Assembly (NCBI GenBank): GCA_029432795.1 | Contig: JARNMJ010000042.1 | Coordinates: 1 to 39,584 of the forward strand | Reading direction: 5' to 3' | Origin: Pontiellaceae bacterium B12219 | GTDB taxonomy: Bacteria > Verrucomicrobiota > Kiritimatiellia > Kiritimatiellales > Pontiellaceae | Length of the DNA: 39,584 nt | Part shown: piece after piece, positions 1 to 39,584 of the stretch | Numbering within the stretch: position 1 is the stretch's first letter | Layout: the number at the start of each line of letters is the position of its first letter | Position numbers and translations under genes: made by a program | Notes under the pieces: generated by a model | The model's database searches: none | The model's input: only the letters and a program-made list of their open reading frames with translations | What the model was told of the DNA's origin: nothing

Positions 1-23
1 GTGACGCCGAAATTCACGTTGAT

Positions 24-854
24 ATGCTTGTCGGCATGAACTGGAAAGCATTTCACCATCCGGATATTGCTCTGCCCGTGGTACGGCGTAAAGCGGGCGA
101 AGAGCTGTTGACGCTGCTGAAGGGTATTGGATCGATGGTTCTGTCGGCTGGGGCGAGTGAAATCTACGGGCACTGCTATCCCAACCGACGTGCTTTCAAA
201 GCTTCGGTCAAGCGACTGCAAAAAAACGGACTGCTGGTTGAGCCGCATACAGACGGCTCCATGCCGACCCTTCAGCTTTCGGAAAGGGGCGCTGCGCATT
301 TGCCCGCCTATTATAACCCCACCCGATATTGGTCCAAACCCTGGAATAAATGGTGGTATATTCTGATGTTCGACGTGCCGGAAAAGGACCGCGCTTATCG
401 GGATACGTTGCGAAACTTCCTCAAAACGCAGCGTTTCGGCTGTCTACAGCGCAGTGTTTGGGTTACACCGCGCGACGTTCGGCCAGAGTATGATGATCTC
501 GACCGGGCAGCCGGCATTGACAGCGTGGCTTTTCTGTTTGAGGCCAAAACGGTGCTGGGATATGGAAACCATTCCGTCATTTCCGAAGCCTGGAACTTTG
601 ACCGGATTAATCAAATACAGCAGCTGTACCTGGATGTTGCCGAAGAAAACCTGAGCCTGTTCCAGCAATACGGAGCTCCCGACTCCGAAGTGGCTCAACT
701 GCTGCGTATGGAAAATCTGGCCTATACTCAGGCCATGATGCTTGATCCGCTTCTTCCGAAAGAACTTCATCCGGATCAATATGCGGGACCACGGGTTTTT
801 GAAATCCGGCAAAAACTTTTTTCCGCCATCCTGAAACAAATTAACCCTCTTTAA
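24..854 (+). CDS. PaaX-like transcriptional regulator (5' end uncertain)
   Basis: Probable DNA-binding repressor of the PaaX family. The N-terminal part (about residues 20-90) reads as a winged helix. The centre has the family signature with PWNKWWYILMFDVPEKDR followed by a segment ending LQRSVWVTP, which is the Cas2-like ferredoxin fold of PaaX. The C-terminus has the typical LLPKELHPDQYAGP stretch. In studied species PaaX responds to phenylacetyl-CoA, but no paa catabolic gene is visible here, so the ligand is unknown. The frame is open to the left window edge, and neither ATG 24 nor ATG 39 has a clear ribosome binding site, so the start may lie outside the window. The stop is 2 bp before a perfect palindrome. 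Family call fairly sure, regulon unknown. Confidence 0.75.
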   Translation: MLVGMNWKAFHHPDIALPVVRRKAGEELLTLLKGIGSMVLSAGASEIYGHCYPNRRAFKASVKRLQKNGLLVEPHTDGSMPTLQLSERGAAHLPAYYNPTRYWSKPWNKWWYILMFDVPEKDRAYRDTLRNFLKTQRFGCLQRSVWVTPRDVRPEYDDLDRAAGIDSVAFLFEAKTVLGYGNHSVISEAWNFDRINQIQQLYLDVAEENLSLFQQYGAPDSEVAQLLRMENLAYTQAMMLDPLLPKELHPDQYAGPRVFEIRQKLFSAILKQINPL

Positions 855-856
855 GT

Positions 857-894
857 GTCACGGAACTGCTCACGATCGTGAGCAGTTCCGTGAC
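857..894. repeat. Perfect 38-bp palindrome between paaX-like gene and proB
   Basis: Every base of this 38-bp segment is self-complementary: 19-bp arms with no loop, centred on CACGATCGTG. It begins 2 bp after the stop codon of the PaaX-like gene. No T-run follows, so it is not a classical intrinsic terminator. It could be a factor-assisted terminator, a cruciform or an operator. The outer part GTCACGGAACTGCTCACG is read identically on both strands. Confidence 0.9.
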
Positions 895-993
895 TGCAGT
901 TATTCGCCAGACTCAGTTTGAGAGAGGTCTCCTCGACAAAAAGCAGTCAATGTGATAGCACCATCGACTTGTTTAACGAGAAATTGAACGAAT

Positions 994-2079
994 ATGGCTC
1001 AAAAAAAACATAGAGAATCGCTGAAACATGCGAAACGGGTCGTCGTAAAGGCGGGCAGTAAAGTATTGGTGGAAGGCAGCGGACGCCCGGATCGGGAGCA
1101 GCTGACGGAACTGGTGGGCGCATTGACGCGGCTGCAGCATAACGGCGGTGAAGTGGCTTTTGTTTCTTCCGGAGCCGTGGGCGCCGGCCTGGATGCGCTG
1201 GGCATGAAAACCCGCCCCAAAGAAACGGCGGACCTGCAGATGGCGGCGGCAGTTGGGCAAATTGGCCTGATGAGTCTGTATCATGATCTTTTTAAGGCGA
1301 ACGGTTGCGGAATCGGCCAGGTGTTGCTGACGCATGATGTGCTGCAGGATCGCGAGCGGCATTTGAATGCACGTAACACACTGCTCAATCTGATCGCCCA
1401 TCGGGTTGTACCGATCATTAATGAAAACGACACCATCTCCAGCGAAGAGATTAAGTTCGGCGATAACGATGTACTGGCGGCGCTGGTTGCTATCCTGATT
1501 GATGCCGATGCGTTGGTGCTGCTGAGCTCTACGGACGGGTTGCGGAATGGCGACGAACGGGTCTCTTATATTGAAGAGGTTGATGATGGCATTCTTGATC
1601 TGGTGGCCGATAAAGCCGATCTGCTGTCGACCGGCGGAATGGGATCGAAACTGAAATCGGCTCAGCTGGCCGCACATAACGGAATTCCGGTCGTGATTGC
1701 CAACGGACGCAAAACGGGCGTGCTGGATAATATTTTCCAGGGGCTGGATGAAGGCACACTGCTTTTTCCAAAAACAGGAACCATTTCGAATCGGAAACGC
1801 TGGATTGCCTATTTCAATCGTGCTGAGGGACATCTTGTGGTGGATGATGGCGCGGCAAAAGCACTGGAAAACGGCAAGAGCCTGCTTTCGGTGGGCATTA
1901 CGTCCGTGAAGGGAAAATTTAAAGTCGGCGATATGGTGGACATCCAATCAACGGATGGAAACCGGATTGCCCGCGGATTGGTGGAATATACCAACGTTGA
2001 AATCGAAACACTGAAGGGCCGGCATACGGACGGCAAGGACGGTGTTGTTATTCACCGCGACAACATGGTGAAACTTTAA
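994..2079 (+). CDS. proB: Glutamate 5-kinase
   Basis: Phosphorylates L-glutamate to gamma-glutamyl phosphate, the first step of proline synthesis, in the cytosol. The amino-acid kinase domain covers about residues 12-260, with VVVKAGSKVLV near the start, SSGAVGAG in the nucleotide/glutamate site, the NENDTISSEEIKFGDND segment and GTGGMGSK-like STGGMGSKL. Residues 275-355 form a C-terminal PUA domain, as in full-length ProB; 361 residues is the family size. The ATG at 994 has only a weak purine stretch upstream. proA follows after 13 bp, so the two form an operon whose protein products channel the unstable intermediate. The 99-bp leader shows no recognisable riboswitch. Very sure. Confidence 0.96.
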   Translation: MAQKKHRESLKHAKRVVVKAGSKVLVEGSGRPDREQLTELVGALTRLQHNGGEVAFVSSGAVGAGLDALGMKTRPKETADLQMAAAVGQIGLMSLYHDLFKANGCGIGQVLLTHDVLQDRERHLNARNTLLNLIAHRVVPIINENDTISSEEIKFGDNDVLAALVAILIDADALVLLSSTDGLRNGDERVSYIEEVDDGILDLVADKADLLSTGGMGSKLKSAQLAAHNGIPVVIANGRKTGVLDNIFQGLDEGTLLFPKTGTISNRKRWIAYFNRAEGHLVVDDGAAKALENGKSLLSVGITSVKGKFKVGDMVDIQSTDGNRIARGLVEYTNVEIETLKGRHTDGKDGVVIHRDNMVKL

Positions 2080-2092
2080 GAAGGAACGTAAA

Positions 2093-3349
2093 ATGGATGT
2101 TACCAAACAGGTTTTAAAAATCGGTGCCGATGCCAAAGCGGCCAGCCGCGAACTCGGAAAACTTTCAACACGCCGGAAGAATCTTATTCTGGAAGCGATG
2201 GCGGAGGAGCTGGATGCCCAGCGCAATTTTATTCAGGCTGAAAACCAGAAAGACCTGACGGCCGGCCGGGAAGCCGGACTGACCTCTGCCATGCTGGATC
2301 GGCTGGAACTGACGGACGACCGGATCGACGGCATGATTAAAGGACTGCGCGATGTGGCCGTTCTGACTGACCCCGTGGGTGAAGAAATCAGCACGTGGAA
2401 CCGTCCAAACGGATTACAAATTCATAAGCGCCGGGTACCGATCGGCGTAATCGGCATCATCTTTGAATCGCGGCCGAATGTAACCTGCGATGCCGCCGCC
2501 CTGTGCTTTAAAACCTCCAATGCGGTGATTCTGCGCGGAGGCAAGGAAGCCATTCACTCCAATATGGCCATTGCGAATGCCATGCAAAAGGGCGGCGAAA
2601 CCAAAGGCATGCCTGAAAACTGTATCCAATTGATCCCGACCACCGACCGCGAAGCCGTTAAGGTGATGTGCCAGATGACGGACTATCTTGACCTGATTAT
2701 CCCGCGCGGCGGAGAAAGCCTGATTCGTGCTGTAATGGAAATGGCACATGTTCCCGTGATTAAACATTACACCGGCGTATGCCATACCTATGTGGATATC
2801 TCCGCGGACCTTCCCATGGCCTGGAAAATCTCAGAAAATGCAAAGTGTCAGCGTCCCGGGGTGTGTAACGCTATGGAGACCCTGCTGGTTCACAAAGACA
2901 TTGCCGCGGACTTTCTGCCGAAGATGGGCGAAATTTTTTCCGGCCATCAGGTTGTAATTCGGGGCGATGCACAAACCTGCCAATTGCTTTCGAATGCCGT
3001 CCCGGCAACCGAGGAAGACTGGACCACGGAATATGTGGACCTGATTCTTTCAATCAAAGTGGTCGACGATGTCGATGCAGCCATCCAGCATATCAACACT
3101 TACGGCTCCGGACATTCCGATGCCATCATTGCTTCCGATGAAAAAACGACGGTTCAATTCCTGAATGAAGTGGATTCCTCGACCGTTTATGTGAATGCCT
3201 CCACCCGCTTTACCGACGGTGCCGAGTTCGGCATGGGGGCGGAAATCGGAGTCAGCACGGATAAACTGCATGCTCGCGGCCCGATGGGGCTGGAAGAGCT
3301 AACCACCTATAAATACGTGGTGGAAGGCAAAGGGCAAATCCGCGAATAA
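2093..3349 (+). CDS. proA: Gamma-glutamyl phosphate reductase
   Basis: NADPH-dependent reduction of gamma-glutamyl phosphate to glutamate-5-semialdehyde, the second step of proline synthesis. The 418-residue protein has the aldehyde-dehydrogenase fold: GVIGIIFESRPNVT and ILRGGKEA in the NADP-binding half, and the catalytic cysteine near residue 257 in RPGVCNAMETLLVH. The C-terminal FGMGAEIGVSTDKLHARGP block is diagnostic for ProA. The start has an AAGAAGGA ribosome site 6-7 bp upstream, 13 bp behind the proB stop. Transcription should end at the hairpin beginning at 3374. Confidence 0.97.
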   Translation: MDVTKQVLKIGADAKAASRELGKLSTRRKNLILEAMAEELDAQRNFIQAENQKDLTAGREAGLTSAMLDRLELTDDRIDGMIKGLRDVAVLTDPVGEEISTWNRPNGLQIHKRRVPIGVIGIIFESRPNVTCDAAALCFKTSNAVILRGGKEAIHSNMAIANAMQKGGETKGMPENCIQLIPTTDREAVKVMCQMTDYLDLIIPRGGESLIRAVMEMAHVPVIKHYTGVCHTYVDISADLPMAWKISENAKCQRPGVCNAMETLLVHKDIAADFLPKMGEIFSGHQVVIRGDAQTCQLLSNAVPATEEDWTTEYVDLILSIKVVDDVDAAIQHINTYGSGHSDAIIASDEKTTVQFLNEVDSSTVYVNASTRFTDGAEFGMGAEIGVSTDKLHARGPMGLEELTTYKYVVEGKGQIRE

Positions 3350-3373
3350 ACGAACTGCGATGACACAAGCGAT

Positions 3374-3407
3374 GCGGCCGGGCCTTATTCTCCGGCCGCT
3401 TTTTTTT
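3374..3407 (+). terminator. Intrinsic terminator of proBA
   Basis: Stem GCGGCCGG (3374-3381) pairs with CCGGCCGC (3392-3399) and is followed by eight T residues. The hairpin overlaps the last codons and stop of the convergent WecA-like gene, so the same bases are coding on the other strand. Confidence 0.85.
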
Positions 3408-5334
3408 GCTCCGGCACAATGTGCACTGTTTTTGTTGGATCGAGTTCCGAAACGGAATACGGCTTCAGCACGCCGTTGCTTCCGCCTTTTTCATCCAGAT
3501 CCCGCAACATAAACACAAAATCGCGAATACGCAGGTCATATTTTTCCTGCAGCGCCAAAATACTTGCCCGGAGTTCCTCGCTGTAATAATGGGTAAATAT
3601 CAGCTCATTGATATTTTGATCCGCAATGACCTGTTCAAGCTCCTCAAAACTTCCAAGGACTGGAAACCCGTAAACAATCTTCTGATACAGCGCCGGATTA
3701 TCATCAATCAGGCCCATCACTTTACGCGGAGCTTTCTGCTGATCTTCAAAGGTGGCCTGGCGGAGATAAAGAATGGCATTTTCACCTGCTCCGAGAATCA
3801 GCGTTTTCAGATCGTTTTCCGAAGAAACCGAACTGCGCAACCAGGCATTGAGGTCGCGGGCGATTCGAAATGAAGCACGAATACCGACGATGCCAAGAGC
3901 CGCAATGATCGTATGAAGCACGAGCCCTATAATCAGTTCATTTCCGGAGAGGTCGGAGGCCCACAGAAGGGCGACATAAGCCAGGGCCTCGCCGGCAAAC
4001 AGCTGCAGCAGCAAAACCAGAAGCTGAGAGCTGCGGGAACGGGTCCATACCGTTTTATAAATGCTGTAAAAATAAATAGTGGCAAATGGAATGGCCACGC
4101 TTACCGCAAGGTGAAGCGGCGAGAAGGCCCGGGACAACACAATGCCGAAGACAAAATAGGTGGCAAATAACAGACAGCATACATCCCAGCAGATGGCAAC
4201 AAACATGCTCACCAGCCCCCGCGGGCGCCGCACACCCTGCAGCACCACCTGCGTAGTCGTCCACAACTCAACCTGCGCAATTTTGCGAACCACCACATGC
4301 AGCACAACAATCATTGCGATCATAAACAGTGCAACACGGTTGTCCGCCATCGCCGTGGCACCAAGCGCAATCAGGCACACAAATATGGCTGCACAATACA
4401 GGGCAATTGCGGCTTTTCGCTGCGTCATTCCACTGCGCATAAGTTTGTGGTGAATATGGTCCAGATCCGGACCGAATACTTTTGTGGCCAGCCCATCGTC
4501 CTTGAGCTTCGAAACCAGCTTTCTGGCCAAACGGCGCCATACTGCCAGCATAACATCAAACACCGGAACTCCGACTGCTAACAGCGGAACAATCAATGCA
4601 ACAATCATGGACTGCTTCACATTCGCCTTCAGCGATACCGCCGCCAGCAAAAACCCGATAAACATACTGCCGCAATCGCCGAGAAAGATGGATGCGGGAT
4701 TGAAGTTATAGCGAAGAAAGCCGAGACAGGCCCCCGCCAGTGCAATCAGCACCAAAGCATCCGTGGGCTGATGCAAAGACAAAAGCATTCCCGCCAAGCC
4801 CGCGCTGGCAATCATCCCCAATCCAGCACAGGCGCCATCCATCCCATCGATCAGGTTGAAAGCATTAATCAGCAAGGCAAACCAGAACAGCGTTGCGCCC
4901 AGATTCACAATCCAGGGCAACGGCATATGCAGAAAGGCCTCAAACGTGAATCCTCCGAAAAACATTAATAAAGCAACCGCCAACTGGCCCAGCAGCTTGA
5001 ACCAGGATTTCATGTCGAACATATCGTCAAATATGCCGATCAACAGTAAAGCGAAGGACCCGGAGAAAATAAACAGCCAATCCTTCACCTGCGTAGCCCC
5101 TGCCAGATGCTGCCACGGGCCGAAAAACACAACCAGAAGCCCCAGATGAGTTGCAATAAAGACGGCAATTCCGCCACAACGCGGGATCGGAATCTTATGA
5201 ATTCGCCGCTCGTCCGGCTCATCCACCATCTTTAATGCCGGCGCCAGCTTCTTAACAAACGGTACCAGGATCCACGCGGTAATCAGGCTGATCAAAAAAA
5301 CGACGATATATTTAATTAAAAAATTCATGTCCAA
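3385..5334 (-). CDS. WecA/MraY-type sugar-1-phosphate transferase fused to membrane-Rossmann module
   Basis: The first about 330 residues are a polytopic phospho-sugar transferase that should load a UDP-N-acetylhexosamine-1-phosphate onto undecaprenyl phosphate. Visible motifs are FDDMFD (102-107), NAFNLIDGMDG (157-167), FLGDCGSMFIGF (217-228) and the HIHH of the C-terminal loop (293-296). About residues 330-490 contain further membrane helices. Residues from about 508 form a Rossmann-like domain with LKTLILGAGENA, resembling the N-terminal membrane/CoA-binding-like half of CapD/WbpM polysaccharide proteins but without their catalytic epimerase/dehydratase half. At 649 residues it is nearly twice a normal WecA. 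Likely initiates a surface polysaccharide. A run TATATT lies just upstream of the start. The fusion is seen; the partner's role is unknown. Confidence 0.85.
   Translation of the reverse strand: MDMNFLIKYIVVFLISLITAWILVPFVKKLAPALKMVDEPDERRIHKIPIPRCGGIAVFIATHLGLLVVFFGPWQHLAGATQVKDWLFIFSGSFALLLIGIFDDMFDMKSWFKLLGQLAVALLMFFGGFTFEAFLHMPLPWIVNLGATLFWFALLINAFNLIDGMDGACAGLGMIASAGLAGMLLSLHQPTDALVLIALAGACLGFLRYNFNPASIFLGDCGSMFIGFLLAAVSLKANVKQSMIVALIVPLLAVGVPVFDVMLAVWRRLARKLVSKLKDDGLATKVFGPDLDHIHHKLMRSGMTQRKAAIALYCAAIFVCLIALGATAMADNRVALFMIAMIVVLHVVVRKIAQVELWTTTQVVLQGVRRPRGLVSMFVAICWDVCCLLFATYFVFGIVLSRAFSPLHLAVSVAIPFATIYFYSIYKTVWTRSRSSQLLVLLLQLFAGEALAYVALLWASDLSGNELIIGLVLHTIIAALGIVGIRASFRIARDLNAWLRSSVSSENDLKTLILGAGENAILYLRQATFEDQQKAPRKVMGLIDDNPALYQKIVYGFPVLGSFEELEQVIADQNINELIFTHYYSEELRASILALQEKYDLRIRDFVFMLRDLDEKGGSNGVLKPYSVSELDPTKTVHIVPEQKKAAGE
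3651..3665. repeat. Dispersed palindrome TTCCARNNNYTGGAA, copy 1
   Basis: Exact copy with centre AGGAC, inside the Rossmann part of the WecA-like fusion. On the coding strand the phase reads F-P-V-L-G. Confidence 0.9.
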
Positions 5335-5608
5335 TAATATAGTTCTGTTCGCCGAAGCAAACGAACCCCCTTCTTTAAATTCAGTTTAAAGATAGCATCT
5401 TCCATGCCCTCTTTTTACAGAGCCGTGAACTCTAAATTGCCGTTTCTTAAAAAGGAAGTGCTGAACAGGATTAATATCCAGCCGCATTTCATGAAAATTT
5501 CACCGGAGACACACCCCGCTCAAAATAAAACTGCAGGAAAATCAGATGCAAACGATTTTGATTTGCAACGGGTTACAAATCACACACAAAAAAATCAAAC
5601 ATTTGCAC
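5335..5608. other. Intergenic spacer, divergent leader of WecA-like fusion
   Basis: No convincing gene. It contains a dyad with 7-bp arms, CTTTAAA and TTTAAAG, at 5373-5391 separated by 5 nt, which could be an operator for the minus-strand gene. A plus-strand open frame of 85 codons from 5404 runs into the tRNA and has no protein-like features. Confidence 0.5.
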
Positions 5609-5636
5609 TTGCGCGATCCGTCGAAATGAATACTAT
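5609..5636 (+). promoter_or_regulatory. Probable promoter of tRNA-Asp
   Basis: TTGCGC (5609-5614) and TACTAT (5631-5636) are separated by 16 bp and lie 15 bp before the mature tRNA 5' end. Confidence 0.5.
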
Positions 5637-5651
5637 GTGCGCTCCTTTCAC

Positions 5652-5728
5652 GGGGGTGTAGCTCAATTGGTTAGAGCGCCAGCCTGTCACGCTGGAGGTT
5701 GCGGGTTCGAGTCCCGTCACTCTCGCCA
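5652..5728 (+). tRNA. tRNA-Asp (GTC)
   Basis: A full cloverleaf of 77 nt with encoded CCA. Acceptor GGGGGTG pairs with CACTCTC (two G-T pairs). The D arm contains GCTCAATTGGTTAGAGC, the anticodon arm is CCAGC-CTGTCAC-GCTGG with GTC at 5686-5688, and the T arm is GCGGG-TTCGAGT-CCCGT. A strong terminator follows 6 bp downstream, so it is a single-gene transcript. Confidence 0.97.
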
Positions 5729-5734
5729 CACTTT

Positions 5735-5763
5735 AAAGACCTGCTTTTGCAGGTCTTTTTTTT
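5735..5763 (+). terminator. Intrinsic terminator of tRNA-Asp
   Basis: Stem AAAGACCTGC / GCAGGTCTTT with a TTTT loop (5735-5744, 5749-5758) runs into an uninterrupted T tract to 5763. Confidence 0.92.
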
Positions 5764-5945
5764 ATGCCCAAATCACGCCGGCTCTCCACCCAATACGGAG
5801 ACGAGGGCACCTTCCGGACCCTCCGAACAAGAGTTATATTAATAATGCGGCATTGTATAATTTCACCAAAACGGCAAAAGTTCTTTTCAGACATAATAAA
5901 CGAGTCCGACAGCAAACAACAGAAGCACCACAAAGGAGAGTCAGC

Positions 5946-6638
5946 ATGAAGAAATTGGGAGCAGAGTTTTTCGGCACATTTTGGTTGGTACTGGGCGGGT
6001 GTGGCAGTGCTGTACTGGCGGCAGGTTTTCCAGACCTTGGAATCGGCTTCCTGGGCGTCGCCCTCGCCTTCGGTCTCACGGTACTCACGATGGCCTTCGC
6101 CATCGGCCATATTTCGGGGTGCCATCTGAATCCCGCCATATCAATCGGCCTGTGTGTCGGCGGGCGCTTTCCGGCCAAAGAGGTAGGCCCCTACATCATC
6201 GCGCAGGTACTCGGCGGCATTGCGGCCGGCGGCGTACTCTTTGTGATTGCCAGCGGACAGCCCGGCTTTGATGCCGCCGCCAGCGGTTTTGCCTCCAACG
6301 GCTTTGGAGAACACTCTCCGGGCGGCTATTCGCTCGTTGCAGCACTCGTTTGCGAAATTGTAATGACCGCCATGTTCCTGCTCGTGATCATGGGTGCCAC
6401 CGATGAACGTGCTCCGGCCGGTTTTGCTCCGATTGCCATCGGCCTTTGCTTAACCCTGATCCATCTGATCAGCATTCCGGTCACCAACACCTCTGTCAAC
6501 CCGGCCCGCAGTACCGGTGTGGCTATCTTCCAGGGCGGCTGGGCACTCGGTCAACTTTGGCTGTTCTGGGTTGCCCCGATCATCGGCGGAGCCATCGGCG
6601 CTATGATTTACAAATGCATCGGCAGCAAAAAAGACTAA
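5946..6638 (+). CDS. aqpZ: Aquaporin Z-type water channel
   Basis: Inner-membrane MIP-family channel of 230 residues with six helices and both half-helix NPA signatures, HLNPAISIG (first) and NTSVNPARS (second). The residues around the second NPA and the small Gly/Ala-rich helices favour a water-selective AqpZ over a glycerol facilitator. The ATG at 5946 was chosen because an AAAGGAG site precedes it; a longer reading of the frame would run through the upstream tRNA and is not plausible. A TATAAT element at 5856-5861 could serve its promoter. It is a single gene, converging on the esterase remnant. Confidence 0.93.
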
Positions 6639-6662
6639 GCGCTCTTTGCATACAATCCATCT

Positions 6663-6706
6663 TTCCAGCCTTTGGAACTTATTTTTCCAGAGACTGGAAT
6701 TTTTTC
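6663..6706. repeat. Pair of TTCCARNNNYTGGAA palindromes (copies 2 and 3), terminator-like
   Basis: Two exact copies, 6663-6677 (centre GCCTT) and 6685-6699 (centre GAGAC), occupy the 80-bp spacer between convergent aqpZ and the esterase. The second forms a 6-bp stem with a 3-nt loop followed by TTTTTT on the plus strand, and has TTTTT on the other side, so it may also act as a weak bidirectional terminator. The same 15-mer recurs at 21928. Confidence 0.85.
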
Positions 6707-6718
6707 AGGGCTTCGGAA

Positions 6719-7680
6719 TCAGAGCCCCATCATAAACGTGAATGTTTCATCCTGAAAGCCGGGAAGATTCTCGTGGCCGAAGTCGGGATAGATTTCCAGC
6801 GTTTTTTTTGAGGTGATCTTATTGTAGGCGGCAAACTGCGTTGAAGGCGGGCAGATTTCATCATCGAAACCCGTTGCCATCAACACTTCAGCTTTAATGC
6901 GCGGAGCAAGGTGCTGCACATCGATGTAACCCAGCCGCCGGAAAATTTCGGCCTCGCGCTGATGCTTCGGATCGTGATGACGGAAAAAATCTTTCAATTC
7001 GAAATACGCATTTTTGGCCTGCTCCATTTCCCAGACGCGCTGATAGTCGCACAGGAAAGGGTGAACGGGTGCCGCTGTTTGATCCGGGGTTCCAGTGCCG
7101 CGCAGGCCAGCGTGAGTCCCCCGCCCTGACTGCCGCCCATGGCGCCGATGCGGGACGCATCCACCCCCGGCATATCCATCACGATTTTTGCAAGCTGTGC
7201 GGTATCAAGAAAAACGGAACGAAAAAGAAGCTTTTCGGGAACATCGTCGAGACCGCGCACAATATGGCCGCGCACTGTGGTGCCCTTCACGCTGCCGACA
7301 TCCTCGGAAAGCCCGCCCTGTCCGCGGCAGTCGAGCGCGGCAACAGTGAATCCGGCGGCAACATAGTTGAGCTTTTCCGCCCAGTCGCCGCAATAGCTCG
7401 TATAGCCATGGAACATTAAAACGGCGGGACCTGGCGATGTGATGTTTTTCGGCTGAAGCAGTTTTGCATGCACCCGCGCCCCGCCGACTCCGGTAAACCA
7501 AAGATCCGAGCAGCTGGCAAAAGGAACCTGAAATGCTGCAGGGGTGATTTCAATTTCAGGATTCACAGCATCCATTTCAGCGAGTGCTGTTTCCCAAAAT
7601 GCATCAAAGTCATCCGGGCGCGGATTGGTGCCTGAATAGGTATTGAGTTCTTCGCGGGGTAAATCAAATCCAAGGGCCAT
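6719..7680 (-). pseudogene. CE7 acetylxylan esterase / cephalosporin-C deacetylase, frameshifted
   Basis: An alpha/beta-hydrolase of the AXE1 (CE7) family that would remove acetyl groups from xylo-oligosaccharides or small esters. Frame 1 (from 7680, ribosome site GGAG 8 bp upstream) gives the N-terminal part with nucleophile motif GGSQGGGL; its in-frame extension after about 7075 is nonsense. A second frame continues perfectly with [18 protein letters not shown] through GFDDEICPP and the catalytic DFGHE to a stop at 6719. Joining them with one base restored at about 7070-7080 gives about 320 residues, the normal family length, with Ser, Asp and His all intact. The lesion is therefore recent, or a sequencing error. 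It sits 18 bp downstream of dnaG, probably cotranscribed. Confidence 0.88.
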
Positions 7681-7698
7681 CAGAACATCTCTCCATTT

Positions 7699-9537
7699 CT
7701 AAAAATCCACGTCTTTATGCAGACGGGCTTCAAGCATCGGCTGCGCATCTTTCCAACCTTTGGAAAGGGCGTGCAGATCGTGTTTAATTCGGGTGGTTTC
7801 CACAAACCGCTCTTCATTGGAAAGGTCGGTACGCTGTTTCAAAACCGCCTGCTCCTGCTCCAATGCGCGTTTCCAAAAGAGCAGAATATACCGTTGCGCC
7901 AAATCCGTCGGCAGCGTTTCTGCGTCAATCGTCCGGGATTCCTCGACCTGAATCTGGCTGATAATCTTCTGCGTGGCTTCGTCAAACTCATGAAACCCTT
8001 CCGTCAGCGTTTCCGGCGGATCGAGCATCAGGATTTCAACCAGCTGTTTGCAGGTGGGATCGGTCAGATGCTGCGGCGGCAAAAAGTCGTGCACCAACGG
8101 GTGGACCTCGGGATAATAATGCACCAGCAGTTCCAGCAAAGCGGTTTCCTGGCGCGGGTAGGTTTTCTTAGGCACAATCGGGCGCGGAGCCTCTTCTTCA
8201 ACCTGCTTTCTAGCCGGGCGCTGCTGTTGCTGCTGTTTGACGCGGCGCAGATCCTGACTGAGCGCCATCGGCGAAATATTCAGTCGATCGGCGGCCGCGT
8301 GAATCATCGGATCGCGGCGCGCGGCCGAAGGGCATGTGCTGATAAAATTCAGTACGGCCTGCACCACGCGCATACGCCCGGCTTCCGTGCCCACATCTTC
8401 CGAACGCTGGAACGAATCGATCAGAAAATCCAGTGCGCCCGGCGCTTCACGGATCAGTTCAATCAACACCTCTTTTCCACTGTTCTTAATCAGCGAATCA
8501 GGATCTTCCTTTTCCGGAAGAGTGACCACACGAACGCTCAGCTCGTTGGCCATAAAAATTTCGGAAGACGCCAATGCGGCTTTAAGTCCGGCGGCATCGG
8601 CATCGAGCACGAGAATCACTTCGTCGGCATAGCGCTTGATCATCCGGGCATGGTTTTCGGTAAGAGCGGTACCCTGAGAAGCAACAACATTGTTCAAACC
8701 GGCCTGATGGCAGCGGATGGCGTCAATCTGCCCTTCCACCACAATGGCCTGCCGCGATTCAACGATCGGCTTGCGGGCTTTATCGAACGCGAAGAGCACA
8801 CGGTTCTTTTTGAACAAAAGCGTTTCGGGGCTGTTGACATATTTCGCGCCCTTTTCCGCCTTATTCATGATGCGCCCGCTGAAACCGATCACCCGGCCCA
8901 TCTGATCGCAGATCGGAAACATGATACGATTGCGGAAACGGTCGTAGTGGCTCTTCTGCCCATTCCGATCGGACGGCACCACCAGCCCGGCCGCTTCGAG
9001 CTGTTCAGCGGTATAGCCCTTTTTAACTGCACGACTCAAAAGCTGCTCCCAACCTTGGGGCGCATAGCCGATTTGAAAATCTTTAATCACGTCGATCGGC
9101 AGATCGCGTTCTTCCAGATAGCGCCGGGCTTCGGCACCTTCGGTGCCATCGAGCAGCATACGATGATAAAAAGCGGCCGCATCGGTGTGCAGTTTATAGA
9201 GAACATCCTTGTTACCGCTCTTTTCGGGCTGCCCGCCTTCGTAGACAATCTCAACGCCGACCCGTTCGGCCAAGACTCCGACGGCCGTCACAAAATCGAC
9301 CTTTTCGTAGTCCATCACAAAACGGAACACATCGCCGCCAACCCCGCAGCCAAAACAGTGAAAAACCTGCCGTCCGTCATTCACGGTGAACGACGGCGTT
9401 TTTTCCTTATGAAAGGGGCAGTTGCATTTATAGGTGGAACCGCGCCGGCGCAGTTCGGGCAGATAGGCCCCGACCACTTCAACAATGTTGCAGCGCGCGC
9501 GGATCTCTTCGATCGTCTCTTTGGGAATCATGGCCAT
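7699..9537 (-). CDS. dnaG: DNA primase
   Basis: Synthesises RNA primers for chromosome replication. The N-terminal zinc-binding domain shows CPFH (Cys40, His43) and CFGC (Cys61, Cys64). The catalytic core follows, with the TOPRIM motifs VVEGQIDAI and LVLDADAAG near the middle, and the C-terminal about 150 residues should form the helicase-binding domain. At 612 residues it is of normal length. ATG 9537 and ATG 9531 (third codon) are both possible; the second yields MIPKETIEEIR, closer to typical DnaG starts. It lies 6 bp behind the DUF4349 lipoprotein gene and 18 bp before the esterase, so all three may share a transcript; the usual rpsU/rpoD neighbours are absent. Confidence 0.97.
   Translation of the reverse strand: MAMIPKETIEEIRARCNIVEVVGAYLPELRRRGSTYKCNCPFHKEKTPSFTVNDGRQVFHCFGCGVGGDVFRFVMDYEKVDFVTAVGVLAERVGVEIVYEGGQPEKSGNKDVLYKLHTDAAAFYHRMLLDGTEGAEARRYLEERDLPIDVIKDFQIGYAPQGWEQLLSRAVKKGYTAEQLEAAGLVVPSDRNGQKSHYDRFRNRIMFPICDQMGRVIGFSGRIMNKAEKGAKYVNSPETLLFKKNRVLFAFDKARKPIVESRQAIVVEGQIDAIRCHQAGLNNVVASQGTALTENHARMIKRYADEVILVLDADAAGLKAALASSEIFMANELSVRVVTLPEKEDPDSLIKNSGKEVLIELIREAPGALDFLIDSFQRSEDVGTEAGRMRVVQAVLNFISTCPSAARRDPMIHAAADRLNISPMALSQDLRRVKQQQQQRPARKQVEEEAPRPIVPKKTYPRQETALLELLVHYYPEVHPLVHDFLPPQHLTDPTCKQLVEILMLDPPETLTEGFHEFDEATQKIISQIQVEESRTIDAETLPTDLAQRYILLFWKRALEQEQAVLKQRTDLSNEERFVETTRIKHDLHALSKGWKDAQPMLEARLHKDVDF
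7751..7765. repeat. TTCCARNNNYTGGAA, copy 4
   Basis: Exact copy with centre ACCTT in the 3' part of dnaG; codon phase on the coding strand S-K-G-W-K. A one-mismatch copy lies at 8398-8412. Confidence 0.9.
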
Positions 9538-9543
9538 AGTGAA

Positions 9544-10278
9544 TTACTGCTGTTCGTACGATGCATCTTTCCACACAAAGAGCTTTTTCACGCACCACGT
9601 TGCGCCTTCCCAGACATAGCCCAGCGGGCCGAGAACTTTTTCATGTTCTCTGGCATTCAACCGAATGGAAAGTGAAGCATAATCAACCCTCCCCTTCATC
9701 GCCTTCAGACGTGCGGTCATCGAATCGATGTCCCCCTGCAGCCGGGTCAGTTCCCGCTCAATTGCCAGAACATCTTTCACTTCATCCGCACGGTCGAGCA
9801 GCTTCTGCAAGCGATCGCGCAATTGCTTATTGGTTTCCAAACGGGCCTGCATATCCACATATCGTTCGGTGACATCTTCCGAAGAAATCGATTTGCTGAT
9901 GACCTCGCCAATGCCGTCCAGCGAACGCAGCATCTGCTCCAGCTTATCGGAAGGAACGCGGGCGGTTAACGTGGTTGACGGTCGGTCGCCGTAGTCGTTC
10001 GAGCTCGATGACTCAATATATCCATCCACATGTCTGATGGTCGCCGAGATCTGTTCCGCGGCATTGGAAATGCTCATTACCTCAATCGTCATCGAACCGG
10101 TCCAGATTAACATCTGCTCTGTCTGGGCATTTTCAGGTGTACTGCCTGGCGGGGCATCGGCCATCAGAGCCGATCCGTGCCGGGAGGCCTCGGAATAATA
10201 GTCTGACCTGCCATACATGGACTGACAGCCCGACAAAACGGTAACAAGTAAAAAGGCGGGTGTGATGAATTTCAACAT
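9544..10278 (-). CDS. DUF4349-domain lipoprotein
   Basis: An exported lipoprotein of unknown function. The first 18 residues form a hydrophobic signal with lipobox VLSGC, so Cys18 should be lipidated. Residues about 55-215 match the DUF4349 layout: a beta-rich start (MLIWTGSMTIEV), then paired helices with heptad spacing (LETNKQLRDRLQKLLDRADEVKDVLAIERELTRLQGDI), probably a coiled coil, and a final YASLSIRL strand. The usual C-terminal membrane helix of many DUF4349 proteins is reduced to a weakly hydrophobic segment (LGYVWEGATWCVKKLFVW). The start has GGAG 9 bp upstream. It precedes dnaG by 6 bp; no functional link is evident. Confidence 0.8.
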   Translation of the reverse strand: MLKFITPAFLLVTVLSGCQSMYGRSDYYSEASRHGSALMADAPPGSTPENAQTEQMLIWTGSMTIEVMSISNAAEQISATIRHVDGYIESSSSNDYGDRPSTTLTARVPSDKLEQMLRSLDGIGEVISKSISSEDVTERYVDMQARLETNKQLRDRLQKLLDRADEVKDVLAIERELTRLQGDIDSMTARLKAMKGRVDYASLSIRLNAREHEKVLGPLGYVWEGATWCVKKLFVWKDASYEQQ

Positions 10279-10397
10279 GGGTACACTCCAGAATCAGGGG
10301 TTGAGTTCCTAGGAATAGCGGAACCCTTCACCGCGCTCAATCCTGCGCTGTGGAATTTTAAGCGCGGGGTTGCAGTCCTTCCCGAAACGCTATAGTT

Positions 10398-10412
10398 TTC
10401 CAACCATTGGAA
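10398..10412. repeat. TTCCARNNNYTGGAA, copy 5
   Basis: Exact copy with centre ACCAT, ending 7 bp before the ATG of the small membrane gene at 10420. Its right arm (TGGAA) is the only purine-rich stretch at ribosome-site distance, so the motif may influence translation there. Confidence 0.9.
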
Positions 10413-10419
10413 ACACACT

Positions 10420-10728
10420 ATGAAACTGCCAAGACTTGAAGAGATGAACAGTGAGCGCTTTCTGAACGAAGTGCTTGAGGAAAACAAGCGCGAGCAATGG
10501 CGTAAGAGCACCCTGATTCGCCGCAATGTTTATCTCTGGCTCTTCATCATTGGAATGCTTTGCGTTTTATACACGGCACTCGTCAACCGAATGACCCTAT
10601 GCATTCTGTCGCTATGCCTGGCCATCGTATCGCTGGTCATCATGACCAAATACGATACCCAGCTTTACTTTCTGAAAATCCTGAAACTGCGGGATGAACA
10701 GAAAGATAAAGAACCGGATCATGCCTGA
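10420..10728 (+). CDS. Small membrane protein, unknown
   Basis: A 102-residue protein I do not recognise. A charged N-terminal helix (about residues 1-35, rich in E, K and R) is followed by two membrane segments, about residues 36-58 (VYLWLFIIGMLCVLYTALV) and 60-80, then a charged tail ending EQKDKEPDHA. Both ends are probably cytoplasmic. Its stop codon abuts the stop codon of convergent cvpA with no base between, which leaves no room for a terminator. The initiation region is dominated by a TTCCARNNNYTGGAA palindrome. Coding status is supported by length, composition and the clean two-helix pattern. Confidence 0.65.
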   Translation: MKLPRLEEMNSERFLNEVLEENKREQWRKSTLIRRNVYLWLFIIGMLCVLYTALVNRMTLCILSLCLAIVSLVIMTKYDTQLYFLKILKLRDEQKDKEPDHA

Positions 10729-11301
10729 TTAAAGCTCGCCGACCTCGCCAGCTTCTTCCCGTTTCATCAGTTCGGATTTCCAGTCGCGGAGCTTCTGATC
10801 ATAAAGCACGGTCAGGCGCGGCTGAATCCGCGGTACGATTTGATAACAGACCAGTTTGCCCACCTGGGATTTCATCCGGAACTTTTCGAAGCATTTACCC
10901 GACTGATCCAGCATAACGAGCAGAATCATCGCAATCAATCCCATCAGCATGCCGCGAAAAAAACCGAAGATCAGGCCCCAACCCTGGTCAGCACGCTCTG
11001 AGAACTGCAGCTTAAGCAGCCCGGCCAGCATTTTGCTGAACAGCATAAACAGGGCAATGCCGAGAACCAGCAGCGTGATCAGCAGCATCCACATCAGGTA
11101 GGTTTCTTCCAACCCCCGGAAAACTCCGCCAAAGTAGCTGAACAGAAAAGGGTAGGCGAAAAAGAGCAGAATTCCACAGGTGCAAAAGGTCAGCACATGG
11201 GCCAGCTGGGCAGCAAACCCTTTCTGATAGCCGCCCCATGCAAATAAAACCGCCACCAGTACATACGCGACATCCACTAAACTCAACCAATTCGGGATCA
11301 T
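10729..11301 (-). CDS. CvpA family membrane protein
   Basis: A 190-residue inner-membrane protein with four predicted helices, starting with the family-typical LVDVAYVLVAVLFAWGGYQKGF and a conserved GFFRGMLMG segment after the third helix. CvpA proteins are linked to colicin V production and, in other bacteria, to envelope stress tolerance; the biochemical role is unresolved. The ATG at 11301 is preceded by GGAG at 7 bp. A dispersed palindrome (11318-11332) lies 17 bp upstream of the start, in the likely leader. The C-terminal tail after residue 145 is soluble and charged. Confidence 0.82.
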   Translation of the reverse strand: MIPNWLSLVDVAYVLVAVLFAWGGYQKGFAAQLAHVLTFCTCGILLFFAYPFLFSYFGGVFRGLEETYLMWMLLITLLVLGIALFMLFSKMLAGLLKLQFSERADQGWGLIFGFFRGMLMGLIAMILLVMLDQSGKCFEKFRMKSQVGKLVCYQIVPRIQPRLTVLYDQKLRDWKSELMKREEAGEVGEL

Positions 11302-11317
11302 ATTTAACTCCGTCTTT

Positions 11318-11332
11318 TTCCAAGGTTTGGAA
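11318..11332. repeat. TTCCARNNNYTGGAA, copy 6
   Basis: Exact copy with centre AGGTT in the leader of cvpA, 17 bp upstream of its start codon. Confidence 0.9.
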
Positions 11333-11410
11333 ACTGCCTTTATCTAGCATTTTCAGCGCCAGCAAAGCGGTAAAAACCTTTTTTACCACGGCACACACTC
11401 TATTTGTTAG

Positions 11411-11450
11411 AAAATACCCCGTATTTTAACAAAAACCACAAGATATTGTG
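11411..11450. promoter_or_regulatory. Two dyads upstream of nrdD, one NrdR-box-like
   Basis: CACAAGATATTGTG (11437-11450) is a close match to the NrdR-box consensus (ACACwATATATwgTGT) that represses ribonucleotide reductase genes when dATP is high. A second dyad, AAAATAC-CCC-GTATTTT (11411-11427), lies upstream. A partner NrdR box at the usual spacing of about 31 bp is not clear; the weak candidate ACACTCTATTTGTT lies 42 bp upstream. Confidence 0.55.
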
Positions 11451-11458
11451 CCGAACCC

Positions 11459-11488
11459 TTGACACACCTACTTCTGATTGCATAGTTT
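11459..11488 (+). promoter_or_regulatory. Probable nrdD promoter
   Basis: A perfect TTGACA (11459-11464) and an ATAGTT/TAGTTT hexamer 17-18 bp later. The NrdR-like dyad ends 8 bp upstream of the -35 element. This leaves a leader of about 60-70 nt before ATG 11557. Confidence 0.55.
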
Positions 11489-11556
11489 CTATGCTCGTCA
11501 AACACGGGAACAGCGGTTTGACGGGCTTAATCTATACTAACATCAGGGGAAAAATC

Positions 11557-14253
11557 ATGTCGGAAGAACGACCAAATGCCGCATTCGACGGCTTTCAAAA
11601 ACGCTCAGGACTCGTCGTACCGTTCAGTTGGCAGAAAATTGAACTGGCGATCGACCGCGCCGTAGAAGATGCGGCACGAAAACACCAACTTCCAAAAAAT
11701 GAAGGGCTGGCCTCCAAAGTAACCGATCAGGTGCTGCAGCAGCTGACCACACCGGCAAGCGAATTCTATGTCCACAGCGACAGCAACGGGAAACGTATCC
11801 CGAGAATTGAAGATGTGCAGGACCTCGTCGAAATCGTCCTCGCCGAACAGGGCGAAACGCTCGTCGTCGCCACCTATAAGCGCTACCGCAAACAACGCGA
11901 AATCGCACGTCGTAACATCCGTGTTCGCGGAAATCCTGCAAAAGATGTCGACGTCACCGATGCCTCCCTGCTTCTCGTTGAATCCTCCTCGCAGACCGTG
12001 AACCTACCCTGGGATCGTAAGCGCATTGTTAAACAGATTCTCGATAAAACCGACCTCTCCGTCGAGCTCGCCATCAACGTCGCAAAATCCGTTGAAAACC
12101 GGATTATCGGCGGCGATATGACCATTATAAGCACCACCCTGATCCGGGAGCTCGTCAACAATGAGCTGATGGAACGCGGCTTCTCCCAGCAGCTGCGCGA
12201 CCTCTCTCTTTATCGCGTATCCAAAGACTATCTCGAAAATCTGATGTTCACCAAGTCGACCGAAAACTCGAATATCGTGAACAACAATCCCGAAGCCGTA
12301 AACCTCGGCATTGCGGAACTCGTGCTGAAACAATGGGCGCTCGACACCATTTTCAGCCCCGAAGTGAAACGCGCACACGACACCGGAGCAATTCATGTGC
12401 ACGACCTCGGCTACCCGACCCGCGTCTACTGTTCCTCGCACTCGATCGAATATGTAAAAAAATACGGACTCAATGGACTCATCAATCTGAACACCTCGTC
12501 CAATCCGGCCCGTTCCGCCTCGGTGCTGACCGGCCACCTCAATACCTTCCTCGCCTCCATGCAGGCGAACTATGCCGGCGCACTCGGCATTGCCTACATC
12601 AACATTCTCTACGCTCCGTTCCTCGTCGGCATGGATGCGGCGGCACTGAAGCAAATTGCCCAGGAACTCATTTTCAACGGTTCCCAGAATGCATTTTCGC
12701 GTGGAGGACAGACCCTCTTCCTCGATTTCAACATTCACAGCGGCGTGCCCTCCTATCTGAAAACCGTTCCAGCCATTGGACCGGGCGGGCATTACCAGCT
12801 GCGCCTGAAAGACGGCTCCATTGCCGAACTGACCGAGGAACTGCGCGAAGAAACCGACATTGGCGGAAACCGTCTGATGGATCTGTACTACGAGGACCCA
12901 ACCCTGGGAAAACGCCTCGTGCTGCGTGAACTCGCCGACGAAAAAGAAGGCATCATCTACGACCCCGATGTGCAGGCCATGCTCGAAGAAAACGGCGAAG
13001 CCATCGTGACCTACGGCGACTACACCCATGAAGCACAGGAATTCTGCCGCGCGCTGCTCCGAGTTTTCGGCGAAGGCGATGCCCACGGCCGCATCTTCGA
13101 ATTTCCAAAATGCGATTTCCACGTTTCCGACGAAACCTACGAAGATCCCGCCCAGTTTGAAATCTTCCGCGAAGCCTGCGAACTCGCCTCCAAGAACGGC
13201 TCAACCTACTTCATCTTCGACCGCGACGAAGTCACCCTCTCCGCCTGCTGCCGCCTGCGCACCACCATCAGCGACAGCCGGATGCTGAAACATCCCGAAA
13301 GCATGCGCTTCTGCGGTTTCCAGAACGTGACCATCAATATTCCGCAGGCCTCCTACCGCGCAGCCCGCGCCGGCGGCGACATTGTTGAAAACTTCTATGC
13401 CGAGCTCGACCGCACCATGGAACTCGCCGTCGATGCCCATCTGCAGAAAAAAGCCAAAGCCGCCGAAATGCTCAGCGGCCCCGGCCACCCCCTCTGGCAG
13501 ATTGGAAAAACGGCAAACGACGGAAAACCCTATGTCGACCTTGAACAGTGCACCTATATTCTCGGCCTGATCGGCGTGAACGATGCCGTCAAATTCCTGA
13601 TCGGTCAGGAATTGCACGAAAGCCCGGAAGCCCAGCGTTTCGGCCTTAAAATTGTGGCGCACATGTATCAGAAAGCCAAAAAAATGGCCGCCAAATACAA
13701 CCTCAAGATCACGCTCGAAGAATCCCCCGCCGAATCCGCCGCGCGCCGTCTGGCGAAATCCGACCTGATCTATTTTGCCGAAGAGTCGAAAGACGTGGTG
13801 AAAGGTCCGGCCGACGCCGAGTACTACACCAACTCCATTCACCTCGCCGCCGAAGCCGATGTTTCGCTGGTGGAACGAATCACCGAACAAAGCAAATATC
13901 ACAGTATGATCGAATCCGGCGCCATCACCCATTGTTTCATTGGCGAAGAACGGCCCGATGCCGATTCCATCGCGCATCTGATGACCGAAGTGTTCTACCG
14001 CACGCAATCCGCTCAGGTTTGTGTATCGCCGGAATTCACCTTCTGCGATTCCTGTCAGCACCAAACCCGCGGCCTGCTCGAACGCTGTCCGGAATGCGGC
14101 TCCACCGATGTCGTCGGCGAAACCCGCGTGGTGGGTTATTTCAGTAAAATTCAGAACTGGAACAAATCCAAACGCTACGGTGAGCTGCTCGCCCGCCACG
14201 CCGGCAAATACAATATCGTTGAAGCCGAAGAAAACGAAAGGGTTACTGCGTAA
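11557..14253 (+). CDS. nrdD: Anaerobic (class III) ribonucleoside-triphosphate reductase
   Basis: Glycyl-radical enzyme that reduces ribonucleotides to deoxyribonucleotides without oxygen. The 898-residue protein is longer than E. coli NrdD (about 710) because it carries two N-terminal ATP-cone regulatory domains: about 18-105 (VVPFSWQKIELAIDRAV) and about 125-225 (NLPWDRKRIVKQILDKT). The core has HVHDLGYPTRVYC-type segments and ACCRLRTTI with the thiyl-radical cysteine region. The C-terminus has the zinc site CDSC...CPEC and the glycyl-radical loop RVVGYFSKIQNWNKSK. ATG 11557 has an AGGGGA site at 8 bp; an upstream ATG in frame at 11404 would cross the promoter. Redoxin and nrdG genes follow. 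Confidence 0.96.
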   Translation: MSEERPNAAFDGFQKRSGLVVPFSWQKIELAIDRAVEDAARKHQLPKNEGLASKVTDQVLQQLTTPASEFYVHSDSNGKRIPRIEDVQDLVEIVLAEQGETLVVATYKRYRKQREIARRNIRVRGNPAKDVDVTDASLLLVESSSQTVNLPWDRKRIVKQILDKTDLSVELAINVAKSVENRIIGGDMTIISTTLIRELVNNELMERGFSQQLRDLSLYRVSKDYLENLMFTKSTENSNIVNNNPEAVNLGIAELVLKQWALDTIFSPEVKRAHDTGAIHVHDLGYPTRVYCSSHSIEYVKKYGLNGLINLNTSSNPARSASVLTGHLNTFLASMQANYAGALGIAYINILYAPFLVGMDAAALKQIAQELIFNGSQNAFSRGGQTLFLDFNIHSGVPSYLKTVPAIGPGGHYQLRLKDGSIAELTEELREETDIGGNRLMDLYYEDPTLGKRLVLRELADEKEGIIYDPDVQAMLEENGEAIVTYGDYTHEAQEFCRALLRVFGEGDAHGRIFEFPKCDFHVSDETYEDPAQFEIFREACELASKNGSTYFIFDRDEVTLSACCRLRTTISDSRMLKHPESMRFCGFQNVTINIPQASYRAARAGGDIVENFYAELDRTMELAVDAHLQKKAKAAEMLSGPGHPLWQIGKTANDGKPYVDLEQCTYILGLIGVNDAVKFLIGQELHESPEAQRFGLKIVAHMYQKAKKMAAKYNLKITLEESPAESAARRLAKSDLIYFAEESKDVVKGPADAEYYTNSIHLAAEADVSLVERITEQSKYHSMIESGAITHCFIGEERPDADSIAHLMTEVFYRTQSAQVCVSPEFTFCDSCQHQTRGLLERCPECGSTDVVGETRVVGYFSKIQNWNKSKRYGELLARHAGKYNIVEAEENERVTA

Positions 14254-14257
14254 CCGG

Positions 14258-14329
14258 GTCCAAGGTCGGAAAGTCCAACGTCAGAAAGTCCATAGCAGAC
14301 CTTCGTCCTGAGACCTTCAGACCTTCGAC
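14258..14329. repeat. Imperfect inverted repeat built of GACCTTC / GAAGGTC units
   Basis: The 96-bp gap after nrdD holds an 18-nt left arm (14258-14275) matching the reverse complement of 14312-14329 at 15 of 18 positions. GACCTTC occurs three times in the right half, and a GTC-n-GAAAGTCCA unit twice in the left half. It looks like a small dispersed repeat that can fold into a long hairpin between two operon genes. Confidence 0.7.
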
Positions 14330-14349
14330 CTCCTGAAAGGAGATAAATT

Positions 14350-14745
14350 ATGGCTGCAAAATATCAGATCAGAGTATTCGGGAAACAGGGCTGCGATAAA
14401 TGCCACACGCTGAATCAGCGCCTGGATAAGCTGTTGACCAAAGAGGACTACGCCGACTTTGAAAAATGCTATATCGATGTGGAAACCACCGATGGTCTCG
14501 TGGCGTTTGCCGAAGCCGAATGCATCAACCCCTCACGCATCCCGGCCATGCTGGTCACCGCCTGGGACGAAGAACGAGCCGACTACATTCCGCTCAGTTC
14601 CAAAGCGCCCGGAGCAAAGGATCCGGTTTGTAAAAAATCGAAGCTTTATCAATATGTCGGGTTGCAGACCGATTATTCCGATGTCGGAAAAGGCCTTATT
14701 ACGCCAAAGATGATCCAAACCGTTTTATCTGAAGCCAAACAGTAA
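14350..14745 (+). CDS. Glutaredoxin/thioredoxin-like protein, probable NrdD electron donor
   Basis: A 131-residue small redoxin with active-site CDKC (Cys15, Cys18) directly after a first strand (YQIRVFGKQGC), and a cis-proline loop at SRIPAML. The position between nrdD and nrdG suggests that it reduces the NrdD active-site disulfide, as redoxins do for the thioredoxin-dependent class III subgroup; this is inference from context. The start has AAAGGAG 8 bp upstream, and that ribosome site can pair with a preceding CTCCT (14330-14334) in a 5-bp hairpin. A second cysteine (in DPVCKKSK) lies outside the redox motif. The exact family (NrdH, glutaredoxin or a distinct clade) is not settled. Confidence 0.8.
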   Translation: MAAKYQIRVFGKQGCDKCHTLNQRLDKLLTKEDYADFEKCYIDVETTDGLVAFAEAECINPSRIPAMLVTAWDEERADYIPLSSKAPGAKDPVCKKSKLYQYVGLQTDYSDVGKGLITPKMIQTVLSEAKQ

Positions 14746-14758
14746 ACTTTCTTCACCC

Positions 14759-14809
14759 GACCCGCCGGGCGCCCGGACCTTCCTTCCCTCAGCGTCCGGC
14801 GGGTCATTT
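14759..14809 (+). terminator. Hairpin after redoxin gene, terminator-like
   Basis: Stem GACCCGCCGG (14759-14768) pairs perfectly with CCGGCGGGTC (14796-14805), with further inner pairing possible, followed only by ATTTT. It may attenuate transcription between nrdD-redoxin and nrdG. Confidence 0.65.
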
Positions 14810-14842
14810 TGGTGAAATAGTTTCAACCCTCTGGAAAAGATC

Positions 14843-14905
14843 GCCACGAAGAAGCACAAAAAACACAAAGACACTGCGGTTCTGGTCTTCGTGCCTCTTT
14901 GTGGC
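14843..14905. repeat. Dispersed inverted repeat (GCCAC..AAG type) abutting nrdG
   Basis: Left arm 14843-14860 and right arm 14888-14905 are inverted copies with three transitions (15 of 18 match), of the GCCACGAAGAAGCAC / TTCGTGCCTCTTTGTGGC type. Repeats of this flavour are scattered in many genomes. It ends 12 bp before the nrdG start codon and leaves no ribosome binding site between. Confidence 0.8.
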
Positions 14906-14917
14906 TAAAAAAAAATT

Positions 14918-15619
14918 ATGCCCGACATCAGCCCAGTTTATGCCTATTTAGAAAAGCCCTCGATGGTGGATTATCCGAAGCATTTTGCGGCGGTGTTTTT
15001 CACCAGCGGCTGCAACTTCTCCTGCGGGTTCTGCCATAACGCTTCGTTAATGGGTAAAAAACAGGCCGGACTTTCGTGGGACAAGCTGGAAGCCGCCTGC
15101 ACAAAATTTAAAAAGGAATGGGTCAACGGCGTTGTGATTACCGGCGGCGAACCGACCTGTTCCGCAGATCTGCCGGAACTCATCACCTTTTTTAAATCGT
15201 TCGGTTTTGCGGTTAAACTCGACACTAACGGCTCGCATCCCGAGTTGCTGAAACAGGTGCTGCCCCTCGTCGACTATGTGGCGATGGATGTTAAAACCGG
15301 ATTTTCAGGCTACAAAGATTTAGTGCAGTTTTCGGACGTTGGAAAAATCCGCACATGCGTCGATTTAATAAAAACGGAAGCCGAAGACTATGAATTCCGT
15401 ACCACCGTCATCGAATCGCTTCACACCAATCACCTGATGGATGAAGTGGCCGGAGTCATTCAGGGGGCCAAACGGTATGCCCTCCAGGCCTTCATCCCGC
15501 GCGATGAACTTCCGAGCCCCGCCTTCCGCGCACTTTCCCGCACCACCGCCTCGCGCCTGCATGAACTGAAAGCCCGCATGACCGGCTGCGCCGAAGAAAT
15601 CCTCCTGCGCGGCGCATGA
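14918..15619 (+). CDS. nrdG: Anaerobic ribonucleotide reductase activating protein
   Basis: Radical-SAM activase that installs the glycyl radical on NrdD. The 4Fe-4S cysteines are in SGCNFSCGFCHN (Cys32, Cys36, Cys39; CxxxCxxC), followed by VVITGGEPT and DTNGSHP-type SAM-binding segments. At 233 residues it resembles the NrdG subgroup with a YjjW/PflA-like extension more than the short E. coli NrdG (about 154). The initiation region is A-rich, lacks a Shine-Dalgarno sequence and lies right next to the repeat at 14843-14905, so its native leader has probably been replaced. The stop is 4 bp before the first REP-like element. Confidence 0.92.
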   Translation: MPDISPVYAYLEKPSMVDYPKHFAAVFFTSGCNFSCGFCHNASLMGKKQAGLSWDKLEAACTKFKKEWVNGVVITGGEPTCSADLPELITFFKSFGFAVKLDTNGSHPELLKQVLPLVDYVAMDVKTGFSGYKDLVQFSDVGKIRTCVDLIKTEAEDYEFRTTVIESLHTNHLMDEVAGVIQGAKRYALQAFIPRDELPSPAFRALSRTTASRLHELKARMTGCAEEILLRGA

Positions 15620-15623
15620 TGCG

Positions 15624-15678
15624 TGGAGGGCGAGGTTTCAACCGAGCCCTGCATACGCAGAGTTCGGACAGAGCCTCA
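15624..15678. repeat. REP-like element, copy 1 (upstream of RAYT)
   Basis: Begins TGGAGGGCGAGGTTTC and ends GTTCGGACAGAGCCTCA. It matches copies 2 and 3 over about 55 bp but lacks the terminal CCCTCCA, so its outer stem is incomplete. Confidence 0.85.
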
Positions 15679-15696
15679 TTCCAACCCGCGACCCTG

Positions 15697-15758
15697 TGGA
15701 GGGCGAGGTTCCATCCGAGCCGTGCGTACGTGGAGTTCGGACAGAGCCTCACCCTCCA
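15697..15758. repeat. REP-like element, copy 2 (upstream of RAYT)
   Basis: 62 bp, starting TGGAGGGCGAGGTT and ending AGCCTCACCCTCCA. These 14-bp ends are inverted copies with two mismatches, and inner segments (CCGAGC / GTTCGG) allow a longer imperfect stem around CGTACG. It ends 38 bp before the RAYT start codon. Confidence 0.9.
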
Positions 15759-15796
15759 ACATTGACACCTCACCTGTTCAATCATACTTTTGGAAC

Positions 15797-16279
15797 ATGA
15801 GCGAACCCCAGCATCCCGACCGCAAGCCTCCTGCTCACCAACCCGTATTCGAGCAACCCAACCGGTCAAGGATCGTTCACGTGACGGTATGTTCCAAAGG
15901 TAGGAAACACATCTTTGCAAACGCAAAGGCGCACGACGCCATTGTTACCGGATGGCTTAAGACCGACCGCTGGAAAGTTGGTCGATACGCGATCATGCCG
16001 GACCATATCCATTTTTTCTGTTCACCTATGGGTGTTGAATATCCGCCGCTTATCAAATGGATTCGCTTTTGGAAATCCATGGTATCCAATCAATGGCCCC
16101 ATCCGGACGAGCATCCCATTTGGCAATCCGATTTCTGGGACACACAGTTGCGCCAAAGCGATTCATATTCTGAAAAATGGCATTATGTCCGCAACAATCC
16201 CGTCCGCGCTGGGTTGTGTGAAAGGCCGGAGGATTGGCCATACCAAGGCGAGCTGGAAACCCTGTTCTGGCATGATTGA
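15797..16279 (+). CDS. REP-associated tyrosine transposase (RAYT)
   Basis: A 160-residue Y1-type HUH nuclease of the TnpA-REP family. The metal-binding HUH motif is MPDHIHFF (His70, His72). The likely catalytic tyrosine is Tyr130 in WHYVRNNPVRAGL, a segment typical of this family, and the preceding WQSDFWDTQLR also fits. Such proteins cut single-stranded REP hairpins and are thought to spread them; they are usually single-copy and kept as domesticated genes. The frame stays open upstream through the REP repeats, but ATG 15797 gives the family-like N-terminus. The stop codon directly touches REP copy 3, so the gene is bracketed by its probable substrates. Confidence 0.9.
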   Translation: MSEPQHPDRKPPAHQPVFEQPNRSRIVHVTVCSKGRKHIFANAKAHDAIVTGWLKTDRWKVGRYAIMPDHIHFFCSPMGVEYPPLIKWIRFWKSMVSNQWPHPDEHPIWQSDFWDTQLRQSDSYSEKWHYVRNNPVRAGLCERPEDWPYQGELETLFWHD

Positions 16280-16343
16280 TGGAGGGCGAGGTTTCATCCG
16301 AGCCGTGCGTGCGCAGGGAGTTCGGACAGAGCCTCACCCTCCA
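16280..16343. repeat. REP-like element, copy 3 (downstream of RAYT)
   Basis: 64 bp, same orientation as copies 1 and 2, starting at the base after the RAYT stop codon and ending CACCCTCCA. It differs from copy 2 mainly by a 2-bp insertion and a few substitutions in the loop region (GTGCGTGCGCAGGGAG). It lies 4 bp from the end of the convergent SDR gene. Confidence 0.9.
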
Positions 16344-16347
16344 AATG

Positions 16348-17109
16348 CTACGGATAGTCCTGCCGGGTCGGGCGGACGACGATGTCGCTGATGTTGATGT
16401 AGGGCGGCAGGGAAACAATATGGTTAATGGTGTCGGCAATGTCGTCGCAGCTGGGCAGAGGACCGAACTTTTCATGGAAGCTGTCGACCAGCTCGTCGCT
16501 GTAATTCGCGCCTGCCTGAAATCCACTGATCACAATGCCGGGCTGCACCAATGAAACACGCACACCTTGCGGACCGACATCGCGGCGCAAGGCTTCTGCC
16601 AGCGCATGAACCGCATATTTCGATGCGCCGTACACCGCACTGAAGGGCGAAATATGCCGGCCAACCACGGAACCGATAATCACGATGTCCGCGGCCGATT
16701 TCGGGAACGCCGTTTTCTGGATTTCCACCATGCGCTGTGCCGCTTTCTGAATCAGATAGGCCGTGCCGTTGACGTTGATGTTCATCAATTCCTGAAACTG
16801 TTCCAGATCGGCATCTTTGACGGAACCGCCCAGTCCCCGGCCGGCATTGGCCACAACGATATCGGCTTCGTGGCCGAATTGCTTAACGGCATGTTCAAAC
16901 AACCGCTCCAGCACATCAGGAGCTGACGCATCGCCGGCTACACCGCAGAACGCGGCACCGAGTTCTTTTTCAAGCGCCGTCAGCTTTTCAGCCGTCCGCC
17001 CGCATCCAACCACCTGCATACCGTCCGCAATGAATGTGCGCACCGTTGCTTCGCCGATACCGGATGTGGCCCCTGTTACAATCGCAATACGTTTTCTATT
17101 TTGGTTCAT
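16348..17109 (-). CDS. Short-chain dehydrogenase/reductase
   Basis: A 253-residue classical SDR, NAD(P)-dependent and cytosolic. It shows the cofactor loop TGATSGIG, the adenine-side CGRT, VANAG, catalytic Ser in IIGSVVG, and YGASK with the catalytic Tyr and Lys. The arginine after the second strand (GCGRTAEKL) favours NADP(H). It resembles the YdfG-like serine/3-hydroxy acid dehydrogenase group, but the substrate cannot be read from sequence. The next gene upstream on the same strand (PLD-like) ends 41 bp away. Its 3' end stops 4 bp from REP copy 3. Confidence 0.85.
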   Translation of the reverse strand: MNQNRKRIAIVTGATSGIGEATVRTFIADGMQVVGCGRTAEKLTALEKELGAAFCGVAGDASAPDVLERLFEHAVKQFGHEADIVVANAGRGLGGSVKDADLEQFQELMNINVNGTAYLIQKAAQRMVEIQKTAFPKSAADIVIIGSVVGRHISPFSAVYGASKYAVHALAEALRRDVGPQGVRVSLVQPGIVISGFQAGANYSDELVDSFHEKFGPLPSCDDIADTINHIVSLPPYINISDIVVRPTRQDYP

Positions 17110-17150
17110 CGTTTACCGTCCTTTGTTTCAGTGAAATATATTCCTGCACA

Positions 17151-17666
17151 TTATGCAATCGGGTCGGGGCAGTACTCGCGGCGCTGGCAGGAATCGCACA
17201 TGGCACCCATCCAGATTTCGTCGAACTGCTCCATAACGCCGTCGATCATTTCGCGTTCGTCGGAAATGATGCCGGATTCAAAGTTCCGACGATTGGAACT
17301 TTTTGAGCCCATCCCGGCTCCGGTGAGGTTGGCACTGCCGAGAAAAACCGCCCGCCCGTCCACAACGATGGTTTTGAGATGCACACGCGGACAGATGATG
17401 CGCTCCATGCCGGTCAGTAAATTCGGATAGAGGTCGTAGTCTTTCCGGAAATTCGGGCCGGGTTCTTTGGCATGCAGCAGACGAATGGAAACGCCCTGAT
17501 CAACGAGGTCGGCGAGCACACCGAGAAACGGCCGAAAGCTTCCATGACTTTTAACATGCAGATCTTTGATGTCGGCCGTGGCAATCCAGATGAAGTCCTG
17601 CGCGTCGGGCACCATTTCCTGAATGACCTGTTCGTAGATTTCGCGGTTTTTAATGAAACGGATCAT
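17151..17666 (-). CDS. Small PLD-like (single HKD) protein with cysteine tail
   Basis: A 171-residue protein with one phospholipase D-type motif: HLKTIVVDGRAVFLGSANLTGAG at about residues 96-118, following strands (DFIWIATADI, SIRLLHAKEP). One HKD per chain implies a homodimer, as in the Nuc/Zucchini type of nuclease or phosphatidyl hydrolase. The C-terminus ends with a compact cysteine group, MCDSCQRREYCPDP, which could bind zinc or iron. No signal peptide is seen. Its ATG overlaps the stop of the upstream PAS-SpoIIE gene by 4 bp, so the two are translationally coupled. A one-mismatch palindrome lies at 17284-17298. Substrate unknown. Confidence 0.75.
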   Translation of the reverse strand: MIRFIKNREIYEQVIQEMVPDAQDFIWIATADIKDLHVKSHGSFRPFLGVLADLVDQGVSIRLLHAKEPGPNFRKDYDLYPNLLTGMERIICPRVHLKTIVVDGRAVFLGSANLTGAGMGSKSSNRRNFESGIISDEREMIDGVMEQFDEIWMGAMCDSCQRREYCPDPIA

Positions 17667-18880
17667 TCGATAAACTGCCTGAACTTAAAACCGACCAGGC
17701 AGACGTCGTCGGAAAATTTCCGATCCTTGGAAAAGGCGAGTGCGTCGTCTTCCAAGCCCTGGAAAATGTCTTCGAGCGGCTCTCCGGCAAAACTGTGTGC
17801 CGAATCGAACAGTCGTTTTAACCCGTAAGCGTCATCCATATTGTTTTTCACCGAGAACAGCCCGTCCGTGAAAAGTATGACGGCATCGCCCGGCTCAATC
17901 TGAAATTCCAGCGTCTCGTATTGGACCTGTGCTTCGACGCCGAGAGTCGGGCTGTGCAGTTCTTTTTCGGGACACAACCAGCAGGCTTTGCTGTCGCCCT
18001 TAAACCATAGCGGAAACGGATGCCCGGCCGAGGCCATTTTCAGCCCCCCGGTTTCCAGATTGAGCAGGACATAACACGCCGAAGTATCGAGCAGTGCTCC
18101 ATCCATATTGAGCAGCGGAAACAACCGGGAATTTATTCGGCTTAAAAAGGCCCCCGGATCCCCGGCCAGATCATCTATCTCCTGCAATATGCCGCGAATT
18201 AATGCGGTACCCAGCGCGGCACGAATACCGGCGCCCTGTACATCGCAAATAAAGATCCCGGCTTCGGTGTCAGAAACCCGCAGGATGGAGCAATAGTCGC
18301 CGCTCACCTGCATGTTCAGGATGAAGCGGTGCAGAAACTCAATACATTGGGTTTCCGAAGCGGCACCTTCAGGGAAAACCGGGTAGGTGGCAGAGGAAAA
18401 ACTCTTCTGGAGTTTGCCGGCCATTCGAACATCGTTTTCCATTTCTTCTTTAATGGCACCGATCTGATCGGAATATTGGCGAACCTTCAGCTCCGCTTCT
18501 TTTCGTTCGGTGATATCGCGGGAAATGCCAAAGGTTCCGATGATGGTTCCATCGGTATCGCGCAGCGGCACTTTGGTGGTGGAAACCCAGGTGACGGATC
18601 CGTCGGGCCAGACTTCCTGCTCTTCGACACCATGCAGTTCTTTTCCGGTCTTAATAATTTTCTGCTCTGCCTCGAAGGCTTCCTGCGCATGTTCCGGCGT
18701 CCATATATCGAAGTCGGTCAGTCCAACGGCTTCTTTCGGAGATGTCCAGCCGTGCTTATGCGCAAAGGCTTCATTCACTTTGATGAAACGGGACTCGAGG
18801 TCTTTGAAATAAATGACATCAGTATGGTTCAGCATTAGATTTTCGAGCAGAGACGCAAAATTCATTTCACCTATCGACAT
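17663..18880 (-). CDS. PAS-SpoIIE/RsbU-type serine phosphatase, paralog A
   Basis: A 405-residue cytosolic signalling protein. Residues about 10-125 are a PAS domain with PAC end (FGISRDITERKEAE), then a short coiled segment, then a PP2C-like SpoIIE domain (about 180-400) with VSGDYC, FICDVQGAG, SAGHPFPLWF, ILFTDGL and FSDDVCLVGFK. The acidic metal ligands are present, but the usual GHG after the second Asp reads GAG. Proteins of this class dephosphorylate STAS anti-anti-sigma factors; no partner lies in the window. It is the tandem paralog of the next gene upstream (20 bp gap) and is coupled to the PLD-like gene. GGGGGAG precedes the start. Confidence 0.88.
   Translation of the reverse strand: MSIGEMNFASLLENLMLNHTDVIYFKDLESRFIKVNEAFAHKHGWTSPKEAVGLTDFDIWTPEHAQEAFEAEQKIIKTGKELHGVEEQEVWPDGSVTWVSTTKVPLRDTDGTIIGTFGISRDITERKEAELKVRQYSDQIGAIKEEMENDVRMAGKLQKSFSSATYPVFPEGAASETQCIEFLHRFILNMQVSGDYCSILRVSDTEAGIFICDVQGAGIRAALGTALIRGILQEIDDLAGDPGAFLSRINSRLFPLLNMDGALLDTSACYVLLNLETGGLKMASAGHPFPLWFKGDSKACWLCPEKELHSPTLGVEAQVQYETLEFQIEPGDAVILFTDGLFSVKNNMDDAYGLKRLFDSAHSFAGEPLEDIFQGLEDDALAFSKDRKFSDDVCLVGFKFRQFIE
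17750..17764. repeat. TTCCARNNNYTGGAA, copy 7
   Basis: Exact copy, centre AGCCC, in the 3' part of paralog A; phase F-Q-G-L-E. A one-mismatch copy lies at 17718-17732, 32 bp away. Confidence 0.9.
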
Positions 18881-18900
18881 ATGGCTCCCCCTTTATGCAT

Positions 18901-20115
18901 TCACGCCTCCGATCGACGCCGAAAGCCGACCATGCAGATATCATCATCAAACTGACCTTCCAGCGCAAACCGCCGCGCTTCGTTGATCAGATTTGGAAAC
19001 AGTTCGGACAGGTCCTCCTGAGCATGTTTAGAGGCGGCTTCCAGCAAACGCATTTCGCCGAATTCCTGATCGTCCTTGCCCAGCACTTCATAGAGCCCGT
19101 CCGTGTACATAACAACGGCGTCGCCCGGTTCAATCTGTTGTTCCAGGGTCTGGAACGCGGCATCTTCGGTAATGGCAAGTGCCGGCCCGCGCACCTCCGG
19201 GTCCGGCATGAGCCAGCGGGCCCGTTTTTCCAGGGCCTGGAAATGCAGCGGAATCGGATGCCCGGCATTGGCATAACGCAATGAACCGGATTCGGTATCG
19301 AACACCATATAGCAGGCCGTGGCGTAGAGGAAAATATCCTCCTGCCGCAGAATCGGCAGCAACAGATCATTCATCCGGCCCAGAAACCGCCCCGGATCTT
19401 TTTCGAGCGTTGTGGTTTCTTCCACCAGAGCACAGATCAACGCGGTCACCAGCGCCGCGCGTACGCCATGCCCCATTACATCACATAAAAAAATTCCGAC
19501 TTCCGTTGAAGAGAGCGCGCGAATGGTGCAGAAATCGCCGCTCACCATCCCGCTGGCATGATAATGGTGAAGAAATTCAACGACGCTTTTTTCCGGAGCC
19601 ACACCTTTCGGGAAAACGGGATAAAAACGCGGGAAGAAGCTTTTCTGCAGTTCAGCCGCCATTCGGACGTCCTCTTCCATCCCCTCTTTAATGCGGCGAA
19701 TCTGTTCAGCATAATAGGCCGCCTTCAGCTCCGCTTCTTTATGGGCGGTAATATCGCGGGAAACGCCGAAGGTTCCGATCACCTCGCCCTTTGCATTTTT
19801 GAGGGGCATTTTGGTGGTCGACACCCAGGTGATGTGTCCATCGGCCCAGGTTTCCTTTTCCTCAATACCGATCAGCGGAACACCGGTGGCCAGAATGCGC
19901 CGCTCGTCGTCATAAGCCTGTTGCGCATGTGATGAGGCAAACAGATCGAAATCCGTTTTACCGATGACCTCCTCATTACGCAGGCCGGTCCATTCGCAGA
20001 ATGCTCTGTTCACCATCAGGAAGCGGGACTCGCGATCCTTGAAGTAGATATTGTCCGTCATGTGCTCCATGAGGTTCTGCAACAAGAAGCCTGTATCCTG
20101 TAAATTATGTGACAT
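18901..20115 (-). CDS. PAS-SpoIIE/RsbU-type serine phosphatase, paralog B
   Basis: A 404-residue paralog of the downstream gene with the same architecture: PAS/PAC (about 10-125, ending FGVSRDITAHKEAE) and a SpoIIE phosphatase domain with VSGDFC, LCDVMGHGVRAAL, NAGHPIPLHF, VMYTDGLYEV and FDDDICMVGFR. Here the GHG motif is intact. The two proteins align along their whole length, so this is a tandem duplication. The PAS domain may sense a small ligand or redox state; no haem or flavin residues can be assigned with confidence. GGGAG sits 9 bp before ATG 20115. It is transcribed divergently from slyX and probably heads a four-gene unit ending at the SDR. Confidence 0.9.
   Translation of the reverse strand: MSHNLQDTGFLLQNLMEHMTDNIYFKDRESRFLMVNRAFCEWTGLRNEEVIGKTDFDLFASSHAQQAYDDERRILATGVPLIGIEEKETWADGHITWVSTTKMPLKNAKGEVIGTFGVSRDITAHKEAELKAAYYAEQIRRIKEGMEEDVRMAAELQKSFFPRFYPVFPKGVAPEKSVVEFLHHYHASGMVSGDFCTIRALSSTEVGIFLCDVMGHGVRAALVTALICALVEETTTLEKDPGRFLGRMNDLLLPILRQEDIFLYATACYMVFDTESGSLRYANAGHPIPLHFQALEKRARWLMPDPEVRGPALAITEDAAFQTLEQQIEPGDAVVMYTDGLYEVLGKDDQEFGEMRLLEAASKHAQEDLSELFPNLINEARRFALEGQFDDDICMVGFRRRSEA
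19228..19242. repeat. TTCCARNNNYTGGAA, copy 8
   Basis: Exact copy, centre GGGCC, in paralog B; phase F-Q-A-L-E. Confidence 0.9.
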
Positions 20116-20223
20116 GCTTGAACTCCCAGATTGAACACATTGTTAGCAAAGCCGACTCTTGCATCAACGTAAAAGGCAATTTATCGGCTCCCCTTTAGTC
20201 GATGATATGCTAGTTTCCCGCGC

Positions 20224-20421
20224 ATGGAAGAACGAATTATTCAATTGGAAACGCTTTCCGCGCTGCAGGACCAGACCATCCAGAGCTTGAATGAAGAAAT
20301 TTTCCGGCAACAACGGGATATTTCCAAACTCCGCAACCGCCTGGATGAGCTGGAAGAAAAGCTGCAAGAATTCGCTCAACCGCAACAAATTGCGGAAAAC
20401 GAGCGACCTCCTCATTATTAA
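20224..20421 (+). CDS. slyX: SlyX family protein
   Basis: A 65-residue, almost entirely coiled-coil protein: RIIQLETLSALQDQTIQSLN, then EEIFRQQRDISKLRNRLDEL, ending with the short hydrophilic ENERPPHY. The length, the E-x-R-I-x-x-L-E start and the PPHY end are SlyX features. The cellular role of SlyX is not known. No clear ribosome site precedes ATG 20224. It is divergent from the PAS-SpoIIE pair and lies 72 bp before pyk. Confidence 0.85.
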   Translation: MEERIIQLETLSALQDQTIQSLNEEIFRQQRDISKLRNRLDELEEKLQEFAQPQQIAENERPPHY

Positions 20422-20493
20422 TACTTTTTAAATGGGCTAGCACCCGAAGCGTAATCTGTTAAAAAGCCTGCGCTTGAATCCAACAGAGGTACC

Positions 20494-21906
20494 ATGCAAA
20501 AAAAACAAACAAAAATTATCTGCACCATTGCTCATAACAAATGCGACCGGGAATTTATCCAGCAGCTATTCGATGCCGGAATGAACGTCGCCCGCCTGAA
20601 CACCGCCCATATTTCTGTGGAAGACGCCGACGTCATGCTGAAAAACATTCGTGCGGTTTCGGAAGGCATCGGCATTCTGATCGATACCAAAGGGCCGGAA
20701 GTCCGCACCTGCAATATGGAGCAACCCGTCGAATTTAAAGCCGGCGACCTCATCATTATCGGCGACAAAGAACCGCCTGCCGACGGATTCATGGTGAACT
20801 ACGAAGATTTCTGCCGGGAAGTCCCTGTTGGAAGTTCCGTTCTCATCGACGATGGCGAAACAAAACTGATCGTCACCGATAAAAAAGACGGATGCCTGGT
20901 TTGCCGCGCAGAAAACGGCGGCCTCATCAAAAACAAGAAGAGCGTCAATGTTCCGAGCGTGGAACTTCAATTGCCCTCCTTGACTGAAAAAGATGCGGAA
21001 TTCATCGATTGGGCCACCCGTAGCGATATCGAATTCATTGCTCACTCCTTCGTCCGCGACCGCGACGATGTTATGGCCATTCAAAGCATTCTGAACATGC
21101 GTAAGAGCCCGGTGAAAATCATCGCCAAAATTGAAAACCGCGAAGGGGTGGATAATCTGGACTCCATTCTCGATGTGGCCTACGGCGTAATGGTGGCCCG
21201 CGGCGATCTCGGCATTGAAATCCCCGCCGAAGAAGTACCGATTATTCAGAAGCAGATCATCAAAACCTGCATCCGTCGGGTAAAGCCCGTTATTACCGCC
21301 ACGCAAATGCTGCACACCATGATCGACAACCCGCGTGCAACCCGCGCCGAAGTTTCCGATGTGGCCAATGCAATTTACGACGGCACCGATGCCGTGATGC
21401 TCTCCGGCGAAACGGCCTATGGAAAATATCCCGTCGAAGCCGTCACCACCATGGCCAACATTGCCTGCAATGTGGAAAATCATAAAAGCACCCTTGGCTT
21501 CGAACTGCCCGTCATTCAGCAATCCGCAGAACTGGTTGCCCGAAATCATCTTGCAAAATCAGCGGTTGCGATGGCTTCCGCCATTCCGGCAAAAGCAATC
21601 ATCACCAGCACAAAGTCCGGCGACACGGCTCAAATCTGTGCATCCTACCGCGGAAAGACTCCGATTCTTGCTTTATCCGCCAGCACACGGACGGTTCGTG
21701 AACTTTCACTGAGTTACGGGATTCATGCCGAGCGCATCGACATTCCGCCTACCACCGACGAACTCGTCAAAAATGCCTTGCGGCAGTTAGTGAATGAAGG
21801 GCAGATCAAAATGGACGACCTGATTGTCTTCATCGGCGGCGGGCATCTCTATTCCGCCCACACCAACTTCCTGCAGGTCGACTGCCCCAAAACCCTGCTC
21901 AAATAA
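20494..21906 (+). CDS. pyk: Pyruvate kinase
   Basis: Converts phosphoenolpyruvate and ADP to pyruvate and ATP, the last step of glycolysis. The 470-residue protein has the barrel motifs IIAKIENREGVDNLDSI (with the catalytic Lys), MVARGDLGIEIP, ITATQMLHTMIDNPRATRAE and VMLSGETAYGKYPVEAV. The C-terminal domain is about residues 340-465. The N-terminal block departs from the common form: TKIICTIAHNKC replaces CTIGPAS, and RLNTAH replaces RxNFSHG. This variant resembles the Bacteroidetes-type enzyme as I remember it. AGAGG precedes the start by 5 bp. The stop is 37 bp before the ABC exporter gene, and the gap is filled by two palindromes. Confidence 0.96.
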   Translation: MQKKQTKIICTIAHNKCDREFIQQLFDAGMNVARLNTAHISVEDADVMLKNIRAVSEGIGILIDTKGPEVRTCNMEQPVEFKAGDLIIIGDKEPPADGFMVNYEDFCREVPVGSSVLIDDGETKLIVTDKKDGCLVCRAENGGLIKNKKSVNVPSVELQLPSLTEKDAEFIDWATRSDIEFIAHSFVRDRDDVMAIQSILNMRKSPVKIIAKIENREGVDNLDSILDVAYGVMVARGDLGIEIPAEEVPIIQKQIIKTCIRRVKPVITATQMLHTMIDNPRATRAEVSDVANAIYDGTDAVMLSGETAYGKYPVEAVTTMANIACNVENHKSTLGFELPVIQQSAELVARNHLAKSAVAMASAIPAKAIITSTKSGDTAQICASYRGKTPILALSASTRTVRELSLSYGIHAERIDIPPTTDELVKNALRQLVNEGQIKMDDLIVFIGGGHLYSAHTNFLQVDCPKTLLK

Positions 21907-21910
21907 CCGC

Positions 21911-21942
21911 TTCCAATCCCTGGAAGTTTCCAGAGACTGGAA
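21911..21942. repeat. Two tandem TTCCARNNNYTGGAA palindromes (copies 9 and 10)
   Basis: Copy 9 is 21911-21925 (centre ATCCC) and copy 10 is 21928-21942 (centre GAGAC, identical to the copy at 6685). Together they take up 32 of the 37 bp between pyk and the exporter gene, and copy 10 ends one base before the ATG at 21944. Confidence 0.92.
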
Positions 21943-21943
21943 T

Positions 21944-23653
21944 ATGCTCAAACGCTTCATCGAATTCTACGGACCGCACAAGCCTCTCTTTGCGCTTGAT
22001 CTGTCCATGGCGTTCGTTCGGGCATTATGCGCCATACTGATCCCGCTCGTTACCCGGCACCTGTTTAAACTGCAGGATGCCGGACCGGGCGAGATGATCG
22101 GCACGATTGCCCTGCTGGTACTGCTTGTTATTGCGCTGGCCCTCTCTGCGTTCAACAACATTAAATGGGGGCACGTCCTCGGCACGCGCATCGAAACGGA
22201 TATGCGCGGCGTGCTCTTCCGGCATCTGCAGAAACTCTCCTTCAGCTATTTCGATAAAACTAAAACCGGCCATATCATGTCGCGGCTGAGCAACGACCTC
22301 TTCACCATTTCGGAAGTGGCCCACCATGTTCCTGAAGATATTTTTCTGACCGTCATCACCATCACCGGCGCCTTTGCCTGCATGTTCTGGATGAATCCCG
22401 CACTGGCCTGGATTGCCCTGATCCCCCTGCCGATCATGATCGTCTGCGGGATTCTCTTTCAGAAACGTTTCCGGAAAAATGTACGCGTCATGCGGCGGCG
22501 CGTGGCCGATATTAACGCCAACATCGAAAATGCCATTCAGGGCATACGCGAAGTCAAATCCTTTGCCGGAGAACGGCACGCGGTCTCTCAGTTTGATGAA
22601 GTGAATCACGATTTCCGGGAGTCGAAAGAAACCATGTATCACACCATGGCCGCCTTTCACTCCACCATGATGGGATTGATACAAAGCCATGAAATTCTCA
22701 TCACTATCGCCGGAGCCCTCATGGTTTTTAAAGGCATGGCCACTATTACCGACATCCTCATCTTTCTGATGTTTGCGCGGTTCATGACCAAACCGATCGA
22801 TCGCATGGTAAACTTTGTGGAACAGTTCGGGCAGGGTTCCGCCTCGTTTGAGCGCTTTACGGAGGTGATGGATATTGAACCCGATATTCAGGACCGCCCC
22901 AACCCCATCGAGCCCGCAAATATCAGCGGGGCCATCGCGATTCAAAATCTGACTTTTACCTACGAAGGCAACGATGCGAAAGTGCTTAAAAACATTGAAA
23001 TGGAAATTAAAGCCGGGCAGACCGTCGCCCTGGTCGGGGAATCCGGAGCGGGGAAATCCACCCTCGCGGCCCTCATTCCGCGCTTTTACGAAGCCAAAGC
23101 AGGCACCATTACGATCGATGGTGTCGATGTCCTGGACCTGCGCCAGCGCTTCCTGCGGGAACAGATCGGCATTGTACAGCAATCGCCGTTCCTCTTCGAT
23201 ACCACCATTCGCGATAATATTCTGTTCGGCAACCGCGATGCCTCCGACGAGGAACTCATTGCCGCCGCGAAACAGGCCAATATTTTAGACTTCATCGAAT
23301 CCCTTCCGGACGGATTCGATTCCTCCGTCGGCGAACACGGGGTGAAACTTTCCGGCGGGCAGAAACAGCGCATCTCCATTGCCCGCGTCTTCCTCAAAAA
23401 TCCGCCGATTCTGATTTTCGACGAGGCAACCTCCGCATTGGATACGGAATCCGAACAGCTCATTCAGGATGCGCTCGAGCGCCTTTGCAAAGACCGCACC
23501 ACCATCATCATTGCCCATCGCCTTTCCACGGTGAAACATGCCGACACCATCTTTGTTCTCCGCGATGGCGAAGTGGTTGAAAACGGAACACACGCCGAGC
23601 TCAATGCGCTCGAAGGCTACTACCACACCCTCTACACCAAGAGTCTGTTTTAA
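21944..23653 (+). CDS. ABC exporter, MsbA-like (permease-ATPase fusion)
   Basis: A 569-residue half-transporter. The transmembrane domain (about residues 10-310, six helices) carries the coupling-loop segment LSFSYFDKTKTGHIMSRLSND typical of lipid/multidrug exporters. The ATPase domain (about 330-569) has Walker A GESGAGKST, signature LSGGQKQR, Walker B ILIFDEATSALD and the switch histidine in IIAHRLST. It would act as a homodimer in the inner membrane; the substrate (lipid A-type lipid, peptide or drug) cannot be told. The ATG at 21944 gives the natural N-terminus but follows a palindrome directly, so the ribosome site is unusual. It may be cotranscribed with pyk. Confidence 0.92.
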   Translation: MLKRFIEFYGPHKPLFALDLSMAFVRALCAILIPLVTRHLFKLQDAGPGEMIGTIALLVLLVIALALSAFNNIKWGHVLGTRIETDMRGVLFRHLQKLSFSYFDKTKTGHIMSRLSNDLFTISEVAHHVPEDIFLTVITITGAFACMFWMNPALAWIALIPLPIMIVCGILFQKRFRKNVRVMRRRVADINANIENAIQGIREVKSFAGERHAVSQFDEVNHDFRESKETMYHTMAAFHSTMMGLIQSHEILITIAGALMVFKGMATITDILIFLMFARFMTKPIDRMVNFVEQFGQGSASFERFTEVMDIEPDIQDRPNPIEPANISGAIAIQNLTFTYEGNDAKVLKNIEMEIKAGQTVALVGESGAGKSTLAALIPRFYEAKAGTITIDGVDVLDLRQRFLREQIGIVQQSPFLFDTTIRDNILFGNRDASDEELIAAAKQANILDFIESLPDGFDSSVGEHGVKLSGGQKQRISIARVFLKNPPILIFDEATSALDTESEQLIQDALERLCKDRTTIIIAHRLSTVKHADTIFVLRDGEVVENGTHAELNALEGYYHTLYTKSLF

Positions 23654-23717
23654 AGAGAGTTGCACCACTGGGACCTCAAGATTTAACCGCAGGCGCAATA
23701 AACAAAAGGAGCTGCGT

Positions 23718-24428
23718 ATGAAACCCAATGAAATCATAATCCGCAAAGCCAGCGAACGCGGCTTGGCCGAACACGGCTGGTTACACAGTCGCTTCTCCTT
23801 TTCGTTCGGCAGCTATTTTGATCCGAAGCATATGGGCTTCCATGCGTTGCGCGTGATTAACGACGACATCATTGAACCCGGTGAAGGGTTCGGCACGCAT
23901 CCCCACGAAAACATGGAAATCATTTCCTATGTGGTGGAAGGCGCACTGGAACATAAAGACAGCATGGGCACCGGCTCGGTCGTGCGCCCCAATGACGTAC
24001 AACGCATGAGTGCCGGTTCCGGCATCACCCACAGTGAATTCAATCCGCTGGGCGACACGCCCATGCGCCTGCTTCAGATCTGGATCAAGCCCGGAAAAAT
24101 CGGCGTTGATCCAAGCTATGAACAGAAAACCTATTTGCCGGAAGACAAAACCAACCGGCTGCGTCTGGTGGCCTCGCCCAATGGGGCCGAAGGCTCGGTA
24201 ACCATCAATCAGGATGCCCGTATATATGCCTCTATTCTGGAACCCGGTGCTGAAGTGGTAAAATCGGGTGACGGTTCCCGCAATATTTGGGTACAGGTCG
24301 TGAACGGAAAATTAAAGGTGGATGATGCCGTGCTGGAAACCGGCGACGGTGCCTCCATTGAAAAAGCTGACGATCTGGTTTTCCAGGGGTTGGAAACCGC
24401 CGAGTTTCTCGTCTTCGATCTCGCTTAA
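23718..24428 (+). CDS. Pirin family protein
   Basis: A 236-residue bicupin. The N-terminal cupin holds the metal site FGTHPHENMEII (HxH plus Glu) with the partner histidine in GSGITHSEFN; this is the YhaK/YhhW pirin layout, for which quercetin 2,3-dioxygenase activity has been shown in some members. The C-terminal cupin (about 150-235) lacks metal ligands. The start has AAAGGAG 7 bp upstream; longer frames into the preceding gene are not needed. It is 64 bp downstream of the exporter gene. A dispersed palindrome lies in its last codons. The physiological substrate is unknown. Confidence 0.9.
   Translation: MKPNEIIIRKASERGLAEHGWLHSRFSFSFGSYFDPKHMGFHALRVINDDIIEPGEGFGTHPHENMEIISYVVEGALEHKDSMGTGSVVRPNDVQRMSAGSGITHSEFNPLGDTPMRLLQIWIKPGKIGVDPSYEQKTYLPEDKTNRLRLVASPNGAEGSVTINQDARIYASILEPGAEVVKSGDGSRNIWVQVVNGKLKVDDAVLETGDGASIEKADDLVFQGLETAEFLVFDLA
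24381..24395. repeat. TTCCARNNNYTGGAA, copy 11
   Basis: Exact copy, centre GGGGT, near the 3' end of the pirin gene; phase F-Q-G-L-E. Confidence 0.9.
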
Positions 24429-24513
24429 AATGAATAAGGAATAAACCCCGTAAAAATACTCGCCTTTGCGGTGAAGAGCGGCTGCATTGCCGCTGTTCTT
24501 AAGCTGAACATCG

Positions 24514-24563
24514 GCAACGGATTTATAAGAGCAACGGATCTGTTGCTCTTATAAATCCGTTGC
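24514..24563. repeat. Perfect 22-bp inverted repeat with 6-nt loop
   Basis: Arms 24514-24535 and 24542-24563 are exact inverted copies (starting GCAACGGATTTATAAGAG) around loop GGATCT. It lies between convergent pirin and ppnP genes, after a smaller hairpin with GCGGC/GCCGC at about 24478-24493. No T tract follows on either strand, so if it terminates transcription it is not by the classical mechanism. Confidence 0.92.
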
Positions 24564-24597
24564 GAATTACTTATTGAAACTGGTACGGAACAACCCG

Positions 24598-24915
24598 CTA
24601 ATCTTCCAGATATGCACAGCAATAATCCGCGTATTCTTTAACCACCAGATCAAACTTGGAATTGGCCGGCACTTCAAAGGCCTCGCCCGCCTTATACGTT
24701 TTCCAATCGTTGGAACCCGGCAGTTTCACATCCATTTCACCACCGATCATTTCCATAATTTCCGCCGCACCGGTATCGAATGAATAGTCTCCTGCCTGCA
24801 TAAAACCCAGTGTCTTTTTCGAGCCATCTTCAAAGATGACGGTCCGGGAAGTTACCTTGCCGCCGAAATAAACATTTGCTTCACGAACCACTGTTACATT
24901 TTTAAATTCAGACAT
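24598..24915 (-). CDS. ppnP: Pyrimidine/purine nucleoside phosphorylase
   Basis: A 105-residue single-cupin protein of the PpnP (DUF1255) family, which splits nucleosides with phosphate into base and ribose-1-phosphate. Visible family segments are [13 protein letters not shown] near the start, the conserved [13 protein letters not shown] and [14 protein letters not shown]; 105 residues is the standard domain size. The start has AAGGAG 7 bp upstream. It lies 56 bp downstream of the RimK-like gene on the same strand, and cotranscription is possible. A dispersed palindrome falls within it. Confidence 0.88.
24701..24715. repeat. TTCCARNNNYTGGAA, copy 12
   Basis: Exact copy, centre ATCGT, inside ppnP; phase S-N-D-W-K. 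Confidence 0.9.
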
Positions 24916-24971
24916 GCTTTCTCCTTGGTTTTAAAAGGGACAGCTTCCCTTCAAACTCGAAGCGGGTCAAG

Positions 24972-26456
24972 TTACTTTGCGCCGTAGCGGTAGCGCTCCA
25001 TTTCGCTGAAGAAATGTTCCATAACCCGATGATAGAGCAGCCTGCCTAAATGGGCATCCTCAATACCGGCATCGATGTTCGGATTGTCGTTCACTTCGAT
25101 CACGGAAAAGCGATCGCCGGATTGTTTAATATCCACGCCGTAAAGACTGTTGCCTATCAGATTGGACGCTTTGACAGCAACTTTGATGGCTTCTTCCGGC
25201 GCCTGCTCAACCGCCATGGTTGTGAATCCACCGGAACGGCGAGAGCCCTTGGCGGCATGATTGTAAATCTGCCAATGCCCTTCCGACATGAAATATTTAC
25301 AGGCGAATAAAGCCCGCCCCCCGAGCACGCCGATACGCCAGTCGAAATCCGTGTACATAAACTCCTGCGCCAGCACGAGCACCGAGGAGTGAAACAGCTG
25401 TTTCGCAATCGTTTCCAGTTCCGTCATATCCTTCACTTTATGCACGCCGCGCGAAAAGGATCCATCCGGAATTTTAAGCACCAACGGGAACCCCAGTGCT
25501 TCGGCCGCTTCAGCCAGTCCGTGCGGGTTGTCGCGATAGAGAATGCGGGTGAGCGGCGTTGAAACCTCGTTCTCCTGCAGCAGCTCCGCCAGATAGACTT
25601 TGTTGGCGCATTTTAAAATGGAGTTGGTGTCGTCGATGACCGGAATGTTCAGAAACTCGGCCTTCTGCGCAAACTGATAGGTATGGTGATCCACATTGGT
25701 GGTTTCGCGGATAAAGAGGCTGTCGTACTCCGTGAGTCGCGGATAATCGCGTTTCGCAATGAGCTCCACATCAATCCCGATTTGGCGCCCGGCCAGAACG
25801 AAATTTTCGAGCGCCTTTTTATTGCTCGGCGGCAAGGCTTCCTGTGCGTCGGCCAGCATCGCCAGATCGTAGGAATAGCTTTTTTTACGGCGCGGTTTTT
25901 TCCAGACCTTGGAACTGAAATGGTCCAAGGCCGCGGCAAATTCATCCTGCCCCGATTCTTCCAGCTGATGAATCGAAAGCGGGCGCACCACTTCAACCGC
26001 CCAGGTTGTTTCCAGAGGCTTGAAAACCACTTCCATCAGCGGACACGGGAAAAGGTCGAACAGCTGACGGGCCAATCCCTGCAGTTCCTCCACCGGCGTT
26101 GTGCCGAAATAAATCCGCAGGGTGTAGCTTTCGAGTTCCAGCTTATGGAGCTCCGTCTTTTTTTTCTGCAACAGCTTTTCCAGCGACGCGAGCCCAAGGG
26201 TATACATCCGGCGCTTGCTCAAGTCGTTGATGGTCCGGACCGAAGGCAGCACACGGTCGCCGCGGGCTTCGGCCAGCAGCGAGCAATAGTATCCTTTCCC
26301 GAGGTATTTATAATCCCGGCAGAGATTAATCACCTGTACGGAATGATCCGGCGAAGGATCACTGCCCAGATACTCCTCAGCGGTAATCAGATTCTGAACC
26401 GGATAAAACGGAGCCCAGTCTTCTGTACGGTCTACGACGATAAACTGTTTATTCAT
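24972..26456 (-). CDS. RimK-like ATP-grasp ligase with N-terminal RLAN domain
   Basis: A 494-residue predicted amide-bond-forming enzyme. Residues about 1-170 match the RimK-like ATP-grasp N-terminal (RLAN) domain (INLCRDYKYLGKGYYCSLLA, then SVRTINDLSKRRMY). Residues about 215-490 are the ATP-grasp with a RimK-like pre-domain, LVLKIPDGSFSRGVHKV (ATP-binding lysine and Gly-rich loop), FDWRIGVLGG, and the Mg2+-binding VIEVNDNPNIDAGIED. Relatives of RimK ligate glutamate or other amino acids to peptides or small molecules; the substrate here is unknown. It overlaps the upstream GNAT gene by 8 bp and faces the DUF2817 and GNAT-C39 genes across a 191-bp divergent promoter, so all four probably work together. 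Confidence 0.88.
   Translation of the reverse strand: MNKQFIVVDRTEDWAPFYPVQNLITAEEYLGSDPSPDHSVQVINLCRDYKYLGKGYYCSLLAEARGDRVLPSVRTINDLSKRRMYTLGLASLEKLLQKKKTELHKLELESYTLRIYFGTTPVEELQGLARQLFDLFPCPLMEVVFKPLETTWAVEVVRPLSIHQLEESGQDEFAAALDHFSSKVWKKPRRKKSYSYDLAMLADAQEALPPSNKKALENFVLAGRQIGIDVELIAKRDYPRLTEYDSLFIRETTNVDHHTYQFAQKAEFLNIPVIDDTNSILKCANKVYLAELLQENEVSTPLTRILYRDNPHGLAEAAEALGFPLVLKIPDGSFSRGVHKVKDMTELETIAKQLFHSSVLVLAQEFMYTDFDWRIGVLGGRALFACKYFMSEGHWQIYNHAAKGSRRSGGFTTMAVEQAPEEAIKVAVKASNLIGNSLYGVDIKQSGDRFSVIEVNDNPNIDAGIEDAHLGRLLYHRVMEHFFSEMERYRYGAK
25900..25914. repeat. TTCCARNNNYTGGAA, copy 13
   Basis: Exact copy, centre GACCT, inside the RimK-like gene; phase S-K-V-W-K. A one-mismatch copy lies at 26010-26024. 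Confidence 0.9.
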
Positions 26457-26928
26457 GGTAATGGCCTATTTCCTTTCGATACTTGTTTGCCGGGGAGCCG
26501 TCTTCATAGTACCCCGGAAGTATCGCTGTTTTCTCAAAACCGAGTTTTTCGTACAGCCGCATCGCCGGAATATTATCCGCCCGGACTTCCAGATTCATTT
26601 TAATGCTACCGCGTTTGCGGGCTTCCCGTTCGGCCCGTACCATCAACTTTCGTCCAACGCCCCGTCCCCGGACCGCTTCGGCCACTGCGAGTGAATAAAT
26701 GCGGGCCGACCGCGTCCCCGCGCGAAACAGCAGAATCAGACTGCCGATCAGATTACCGTCGGCATAGGCCCCCATGCAGCATGCACTTTCCGAGCGCAAC
26801 AGATTGCGCAGGTTTCGCCGATTGATTCGGTCCGTCGGGAAACTCGACTCTTCCAGCGCCAGCAGATCGTCTATTCGGTTCAGACCAACGCGGCGGATAT
26901 AAATTGCAGCACCATTTGCGGGCTTCAT
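26449..26928 (-). CDS. GNAT family N-acetyltransferase
   Basis: A 159-residue RimI-like acyltransferase. The acetyl-CoA loop is VRGRGVGRKLM, preceded by the strand ARIYSLAV and followed by NIPAMRLYEKLGF. It is clearly paralogous to the GNAT half of the GNAT-C39 fusion at 28178: shared landmarks are FRAGTRSARIYSLAV versus FYRGTRLARLYSLAV, and a C-terminal YYED/FYED. AGAGGA precedes ATG 26928. Its 3' end overlaps the RimK-like start by 8 bp, indicating translational coupling. Likely modifies an amine on the peptide or metabolite handled by this cluster; this is inference. Confidence 0.88.
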   Translation of the reverse strand: MKPANGAAIYIRRVGLNRIDDLLALEESSFPTDRINRRNLRNLLRSESACCMGAYADGNLIGSLILLFRAGTRSARIYSLAVAEAVRGRGVGRKLMVRAEREARKRGSIKMNLEVRADNIPAMRLYEKLGFEKTAILPGYYEDGSPANKYRKEIGHYHE

Positions 26929-26949
26929 AGTCCTCTTGAGATATGGGGT

Positions 26950-26990
26950 TTATAGAGGTGCTGTATAGCCGGAAATTTACGTGCTGTATA
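26950..26990. promoter_or_regulatory. Direct repeat GTGCTGTATA in divergent promoter region
   Basis: GTGCTGTATA occurs at 26958-26967 and 26981-26990, 23 bp apart (about two helical turns), in the 191-bp gap between the GNAT/RimK-like pair and the DUF2817/GNAT-C39 pair. On the minus strand TATAAA (26950-26955) could be the -10 of the GNAT gene, so the repeats would overlap that promoter. A one-mismatch dispersed palindrome (27020-27034) and a relative with one extra base (27041-27056) lie in the same gap. Confidence 0.5.
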
Positions 26991-27119
26991 TAGAATCTTT
27001 CAACTCTTTCAGCAACCGGTTCCGGACGTTGGAACCGCGCTTCCAGCCCTTGGGAAAAAGCCTTTTAAAACAGCGTATTTATATCGAGTTCCATGACGCA
27101 AGGTGGTAGTTAGATCGCC

Positions 27120-28181
27120 ATGAAACAATGCCCAACACTGCCGGATGCCGCGCTGAAATGTTTTCCGGCCTCGTACACCGATGCCCGGCGTCAATTTATC
27201 GAGGCCATCCAACCGCAGGAAAACCGAATCAGCATCCCGCTGGACGAAAAACTTTCCACGGAAGCCGCGTGGCGGGGTCCCGATGGCGCCGAGCATGTGC
27301 TTGTTTTAATTTCCGGCACCCACGGCGTCGAAGGCTCCGTCGGGGCCGCCATTCAGACCGATACGCTCAACCGTTTAAACAACTCGTTTCCAATGCCTGG
27401 AAACACGGCCATACTGTTTATTTTCGCGCTGAATCCCTACGGTTTTCAGCATCACCGGCGCTGCGATGGAGACGGCATTGACCTCAACCGGAACTTCGTG
27501 AACTTTTCCAAACCCCTTCCACAAAACCCCGGCTATACCGAGTTAATGGAGGCGATCTATCTGCCGGAAAACGAACGAAGCAAACGCTTCAGCGAATATC
27601 GCTGTGCACACGGAAATAAAGCCTTCGAGATTGCCATCAGCGGCGGACAGTACACCGATCCTTCCGGCCCGTTTTTCGGGGGAACCGCTCCCGGACACGG
27701 TAACCGGGCCACCGAACGGATTATCGCCCATTATCAATTGGAAGGCCGGCACCTTGCCGTGGTGGACATCCATTCCGGCCTCGGGCCCTACGGCCACGGC
27801 GAAATCATCTGCGACCACCTGCCGAATACCGCCGGATTCCGGGACGCGATGAAATGGTACGGCCCCGCAACAACCGCCCCCGCCGAAGGCACCTCCAGTT
27901 CAGTTCAGAAAGAGGGATTGCTCGACTACCGCTGGCACGCACTGATGAAAGAGCGCGGCAGTTTTGTGACACTCGAATTCGGCACCTACTCCATCGAGTC
28001 GCTGTTCAGTTCCGTACTCAACGATCACCGCGCCTGGCAGTCGGGCGACGCCGCCGAAATTTTCCAATCTTCGGAACACATGCGCGAACACTTCTGCCCG
28101 GTGGACCCCCTGTGGCGCGAGCTCATTTTAGTGAAAGGCCGGCAGACCGTTCAGCTTGCTCTGAAGGGACTGCACACATGA
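27120..28181 (+). CDS. DUF2817 / M14-like zinc carboxypeptidase family protein
   Basis: A 353-residue metallopeptidase-like protein. The zinc site is recognisable: GTHGVEG (His68, Glu71 as HxxE) and VDIHSGLG (third ligand, His about residue 218); LNRNF supplies the substrate-binding Asn-Arg pair, and LEFGTYS near residue 285 has the candidate catalytic Glu. This is the M14/succinylglutamate desuccinylase-like fold of DUF2817. It has no signal peptide, so it should act in the cytosol, on a peptide or N-acyl amino acid. The stop overlaps the next start in ATGA. The start has only a weak ribosome site (AAGGTGG about 18 bp upstream). Confidence 0.82.
   Translation: MKQCPTLPDAALKCFPASYTDARRQFIEAIQPQENRISIPLDEKLSTEAAWRGPDGAEHVLVLISGTHGVEGSVGAAIQTDTLNRLNNSFPMPGNTAILFIFALNPYGFQHHRRCDGDGIDLNRNFVNFSKPLPQNPGYTELMEAIYLPENERSKRFSEYRCAHGNKAFEIAISGGQYTDPSGPFFGGTAPGHGNRATERIIAHYQLEGRHLAVVDIHSGLGPYGHGEIICDHLPNTAGFRDAMKWYGPATTAPAEGTSSSVQKEGLLDYRWHALMKERGSFVTLEFGTYSIESLFSSVLNDHRAWQSGDAAEIFQSSEHMREHFCPVDPLWRELILVKGRQTVQLALKGLHT
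27388..27402. repeat. TTCCARNNNYTGGAA, copy 14
   Basis: Exact copy, centre ATGCC, inside the DUF2817 gene; phase F-P-M-P-G. A one-mismatch copy lies at 28062-28076. Confidence 0.9.
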
Positions 28182-29287
28182 AAAAAGCTGGAATCACGAT
28201 TGCCGCAGCCACGCTGGATCAGCTCGATACGCTGATGATGCTCGAAGAAAAGAGCTTTGAAATCGATCGACTCAGCCGCCGGAGCATGCGCCGGTTTATC
28301 AGTGGAGAGCAGAGTATTTTTCTGACCGCCCTGCAGGAAGACATTCCCGTCGGCTACCTTCTGATTATCTTCTACCGCGGCACCCGCCTGGCGCGGCTGT
28401 ATTCACTGGCCGTCGACCCGGCATGGCGCGGGCAGGGTATTGCAAAACAGCTGATGAAAGCGGGAGAGGTCAATGCCCTTAACCGAGGTGCCATTCATTT
28501 TCGGCTGGAGGTTGCACAAACCAACACCGCTGCAATCCAGCTTTACGAATCGCTCGGATTCCGGAAACACAGCCTGCTGCATCATTTTTACGAAGACCGC
28601 TCCGACGCGCTGCGCCTGCAGAAGCGCATTCGGCACATCGAGCAGAGCACCGTCCATATCGACATACCCTGGCTGGGCCAGAACACCCCGTTCACCTGCG
28701 GACCCGCCGCCCTGATGATGGCGATGGCCGGTCTGGACCAAACGTACAAACCCGACCTGAAAGAAGAACTCCGGCTCTGGCGCGAAACCACCACCATCTA
28801 CATGACCTCCGGCCACGGGGGCTGTCATCCGCTCGGGCTCGCCTTGGCGGCGAAACGACGGGGCTATTCAACCGAAGCCTGGATCAATAAACGCGGCCCG
28901 CTTTTTGTTGAGGGGGTGCGCAGCGAAAAGAAAAAAACAATCATGCAGATTGTGCATACCGACTTTGAAAATCAGAGTCGCAAACAAGGAATTAAGATAC
29001 ATCGGAAAGCGATTGATCAAAACGGGTTGCGAGAGGCCTGTGATGACGGTTCCATTCCGATTGTCCTCATCAGCACCTATCGGCTCGATCGGAAAAAAGC
29101 ACCGCACTGGGTCGTCGTCAGCGGCTACGACGAACATTGCTTCTATGTACACGATCCCGATTTTGATGAAGAAGAGGAAACCCCGCGCGACCTTCAATAC
29201 ATTCCCATTGCGGCAGAGGATTTCGACTCTATGTCCGCCTTCGGCAGCACACGCCTGCGCTGCGCCATCATCCTTTCCGCAAACTGA
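28178..29287 (+). CDS. GNAT acetyltransferase fused to C39-like peptidase
   Basis: A 369-residue bifunctional protein. Residues 1-150 are a GNAT domain (ARLYSLAVDPAWRGQGIAKQLM, then AAIQLYESLGF). Residues about 160-369 are a papain-fold C39-type peptidase with nucleophile TPFTCGPAALMMAM (Cys174), His near residue 310 in PHWVVVSGYDEH, and Asp in YVHDPDFDEEE. There are no membrane segments, unlike bacteriocin exporters with C39 domains. ATG 28178 was chosen because it forms an ATGA overlap with the DUF2817 stop; a longer reading in the same frame would overlap that gene by more than 300 bp. Known to occur beside RLAN-RimK ligases in other bacteria; the product is unknown. Confidence 0.88.
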   Translation: MKKAGITIAAATLDQLDTLMMLEEKSFEIDRLSRRSMRRFISGEQSIFLTALQEDIPVGYLLIIFYRGTRLARLYSLAVDPAWRGQGIAKQLMKAGEVNALNRGAIHFRLEVAQTNTAAIQLYESLGFRKHSLLHHFYEDRSDALRLQKRIRHIEQSTVHIDIPWLGQNTPFTCGPAALMMAMAGLDQTYKPDLKEELRLWRETTTIYMTSGHGGCHPLGLALAAKRRGYSTEAWINKRGPLFVEGVRSEKKKTIMQIVHTDFENQSRKQGIKIHRKAIDQNGLREACDDGSIPIVLISTYRLDRKKAPHWVVVSGYDEHCFYVHDPDFDEEEETPRDLQYIPIAAEDFDSMSAFGSTRLRCAIILSAN

Positions 29288-29390
29288 GCCTATAGTGCGG
29301 GGTGGTAATCTGGGACAACCCTTGCGTTTGCCAAACGAAGCAGGTAAAAATTTTAACCAATGATTTATTAATCTTCAAAGGAGCGTTGCC

Positions 29391-30788
29391 ATGAGCACTA
29401 CCCATGAAAATCAGGCGAAACAGTTGATCGATGCCGATGTATATGCATCGGATGATTTAGCCGGCCGTCTGCCCAAGCAGGATTTCCCAAAACATGAACA
29501 TGATCCCCGACACATTGTATCGGCCGTACGGGATGAGCTTATGCTCGACGGAAACTCCCGCCAAAATCTGGCAACCTTCTGCCAAACGTGGGCCGAGCCC
29601 GAGATTCATGAGTTGATGATTATGTGTATCGATAAAAACATTGTGGATAAGGATGAATATCCGCAGACGGCTGAAATTGAAGCCCGCTGCGTACGCATGC
29701 TCGCGGATTTGTGGAACGCCCCCGCCGGCGCCGAAGCAGTCGGAACGTCAACCACGGGTTCAAGCGAAGCGGCCATGCTGGGCGGCATGGGCATGAAACG
29801 CCGCTGGGAAGCAAAAAGAAAGGCAGCGGGCAAACCGATTGACCGCCCAAACCTCATTACGGGTCCGGTTCAGGTGTGCTGGCACAAATTCGCACGTTAT
29901 TGGGATGTCGAACTGCGTGAGATCCCGATGGAGAACGGACGCTATTTAATAACGCCGGAAGAAGTGCTCAAGCGGTGCGACAAAAATACGATTGGGGTTG
30001 TGGCCACGCTAGGCGTCACATTTACCGGGCAGTATGAACCGGTAAAGGCTGTGGCAGATGCGCTCGATGAGCTTGCAGCAAAAGGTGGTAACGACATTCC
30101 AATGCATATCGACGGGGCGAGCGGCGGATTCCTTGCCCCATTTTGCGCTCCGGATCTGCTGTGGGATTTCAGACTGCCACGTGTGAAATCGATCAACGCA
30201 TCCGGGCATAAGTTCGGCCTTTGCCCCTTGGGCGTTGGATGGGTTCTGTGGCGCGAGGAAAAGGATCTTCCGGAAGAACTCGTTTTCCATGTCAACTATC
30301 TCGGCGGAAACATGCGCGATATTGCCTTAAACTTCTCCCGTCCGGGCGGTCAGGTGGTTTGTCAGTATTACAATTTCCTGCGGCTCGGCATTGAGGGCTA
30401 TCAAAAAGTTCACTCGGCCTGCTACGCGACCGCAAAACATCTGGCCGGAGAAATCGAGAAAATGGGCCCCTTCGAGATTATCTACGGAGGAGAAGAAGAG
30501 GGCGGAATTCCGGCGCTGTGCTGGAAAATCAAAGACGGCACAAACCCCGGATTCAGCCTGTATGACTTTGCCGATCGATTGCGCGCCCGCGGTTGGCAGG
30601 TTCCGGCCTATTCCCTCCCCGCGAACTGCGAAGAGTTATCCATTCAGCGGATTCTGGTGCGCCACGGTGTAAGTCGGGATCTCGGCGACCTCCTGCTGGA
30701 AGATATGGCAAAGACTCTGGATTATTTTGAGAAACATCCGGTGGTCAGCCAGCTGCAAAGCGATGAGGCATCGGGCTTCCACCATTAA
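29391..30788 (+). CDS. gadB: Glutamate decarboxylase
   Basis: PLP enzyme turning glutamate into GABA and CO2 with uptake of a proton, usually for acid resistance. The 465-residue length equals E. coli GadB (466). Visible are [12 protein letters not shown] (phosphate binding), HIDGASGGF, and the PLP lysine in [10 protein letters not shown] (about residue 274). The C-terminus ends SGFHH, and the penultimate histidines may serve the pH-dependent autoinhibition known for E. coli His465. AAAGGAG sits 8 bp before the start. No GadC antiporter is found, but a membrane protein gene follows directly. Confidence 0.95.
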
Positions 30789-30792
30789 AGCG

Positions 30793-31623
30793 GTGAAAGA
30801 CCAACCGAAACAACCGGCCCGCGAAGAATCCGGGCCGTGGCCTTTCATCACACGTCGCCTGTTAGAGCTTGAAAACGGCAGCGAAGAACTGTGGCGTTCG
30901 CGGCATCATCGCAAGGGATTACCTCTTGCGTGGCTGCGGGATGATTTACGCTCGTGGCAATGGTTGTGGATGCCGGGAGAACTGAACTGGTGGATCGGCA
31001 CAGTATTCGCGATCGGCTCGTTGCTTTTTGCCGCAGGCAGCATCCTCTGGTTGTTTCTGCAGGCGCAGGTGAGCGAACAGGTGATCAACGCGGTCTTTTT
31101 TACAGGTTCCATTCCATTTACCACGGCGGCCTATCTGCAACTTTATCAGGCGGCGAATGCGGGACGCAAAAAATCACAATCCAGAATCTGGCTGGGTTGG
31201 GAGCCGCGCAATATCGGCTGGCTGAGCTGCATCATTCAGTTTGCGGGCACCCTGCTGTTCAATGTGAATACCTTTGATGCCATGATGCCGAATCTGAACT
31301 GGTGGCGACAGGATCTTCTGATCTGGGTCCCCGATATCGTCGGCTCCATTCTGTTTTTCATTTCGGGCTATCTGGCCTATGCCGAAACCTGCCATGCGCA
31401 CTGGGGCTGGAAACCGCACAGTCTGTCCTGGTGGATCACCTTTGTGAATCTGCTCGGTTGCGCGGCCTTTTTAATTTCCGCCGGCTTTGCTTTTGTTCCG
31501 GCGCAACAGCCCGAATTCAATATGGCTCAACCGGGCGTCGTCTTCACATTGCTTGGTGCACTGGGATTTTTTATCGGTGCAGTGCTCTTACTTCCCGAGA
31601 GCACCTACGGTTCGAAGGAATAG
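30793..31623 (+). CDS. Polytopic membrane protein downstream of gadB
   Basis: About 276 residues with roughly six membrane segments (about 75-100, 105-127, 147-165, 180-205, 218-240, 250-270), rich in paired tryptophans (LNWWIG, LNWWRQ, LSWWIT). The repeated pattern recalls YrhK-type membrane domains, but I cannot name a family with certainty. It is not an APC-type GadC antiporter. The start is uncertain: GTG 30793 lies 4 bp after the gadB stop; ATG 30763 and ATG 30727 would overlap gadB. Operon position suggests a role in glutamate/GABA or pH stress, which is inference. A strong terminator follows. Confidence 0.6.
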   Translation: MKDQPKQPAREESGPWPFITRRLLELENGSEELWRSRHHRKGLPLAWLRDDLRSWQWLWMPGELNWWIGTVFAIGSLLFAAGSILWLFLQAQVSEQVINAVFFTGSIPFTTAAYLQLYQAANAGRKKSQSRIWLGWEPRNIGWLSCIIQFAGTLLFNVNTFDAMMPNLNWWRQDLLIWVPDIVGSILFFISGYLAYAETCHAHWGWKPHSLSWWITFVNLLGCAAFLISAGFAFVPAQQPEFNMAQPGVVFTLLGALGFFIGAVLLLPESTYGSKE

Positions 31624-31654
31624 GTTCAGAAATATTCCGCATTCTACACAAAAA

Positions 31655-31715
31655 AAACCCGACCGCAGGCCGGGCTTTCATTTTCCCTCTCCGTCTGCGC
31701 CGGAGACTCCGGCGC
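31655..31715. terminator. Bidirectional terminator region between gadB operon and aspC
   Basis: Hairpin AAACCCGACC / GGCCGGGCTTT (31655-31678; one mismatch) has an A run on its left and T-rich sequence on its right, so it works in both directions and is best for the minus strand (eight T). A second perfect palindrome, GCGCCGGAG-A-CTCCGGCGC (31697-31715), lies between it and the aspC stop. Confidence 0.8.
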
Positions 31716-31730
31716 GACAGGATGGCAATT

Positions 31731-32927
31731 TTACGCGTTCAGCGCTTCCGCAATGGAATCGCAAACGTAGTCGATGTTAGCGGATGTGAGGCCGGCCAGG
31801 TTGATGCGACCGCCATTCACAATGTAAATCGATTTGTTTTCTTTCAGCCAGGCCACCGTTTCATTGGAGAGGCCACTGAATGAAAACATGCCGCGCTGTT
31901 CTTTAATGAACGAAAAGTCCTGCTTAACACCACGGGAAGCAAGACCATCCACCAGTGCCACACGCATGGCTTTAATACGCTCGCGCATTTCGGCCACTTC
32001 GCCAATCCACTGGTCATACAGCCCGGCATCGGTCAGCACGCCGCTGGCGGCGAGGCCGCCATGTGCCGGCGGATTGGAATAGTTCACCCGAATGGTCGTT
32101 TTGATGTGGCTCATCGCCACAGCCGCTTCGGCTGCATTCGGGCTGACCACCGTCAGCGCGCCGGTCCGTTCATTGTACAGCCCCAGGTTCTTGGAGAAGG
32201 AACTGGCCACAAGGAAATCGATTCCGGCCGCCGCAAATTTTTCAACGGCACCGCGGTCGCCTTCAATACTGTCGCCAAAACCCTGATAGGCAAAATCGAG
32301 GAACGGAATCCAGCCTTTGGAAACGGCCACATTCACCACCTGATCCCACTGTTCTCCGGACAGGTCAACGCCGGTCGGGTTATGACAGCACACATGCAGC
32401 AGTACCACATTCCCGGCCGGAACAGCGTTCAACGCTTCAAGCATGCCCTCGAAATCAACGCCTTTGCTTGCCGCATCGTAATAGGGATAATCTTTAATAC
32501 TGAAACCGGCCGCGCTGAAAATTCCCTTGTGGTTGGCCCAGGTCGGGGTGCTCACCCAAAGCGTGGCATCAGGGCTGAATTTCTTCAGCAGATCAGCACC
32601 AACACGCAGAGCACCCGTTCCTCCGGGGGAATGAATCGTGGAAGCGCGCTTTGCAGCAATGACTTCGCTATCCGCGCCGAAAAGAAGCTTCTGCACCGCC
32701 GCGGCATAGGCCGGGCTTCCGGAGATCGGAAGATAGCCTTTGGAGGTCTCGGTCTTAACGAGTTTTTCTTCGGCGGTTTTTACACACTTCAGAATGGGCG
32801 TATTGCCTTCGTCGTCTTTAAAGACGCCGACGCCGAGGTTAACCTTGTTCGGGTTTGAATCGCTCTTGAAGGCCTCTGTCAGGCCGAGAATCGCATCGGC
32901 CGGAGCCGCTTCAATTTCTTTCCACAT
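31731..32927 (-). CDS. Aspartate/aromatic aminotransferase (class I)
   Basis: PLP enzyme of the AspC/TyrB group, exchanging amino groups between aspartate or aromatic amino acids and 2-oxoglutarate. It shows VNLGVGVFKDDEG near the start, HNPTGVD, the PLP lysine in SSFSKNLGLYNER and the substrate arginine near FSFSGL/GRINLAG. Length 398. The ATG at 32927 (MWKEIEAA) is preferred over ATG 32933 because AAGGA lies at proper distance only from the former. The upstream NDK-like gene ends 15 bp away, so they share a transcript. A one-mismatch dispersed palindrome lies at 32308-32322. Aspartate versus aromatic preference cannot be decided. Confidence 0.93.
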   Translation of the reverse strand: MWKEIEAAPADAILGLTEAFKSDSNPNKVNLGVGVFKDDEGNTPILKCVKTAEEKLVKTETSKGYLPISGSPAYAAAVQKLLFGADSEVIAAKRASTIHSPGGTGALRVGADLLKKFSPDATLWVSTPTWANHKGIFSAAGFSIKDYPYYDAASKGVDFEGMLEALNAVPAGNVVLLHVCCHNPTGVDLSGEQWDQVVNVAVSKGWIPFLDFAYQGFGDSIEGDRGAVEKFAAAGIDFLVASSFSKNLGLYNERTGALTVVSPNAAEAAVAMSHIKTTIRVNYSNPPAHGGLAASGVLTDAGLYDQWIGEVAEMRERIKAMRVALVDGLASRGVKQDFSFIKEQRGMFSFSGLSNETVAWLKENKSIYIVNGGRINLAGLTSANIDYVCDSIAEALNA

Positions 32928-32942
32928 AGTCATATCCTTATT

Positions 32943-34103
32943 TTAACCGAAATACCGTTCGTACCACCGTCTGACAGTGTCTTCTTCGACTTTCAGAATT
33001 CCGATTTCGCGCAGTGCGTTTTCCGCGGAATCCGATGCATGTGCCGCATTGACCATGATATCCGTTCCGAATTCCTTGCGAACAGAACCCGGCGCGGCCT
33101 TGCTGGGATCGGTCGGCCCGAGAATGTTACGAATCTTTTCGACTGCATTTTCTCCGGCGTAGACCAGCGTCATACAACGAACTTTACCTTCGTTCTGGGC
33201 TTCATCCTCGGAAACATCGGGAGCCCATTCCCCGGTCATGAAGTTCATGATGCTGTAGAACTGGTGGTCACCGAAAGCCGGGCCGAGCGTTCCTTCGAGC
33301 GCGGTTTTGACATCGTCGGGCATATCAAATCCGAACTCATCTTTCAGCACATTGCAAGCGCGGTTCACGGCCATGCCTCCGAGTTTATCACGCAAGACCG
33401 ACTGCACCGGCCCATAGAATTCCAGCGCTTCGGCCAGACTCATCCGCAGCAGCTTCGCCCCGATCAGGCGCAGGCCGGACCGTGAGAAAATATCCATGAT
33501 ATTCCCCGGACGGGAGTTCGGGAAAGTGAAGTTATCCGGTTTGATGATGACCAGTGTTTTCTGGACATCATCCTGATCGTTCAACCGAATGGCGTTTTTC
33601 AGAATTCCTCCATCCGATTCAGAGTATTCCGACCAGAGACCGAGGGTGTCCTTCACGATCTGCGTAGTGGGTCCCGTGAGCACTGCCGGCTCGAAATAGG
33701 TTACATTACCGTCGTGGTCTTTAATGTAATCGCCATAGGTTCCGCGAATGGTATCGGCACTCTCGATCGAATCTTCAAATCCGCCGATAGCGTCGCGCAG
33801 CTTACGCACCGCACCTTCGCCTTCGAACAGCAACATCAGCACACGGTGCACCTGTCCTTCATCCGAAGGAGAAAGTTCCCGCTCAATATATTCCGAGAGC
33901 AATTCCCGAATATCCGGCCATACATCCTTCTCTTCCCGTATCAAATCCGCGTAGCGTTTCACGAGCTCCTGACTCGGTCCAAACATGCGCGCAGCCACCA
34001 GATCAAGACCGGTTGTACTGAGTAAACGACCCAACACCCCACCCGTGCGCGACTTGCGCAGGGTATACGGTGTGACTAATACATATCCAAGTTCCTTTGA
34101 CAT
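32943..34103 (-). CDS. Tandem two-domain nucleoside diphosphate kinase-like protein
   Basis: A 386-residue protein made of two NDK folds. The C-terminal domain (about residues 200-375) keeps LVIIKPDNF, LIGAKLLRMS with FYG, GPTDPSKAAPGSVRKEFG and the phosphohistidine in VNAAHASDS (His355), so it should transfer phosphate between nucleoside triphosphates and diphosphates. The N-terminal domain (about 1-180) has recognisable remnants (LGYVLVTPYTL, GLDLVAARMF, IRGTYGDYI) but no catalytic histidine. Ordinary NDK is about 140 residues, single-domain. Start ATG 34103 was chosen for its strong AGGAGG site; the frame is open further upstream. Cotranscribed with aspC, divergent from the RsmB-like gene. 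Confidence 0.85.
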   Translation of the reverse strand: MSKELGYVLVTPYTLRKSRTGGVLGRLLSTTGLDLVAARMFGPSQELVKRYADLIREEKDVWPDIRELLSEYIERELSPSDEGQVHRVLMLLFEGEGAVRKLRDAIGGFEDSIESADTIRGTYGDYIKDHDGNVTYFEPAVLTGPTTQIVKDTLGLWSEYSESDGGILKNAIRLNDQDDVQKTLVIIKPDNFTFPNSRPGNIMDIFSRSGLRLIGAKLLRMSLAEALEFYGPVQSVLRDKLGGMAVNRACNVLKDEFGFDMPDDVKTALEGTLGPAFGDHQFYSIMNFMTGEWAPDVSEDEAQNEGKVRCMTLVYAGENAVEKIRNILGPTDPSKAAPGSVRKEFGTDIMVNAAHASDSAENALREIGILKVEEDTVRRWYERYFG

Positions 34104-34176
34104 TCTTATCCTCCTGAAGTATTGGTGCAGTTCATACCGACCAACCTTTACCGCTACAATATCGAAATGCGACTTT

Positions 34177-35475
34177 ATGAATAACGAAACCCGAACCACA
34201 CCCCTGCCCGACAAAGTAGTACGACGCCATGCAGAGCTGCTCGAAGAGCTGCTGCCCGAATTTTCCCGACTCGTTATTGAGGAAGGAAGACCGGCCGATG
34301 CCCTGCTTTACCGCTTTCTACGAACACGCCGTGAACTTGGCTCACGCGACCGCCGCTTTCTATCGCAGGCAATCTTTTCCTATTTCCGCTGGTACGGCTG
34401 GACTGTTGCCAGGCTGAAGCTCAGTGGCTCCGAGGCCTGCCTGCTGGGCACGGCACTCGATTCAACCGAACTGCCCTACAGCTTCAGCTATCTGGAAACC
34501 CGCTGCAAACTGCCCTTCAAGGTGGAACCGCTCGCACAACTGAGCACCGAGCAGCAATGCGCAAAACTCAACGAGCTGTTTGCCGGCCGCGAAGACTTCC
34601 AACCCCTGGAACTTTCCGATCTGGTTCTGCCGGAGTTTGGAACCGTGATCGACCCGGAACAGGAATCCGACCTGATTAAATCCTTTCAGCAGCGTCCGCC
34701 GGCATGGATCCGTTCCCGCGTCGAGGCGAACAATCTGGTCGGAGTTCTGAAAGAAAAAAACGTTGTCGGCGAAATACATCCCGTACTGTCTGCGGCCATT
34801 GCTGTCGATGCCGGTATCAGCCTCCAGAACGTGCTTCAGGCCCAGTCCGGACAGTTTGTTGTACAGGACCTCGCCTCACAGTGTGTCGGGCTTATTGCCG
34901 ATCCTCAGCCCGATGGCGATTGGTGGGACTGCTGCGCCGGTGCCGGCGGAAAGTCGATGCATCTGGCCGATCTGATGCCGGAAGGCAAAGTGCTCTCCAC
35001 CGATGTACGCATTGACGCGCTGAAGGAACTTAAAAAACGCGCCCGGAAATACGGCATCAAACCCATCCGTACGCAGCTCTTCAATGCCGTGAATGATGAG
35101 CCGTTCACCAAAACCTTCGATGGCGTGCTCGTGGATGCCCCCTGCTCCGGCTGGGGAACGTGGAGCCGAAACCCGGATGCCCGCTGGCGCGCTTCGCGCC
35201 GCGATGTCATCCAGTGCGCCACCCGCCAACTCAAAATTCTGAATACGGCCAAGTGGTGCGTAAAACCGGGCGGATTACTGATTTACGCCGTCTGCACATT
35301 CACCCGCCCGGAAACCGAAGAAGTGGTTCAAGCCTTTTTGGAACAGCATACTGACTTCCAGCTTGAACCTTTCGCGAATCCGATGACCGGCGCGCCGACC
35401 GACGGACAACTGCAGATCTGGCCGTGGGATGCACCCGGCGACGGCATGTTCATTGCCCGGTTAAGACGTTCATAA
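34177..35475 (+). CDS. RsmB/NOP2-Sun family RNA m5C methyltransferase
   Basis: A 432-residue RNA cytosine-5 methyltransferase. The N-terminal about 130 residues are helical, as in the NusB-like part of RsmB (LLPEFSRLVIEEGRPADALLYRFLR). The catalytic domain has SAM motif DCCAGAGGKSMHLA, motif IV VDAPCSGWGTW (Cys about residue 321) and motif VI AVCTFTRPE (catalytic Cys about residue 372). RsmB methylates 16S rRNA C967 in E. coli; the short N-terminal part leaves the target open. ATG 34177 has no strong ribosome site, but upstream extensions would enter the divergent NDK-like gene. Followed by a strong hairpin. Confidence 0.88.
   Translation: MNNETRTTPLPDKVVRRHAELLEELLPEFSRLVIEEGRPADALLYRFLRTRRELGSRDRRFLSQAIFSYFRWYGWTVARLKLSGSEACLLGTALDSTELPYSFSYLETRCKLPFKVEPLAQLSTEQQCAKLNELFAGREDFQPLELSDLVLPEFGTVIDPEQESDLIKSFQQRPPAWIRSRVEANNLVGVLKEKNVVGEIHPVLSAAIAVDAGISLQNVLQAQSGQFVVQDLASQCVGLIADPQPDGDWWDCCAGAGGKSMHLADLMPEGKVLSTDVRIDALKELKKRARKYGIKPIRTQLFNAVNDEPFTKTFDGVLVDAPCSGWGTWSRNPDARWRASRRDVIQCATRQLKILNTAKWCVKPGGLLIYAVCTFTRPETEEVVQAFLEQHTDFQLEPFANPMTGAPTDGQLQIWPWDAPGDGMFIARLRRS
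34597..34611. repeat. TTCCARNNNYTGGAA, copy 15
   Basis: Exact copy, centre ACCCC, inside the RsmB-like gene; phase F-Q-P-L-E. Confidence 0.9.
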
Positions 35476-35481
35476 ATGCCC

Positions 35482-35522
35482 CCTTTCCGGGCCGCCATTG
35501 ACGTGGCGGTTTCCCGGAAAGG
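35482..35522. terminator. Long hairpin between convergent genes
   Basis: CCTTTCCGGG (35482-35491) pairs with CCCGGAAAGG (35513-35522), continued inside by CCGCCA / TGGCGG after a 3-nt bulge, with loop TTGACG. It sits between the RsmB-like stop and the stop of the convergent hypothetical gene and lacks a T tract. Confidence 0.8.
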
Positions 35523-35537
35523 CCGAAATCGCTACCG

Positions 35538-35861
35538 CTATTTTTCCAGCAGCTCAAGAAAATCAATGTCGGTGTTTTCGAAGCTGATGCTGCCGATACG
35601 CAGCTGAATGGTTTCGGCGGTAGGCGGAGGCAGCTCGAGGGCATCGAGCACCAGTTTTCCGGTGAATTCCTCGTCCCATCCGCGCAGCCGTAAACGCACG
35701 CGCCGATTGAGCACAATATGGAATTTTTCTTCCAGCCGCTGGAATGCCAGTTTCTGCTCGGAATGGAATTGAAACCAGCCCTCCTCGCCCAGATCACGCG
35801 GGAATTCGAGCAGGTCGTCTGCGGCAAAGTTAAAATCAAGCTGGTCCTTCGGTATTTCCAT
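35538..35861 (-). CDS. Hypothetical protein, 107 residues
   Basis: I do not recognise a family. The protein starts MEIPKDQLDF, is acidic in its first third, then has alternating strands (FHIVLNRRVRLRLRGWDEEFTGKLVLD) and ends TDIDFLELLEK. There is no signal peptide, membrane segment or cysteine. The second third suggests a small beta-barrel-like or SH3/PilZ-like fold, but that is only a composition impression. ATG 35861 is preferred over upstream in-frame starts because the extra residues are not protein-like; the ribosome site is weak. It is a lone gene, convergent with the methyltransferase. A dispersed palindrome is inside it. Confidence 0.6.
   Translation of the reverse strand: MEIPKDQLDFNFAADDLLEFPRDLGEEGWFQFHSEQKLAFQRLEEKFHIVLNRRVRLRLRGWDEEFTGKLVLDALELPPPTAETIQLRIGSISFENTDIDFLELLEK
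35730..35744. repeat. TTCCARNNNYTGGAA, copy 16
   Basis: Exact copy, centre GCCGC, inside the hypothetical gene; phase F-Q-R-L-E. Confidence 0.9.
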
Positions 35862-35945
35862 AAGCGCGCCACGATAGCCAAAAGCAGACCGTTTGAAAAT
35901 TGGCTTTCTTATTTTTCCAAGGGTTAAAAAGTCAACTGGCTGAAT

Positions 35946-36059
35946 ATGAACAGGTTGCCGAAAATGGTTTTTCAACGTTTCGCCGATCGAACCGACCTGT
36001 CCAATACCTGCGAATTCATCATCAACGTGCTTGAAGAAAAAGGCCTGCGGGTTACATAA
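35946..36059 (+). CDS. Possible 37-codon ORF, unknown
   Basis: ATG 35946 (or ATG 35964) opens a short frame ending TAA at 36057-36059 and containing MVFQRFADRTDLSNTC and IINVLEEKGLRVT. The composition is protein-like and the end lies 20 bp before the lipoprotein start, but it lacks a ribosome binding site. It may be a small protein or the 3' remnant of a larger gene. Confidence 0.3.
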   Translation: MNRLPKMVFQRFADRTDLSNTCEFIINVLEEKGLRVT

Positions 36060-36079
36060 TACATCAAAGGAATTAAACT

Positions 36080-36283
36080 ATGAAAAAACAACAGATTACC
36101 CCTCTTTGTCTTACCGTCCTCATGATGCTTGGAAGCGGATGTATTACCCGAACCGTTAGTGATCAGCCCCAATACCGCGGAAACTCTTCGGCAGGAAAAA
36201 AGCTCGGATCAAAAACGGACAATGAAAATGTAATTTCCAAAGAACGCATTTGGTTCTGGCAAAGCGAATTCAGAAATCCGTAG
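36080..36283 (+). CDS. Small lipoprotein, unknown
   Basis: A 67-residue exported lipoprotein. Residues 1-20 are a lipoprotein signal (KKQQ, hydrophobic core, lipobox LGSGC with Cys21). The mature part is only about 46 residues, polar, ending KERIWFWQSEFRNP. AAAGGA precedes the start at 9 bp. It resembles the small YceK/YidQ-like lipoproteins in size and layout but I cannot assign a family. Another frame immediately after it (from about 36282) holds a broken zinc-ribbon ORF, so the two may be parts of one former gene. Confidence 0.7.
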   Translation: MKKQQITPLCLTVLMMLGSGCITRTVSDQPQYRGNSSAGKKLGSKTDNENVISKERIWFWQSEFRNP

Positions 36284-36317
36284 TCCCGACATCGAAGAGC
36301 ATCCGCACCGTGAAACC

Positions 36318-36600
36318 ATGGGTGAAGAGATGGCCTCGCTGATTCATCCCCGGGCGCGGGGAACCCTTTATGCCGCCGCATCCGTATTCGGCCCGTTCCA
36401 GAACGATATAAACGCTGAATCCACCTATGCCCACCGCTGCCCGAAATGCGACCACCACACACTGGTTCGTCTCCGGCCCCACGATCAGAAATCCCCGTGA
36501 CTTTGTAACCACTGCGGAAACGATGCCGATGAATTCGGCAACAAACTTTCAATGAAAAAAGGTCGGAACCCGAAAGTTCCGACCTTTGAAAAACTGGGGT
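36318..36600 (+). pseudogene. Zinc-ribbon ORF interrupted by in-frame TGA
   Basis: From ATG 36318 the frame gives 60 residues ending with HRCPKCDHHTLVRL and a TGA at 36498-36500. In the same frame it continues directly with LCNHCGNDADEFGNKLS, which supplies the second CxxC of a zinc ribbon. A TGG-to-TGA change (giving P-W-L-C) would explain it. The remaining frame runs through the hairpin at 36558 to a stop at 36600, so the original 3' end is also unclear. Selenocysteine is possible in principle, but no partner evidence exists. Confidence 0.45.
36558..36587 (-). terminator. Intrinsic terminator (minus direction)
   Basis: Perfect stem AAAGGTCGGAAC / GTTCCGACCTTT (36558-36569, 36576-36587) with a 6-nt loop. 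On the minus strand it runs into TTTTTT; on the plus strand only TTT follows. It lies just beyond the minus-strand tRNA 3' fragment, the place of a tRNA terminator. Confidence 0.85.
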
Positions 36601-36616
36601 GAAAGACGGGATTCGA
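36595..36616 (-). other. tRNA 3'-end fragment, candidate attachment site (attR)
   Basis: Read on the minus strand, these 22 nt are TCGAAT (T-loop), CCCGT (T-stem 3' side), CTTTCAC (acceptor 3' side), C (discriminator) and CCA: the exact spacing of a tRNA 3' end. C at position 73 is typical of tRNA-His. The 5' part of the tRNA is absent upstream (T-stem partner and acceptor do not pair), so this is a fragment. The terminator follows on the left, and A+T-rich accessory DNA starts on the right, as expected for the distal end of an integrated island. Confidence 0.6.
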
Positions 36617-36671
36617 TTTAACAGAAACCACATCCTTCTACCAACAAGATACTTACGCAACCCTTCAGGTC

Positions 36672-36720
36672 ATTGCTACACTTTGCAGATTTAACTTTGT
36701 GTGCCAAAATGTGTAGCAAT
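36672..36720. repeat. Inverted repeat ATTGCTACAC inside island edge
   Basis: ATTGCTACAC (36672-36681) and its exact complement GTGTAGCAAT (36711-36720) flank a 29-nt A+T-rich loop; TTTG/CAAAA extends the pairing imperfectly. It lies 56 bp inside the candidate island boundary and could be an arm-type recombinase site or a hairpin. The rest of 36617-36850 shows no gene. Confidence 0.7.
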
Positions 36721-36850
36721 TCAGGGAGTAAAATACCAGTCAAAACCCATACTCGTTCAGTCCCGATTAAAAAAAGTTTAAAAAAAATCAAAATCACCCA
36801 CTTGAATGTCTGGCGATTTGGATAAGTACTTCCAGTGATACAATACAGAA

Positions 36851-37111
36851 ATGGTCACTATCGAAATTATGAACGAAGAACTTAAAGATGCTATTCGGCA
36901 ATTTACCCTTAGGGAAAAAGGCATAGACTGGGCGCGGTGCTTAAGGACGGATCATCCATCTACGGGCATTCTTGAGACAAAAGAGTCATTCATGCTCGCA
37001 ATGCAAAACCAGACCTCGAAGCATCAAAAAATTACTATATATGAAATCAGCGTTGGGGGCGGTCAAATCAGCTTTGCAACATGGCGCGATATGGAAACGC
37101 GAATATTTTAA
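36851..37111 (+). CDS. Hypothetical protein, island gene
   Basis: An 86-residue protein I do not recognise, with a helical first half (NEELKDAIRQFTLREKGIDW) and a beta-type second half (ITIYEISVGGGQISFATW). Its base composition is more A+T-rich than the genes left of 36.6 kb. A TACAAT hexamer lies only 7 bp before ATG 36851, so the start may be leaderless, or may be the ATG at 36869. An overlapping frame (36972-37205) ends later; a frameshift joining the two cannot be excluded. Weak gene call. Confidence 0.4.
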   Translation: MVTIEIMNEELKDAIRQFTLREKGIDWARCLRTDHPSTGILETKESFMLAMQNQTSKHQKITIYEISVGGGQISFATWRDMETRIF

Positions 37112-37294
37112 AAATGCGAAAAAATATTTATTGGGGAATCTGAATATTATCCCCACCCCAGAGGACAGGGTACGGGCTTTAAAAATAAATCATTTTCGGT
37201 TGTGAATATTTTTCTGGAGTCGAATTCATTTCATCACCAGAAACCAATATTTAGAATTACCTCTGCAATAAATCTATCAATCCTAGCGGGGATT

Positions 37295-37504
37295 CTATCT
37301 CAGATGCCCCTTAGCTGAAGACCCCCTCGCAAAGATAAAACTTAACAATGGCTTACCTCCCGCAATGAGAATACCAAGACCTATTGAACCCAATCCTGCC
37401 AAGAATAACTCCTCTGGCACTTCGATTTCCGTTTTCGCTATAAGAAGAAACACAATAGCCCCAAAGCCAATGAGAACAGCACTAAATATAAATCGCTTTT
37501 TCAT
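37295..37504 (-). CDS. Small two-helix membrane protein, island gene
   Basis: 69 residues: a positively charged start (MKKR), membrane helix 1 (about 5-24), a short acidic loop (KTEIEVPEE), helix 2 (about 33-57, glycine-rich LAGLGSIGLGILIAGG), and a basic tail. Unknown function. It is the last in a row of four same-strand small genes (38676 to 37295) and starts 12 bp after its upstream neighbour. Ribosome site AGGAT lies just upstream of ATG 37504. Confidence 0.55.
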   Translation of the reverse strand: MKKRFIFSAVLIGFGAIVFLLIAKTEIEVPEELFLAGLGSIGLGILIAGGKPLLSFIFARGSSAKGHLR

Positions 37505-37516
37505 GAGGATAATTCC

Positions 37517-37702
37517 TTAAACCTTCGTTACTTTCCACTTCCCGCAAACCTTACAGGATCGACTTCCGTATTTCGGATTTTGCAATGAATTGGAACAGTG
37601 TACTGGAGCTTTCATGCACCCAACCGTTCCACAATTATCACATCGAACAAGTTGACTACCGCACCTTCCGCCGTTATTTGCAGTATTTTGACATTGGGAC
37701 AT
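37517..37702 (-). CDS. Small cysteine-rich (zinc-binding) protein
   Basis: 61 residues with eight cysteines in zinc-ribbon-like pairs: SQCQN, GGRC, CDNCGTVGC, HCSN, SCKVCGKW. It probably binds one or two zinc ions. ATG 37702 was chosen because GAGG lies 7-8 bp upstream; a longer reading to 37759 overlaps the neighbour by 44 bp. It sits between a zinc-ribbon membrane protein gene and the small membrane protein gene. Function unknown. Confidence 0.6.
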   Translation of the reverse strand: MSQCQNTANNGGRCGSQLVRCDNCGTVGCMKAPVHCSNSLQNPKYGSRSCKVCGKWKVTKV

Positions 37703-37715
37703 CTGAATACCTCGC

Positions 37716-38270
37716 TTATTTAGATTCGTGTGTGGTGGTTTGCGTAGTTGCAGATTCATCCAATATAAATGCAGGGTTTATCACCAAGGCTGGTTTTTTC
37801 TTGATTCCCCCTTCCATATAGGAGTGAGTTAATATCCCCTTTATCATCACCGTGTCACCTTTATGCGAATCCTTGAAAAGCTTCCGTTCATTCGAGTCTC
37901 TGAATTCAAGCTTAACTCTTATTTCGTAATCCGAGTTATCTTCATAAAATTCGGTTTCAGAGCGATTAAGTTTGGAAATAGTAATCGGCCACTCAACTAC
38001 GACCCCGCTGTTTCCATTTACGAACTGTTCAATCGATCCCGTTTCGAGCAATACTTTTGCTACCTCGGATCGTTCCAGATCAGAAGGCACAGCCTCGCTT
38101 AAGGAGTCTATCTCGTTCTGAGTTGTTGAAATGGCACCAATGATTATGAGTATCGGTATTATTAAGAAAACGAGAACACAGCCCAACCCTCTGTAATTTT
38201 TCGCCCCGCATTCAGGACAAAATTTATTAGTCCGCTCCATCTTGTTGCCGCATTTTTTACATTTTACCAT
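37716..38270 (-). CDS. Zinc-ribbon, membrane helix and OB-fold (tRNA_anti-like) protein
   Basis: A 184-residue protein with a clear layout: N-terminal zinc ribbon (CKKCGNKM..FCPECGAK), one membrane helix (about 30-48), a linker with acidic residues, and a C-terminal domain (about 70-170) with the EVAKVLLETGSIEQF start and DTVMIKGILTHSY segment typical of the OB-fold tRNA_anti-like domain. The OB domain is predicted outside or at the membrane face; the ligand is unknown. It follows the next zinc-ribbon membrane gene by 25 bp. Confidence 0.7.
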   Translation of the reverse strand: MVKCKKCGNKMERTNKFCPECGAKNYRGLGCVLVFLIIPILIIIGAISTTQNEIDSLSEAVPSDLERSEVAKVLLETGSIEQFVNGNSGVVVEWPITISKLNRSETEFYEDNSDYEIRVKLEFRDSNERKLFKDSHKGDTVMIKGILTHSYMEGGIKKKPALVINPAFILDESATTQTTTHESK

Positions 38271-38295
38271 TCTATTATCCTCGACTAATAAACGA

Positions 38296-38676
38296 TCAAT
38301 TACTGTTCAAATACCCGATGACGAAAATAATTCCGAGTATAACGGGCAACGTGAAATGAAGCCAAAATATCACCTTGAGAAAGGTAAAACCCGGAGGGTT
38401 TTCATTGATGATGATGCTGGTTTTCTTGGCTTGCGATAAAAACACCAAGTTTGCGATTAAACCCACGATATAGAACCCCACATAATAGAGGATTAAAGCA
38501 ATAAGCCCCTGCCAGACGAACGCCTTATTCCTATGTAGTGCTATGGTAATTTCATCTGCCATTGTTGCGGTGTCAGATGGCATTTTTGGTTCAGAAATGG
38601 TAGCCTCTGCTTTAGGGTTGCAATTGTCGCAAGTCTCCCCATCAGGTATCTCTTTTCCACAATCTACACAAAACAT
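38296..38676 (-). CDS. Zinc-ribbon membrane protein, island gene
   Basis: 126 residues: an N-terminal zinc ribbon (CVDCGKEIPDGETCDNC), a polar linker, then two membrane helices (about 55-78 and 100-122) with a short charged stretch (QAKKTSIIINEN) between. It probably heads the minus-strand run of four small genes. A GGGGGATG-like stretch upstream of ATG 38676 can serve as ribosome site. Function unknown. Confidence 0.65.
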   Translation of the reverse strand: MFCVDCGKEIPDGETCDNCNPKAEATISEPKMPSDTATMADEITIALHRNKAFVWQGLIALILYYVGFYIVGLIANLVFLSQAKKTSIIINENPPGFTFLKVIFWLHFTLPVILGIIFVIGYLNSN

Positions 38677-38878
38677 CTACATCCCCCTCATCATTTAAAG
38701 CCAAAAACCTCTATCACTAACTCAGGATCAAGAAATTCATCCATTGAAGTGATCAGGTTCATACCAACTCGTCACAACCAATCCCATACAAGTCAATAAG
38801 CGTATATTAAGAAAGCTGGAACACAAGCCATTTGTGTCTCAATAGATCACAAAGCATTGTTGGGAGATAATTCCCGCA
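38677..38878. other. Divergent spacer
   Basis: A 202-bp A+T-rich gap between the zinc-ribbon operon and the XRE-type regulator gene. No gene seen; it should contain both promoters and any operator of the regulator, but I see no convincing dyad. Confidence 0.4.
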
Positions 38879-39112
38879 ATGAAGAAAACTATTTATGATG
38901 AACGCTACATTGCTCTGGTTCTGTGGCTAAAGAAGACACGAAAAGAAAAGAAGATTACCATGCGGAATCTTGCCGCTCAGATGGGATGTAGCTATGCGTT
39001 CATTTCCAAATATGAAAAGAACCAAGTTCGATTGGATGTACTTCAATACTTTGAAATTTGCACCCTGCTAGAGGTAGACCCCTCTGATGGGTTTCGACAA
39101 TTAGGAACTTAA
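38879..39112 (+). CDS. XRE-family helix-turn-helix regulator
   Basis: A 77-residue single-domain DNA-binding protein. The HTH spans about residues 13-70: ALVLWLKKTRKEKKITMRNL, AAQMGCSYAFISKYEKNQVR (recognition helix) and LDVLQYFEICTLLEVDP. Such small Cro/CI-like proteins control island or phage genes, or act as antitoxins. GGGAG precedes the start at about 11 bp. It is divergent from the zinc-ribbon gene row, which it may control (inference). Confidence 0.85.
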   Translation: MKKTIYDERYIALVLWLKKTRKEKKITMRNLAAQMGCSYAFISKYEKNQVRLDVLQYFEICTLLEVDPSDGFRQLGT

Positions 39113-39161
39113 AAGTTACCACCAAGACAAATGTGCTTACATTTATTCTGAGTTATCACTT

Positions 39162-39371
39162 TCAACGCAACCAATATGATGGATAGATGACACCCTTCTC
39201 ACGCTCCTTAGTCGATTCATAGACGTTGCTGGAATGCAGGGCTTTATATCGCAGAACCTTCAGCAATGGAACAAGGTCTCGAAACCCTCCACAAGTTTCA
39301 TGCCCCTCATCCAAATAGGATTCTTCCTTCAATGCCTTGGATATATCGGCATCCGTCATTTTGTAATCCAT
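39162..39371 (-). CDS. Hypothetical protein, island gene
   Basis: 69 residues from ATG 39371 (GGGGA site 6 bp upstream); a TTG start at 39413 would add 14 residues. The sequence MDYKMTDADISKALKEESYL with GFRDLVPLLKVLRYKALH is helical and soluble. I do not recognise it. Convergent with the XRE-type gene, with 49 bp between. Confidence 0.4.
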   Translation of the reverse strand: MDYKMTDADISKALKEESYLDEGHETCGGFRDLVPLLKVLRYKALHSSNVYESTKEREKGVIYPSYWLR

Positions 39372-39584
39372 AGTTTCCCCATTCAAAAATCCCAGTATAT
39401 CAATCGGTGTCAAATCGCCTCACAACCCAACTTTTGACCATTCACAGGTTGACTTATTGCGAATCCATGATAGTGCGCCCTGATTTAATATAGAGCCTGT
39501 CCCAAAGTCTCCGATTTTATTTTCACCTCAAAATCAGGCCGGAGCTAAAAGTCGGATTTGTGCCGCTTGACGGCTTGTGCACTC
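39372..39584. other. Window end, no gene seen
   Basis: No coding frame with support and no clear RNA. A TAGAGCCTGTCCCAAA stretch near 39489 faintly recalls insertion-sequence ends, but no transposase is visible. Confidence 0.4.

Follow-up and report, generated by a model that had tools for sequence, protein, structure and literature searches.

Does a scrap of tRNA sequence, stranded near the right end of the 39,584-nt stretch of DNA analysed here (the window; from Pontiella or its nearest kin in the Kiritimatiellales), mark the boundary of a genomic island? The first-pass annotation had read the minus strand at 36595-36616 as a 22-nt tRNA 3' end without its 5' part, probably from tRNA-His, and as the attR of an island integrated into that gene. 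We followed this reading through the rest of the genome and through relatives in the genus Pontiella and the Kiritimatiellales, and we hold it to be correct with little short of certainty: the exact 22-nt repeat of a tRNA-His tail, an integrase gene beside the intact tRNA, a step in G+C content and an empty site in relatives all argue for it.

A displaced tRNA-His 3' end

Read directly, the minus strand from 36616 to 36595 is TCGAATCCCGTCTTTCACCCCA. A search of the 4.75-Mb genome (273 contigs), allowing up to two mismatches, returned this word in two places, both exact: the window copy and positions 126421-126442 of a second contig, C240, where a complete tRNA-His gene (anticodon GTG; C240:126366-126442) has it as its 3' end. 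The intact tRNA predicted to share the 22-nt ending, the absence of which would have spoken against an island, is thus present and is a tRNA-His, as the annotation had guessed; with the tRNA-His DNA as query, no second full tRNA-His was found in the genome, making it a single copy. Neither ARAGORN nor Rfam places a tRNA at 36.6 kb (the only tRNA in the window is a tRNA-Asp at 5652), so the 5' part of the fragment is indeed missing, and this result together with the two-copy genome search rules out an independent or decayed tRNA gene at this position. Identity between the fragment and tRNA-His ends on both sides, with GGGT in the tRNA and TAAA beside the fragment 5' of the core, and AATTTTAC on C240 and GTTTTTCA in the window 3' of it; the common core is therefore 22 nt, running from the T-loop to CCA. 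The fragment is intergenic, about 42 nt past a zinc-ribbon gene, and overlaps no conserved protein domain.

The fragment is accompanied by a terminator on its left, as the annotation had it: a hairpin with a T tract lies at 36554-36588 on the minus strand (z = -4.6 over the surrounding 101 nt), and it is conserved in Pontiellaceae B1224 (G001; L048:9853-9890) at an equal distance from that genome's intact tRNA-His. We take it to be the native tRNA-His terminator, which the insertion has cut off from the rest of the gene. On C240, a new hairpin terminator (AAAGCCCTGTA...TACAGGGCTTT) stands immediately 3' of the CCA.

To the right of the fragment the DNA does turn A+T-rich, with a G+C content of 0.53 on the left and 0.41 on the right; the maximum-likelihood break, with a log-likelihood gain of 83, falls at 36528, no more than 90 nt from the fragment, and stretches of equal length in the rest of the window range from 0.50 to 0.56, none falling below 0.50. 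The two sides of the island agree in this respect, at 0.42 on C240 and 0.41 in the window, against 0.52-0.53 outside. Could the fragment nevertheless be a degenerate or duplicated tRNA copy unrelated to integration, next to an A+T-rich stretch that is merely a separate variable region? The fragment by itself is just 22 nt long, and the presumed halves of the island are not assembled together, which leaves room for such a reading; against it, the fragment keeps the native tRNA-His terminator and coincides with the G+C step, and an integrase gene lies directly downstream of its partner tRNA; the reading is refuted by G001, where the junction is uninterrupted, and by the synteny of a further relative, G027 (both below). 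We give this alternative practically no chance.

The native neighbourhood and the empty site

Left of the junction lies a block of native genes. An NDK-domain gene (32943-34214; PF00334) is followed, on the opposite, plus strand, by an RsmB/F-type rRNA methyltransferase gene (34159-35475; PF01189, 3.6e-41), syntenic at 73-77% identity in G001, Pontiellaceae bacterium B12227 (G016) and G027. The same three genomes have, in the same place beside rsmB, a counterpart of the 145-aa protein encoded at 35538-35975 on the minus strand (70-72% identity) and, in the same position, homologues of a small lipoprotein-like ORF at 36080-36283 on the plus strand (39-47% identity). The last native gene before the junction encodes a zinc-ribbon protein (36318-36552, plus strand), 71-75% identical to the unbroken G001 and G016 versions; in the window its reading frame is broken by a TGA at 36501, where the relatives have a tryptophan.

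G001 preserves the empty site, which supports an island although Islander (below) does not ask for one: there the zinc-ribbon gene, the terminator and a complete tRNA-His follow one another with nothing in between, and identity to the window extends across the terminator and the whole 22-nt core and breaks off at 36616. In G027, a single 7-kb stretch holds the genes for HU, P-II and AmtB, tRNA-His, the lipoprotein, the 145-aa protein, rsmB and the NDK-domain gene, with a 253-aa ORF separating tRNA-His from the lipoprotein gene. In G016 the block lies about 5 kb from tRNA-His, and the intervening gap is A+T-rich and carries genes for a CARF-family protein, a kinase-ATPase and a DNA methyltransferase beside the tRNA. 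The comparison with relatives lacking the island, which the annotation had proposed, therefore bears it out, with the G001 junction uninterrupted and the flanking genes together in G027; native genes collinear on both sides of the fragment, which would have told against an island, did not appear in the relatives. The synteny of G027 and G016 also fixes the inferred order as the C240 tRNA (plus strand), the island and then the reverse complement of the window contig, C210, an arrangement that puts the 3' fragment after the intact tRNA-His and in its orientation.

The best account of this arrangement is integrative. An element that itself carried the final 22 nt of tRNA-His would have recombined with the identical nucleotides of the host gene, in a reaction presumably carried out by its DUF6538-type tyrosine integrase bound at arm sites. 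The element's copy would then have rebuilt the 3' end of the tRNA and brought a new terminator with it, and the 22 nt that the host had before, together with their terminator, would have been displaced to the opposite side of the insert, beside the zinc-ribbon gene and rsmB. An intact tRNA with a displaced fragment is the signature by which Islander marks genomic islands, its criteria being a 3' fragment downstream in the same orientation, a tyrosine integrase inside, an interval of 2-200 kb and no overlap with a conserved domain (PMC4383910). As in Islander islands, we find an intact and restored tRNA, a 3' fragment in the same orientation, a tyrosine integrase adjoining the tRNA and a core reaching from the T-loop to the 3' end, which is a common subsite; unlike them, the present island has its ends on two contigs and a truncated integrase ORF, and its host belongs to the genus Pontiella, for which a literature search found no report. 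The island is an ordinary tRNA-targeted integrative element of a known kind, and its biology is that of the textbook; it illustrates how exactly an island boundary can be placed from a 22-nt tRNA tail recognized by eye, even with the partner tRNA on a different contig.

The two ends of the island

Both the intact tRNA and the integrase that had been expected beyond the right edge of the window exist, on C240 and not in continuation of the same contig, since the window is the whole of C210 and stops where that contig ends. Beyond the new terminator on C240 a long ORF is directed away from tRNA-His. Pfam places DUF6538 at its N-terminus (4.5e-11), residues 259-392 match the phrog_1 integrase family (1.4e-8), and the ORF is 27% identical over 372 aa to a complete 602-aa tyrosine integrase of another Pontiella genome, G005. 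Counted from the first TTG the ORF has 396 codons; a GTG that follows GGAGG at L003:16543 is the likelier start and would give 383 aa. An integrase gene thus adjoins the intact tRNA, as foreseen, though the ORF stops after the core-binding region, just short of the expected catalytic domain, and the R-H-R-Y residues are missing. A search of the assembly for the catalytic half returned it only within a different, DUF6538-related 603-aa integrase on contig C223; as this is the sole clear match, a split integrase continuing on another contig is ruled out. Searches for known relatives of the C240 protein returned none from phage records and, by peptide pattern, none from the species genome collection. 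Lacking its catalytic domain, the integrase gene is probably not functional, and since no such domain was found for it elsewhere in the assembly, the island has probably lost the ability to excise by itself and become fixed in place.

The part of the island inside the window (36617-39492, G+C 0.41) carries small accessory ORFs, much as the annotation had described; none has native synteny, and none was found in the tRNA-His regions of the relatives examined. Three belong to no family: an 86-aa ORF (36851-37111, plus strand), a hydrophobic 69-aa ORF (37295-37504, minus) and a Cys-rich 80-aa ORF (37517-37759, minus). Next come a 184-aa protein with an N-terminal zinc ribbon and a hydrophobic segment (37716-38270, minus; PF13240 at 1.6e-5, just under the cut-off, and phrog_14275 at 8e-8) and a 126-aa, zinc-ribbon-like membrane protein recognized by Cys motifs in its sequence (38296-38676, minus), followed by a 77-aa Cro/C1-type HTH regulator (38879-39112, plus; PF13443, 3.6e-8; PF01381, 1e-7) and an 83-aa ORF with a weak, below-cut-off match to DUF6096 (39162-39413, minus; PF19591, 5e-4). 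Searches found no relatives of the 184-aa protein in viral contigs and none of the island DNA in plasmids, and none of the eight ORFs scanned is a phage structural or conjugation gene; nor can a defence function be assigned to the window part. The core-binding region of the integrase resembles that of phrog_1-integrase prophages and integrative elements, whereas the visible part of the island differs from them in having no phage structural, replication or conjugation gene.

Near both ends of the island we find matching repeats. The motif TTGCTACACATTTTG occurs once per side, within 130 nt of the core in the window and within 90 nt of it on C240, where it opens a tandem array of two 12-bp units, TTGCTACACATT TTGCTACATATT. 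Its counterpart in the window is the tandem pair TTGCTACACATT TTGGCACACAAA (36693-36719, minus strand), and no other spot of the window has the motif at zero to one mismatch; 23 bp from the tandem units lies an inverted copy, ATTGCTACACTTT (36672-36684, plus strand), which forms an inverted repeat with 36708-36720 and has its motif also near the other end. Within 300 bp of the core the two ends have in common an exact 16-nt word, a length reached in none of 2,000 Markov resamples. Their pattern and position suggest that these repeats are arm-type sites of the integrase.

The assembly breaks inside the island, and its middle is missing, as C240 and C210 end in opposite ends of one insertion sequence (IS) family. 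C210 ends 92 bp inside an IS (39493-39584, plus strand, beginning GAGCCTGTCCCAAAG), and the same 89-92 bp end seven contigs (type A); C240 ends 92 bp inside the opposite end, GAGCTTGTCCCATT, which closes four contigs (type B), and TA flanks all type-A and type-B ends. The simplest reading places one IS copy between C240:127765 and C210:39492, and if the two contigs are directly joined the island is at least 4.2 kb long plus the IS. We tried to pair IS ends through open frames across the joins, and every pairing shares the TA and none is singled out.

Two alternatives turn on this break. One is that C240 and C210 stem from different chromosomes, perhaps those of different strains in the bin, and that an error of binning or assembly has united them. 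It draws on the fragmentation into 273 contigs, on the IS in which both contigs end and on the absence of the IS body from the bin; yet G027 unites the genes of the C240 side and the C210 side within 7 kb around tRNA-His, and the two ends carry matching arm-like repeats, so that we consider an artefact very improbable. The other, a variant of the integrated-island explanation, is that further contigs lie between C240 and C210 in a larger island, which might be an entire prophage or integrative conjugative element. The seven type-A and four type-B ends permit other pairings, and the G005 island spans 16 kb; against this, C240 is the only type-B end of low G+C and C210 and C55 are the only low type-A ends, and no phage structural family occurs in the window part. 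A larger island is hence a possibility of some weight, albeit an unlikely one.

tRNA-His as an insertion site in Pontiella

The same gene has received other insertions. In G005, an 8.7-Mb genome of the same genus, tRNA-His (on L105) is followed by the 602-aa DUF6538 integrase, a 16.2-kb island and a displaced fragment, L105:16423-16444, which reads TGAAATCCCGTCTTTCACCCCA and precedes a terminator and DNA of 0.59-0.64 G+C. The island itself is mostly at 0.40-0.46 G+C, rising to 0.52 in the last 1.4 kb, which bears an IS1595-type transposase, and it contains PbeA- and ApeA-like pieces. It resembles the island studied here in its tRNA, in its integrase family with the DUF6538 N-terminus, in the side and distance at which the integrase lies, in the displaced 3' fragment and in its tandem 12-bp arm-like repeats, TTGGTACAAATTC TGGTACAAAATC, which occupy the same positions, about 62 and 75 nt past the core. 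By contrast, the integrases are only 27% identical, that of G005 has a complete catalytic domain, the cargo is unrelated, the island is 16.2 kb long and its fragment starts TGAAATCC, where that of the window starts TCGAATCC. A third genome, G009, retains a short remnant, with a fragment carrying two mismatches about 350 bp past tRNA-His and then a terminator. The window island, the G005 island and the G009 remnant are separate events at one target.

Insertion has thus struck tRNA-His repeatedly in Pontiella, a genus of the Kiritimatiellota that has received little study, and the gene is a defined place in which to seek mobile cargo. We tentatively go further, at slightly less than even chances, and propose that it may serve as a genus-wide docking site for DUF6538 integrases whose arm sites would be tandem 12-bp units (TTGsTACAmATT) spaced constantly inside the T-loop core, with changing cargo that includes defence-like genes, such as those for the CARF-family protein, kinase-ATPase and DNA methyltransferase in G016 and the PbeA- and ApeA-like pieces in G005.

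Two U-U mismatches in the acceptor stem of the C240 tRNA-His have their 3' bases within the att core, and for this reason we considered that the element might have made the tRNA chimeric. The idea is weakened by the presence of the mismatch in most of the family's tRNA-His genes compared, including that at the empty site of G001, and in the tRNA-His of several tRNA-rich phage contigs; a search of 289 genomes of the phylum returned no GUGAAAG donor gene.

Putative gene remnants and an insertion sequence in and beside the island

Beside the junction lies a native zinc-ribbon gene (window 36318-36552) with a TGA at 36501, a position occupied by Trp in relatives, and with an N-terminal start region unlike theirs; on these two features, it is probably a pseudogene in the B12219 genome. 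Within the island, the frame of an 83-aa ORF runs on upstream beyond a TGA (window 39413-39492, minus strand) toward an insertion sequence (IS), an extension that suggests the remains of a longer, decayed island gene. The IS end itself, with its TA flank, occupies window 39493-39584 at the contig break. This TA-flanked element, with imperfect ends GAGCCTGTCCCAAAG and GAGCTTGTCCCATT, breaks eleven contigs (the window's C210 together with C6, C19, C55, C212, C224, C240, C250, C256, C268 and C272), and its body was not found among the B12219 contigs examined. Elsewhere in the B12219 genome lies a second, complete DUF6538-related integrase, a 603-aa open frame (G000:C223:15591-17345), which could serve the sites of the island as a helper.

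Other DNA at tRNA-His in relatives

In the relative G016, a 5-kb A+T-rich block (L047:5183-9807), containing neither an integrase nor a displaced tRNA fragment, separates tRNA-His from the same native genes that flank the junction in the window. With genes for a CARF-family protein, a Ser/Thr-kinase-ATPase and a DNA methyltransferase, the block looks like a CARF-STK-AAA defence locus. In the G005 island (L105), a 1053-aa protein containing RNA polymerase alpha-CTD-like domains is encoded next to one that matches the N-terminal third of PbeA (PADLOC, 5e-62; both in 3131-7043), and the island also has a distant ApeA-like protein (12479-14299).

The tRNA-His acceptor stem

We compared the tRNA-His gene at L006:1501-1577 with those of relatives (L007-L031). 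Nearly all Pontiella-group genes have two adjacent acceptor-stem U-U mismatches (5:68 and 6:67; GUGAUUG/CUUUCAC), three genomes having one mismatch and a U-G instead; in order-level relatives the stem is normally paired (GUGGGUG/CACUCAC). Several tRNA-rich phage contigs carry tRNA-His genes with the same mismatched stem as the Pontiella group.
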